Shown here piece after piece: positions 1 through 13,618 of a stretch of DNA of 13,618 bases (position 1 is the first letter of the stretch; every line of letters begins with the position of its first letter). The notes below the pieces were generated by a model. It saw only the letters and a program-made list of their open reading frames with translations. It was not told where the DNA came from and ran no database searches. Source of the DNA: an uncultured Alphaproteobacteria bacterium (GTDB lineage Bacteria > Pseudomonadota > Alphaproteobacteria > Rhizobiales > Hyphomicrobiaceae); assembly GCA_937950105.1 (NCBI GenBank), contig CALFEM010000585.1, positions 1 to 13,618 of the forward strand, written 5' to 3'. The position numbers and the translations under genes are program-made.

Positions 1-1288
<1,288 letters not shown>

Positions 1289-1417
1289 GTTGCCGCCCGG
1301 TCAGTTGCTGTCAGCTACGACCGAACCACGGCGCCCTTTGATAAAGCTTGAAATGACTTGGTGAACGGAATCTTGCGGCGTGTCCCGGCAGCGATCCGCA
1401 AGCGCACCCGGCGCCGA

Positions 1418-1627
1418 TCAGGTCTTGGTGTCGTCGAGACGGCGCGCCGCATCGAGCGTCAGGATCGGCACCCCATCGCGAACGGGGAACGCGAGCTGCG
1501 CCTTGCGGGAAATCAGCTCCTGCGCCTCGGCATCGTAGTCCAGCGGATGCTTGCTGAACGGACAAACGAGCACGGCGAGAACGCGCGGATCGATCCGACG
1601 GCCGGCGCCGCTTTCATCAGCACTCAT
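1418..1627 (-). CDS. Trm112 family protein
   Basis: A 69-residue protein of the Trm112/YcaR family. The family signature is visible as LVCPFSKHPLDYD near residues 20-32, followed by the QELISRKAQLAFPVRDGVPIL segment (about 36-56), the usual small beta fold. Eukaryotic and archaeal Trm112 is a zinc-binding activator of methyltransferases. The bacterial members are short, and their partners are mostly undefined. Only one cysteine remains here (residue 22), so classical four-cysteine zinc binding is not expected; single-cysteine forms are usual in alphaproteobacteria as far as I recall. The ATG at 1627 has a purine-rich GGGGAG nine bases upstream. It lies 35 bases after the LON-domain gene on the same strand and is probably co-transcribed with it. 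Confidence 0.88.
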   Translation of the reverse strand: MSADESGAGRRIDPRVLAVLVCPFSKHPLDYDAEAQELISRKAQLAFPVRDGVPILTLDAARRLDDTKT

Positions 1628-1662
1628 GACGCGACACTCCCCGCTCTGCGCTCCACCACGCG

Positions 1663-2361
1663 CTACTGCACCATGCCGCCGGCGCTGCCGCTCGAGGCGA
1701 GTTCCATCTCGGCGAGCGCCACCAGAACTTCGGCCCGCGTCCTGAGATCGGCGGCTTCGAGCAGGGCCTGCTTTTCTTCCGGCCCGTACGGGCTCATCAC
1801 CGACAGGGCGTTGACGAGAAATTCGCTGGAGGACTTGAGCACGGCAGCCCAATCGGTCCGCAGTTCCTTGGCATCGAGGTAGCTGCGCAACACGCGCAAC
1901 AAGGTCTCGCGATCGACCTCGTCCTCGCCGAGTCCTGCCTCGAGATCGCTCTCGAAGCGCTCGAAGGCGACGAGGCCGGTGCGGTAGGGCTGCGCGTCCT
2001 GTTTCTCGCCGGCGAGCGTGAAGCGCGCGACGCCGGTCAGCGTTATGAGCAGGCGACCGTCGTCGGTCTCCTGATACGACGTGACGCGGCCGGCACAACC
2101 GACCCGCTTCAGCGCCACGGACTTGCCGAGCGGGCTTTCGCTCATGCTGGCGGCGGCGTGTTCGGGTGCCGGTCCGTCGGGTTGGAGGATGCCGATGAGG
2201 CGGCGGCCGCTCATCACCGCATCGACCATCGCCAGATAGCGCGGTTCGAAAATGTTGAGCGGCAGCGTCACCCGCGGCAGCAGGATGGCCCCGCGCAAGG
2301 GAAACAGCGGCAGCTCGCGCGGCAGATCGCTGGTCGAGCGATAACGGTCCGTGGTGGCCAC
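1663..2361 (-). CDS. LON peptidase substrate-binding domain protein
   Basis: A 232-residue cytosolic protein consisting of the Lon N-terminal (substrate-recognition) domain alone. The diagnostic start ELPLFPLRGAILLPRVTLPLNIFEPRYLAMVD is at residues 16-47, followed by RLIGILQPDG (54-63) and a beta-rich GCAGRVTSYQETDDGRLLITLTGVARF block (88-114). The C-terminal half is helical. The AAA+ ATPase and Ser-Lys protease domains of true Lon are absent, so this is not a protease. Such stand-alone LonN proteins are widespread; a role in recognising or handling misfolded proteins is inferred from the domain. It starts at GTG 2361 without a clear ribosome-binding site. It sits between a CnoX-type chaperone gene and a Trm112 gene on the same strand. 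Confidence 0.9.
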   Translation of the reverse strand: MATTDRYRSTSDLPRELPLFPLRGAILLPRVTLPLNIFEPRYLAMVDAVMSGRRLIGILQPDGPAPEHAAASMSESPLGKSVALKRVGCAGRVTSYQETDDGRLLITLTGVARFTLAGEKQDAQPYRTGLVAFERFESDLEAGLGEDEVDRETLLRVLRSYLDAKELRTDWAAVLKSSSEFLVNALSVMSPYGPEEKQALLEAADLRTRAEVLVALAEMELASSGSAGGMVQ

Positions 2362-2413
2362 CGCATATTCGTTTTCTGCAGCAGACTTGCCGCTCCGGCC
2401 GCCCGCGGCCCAA

Positions 2414-2433
2414 GCCCCTCGAATTCGAGGGGC
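2414..2433. repeat. Perfect 20-bp palindrome between cnoX and the LON-domain gene
   Basis: The 20 bases read identically on both strands (outer GCCCCTCG, central AATT, then CGAGGGGC). As RNA they give an eight-pair GC-rich stem with a four-base loop. It lies 28 bases past the cnoX stop and 53 bases before the LON-domain start. No U-tract follows on either strand, so a simple intrinsic terminator is uncertain. It could be an mRNA-stabilising or processing hairpin, or an operator. Confidence 0.6.
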
Positions 2434-2460
2434 GCCAGCCTGCGAGCCGGTTTCGAGCCT

Positions 2461-3360
2461 TTACGAGAACAGCACCGACGACAGCCGCTTGCGGCCCTCG
2501 ATGGTGGCGGCGTCCTTGGGGCCCCACGCCTCGAAGAACTGTACGAGCTGCTTGCGCGCGGCCTCCTCGTTCCACGCGCGCTGACGGCGCACGATCTCGA
2601 GCAGATGATCGACCGCCTCCGCTTTGCGCCCCTTGGCGGCCAGCGCCACCGCGAGATCGTAACGCGCCTGATGGTCGGCGGCATTGGCCTTCACCCTGGC
2701 TTCGAGGTCGCCAGTGTCGCCGGTTTCCTCACCCTTTCGCGCGAGTTCGAGGGCCGCGCGCACGCCCTCGACGGCACTGGAGCGGGCCTTGTCCGGCGGC
2801 ACCAGCGCGATGGTCTGCTCGGCGCGCTCGAGATCGCCGCTTTTGAGGTAGCAGCGGGCGAGTCCGGCGAGGGCCGCGGCATTCTGCTGATCCTCCTGCA
2901 GCACGGCGGCATAGATCTCGGCCGCACCCTGCAGGTCACCCGCTTCGAACGCCGCATCTGCCTCGGCCAGAGCGTCGTCGATCGGCGTGCCGGCATCGCC
3001 GCCGAGCGCACGATCCATGAACGTGCGGAGCTGGCCCTCGGGCAGCGCGCCCATGAAGCCGTCGACCACCTTGCCGTCGCGGAACGCGTAAACGGTCGGA
3101 ATGGACTGCAAGCGCAACTGCCCGGCGAGCGCCTGGTTCTCGTCGACGTTGATCTTCACCAGGCGCACCTTGCCGCCGTAGCTGCGCACCACCTTCTCTA
3201 TGGTCGGCGTCAGCTGGCGGCAGGGCCCGCACCACGGCGCCCAGAAATCCACCACCACCAGTGCCGACTTCGATGCCTCGATCACGTCCTTGGCGAAGCT
3301 TGCGGTGCTGGCGTCCTTGACCACGTCGGCGCCGCCCGCGCCTGCCGGTTTCATATCCAT
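2461..3360 (-). CDS. cnoX: CnoX/YbbN-type thioredoxin-TPR co-chaperone
   Basis: A 299-residue protein with an N-terminal thioredoxin domain (about 15-120) fused to a TPR-like helical region (about 125-295). The thioredoxin active site WCGPC is at 43-47 (Cys44, Cys47), in the strand-helix context VVVDFWAPWCGPCRQLTP, and the cis-proline is Pro88 (SIPTVYAF). The C-terminal part carries helical repeats such as DAAFEAGDLQGAAEIYAAVL and ARYDLAVALAAKGRKAEAVDHLLEIV. This layout is that of YbbN/CnoX, a chaperedoxin that protects proteins from oxidation and hands them to GroEL or DnaK. A complete CXXC suggests possible redox activity, unlike E. coli YbbN, where one active-site cysteine is replaced. The start at 3360 has a strong GAGGAGG about ten bases upstream. 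It is followed by LON-domain and Trm112 genes on the same strand. Confidence 0.92.
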   Translation of the reverse strand: MDMKPAGAGGADVVKDASTASFAKDVIEASKSALVVVDFWAPWCGPCRQLTPTIEKVVRSYGGKVRLVKINVDENQALAGQLRLQSIPTVYAFRDGKVVDGFMGALPEGQLRTFMDRALGGDAGTPIDDALAEADAAFEAGDLQGAAEIYAAVLQEDQQNAAALAGLARCYLKSGDLERAEQTIALVPPDKARSSAVEGVRAALELARKGEETGDTGDLEARVKANAADHQARYDLAVALAAKGRKAEAVDHLLEIVRRQRAWNEEAARKQLVQFFEAWGPKDAATIEGRKRLSSVLFS

Positions 3361-3484
3361 CTTGACGTATCCTCCTCGGGCCCCTCGGGGCTCATGTGAT
3401 GCGGGGCCACGGCAGCGGCAAGGCCGGTCTGCTGCGGCGGGTTGTCGGCGGGCGGATCAATCTCCCTGTTGCGCCACCGATTCA

Positions 3485-3510
3485 CGTCGCGCGTGGAAGG
3501 ACGCGCGACG
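3485..3510 (-). terminator. GC-rich hairpin downstream of the YbaK/ProXp-ala gene
   Basis: A perfect ten-base inverted repeat (arm CGTCGCGCGT at 3485-3494, partner at 3501-3510) with a six-base loop. It lies 33 bases past the stop of the prolyl-tRNA editing gene on the minus strand and ahead of cnoX. It lacks a run of U, so it may slow polymerase or protect the 3' end rather than terminate alone. Confidence 0.4.
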
Positions 3511-3542
3511 ATCGGGGCGCGGCGCACACTGGCCGGCGCCGT

Positions 3543-4043
3543 TCAGGCGCCTTCGAGATCGGCAATGCGCGGCTCGTGTCCGGTGGCGCGAATGAACCGC
3601 AAAAGGTCGTCGCGTGCAATGTTGGTCGTCGCCGTGTTGGTCATCGGATGACCGTTCACGCTGTCGTGGCGCAGCAGGCGCGCGTCGATGACCACGGTCA
3701 CAATGCCGGCCGTATCGTTCATGATCGCGAAGGCATTGACCGAGCCCGGGGTGACGCCGAGCACCTCGAGCAGCAACGGCGGCTTGCCGAAGCTGAAGCG
3801 GCCGGCGCCAAGCCGCTGCGCCAGCGCCTTGAGATCGACGCGCGTGTCGCTTTCCGCGACCACCAGGAACAGCACGCCTTTGCTGTCCTTGAGGAACAGG
3901 TTCTTGGTGTGCCCGCCCGGAATGGTGCGCTCCAGTTCGTGGCTTTCAGCGACGGTGAACACCGGGGCATGCTCGACCGTTCGCGTGGCGATGCCGAGTT
4001 CCGCAAGGCGCGCGAACAACCGGGCGCGGGCCTCGGCCGCCAT
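3543..4043 (-). CDS. Free-standing prolyl-tRNA editing (YbaK/ProXp-ala) protein
   Basis: A 166-residue single-domain protein of the YbaK/INS superfamily, 'prolyl-tRNA synthetase associated domain' type. Visible motifs are VEHAPVFTVAESHEL, IPGGHTKNLFLKD (containing the lysine expected to take part in deacylation), GVTPGSVNAFAIMND and HPMTNTATT. The family hydrolyses mischarged Ala-tRNA(Pro), supplying in trans the editing that alphaproteobacterial ProRS, which lacks its insertion domain, cannot do; the substrate is assigned from the family, not shown here. I chose the ATG at 4043 because GGGGAG lies ten bases upstream and the N-terminus then matches the usual family start just before LFARLAELGI. 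An in-frame ATG at 4103 would add 20 residues of no recognisable domain. The gene is followed by a hairpin, then cnoX. Confidence 0.9.
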   Translation of the reverse strand: MAAEARARLFARLAELGIATRTVEHAPVFTVAESHELERTIPGGHTKNLFLKDSKGVLFLVVAESDTRVDLKALAQRLGAGRFSFGKPPLLLEVLGVTPGSVNAFAIMNDTAGIVTVVIDARLLRHDSVNGHPMTNTATTNIARDDLLRFIRATGHEPRIADLEGA

Positions 4044-4279
4044 GGCGGCGTCGCTCCCCTGACCCTGCTCGATAGCCTCTCCGACGGCTGACTGGTCGAT
4101 CATGCTGTTCCGATCCGCTCGGTCACCCCAGATCCCCGGTCGCTCCGACGGAGCCGCTTTCGGGGCGTTTCCCATCCGGCTGTAACGCGCCAGCGGCGGG
4201 GCGCGCAACGGCCGTAGAACGTCACCCGAACCGCGGAGAAGCCTTGCGGCTGCGTCGCCAAATGCCGACACGAAGGCGC

Positions 4280-4308
4280 TTGCAATCGAAAACGAGTTGC
4301 GCCATAAG
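4280..4308 (+). promoter_or_regulatory. Candidate sigma-70-type promoter for tRNA-Gly
   Basis: TTGCAA at 4280-4285 and CATAAG at 4303-4308 are separated by exactly 17 bases and lie about 47 bases before the tRNA. Each hexamer matches the consensus at four of six positions. The rest of the stretch from 4104 to 4354 shows no credible gene. Confidence 0.4.
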
Positions 4309-4354
4309 ACGGGGCCGTCGCCCACCGGGCGCCACGGATTTACCCTTTTGGAAT

Positions 4355-4429
<75 letters not shown>

Positions 4430-4434
4430 TCGGT

Positions 4435-4455
4435 CCGGCGCAAAGCCGGTTTCTT
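4435..4455 (+). terminator. Short intrinsic terminator after tRNA-Gly
   Basis: CCGGC at 4435-4439 pairs with GCCGG at 4445-4449 around a five-base loop, followed directly by TTTCTT. It begins six bases after the tRNA CCA, where transcription of a single tRNA gene would be expected to stop. Confidence 0.6.
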
Positions 4456-4481
4456 CCGATAACGCGACACGACTTCTGTCC

Positions 4482-4499
4482 CGCCCGGTTCGCCGGGCG
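4482..4499 (-). terminator. Hairpin just past the ParA-like gene
   Basis: A perfect seven-pair stem (CGCCCGG / CCGGGCG) with a four-base loop lies 25 bases past the stop of the ParA-like gene. Neither strand has a U-tract, so it is a terminator-like or transcript-end-protecting structure in the convergent gap between the tRNA and the ATPase gene. Confidence 0.4.
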
Positions 4500-4524
4500 T
4501 CGGACGGTCGTGTCATCTTGCGCC

Positions 4525-5388
4525 TCAGCCGGTCGCGGCGACCGCTGCCGGCCGGTCGGCCGCCTTCGCCAGCCGCTCGAGCAGCTCCGACGATACCGCG
4601 CGGATCGATTGTCCGACCAGCCCCGGATATTTGGCCATGTAGGAGCGATCCGGCGGCGTGAAGCGCGCCGCATCCTGCAACGGTCTCAGGAACGGCAGCG
4701 CCTGCACGAAGCAGTTGTTGTCCGGGTTGGCTTTCAGCCACGCCTCGTACTCGGCGTCGGCCGGCGCATGCAGGTCCTTCATGTTGATCAGCACGCCGAT
4801 GTTGGCAGCGAAGCCCATTTCCGGATTGAGCGACTTGAAGCGGCGGAATATCTCGAGGCCGCACAGCGAAACGTAGTCCGGTTTGGTCGGCGACAGATGG
4901 AAATCAGCCTCGCGCAGCCACGCCTCGGTGAGCACCGAGAGGCCCGGCGGACAATCGATCAGCACCACATCGAAGACGTTACGAACCTCGGCGAGCAATG
5001 CCCGCACCACGTGGCGCAACCGCGCATGCTGGCTCTCGCGCGAAACCTCACGCTCGAACAGCGTCAGTTGCATGTCGCTCGGAATGACGAAAATGCTGCG
5101 CGCGTCGTCGACGTCCGATACGTCGCGGACGACATAATCGGTCCAGGCCGGTGTGCCTTCCTGCAGTACGCTCGCGACCAGGTAATCGACCAGCGTAGCG
5201 CTGTCGGTCTGCAGCTTGTGCAGGCTGGCGACCGACATCAGCATGCTCGACACGCTGGCCTGCGCGTCACTGTCGATGACCAGCACGGACTTGCCGTGGC
5301 AGGCCGACAGGGTCTCGGCCAGTGCCATTACCAGCGTCGACTTGCCGACGCCGCCCTTGGTGTTCATCACCGCCACGGTATTGCGCAT
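4525..5388 (-). CDS. ParA/MinD-family ATPase (orphan ParA-like)
   Basis: A 287-residue P-loop ATPase of the ParA/MinD/Soj class. The deviant Walker A box KGGVGKST is at 11-18, including the signature lysine Lys11. The A' motif VLVIDSDAQAS follows at about 35-45 and the Walker B-like VVLIDCPPG near the middle, the features of proteins that dimerise on ATP and move cargo on DNA or membrane surfaces. The start at 5388 places the Walker box at the usual distance from the N-terminus, with GGGGCGG upstream. An in-frame start at 5487 would add 33 low-complexity residues. No ParB, parS-like cluster, MinC/MinE or McdB-like gene is visible nearby, so its cargo is unknown. It is bounded by hairpins on both sides and is probably transcribed alone. 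Confidence 0.88.
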   Translation of the reverse strand: MRNTVAVMNTKGGVGKSTLVMALAETLSACHGKSVLVIDSDAQASVSSMLMSVASLHKLQTDSATLVDYLVASVLQEGTPAWTDYVVRDVSDVDDARSIFVIPSDMQLTLFEREVSRESQHARLRHVVRALLAEVRNVFDVVLIDCPPGLSVLTEAWLREADFHLSPTKPDYVSLCGLEIFRRFKSLNPEMGFAANIGVLINMKDLHAPADAEYEAWLKANPDNNCFVQALPFLRPLQDAARFTPPDRSYMAKYPGLVGQSIRAVSSELLERLAKAADRPAAVAATG

Positions 5389-5536
5389 CGTGGCACCGCC
5401 CCGTCCCGCTCTGGCGCCCGCCGGCCATCCCGGCTGCGGACGCGCACTCCCACCCGACTGCGAGGCGAACCAGACAAACCCGGCCAAAGCGAGGCCATGC
5501 CCGTTCCGCGCGTCGGCATCGTGCGTCCCGACAGCC

Positions 5537-5568
5537 GACGGGGCACCCGCAACTGCAGGTGCCCCGTC
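5537..5568 (-). terminator. Strong 11-bp hairpin between the repeat-protein gene and the ParA-like gene
   Basis: GACGGGGCACC at 5537-5547 is perfectly repeated in inverse at 5558-5568 around a ten-base loop. It lies about 75 bases after the stop of the secreted repeat protein and about 150 bases before the ParA-like start, both on the minus strand. No clear U-run follows, so termination is likely but not certain. The rest of the 5389-5641 gap shows nothing recognisable. Confidence 0.55.
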
Positions 5569-5641
5569 AGGAGTTCGATGCTACCCGGCCGCGACCTGCT
5601 TGTCAGCCACGACCAGCAACGCGCGCTGACAAAGGTGCCGA

Positions 5642-6394
5642 TCAGCGGTGATGGAACAGTCCGTGGCCTTCCGAGCGGCGCCACGCATAACCACCCTCGC
5701 GCACCAGCACGCTGCGGCGCTCGACGCCGACCACCGGCGGATGCTCGATGATGTGACGCTCCGGCGCGCGCAGCATCACCGGCCGCTGCACGATGGTGGT
5801 GATGGCCGGCTGATGCACCAGACGCGAGCGGCCATCGCGGACGAGTACACGTTCGGCGACGTGGCGATAGACGGCGGGCGAGACGACCGCGACGCGGCGG
5901 GCCGGTGCGGCGACGACCTGGCGCTCGACGAGCCGGGTGACCGCAGGGGTGCGGACCTTGCACATGCGCTCGCGACCGAACAGGCCGCGGCGGTGCTCCC
6001 AGCGGTAGCCGCCTTGCGCAACGACAACGCGCTCGCGCACCGTCTGCACGACCGCCGGCACCTTCTCGTAATGAACGCGCGCGGGCTCGACCATCACCTT
6101 GCGCACATGCGTGCCGTAGATCGCCGGTTCGCGCACGCGATATGTCTGCGAGGGTGCCACCGTGACGCGCTCGTTGCGCGTGCCGTAGACGGCCGGGGTT
6201 TGCAGGACCTCGCGGTACGCGGGGCGGACGACGACCGGGGTCGAGACGCTGCGATACACGGACGGCGTGCGAACCTTCTCGTAGCAGGAGACGGCATGGC
6301 CGCCGCAGCCATGGCCGAAAGCGCTGGCGGACGCGGCGAACGCCGTCAGCGAGGCGAGCGCCACGGCGGGCGCAGCGAGCTTACGCAACTTCAT
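5642..6394 (-). CDS. Secreted protein of eight degenerate ~22-25-residue repeats (two halves)
   Basis: A 250-residue protein of unknown function. Residues 1-25 form a Sec signal peptide (basic MKLRK, hydrophobic core, ASA cleavage site), so the mature protein should be periplasmic or extracellular. The rest is a chain of imperfect repeats of the form (T/E)PAVYxxxxERVxVxPxxxxY, beginning near 38, 60, 85, 109, 145, 169, 193 and 214. Both the fourth and the eighth end with an extra GGYxW...GLFxxR motif (128-141 and 234-250), so the protein looks like a duplicated block of four repeats. Cysteines occur at 30, 37 and 145. It is rich in Val, Arg, Tyr and Pro and strongly basic. The alternating pattern suggests beta-strands, perhaps a surface or cell-wall-binding fold; this is inference. 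The ATG at 6394 has CGGAG about ten bases upstream. Confidence 0.85.
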   Translation of the reverse strand: MKLRKLAAPAVALASLTAFAASASAFGHGCGGHAVSCYEKVRTPSVYRSVSTPVVVRPAYREVLQTPAVYGTRNERVTVAPSQTYRVREPAIYGTHVRKVMVEPARVHYEKVPAVVQTVRERVVVAQGGYRWEHRRGLFGRERMCKVRTPAVTRLVERQVVAAPARRVAVVSPAVYRHVAERVLVRDGRSRLVHQPAITTIVQRPVMLRAPERHIIEHPPVVGVERRSVLVREGGYAWRRSEGHGLFHHR

Positions 6395-6478
6395 GCTTCA
6401 GATGCTCCGGGATGAGTGCCGCTGCGCGTTCGAGCGGCCGCGTTGAAAGAGAGCGTCTGTGCGACGATCCCCGCTGCG

Positions 6479-6513
6479 AAAAAAATACCGGAACGAGCAG
6501 CTTCGCCGAAGCA
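6479..6513 (-). terminator. Candidate terminator: hairpin plus T8 run upstream of the repeat-protein gene
   Basis: In the 321-base gap between the repeat-protein start and the rppH stop (6395-6715), the minus strand reads through a GCTTC/GAAGC hairpin (6501-6513). A run of eight T follows (6486-6479), after about 14 intervening bases flanked by CCGG copies. This could end transcripts from rppH, or act as a leader element of the repeat-protein gene, whose promoter must also lie in this gap. The spacing between stem and T-run is longer than usual, so confidence is low. No gene is visible in the gap. Confidence 0.35.
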
Positions 6514-6535
6514 AAGCCGGGTTAACAGGTAAACA

Positions 6536-6587
6536 TCGGCCTGCGGCCGATCATAAGACTGAGCATAATCGCAGCGAGCCGCAGGCA
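6536..6587. repeat. Overlapping inverted repeats in the rppH / repeat-protein gap
   Basis: ATCGGCC at 6536-6542 pairs with GGCCGAT at 6546-6552 (three-base loop). GCCTGCGGC at 6540-6548 is also inversely repeated at 6579-6587. The two pairings use the same bases and so are mutually exclusive, which is compatible with a regulatory leader or a chance GC-rich structure. Confidence 0.4.
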
Positions 6588-6715
6588 GCGCTCACGCTAT
6601 GATAATCCGAGCATCGCGAGGACATGAATTGTCGGCGCAAGACATCCTAAGGGCGCAGTTTGTCGCATGCGCGACGGGGCCGACCGGCTTCTGCTGCTCG
6701 CAGTAGTGGCGGAAC

Positions 6716-7228
6716 TCACAGATCGGCGGCGAGCGGGCCGAGGCCGGCGAGAACCTCGCGATAAACCTCCGCCTTGAACGGCACCACGAGGTCCATCAGC
6801 TCGGATCGCTTCGCCCACCGCCAGGCGTCGAACTCGATTTCGTGGTCGGGTGGCGAGATGTCGATCTCGCTGTCGTCGCCGAGAAAGCGCACCGCGAACC
6901 ACTTCTGCTTCTGCCCGCGATAGCGTCCGCCCCACTTCTTGCCGAGCAGTTCCTTCGGCAGGTCGTAGTAGAGCCAGTCGGGATGCTCGGCCACGATCTC
7001 GATGGAGCGGATGCGCGTCTCCTCGTAAAGCTCGCGGCGCGCGGCGGCGGCGGGGTCCTCACCCTTGTCGATGCCGCCCTGCGGCATCTGCCACCACGTG
7101 CCCGGGCCTTCGACGATGTGCTGCTTGGCGTCGGAGCGCTGCCCGAGCCAGATCAGGCCGTCGCGATTCAGAACCATGATGCCGACGCACGGCCGGTATT
7201 CGAGCTTGCTGACGTCGATCTTGCTCAT
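6716..7228 (-). CDS. rppH: RNA pyrophosphohydrolase (Nudix)
   Basis: A 170-residue Nudix hydrolase of the RppH/NudH type. It converts 5'-triphosphate ends of RNA to monophosphates, opening them to RNase E decay, and can also cleave dinucleoside polyphosphates. The Nudix box spans residues 51-73 (GGIDKGED...RRELYEETRI), with the metal-binding glutamates 66, 69 and 70 in place. The usual glycine near the end of the box is Arg72. Flanking RppH features are YRPCVGIMVLNRDG, WWQMPQGG, DWLYYDLP and YRGQKQKWFAVRF. I chose the ATG at 7228: GAGGAG lies six bases upstream, and an in-frame ATG at 7279 would put the start against the ctpA terminator. The gene lies after ctpA but is separated from it by that terminator, so it probably has its own promoter. 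Confidence 0.93.
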   Translation of the reverse strand: MSKIDVSKLEYRPCVGIMVLNRDGLIWLGQRSDAKQHIVEGPGTWWQMPQGGIDKGEDPAAAARRELYEETRIRSIEIVAEHPDWLYYDLPKELLGKKWGGRYRGQKQKWFAVRFLGDDSEIDISPPDHEIEFDAWRWAKRSELMDLVVPFKAEVYREVLAGLGPLAADL

Positions 7229-7281
7229 GGTGCGCTCCTCGGCTCGCTTCCGCCGCTTCATAACGGAAGCGGACGACATGA

Positions 7282-7311
7282 AAAAGGGCGCCTCGCGGGA
7301 GACGCCCTTTT
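7282..7311 (-). terminator. Intrinsic terminator after ctpA
   Basis: A 13-pair stem with a single mismatch (arms 7282-7294 and 7299-7311) and a GCGG loop. On the minus strand it ends in five T. It starts 30 bases after the ctpA stop and should terminate the envC-ctpA transcript before rppH. The plus strand also ends in T's, so the element could work in both directions. Confidence 0.85.
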
Positions 7312-7340
7312 CGTTTCGATCGGAAGCAGTGACGAAGGCT

Positions 7341-8699
7341 TCAGTTCGCCTTCTTCTCCGGCGCGGGCGTCGGCTCGGGGCTCTTGGTCGCCTCGACCGG
7401 GGCCGCGGCGATCTTGCCGCGCAGGAAGTTCAGCGCGTACTGGAGCTGGGTGTCCTTCTCGGGCTCCTTCGGCACGTAGGCCGACGAGCCGGACTTGTCC
7501 TCCTGCTCCTTGTCGTTCTTCAGGTGGCCGCGCAGGCTCGACTCGCCGCGCACCTTGGTCTGCGCCGCCTTCGCCTTCATCTCCTCCGGCAGCTCCTGCT
7601 CGACGATGATGTCGGGATCGATGCCCTTGGCCTGGATCGAGCGGTTCGACGGCGTGTAGTAGCGTGCCGTCGTCAGGCGGATGGCGCCGTTGGCGTTCAA
7701 CGGGATGATGGTCTGCACCGAGCCCTTGCCGAACGAGCGCGTGCCGATGACGGTGGCGCGCTTGTGGTCCTGCAGGGCGCCGGCGACGATTTCAGACGCC
7801 GAGGCCGAGCCGCCGTTGATGAGCACGACGACCTTCTTGCCCTTGGCGACGTCACCCGGGCGGGCCTGGCTGCGCTGGGTTTCCTCGTTGTTGCGGCCCT
7901 TCGTCAGAACGATGGCGCCGCGCTCGAGGAAGTCGTCCGACACCGAGATCGCCTGATCGAGCAGGCCGCCCGGGTTGTTGCGCAGGTCGATGATGTAGCC
8001 CTTGAGGTCGCCACCGATCTCCTTCTCGAGGTTCTCGATCGCCTTCACCGTGTTGGTGTGCGTCTGCTCGTTGAAGGTCGTCACCTTGACATAGGCGACG
8101 TCACCCTCGCGGCGCGCCTTGACGGCGTTGATGCGAATGATGTCGCGCGTAACCTTCACGTCGAACGGGTCCTCGGTGCCCTTGCGCACGACGGTCAGCG
8201 TGATCGGCGTGTTGACGGGCCCGCGCATCTTCTCGACCGCCTGCTCGAGCGTCAGGCCGACGATCTGCTCGTTGTCGAGATGTGTGATGAGGTCGTTCGC
8301 CTGCAGGCCGGCCTTGGCGGCCGGCGTGTCGTCGATCGGCGACACCACCTTGACGACGCCGTTCTCCATCGTCACCTCGATGCCGAGACCGCCGAACTCG
8401 CCGCGTGTCTGCACCTGCATGTCGCGGAAGTGCTTCGGGCTGAGGTAAGCGGAATGCGGGTCGAGCGACGTCAGCATGCCGTTGATGGCGCTCTCGATGA
8501 GCTGCGTGTCGTCGGGTTTCTCGACGTAATCGGAGCGCACGCGCTCCAGCACGTCGCCGAACAGGTCCAGCTGACGATAGAGGTCGGAGTTCGCCGACGT
8601 CGCCGAGTGCGTCTGGGTGATGCTGGCGACGGTGGCGACGCCGGCCATGCCGGTCATCAGCAGGAATGTCCAGAATGCGAAGTCGGTCTTGCGCATCAT
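7341..8699 (-). CDS. ctpA: Carboxy-terminal processing protease, S41 family
   Basis: A 452-residue periplasmic serine protease of the CtpA/Prc family. An N-terminal hydrophobic segment (about 7-28) is a signal peptide or anchor. The family leader LFGDVLERVRSDYVEK is at 46-61, a PDZ domain covers about 95-175 (GEFGGLGIEVT, DTPAAKAGLQANDLI), and the S41 core runs about 195-365. The catalytic dyad is Ser300 in GGSASASEI and Lys325 in RSFGKGSVQT; the 25-residue spacing matches the family. The C-terminus (about 373-452) is charged, then Pro/Ala-rich. Such proteases cut exposed C-termini of envelope proteins, often with a helper lipoprotein, and limit peptidoglycan hydrolases. Its ATG overlaps the envC stop as ATGA, so the two are probably translationally coupled. 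It is followed by an intrinsic terminator. Confidence 0.95.
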   Translation of the reverse strand: MMRKTDFAFWTFLLMTGMAGVATVASITQTHSATSANSDLYRQLDLFGDVLERVRSDYVEKPDDTQLIESAINGMLTSLDPHSAYLSPKHFRDMQVQTRGEFGGLGIEVTMENGVVKVVSPIDDTPAAKAGLQANDLITHLDNEQIVGLTLEQAVEKMRGPVNTPITLTVVRKGTEDPFDVKVTRDIIRINAVKARREGDVAYVKVTTFNEQTHTNTVKAIENLEKEIGGDLKGYIIDLRNNPGGLLDQAISVSDDFLERGAIVLTKGRNNEETQRSQARPGDVAKGKKVVVLINGGSASASEIVAGALQDHKRATVIGTRSFGKGSVQTIIPLNANGAIRLTTARYYTPSNRSIQAKGIDPDIIVEQELPEEMKAKAAQTKVRGESSLRGHLKNDKEQEDKSGSSAYVPKEPEKDTQLQYALNFLRGKIAAAPVEATKSPEPTPAPEKKAN

Positions 8700-9124
8700 T
8701 CTTGCACCTTCTCAGGACCGCTGGCCCACCACGGGCTCGGGTCGATGGGACGTCCGTCCTTGCGCAGCTCTACGTAAAGAACGGGAGTGTTGGTTTCACT
8801 CTTGGTCTCGCGAAGGAGACCGCCTCCTGGAGTCGTCGCGCCGCTCATGGTGCCGACGGGCTCCGCCGCCAGCACGAATTGTCCAGGCTCGACGTCGATA
8901 CGTGACAGGCCAGCCAATAGAAGAAGATAGCCGCCGCCCGCATTGATTATCAAGAGTTGACCGAAGCTGCGGAATTCGCCCGCATAAATCACCCAGCCGT
9001 CGCACGGGGCGGTGATCTGGGCGCCGGAGCGTGTCTCGATCACCACGCCCTTCGAGGGATGGCCATATTTTGTCTTCTCGCCGAAATTGAGGACGCGCTG
9101 GCCGCTGGCCGGCAGCGGCAGCTT
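8696..9124 (-). pseudogene. envC: envC 3' part: degenerate LytM (M23-like) domain cut off by an in-frame TGA
   Basis: This is the C-terminal 142 codons of the EnvC-type protein, in the same frame as the upstream part and separated from it only by the TGA at 9125-9127. It reads LPLPASGQRVLNFGEK, then SKGVVIETRSGAQITAPCDGWVIYAGEFRSFGQLLIINAGGGY, GLSRIDVEPGQFV and TPVLYVELRKDGRPIDPSPWW, a full LytM fold. The zinc ligands of active M23 peptidases are absent: HxxxD is replaced by SKGVV, and HLHFE by VLYVE. That is the hallmark of EnvC-class activators, which bind and switch on AmiA/B/C-type amidases and do not cleave themselves. The only internal start, GTG 9046, would drop about 27 residues of the fold. 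The stop overlaps the ctpA ATG. The fragment is probably not made unless the TGA is a sequence error. Confidence 0.8.
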
Positions 9125-9127
9125 TCA
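9125..9127 (-). other. In-frame TGA interrupting envC
   Basis: Reading the minus strand, ...FHQAR, TGA, KLPLPASG... stays in one frame on both sides. Relatives usually have a small residue such as Gly here before LPLP (from memory), so a GGA-to-TGA change (one base) is the simplest explanation. It is either a true nonsense mutation or a base-calling error. Confidence 0.85.
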
Positions 9128-10366
9128 GCGCGCCTGATGGAACGGGATGGCGGGCTTGATGCGGCCGGTGTCGGCGCGCATGCCGCTGCCGGGCCTCAGC
9201 TCCACGATCTCGCCGGGTTTCGGCACAGTGATGGCGGCGACCTTGGTCGGCGGGGCGGGCGGCCGGGCAGCATCCGATGGCGGCGCCACACCTGGTTGTC
9301 CGCCGACGGATTCGGGCGTGACGACGATCGGCCCGCTCGGCGTTGCTGCCGCTGCGGGTGGCGAGGCCGGCGCCGGACCGCTGGCGGCCGGTGTCGCTGC
9401 TGCAACTTCGGCGGCTTCGGCGGCGCGCGCCTCCTTGTCGTAGGCACCGAGCCCGGTGTTCTGGTTCACCGCCAGATCAACGCGGGCGATGAGTTCGTTC
9501 AGGTCGTTGACGCTCTTCGAGATGTCGGCGGTGGCGCGGCGGACATCGGCCAGCTCCGCCTTGCGCTGGGCGAGCGACTGCTTGCGCTCTTCCATCAGCC
9601 CGGCGAGCTTGGTCTGCGCATCGGCGAGACGATCGGTCTCGGCCTTGAGGCGCTGGCTCTCGTTGCGGATGTCGTCCATCACCCGCACCAGCTCCTGCAG
9701 CCGCGTCGACAGCTGCAGCGCCTGGCCGCGCAGCTCGGGGAAGGCGGCGGCGAGCAGCATGGCGCTGCGCACTATCTCCAGCGCGTCGGAGCGTTGCGTG
9801 ATCATCACGGGCGGCGGATTGCGGCCCATGCGCTGCAGCGCGCCGAGCAGCTTGGAAATCTGACCGTGGCGGGTGTCGAGCGAGCCGCGCACGAGCTTTT
9901 CCTGCGCCTCGAGTTCGCCGAGCCGCGCCTCGATGCCGGTCAGCTTGCTTTCGCTCTTCTGGATCAGCGCCGCCGTTTCGAGCAGCCGCGCGTTGATGCG
10001 CTCGCGCTCGGCATCGATGTCGGTGACATCCTTCGAGAGGGCATTCTCGCGATCCTTCTTCGACAGCAGCTCCTGCTGCTGGGCCTCGAGCTTGCGGCGG
10101 ATGGCGTCGGGTTCACGCTCTTGAGCGAGCACCGCAACGGGCGCCAGCGACACCGAGCCGGCCAGGGCGACCGCGAGCGCCAGCGACACGCCGGCGGCGC
10201 GGCCCGACGACCGCGCGCTGTCGTGCCCGGCTGGACGTTTCGCAACTGCCGCTCGCCGGCCCAATCCTGAAAATCCTCGTTCACGCCGCCGATCGCGGCC
10301 GGGGCATTCCCGCGCCACGTCTGCACAAGACACTGATTCGCGGAAATTACGGCAAATCTGGTCCAT
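9125..10366 (-). CDS. envC: Murein hydrolase activator EnvC, N-terminal coiled-coil part (prematurely stopped)
   Basis: 413 residues that match the front of an EnvC-type amidase activator. A hydrophobic segment with an AVLA cleavage site (about 58-81) is the export signal. Long coiled coils follow (about 88-195 and 215-310, e.g. LEAQQQELLSKKDRENALSKDVTDIDAERERI), with QRMGRNPPPVMI between them, then a Pro/Ala-rich linker (about 313-400). Translation ends at TGA 9125-9127, exactly where the linker should pass into the LytM domain. Without that domain the protein should not activate amidases. The N-terminus is unsure: 57 residues precede the signal from ATG 10366, which has no Shine-Dalgarno, while a TTG at 10264 has GAGGA nine bases upstream. 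envC plus ctpA form an operon here; its promoter must lie in 10367-10580, shared with the divergent HIG1 gene. Confidence 0.85.
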   Translation of the reverse strand: MDQICRNFRESVSCADVARECPGRDRRRERGFSGLGRRAAVAKRPAGHDSARSSGRAAGVSLALAVALAGSVSLAPVAVLAQEREPDAIRRKLEAQQQELLSKKDRENALSKDVTDIDAERERINARLLETAALIQKSESKLTGIEARLGELEAQEKLVRGSLDTRHGQISKLLGALQRMGRNPPPVMITQRSDALEIVRSAMLLAAAFPELRGQALQLSTRLQELVRVMDDIRNESQRLKAETDRLADAQTKLAGLMEERKQSLAQRKAELADVRRATADISKSVNDLNELIARVDLAVNQNTGLGAYDKEARAAEAAEVAAATPAASGPAPASPPAAAATPSGPIVVTPESVGGQPGVAPPSDAARPPAPPTKVAAITVPKPGEIVELRPGSGMRADTGRIKPAIPFHQAR

Positions 10367-10580
10367 GGCACGTTAAACTTCGTTAGGGGAGCAGCCTTAA
10401 CGGCGCCGGGTGCTCCTGCGGCGAACGACCGCTGTCCACGGGCGCCTGCCACCTCGCGATTGCCGTGCACGATATGTAAGTTCAGCACCCGCTCCGGTTT
10501 CAGCTTTGGACGTCCGGGTTCCGGCTGTCTCTGCCCCGATCGCCGCGCGCATCTCACGTCACCGAAGGAATTGCGACACC

Positions 10581-10772
10581 ATGGATGTCGGCCTCTATTA
10601 TCTGTCTACGATCGCGGTGTTCGCCGTGCTCGCGGTGCTCGTCATGGGTTTGTGGAACCTGTCGCGCAATCGCAGCGCCAATCTCAGCCAGAAGCTCATG
10701 CGCTGGCGTGTCGGCCTGCAGTTGCTCGCCATTGTACTCATCATCGTCTATCTGCTGGTCCTGAAGCGGTGA
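10581..10772 (+). CDS. Small HIG1-type twin-transmembrane protein
   Basis: A 63-residue inner-membrane protein with two hydrophobic helices (about 5-27 and 43-61) joined by a basic loop, SRNRSANLSQKLMRWRVGLQ. This matches the HIG1/hypoxia-induced domain pattern, in which the loop and the start of the second helix carry the conserved (S)xxLMRxRVxxQ motif. Eukaryotic relatives (Rcf1/HIGD) stabilise respiratory complexes, cytochrome oxidase in particular; the bacterial role is not established. I chose the ATG at 10581: GAAGGA lies upstream at the right distance, and longer in-frame starts add only Arg/Pro-rich residues. It is ten bases from the adenosyltransferase gene and probably co-transcribed with it. 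It is divergent from envC. Confidence 0.85.
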   Translation: MDVGLYYLSTIAVFAVLAVLVMGLWNLSRNRSANLSQKLMRWRVGLQLLAIVLIIVYLLVLKR

Positions 10773-10782
10773 GCCTCGTCCC

Positions 10783-11364
10783 ATGGTCAAGCTGAACAAG
10801 ATTTACACGCGCACAGGTGACAAGGGTACGACCGGGCTCGGAACCGGCGAGCGCGTCGCCAAGCACGCCTTGCGCATCGCCGCCTATGGCACCGTCGACG
10901 AGGCCAATGCCACCATCGGCGTCGCCCGCCTGCATATCCCGGCGGACTTCGCGCGCGTCGACCAGATGCTGCTCAGGATCCAGAACGACATGTTCGACCT
11001 CGGCGCCGATCTGTGCGTGCCGGATCGCGGCGAGACGCTGCCGTACGAGCCGCTGCGCATCGCCGCGGCGCAGGTGACGCGCCTCGAGGCCGAGATCGAC
11101 GAACTCAATGCCGAGCTGGAGCCGCTGCGCTCGTTCGTGCTGCCGGGCGGCACGCCGGCGGCGGCGCACCTGCACATCGCCCGCACGGTGACGCGCCGAG
11201 CCGAACGGTTGATCTCGGAGCTGGCCGCCGATTCGTCCGAGCCGGTCAGCGAGCCGGCGCTGCAGTTCGTCAACCGTCTGTCGGACTTCCTGTTCGTCGC
11301 CGGCCGCTACGTCAACGACCGGGGCCGTGGCGACGTTCTCTGGGTGCCGGGCCAGAACCGCTGA
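10783..11364 (+). CDS. Cob(I)alamin/cobyrinate adenosyltransferase, PduO type
   Basis: A 193-residue ATP:cob(I)alamin adenosyltransferase of the PduO class. It transfers the adenosyl group of ATP to reduced corrinoid cobalt in the cytosol, making adenosylcobalamin or its precursor. Motifs in order are the N-terminal ATP-binding KIYTRTGDKGTTGL (6-19), AYGTVDEANATIG (34-46), SFVLPGGTPAAAHLH in the middle, then ARTVTRRAERL and the C-terminal NRLSDFLFVAGRYVN. The length is normal for a single-domain PduO. Adenosylcobalamin serves enzymes such as methylmalonyl-CoA mutase and class II ribonucleotide reductase; none is in the window, so this looks like a general cofactor gene. The ATG at 10783 is ten bases after the HIG1 gene, and the rhomboid gene follows 110 bases later. 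Confidence 0.94.
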   Translation: MVKLNKIYTRTGDKGTTGLGTGERVAKHALRIAAYGTVDEANATIGVARLHIPADFARVDQMLLRIQNDMFDLGADLCVPDRGETLPYEPLRIAAAQVTRLEAEIDELNAELEPLRSFVLPGGTPAAAHLHIARTVTRRAERLISELAADSSEPVSEPALQFVNRLSDFLFVAGRYVNDRGRGDVLWVPGQNR

Positions 11365-11415
11365 GCGCTGAGCTGCTGACTGACTGTTGCCGGAGGCCGC
11401 CGGTGTCATGATAGG

Positions 11416-11444
11416 GTTGCGGTCGCGCCTGCGACGCGGGCAAC
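11416..11444. repeat. Intergenic inverted repeat before the rhomboid gene
   Basis: GTTGC...GCAAC (11416-11420 / 11440-11444) encloses GTCGC...GCGAC (11422-11426 / 11431-11435) with a four-base loop. There is no U-tract. It lies between the adenosyltransferase stop and the rhomboid start and could be a leader hairpin. Confidence 0.35.
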
Positions 11445-11474
11445 GCTATCCCTGTACCGGAGGACGTGCGCCCC

Positions 11475-12182
11475 GTGTTCGTGCCGCTGCAAGACGACAA
11501 TCCGCTGAAGCGGATCAAATACCAGTACGTCAACGTCAGCCTCATAGTCGCCAACGTCGTCGTCTTCCTGCTGTCGCTCGCCGGCAGCACGGACCACGTC
11601 GTGGCGAGCTTTGCCGTGATCCCGGGAGAGCTGTTCGGCTTCTCGGCGGGCGGCTTTCCGCAGAGCGTGCAGATCCCGGAACGGCTGACGCTGCTGACCT
11701 ACATGTTCTTCCATGGCGACATCATCCACATCGGCGGCAACATGCTGTTCCTGTGGGTGTTCGGCGACAACGTCGAGGACGCCATGGGCCACGCCCGCTA
11801 CCTCGTCTTCTATCTGCTCTGCGGCCTGCTTGCCGGACTCGCCCATGCGGTGATCGCACCAGGCTCCGAGGTGCCGCTGATCGGCGCCAGTGGCGCCGTC
11901 GCCGGCGTCATTTCCGCCTACCTCATGTTGCATCCCCGAGTTCGCGTATGGGTGCTCGTGTTCAAGGTATTCCCGATGCAGATCAGCGCGGCGATCGTGC
12001 TCGGGCTGTGGATCGTCACGCAGATCGTCATGGTGCTGATGCCTCAATCGGCGCAGGAGCCGGGAGCCGTCGCCTGGTGGGCGCACATCGGCGGACTGGT
12101 CGCCGGAGCCGTGCTGGTGCCGTTCTTCAAGCGCCGGGACGTCCCGCTGTTCGATCGCGGGCTCCGCATCGCCCGAAGGTAA
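11475..12182 (+). CDS. Rhomboid family intramembrane serine protease
   Basis: A 235-residue polytopic membrane protein of the rhomboid family, which cleaves transmembrane segments of other proteins within the bilayer. The catalytic serine is Ser139 in LIGASGAVAGVISAY and the partner histidine is His204 in WWAHIGGLVAG. The oxyanion-region motif FFHGDIIHIGGNMLFLWVFGDNVED (78-102) contains the conserved His85 and Asn89. About six hydrophobic segments are seen, the first near 19-37. I chose the GTG at 11475, which gives the family-like start (M)FVPLQDDNPLKRIKYQYV, with GGAGG eleven bases upstream. The in-frame GTG at 11466 is only two bases from that GGAGG. Substrates are unknown. The gene lies between the adenosyltransferase and etfB. 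Confidence 0.93.
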   Translation: MFVPLQDDNPLKRIKYQYVNVSLIVANVVVFLLSLAGSTDHVVASFAVIPGELFGFSAGGFPQSVQIPERLTLLTYMFFHGDIIHIGGNMLFLWVFGDNVEDAMGHARYLVFYLLCGLLAGLAHAVIAPGSEVPLIGASGAVAGVISAYLMLHPRVRVWVLVFKVFPMQISAAIVLGLWIVTQIVMVLMPQSAQEPGAVAWWAHIGGLVAGAVLVPFFKRRDVPLFDRGLRIARR

Positions 12183-12538
12183 AAAGTGTTGTTCGTCATC
12201 GAGTTGAGACGTTGCCGGACGTATGCGCCGGAACGACAGTGGTAAACCCGGCTCACGCCGAAGGGTTCCATTGACTCCGGCAAAAGCCGCACATAGGCTC
12301 CCGTTTCGCATGTGCGAAGACCGGTACGCCCGGAGGAATCCGGGGTGTGCGGGTGGGCGCGCAAGCCTTTCCGGCATTGCCATCGCGGCGCACAATGGCC
12401 GCTCCCCTTCCGGGTGAGGCAAAGTCGAGGCCGGGTCAGGGCGGTCCGGCCGGAAGCACCATAATTCGCGGATTGCGTCGGCATGACGACGCTTCCGGAT
12501 GCCGACAAGAGCAAACGTCTTCGGGGATCGCAGGACAC
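12183..12538. other. 356-base gap between the rhomboid gene and etfB
   Basis: I see no convincing gene here: short open frames are Arg/Pro-rich and lack a family resemblance or ribosome-binding site. It presumably holds the etf promoter. An eight-base inverted repeat, GTCGGCAT / ATGCCGAC (12477-12484 and 12499-12506), lies 32 bases before the etfB ATG and could be an operator or leader hairpin. Confidence 0.5.
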
Positions 12539-13294
12539 ATGAAGATACTGGTGCCGGTGAAGCGGGTGGTGGACTACAACGTCAAGATCCGCGTCAAGGC
12601 CGACGGCTCAGGCATCGAGCTGGCCAACGTCAAGATGTCGATGAACCCCTTCGACGAGATTGCCGTCGAGGAAGCGGTGCGCCTCAAGGAAAAGGGTGTC
12701 GCCACCGAGGTCTTGGTCGTCTCCATCGGCCCGGCGAAGGCGCAGGATACCATTCGCACCGCGCAGGCCATCGGCGCTGATCGCGGCATCCTGGTCGAAA
12801 CGCCCGAGAGTGCGACTGTCGAGCCGCTCGCCGTCGCCAAGATCCTCAAGGCGATCGTCGCCGCCGAGCAGCCGTCGATGGTGATCCTCGGCAAGCAGGC
12901 GATCGACGACGACAGCAATCAGGTCGGCCAGATGCTCGCCGCTCTGCTCGGCTGGGGCCAGGGCACCTTCGCCTCCAAGGTGGCCGTCGCCGACGGCTCG
13001 GTCGCCGTGACGCGTGAGGTCGACGGCGGCCTCGAGACGGTGTCGCTGAAGCTGCCGGCCATCGTCACCACGGACCTGCGTCTCAACGAGCCGCGCTACC
13101 CGTCACTGCCGAACATCATGAAGGCGAAGAAGAAGCCGCTCGATACGAAGAAGCCCGAGGATTACGGCGTCGACATCACTCCGCGCCTCGAGGTGCTCGG
13201 CACCGTCGAGCCCGCCAAGCGCCAGGCCGGCATCAAGGTCGGCAGCGTGGCCGAGCTGGTGGCGAAGCTCAAGAGCGAAGCAGGGGTGCTCTGA
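12539..13294 (+). CDS. etfB: Electron transfer flavoprotein, beta subunit
   Basis: A 251-residue ETF beta subunit. With EtfA it forms the FAD-containing heterodimer that takes electrons from acyl-CoA and other dehydrogenases and passes them to the quinone pool through ETF:quinone oxidoreductase. Visible family features are [19 protein letters not shown] (1-19), [21 protein letters not shown] (34-53), the AMP-site stretch [24 protein letters not shown] (116-139), and [24 protein letters not shown] (177-200). The last is the recognition loop that docks on partner dehydrogenases; its lysines are methylated in some ETFs. The length is typical of the housekeeping group I ETF, not the nitrogen-fixation FixA. 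The ATG at 12539 has AGGA six bases upstream. Its stop overlaps the etfA start (ATGA), so the subunits are translationally coupled. Confidence 0.97.
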
Positions 13295-13571
13295 TGACGA
13301 TTCTGGTTCTCGCCGAGCATGACAACGCGTCGCTCAATGCAGCGACCGGAAAGGCACTCACCGCTGCGAAAGCGATCGGTGGCGACATTCACGTTCTCGT
13401 TGCGGGCAGCGGCTGCAAGCCGGCCGCCGACGCCGCGGCCAGGCTCGACGGCGTCGCCAAGGTGCTTGTCGCCGACGCGCCGCATTTCGGCAACGCCCTC
13501 GCCGAGGAAGTCGCGCCGCTGATCGTGTCGCTGATGGGCGGGTACGACGCGGTGCTCGCGCCCGCTACGGC
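13294..13571 (+). CDS. etfA: Electron transfer flavoprotein, alpha subunit (5' part only)
   Basis: The first 92 codons of Etf[41 protein letters not shown] is the normal N-terminal domain start, followed by VAKVLVADAPHFGNALAEEVAPLI and GGYDAVLAPAT. After 13571 the frame runs into adapter sequence and reads DRKSTRLNSSH, which is not EtfA. The conserved FAD-binding C-terminal domain is therefore missing from the window because the contig ends, not because the gene is broken in the organism. The ATG overlaps the etfB TGA by one base. Confidence 0.95.
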
Positions 13572-13618
13572 AGATCGGAAGAGCACACGTCTGAACTCCA
13601 GTCACTTAGGCATCTCGT
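13572..13618 (+). other. Illumina TruSeq adapter with index (non-genomic contamination)
   Basis: Bases 13572-13605 are the 34-base TruSeq read-1 3' adapter (beginning AGATCGGAAGAGC, ending CCAGTCAC). They are followed by TTAGGC (13606-13611), which is TruSeq index 3, and by ATCTCGT, the start of the constant sequence after the index. On the minus strand the adapter translates as VTGVQTCALPI, a well-known false peptide in databases. This is library construct, not organism DNA. Confidence 0.98.

Follow-up and report, generated by a model that had tools for sequence, protein, structure and literature searches.

The last 47 bases of the window, by which we mean the whole analysed stretch of 13,618 nucleotides, are virtually certain to be biologically functionless synthetic DNA, an Illumina TruSeq index-3 adapter that escaped trimming and is attached to the genuine but truncated 5' part of an etfA gene (Table 1). 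Read directly, this segment (13572-13618) extends to the very end of the window and reproduces the start of the adapter base for base. The finding is an ordinary data error, an artefact that represents nothing real in biology.

The original prediction had described the segment as an exact 47-base match to the TruSeq adapter, index 3 and the post-index sequence, and this description is borne out both by the letters themselves and by published oligo tables. The 'TruSeq Adapter, Index 3' is printed as GATCGGAAGAGCACACGTCTGAACTCCAGTCACTTAGGCATCTCGTATGCCGTCTTCTGCTTG (PMC10000876), an identical sequence appears as Index Adapter 3 (PMC11616997), the same full oligo is found in a table of TruSeq adapters (PMC4404573), and a matching index primer is given together with an adapter whose printed form begins with an A and leaves the index blank (PMC4801390). 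Counted from the first G of the oligo, as printed in PMC10000876, the window shares 46 of 46 bases, and the A preceding this G corresponds to the leading A in the spelling seen in PMC4801390; the printed oligo comprises 63 bases, the final 17 of which are missing from the window. The identification as TruSeq index 3 thus rests on published tables. A search allowing up to three mismatches located the 34-base constant part once in the window, with zero mismatches, and in none of 200 shuffles, while the probability of meeting the 47-mer by chance at one given position, calculated from base composition, is about 10^-29. The adapter is absent from the first 180 bases of the window, and none of the TruSeq universal, Nextera and P7 stretches tested is present anywhere in it. 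The assignment to the class of untrimmed TruSeq adapters at assembly ends is thus based on an exact match to the constant oligo sequence, a listed index (TTAGGC) followed by the post-index constant sequence (ATCTCGT), and a terminal position at which the native sequence breaks off at the adapter's first base. This first A (13572) we take to be the A-tail position of the library chemistry.

Table 1. Features of the window, with the adapter-derived elements listed first.
Feature	Position	Strand	Evidence
TruSeq indexed-adapter constant part AGATCGGAAGAGCACACGTCTGAACTCCAGTCAC, 34 bases	13572..13605	+	exact match; PMC10000876, PMC11616997, PMC4404573, PMC4801390
Six-base index TTAGGC, TruSeq index 3	13606..13611	+	named index 3 in PMC10000876, PMC11616997
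Post-index constant sequence ATCTCGT, first 7 bases	13612..13618	+	read directly; oligo in PMC10000876
Hybrid codon 93 (GCA, alanine), two native bases and the adapter's first A	13570..13572	+	
Spurious ORF, 147 aa; GTG start and first 11 codons (MTGVQTCALPI) are adapter	13162..13605	-	no Pfam family
etfA, genuine truncated 5' part, 92 whole codons and two bases	13294..13571	+	PF01012; tblastn match in 80/80 related loci
etfB, complete; stop overlaps etfA start	12539..13294	+	PF01012, 149.4 bits; relatives up to 82% identity
PduO-type adenosyltransferase	10783-11364		passes NCBIfam cutoff
S41 C-terminal processing peptidase	7341-8699		passes NCBIfam cutoff
RppH	6716-7279		passes NCBIfam cutoff
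tRNA-Gly (anticodon gcc)	4355-4429	+	

Upstream of the join, 278 bases of etfA read as an ordinary EtfA start. The encoded protein, whose query sequence included the false tail, scores 62.9 bits against PF01012 (cutoff 26.7), and it is assigned to the N-terminal part of EtfA by this score above the curated cutoff and by the position of its gene directly after etfB. Its C-terminal FAD-binding domain would, we assume, fall past the contig end, and the remainder of etfA is presumably either part of another contig or missing from the assembly. The last genuine base is 13571, and the DNA up to there looks sound. Accordingly, the recommendation to treat the contig end as low quality applies to the bases after 13571 but not to those before it, whereas the claim that any annotation reaching past 13571 is artefactual stands with the refinement that codon 93 is a hybrid.

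The position of the join is further defined by comparison with related loci. When genome_contigs was scanned with EtfB, 592 relatives emerged, and the comparison used the best 80; the top one, from a Hyphomicrobium MAG, shows 82% identity. In each of these best 80 loci, a distance of 3 to 214 bases separates the EtfB match from the EtfA match that follows it, and the reading frame continues beyond the equivalent of the window's join. The native continuation, K-N-x-x-P-R-x-A-A, is invariant in 80/80 of them, and at seven positions that are likewise invariant (K96, N97, P100, R101, A103, A104 and D107) the window has K, S, L, N, S, H and I. The window therefore departs from the native EtfA sequence at the join, in agreement with the prediction that the adapter is fused to the end of etfA. 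At the nucleotide level, its mean identity to the 80 relatives falls from 59.9% across the 48 bases up to and including codon 92 to 28.5% across the 47 adapter bases, and the value after the join is lower than that before it in every single relative. For both the residue and the nucleotide comparison, codon 92 was placed by gap-free extrapolation in 5 of the 80 loci, where the match ended earlier. A shuffled adapter reaches 25.1% (sd 5.3), and the relatives among themselves share 72.2% over the 49 bases following codon 92. Identity to the native gene is 43.8% for the first 12 adapter bases and drops from 28 to 18% for later ones (18.1% in the last stretch). Because of this early resemblance, which we take as chance, tblastn alignments of the chimeric EtfA overrun the join, extending to residue 97 in 55 and to residue 98 in 3 of the 80 relatives.

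Translation of the adapter generates false protein ends on both strands, largely in the form originally predicted. EtfA gains the hybrid alanine and then DRKSTRLNSSHLGIS, in a frame that remains open up to the contig end and finishes with ...APATADRKSTRLNSSHLGIS, that is, the anticipated 11-residue tail (DRKSTRLNSSH) followed by LGIS, which is encoded by the index and post-index bases. On the minus strand, the spurious frame expected to begin with (M/V)TGVQTCALPI indeed does so, reading M from its GTG start, and the stop ahead of it derives from the index, whose TTA is TAA on that strand. A protein search with this minus-strand ORF gave 5 matches among 446 candidates, none containing TGVQTCALP, so its false head is not demonstrated elsewhere; we infer that the five matches come from other etfBA genes read in antisense. 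The literature search yielded no paper on the peptides VTGVQTCALPI and RKSTRLNSSH. Neither the tail of EtfA nor the head of the minus-strand frame is genuine.

The same false tail recurs on a second EtfA. Among the 120 matches listed of the 494 obtained in a protein search with the chimeric EtfA, one EtfA fragment (P0008) ends with ...GKNIMPRVAALLDVMQISEDRKSTRLNSSHLGIS. Its tail is identical to that of the window and hence contains the same index, but it starts at residue 114 instead of residue 94, 20 residues later, after a native GKNIMPRVAALLDVMQISE stretch. Residues 1-93 of the two proteins align without gaps at 63% identity, and P0008 retains the native motif that is missing from the EtfA of the window. 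That two related proteins acquire one and the same tail at different positions is expected of an adapter but not of an evolving C-terminus.

As to the origin of the artefact, the anatomy of the join, together with library chemistry, points to read-through of a short insert as the route of entry. At least one library insert would have ended at 13571; the sequencing reads would have continued past the A-tail into the ligated adapter with its index and would have been left untrimmed, and the assembler would have carried the contig into adapter k-mers and then halted because such k-mers are common to many unrelated inserts. Less probably, and rather unlikely in our view, the adapter was introduced by a chimera formed during library preparation, in which it was joined to an unrelated fragment or an adapter dimer. 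As the contig ends within the adapter, its sequence is compatible with this route as well as with read-through, but the join has the plain form of an A-tailed ligation, in which the first adapter base directly adjoins native DNA. In either case, read-through or ligation chimera, the 47 bases are an artefact and have no biological function.

Explanations that place the sequence in the genome itself fare far worse. Constructs with Illumina ends, such as barcoded insertion libraries, exist, and one of them could in principle have integrated into etfA; however, native etfA and the adapter directly abut, with no transposon end, marker or other construct sequence between them, making this scenario extremely improbable, and even if true it would reflect the history of the strain rather than new biology. 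Yet harder to credit is the idea that etfA varies naturally in this way, or that the genome itself contains a sequence resembling the adapter by accident: although the frame stays open to the contig end and the alignment drifts a few residues beyond the join in 58 of the 80 relatives, the 47 bases are identical to a synthetic oligo, residues invariant in all 80 relatives are lost, the same tail is found on P0008, and megablast of the 47 bases matched none of 72,556 plasmid records. A natural etfA terminus is ruled out by the 80 relatives and the oligo identity, and no observation speaks against the segment being an adapter.

The stretch from 6716 to 13508 of the window is collinear in gene order with a contig of a Hyphomicrobium MAG (L001), blastn pieces showing 67-87% identity. 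The RppH stretch matches this contig twice, at 4297-4715 and 4954-5419.

Annotated records also contain adapter DNA of the same kind. With the 47 bases as megablast query, matches were obtained in 16 of 50,697 phage records, including two pairs of duplicate records of one phage each, and the adapter lies within 300 bases of the record end in 12 of the 16 and more than 300 bases from it in the other 4. The query further matched 2 of 5,426 E. coli genomes, neither match covering more than 80% of the query and both internal to chromosomes. One of these is the complete chromosome of E. coli SK0832 (NZ_AP046542.1; L206 1501-1620), in which an adapter whose index has eight bases, together with the remainder of the P7 oligo and an A-rich run, is located between annotated cheY and cheB. 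The genome of Staphylococcus phage Andhra (KY442063.1) carries annotated 155-base repeat regions at both ends (14-168 and 18380-18534), each of which holds 42 bases of TruSeq adapter with index ACAGTG (L208 14-55; L207 601-642). With adapter in both repeats, the annotated terminal repeat looks partly artefactual; the adapter goes unmentioned in the passages covered of the paper on the inverted terminal repeats of this phage. In Stenotrophomonas phage vB_SmaS_Bhz63 (OR797046.1; L209 401-434), a 34-base exact adapter match falls within the annotated gene of a hypothetical protein, which may thus be chimeric.

The significance of these observations is limited to data hygiene. We recommend trimming the record to 13571, and a STRLNSSH tail or TGVQTCALPI head on a protein is grounds to suspect a chimera. 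Adapter-derived tails reach protein collections, as exemplified by P0008, and deposited phage genomes contain adapter DNA, once within annotated terminal repeats. Screening of assemblies for adapters is existing practice, with FCS-adaptor described in PMC11809032.

Close counterparts of the contig end studied here are adapter-bearing contigs from IMG/VR, which derive from other samples and carry the same 47-base frame near their ends. The exact 47-mer was found in 16 viral_contigs stretches from three sample accessions, and the frame with the index left free in at least 120 stretches; combined, both scans yielded at least 125 distinct loci with one match each (L081-L205). Among these 125 listed loci, the six index positions show 15 different values, and 90 loci carry one of indexes 1-6 as named in PMC10000876. 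An index other than that of the window is present in 109 of the 125 listed loci, the share of TTAGGC (16 of 125) being inflated by the first, exact-47-mer scan. In 86 of the listed loci no more than 50 bases separate the outward side of the adapter from the locus end, and in 123 no more than 250; only in two (L102 and L163) is it found 644 and 1244 bases inward. Of the listed loci, 31 represent part of a longer contig, and in all 31 the adapter points towards the actual end of that contig. In six loci (L081, L086, L089, L093, L095 and L096) the full adapter gives way to a run of A, after which about 60 to 150 bases of other sequence extend to the contig end, probably as a result of reading past the end of the template. 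Beyond the 47-base frame, 33 of the 125 listed loci end while still within the oligo and 11 diverge from it, whereas 81 continue through the 17 further adapter bases that are missing from the window.
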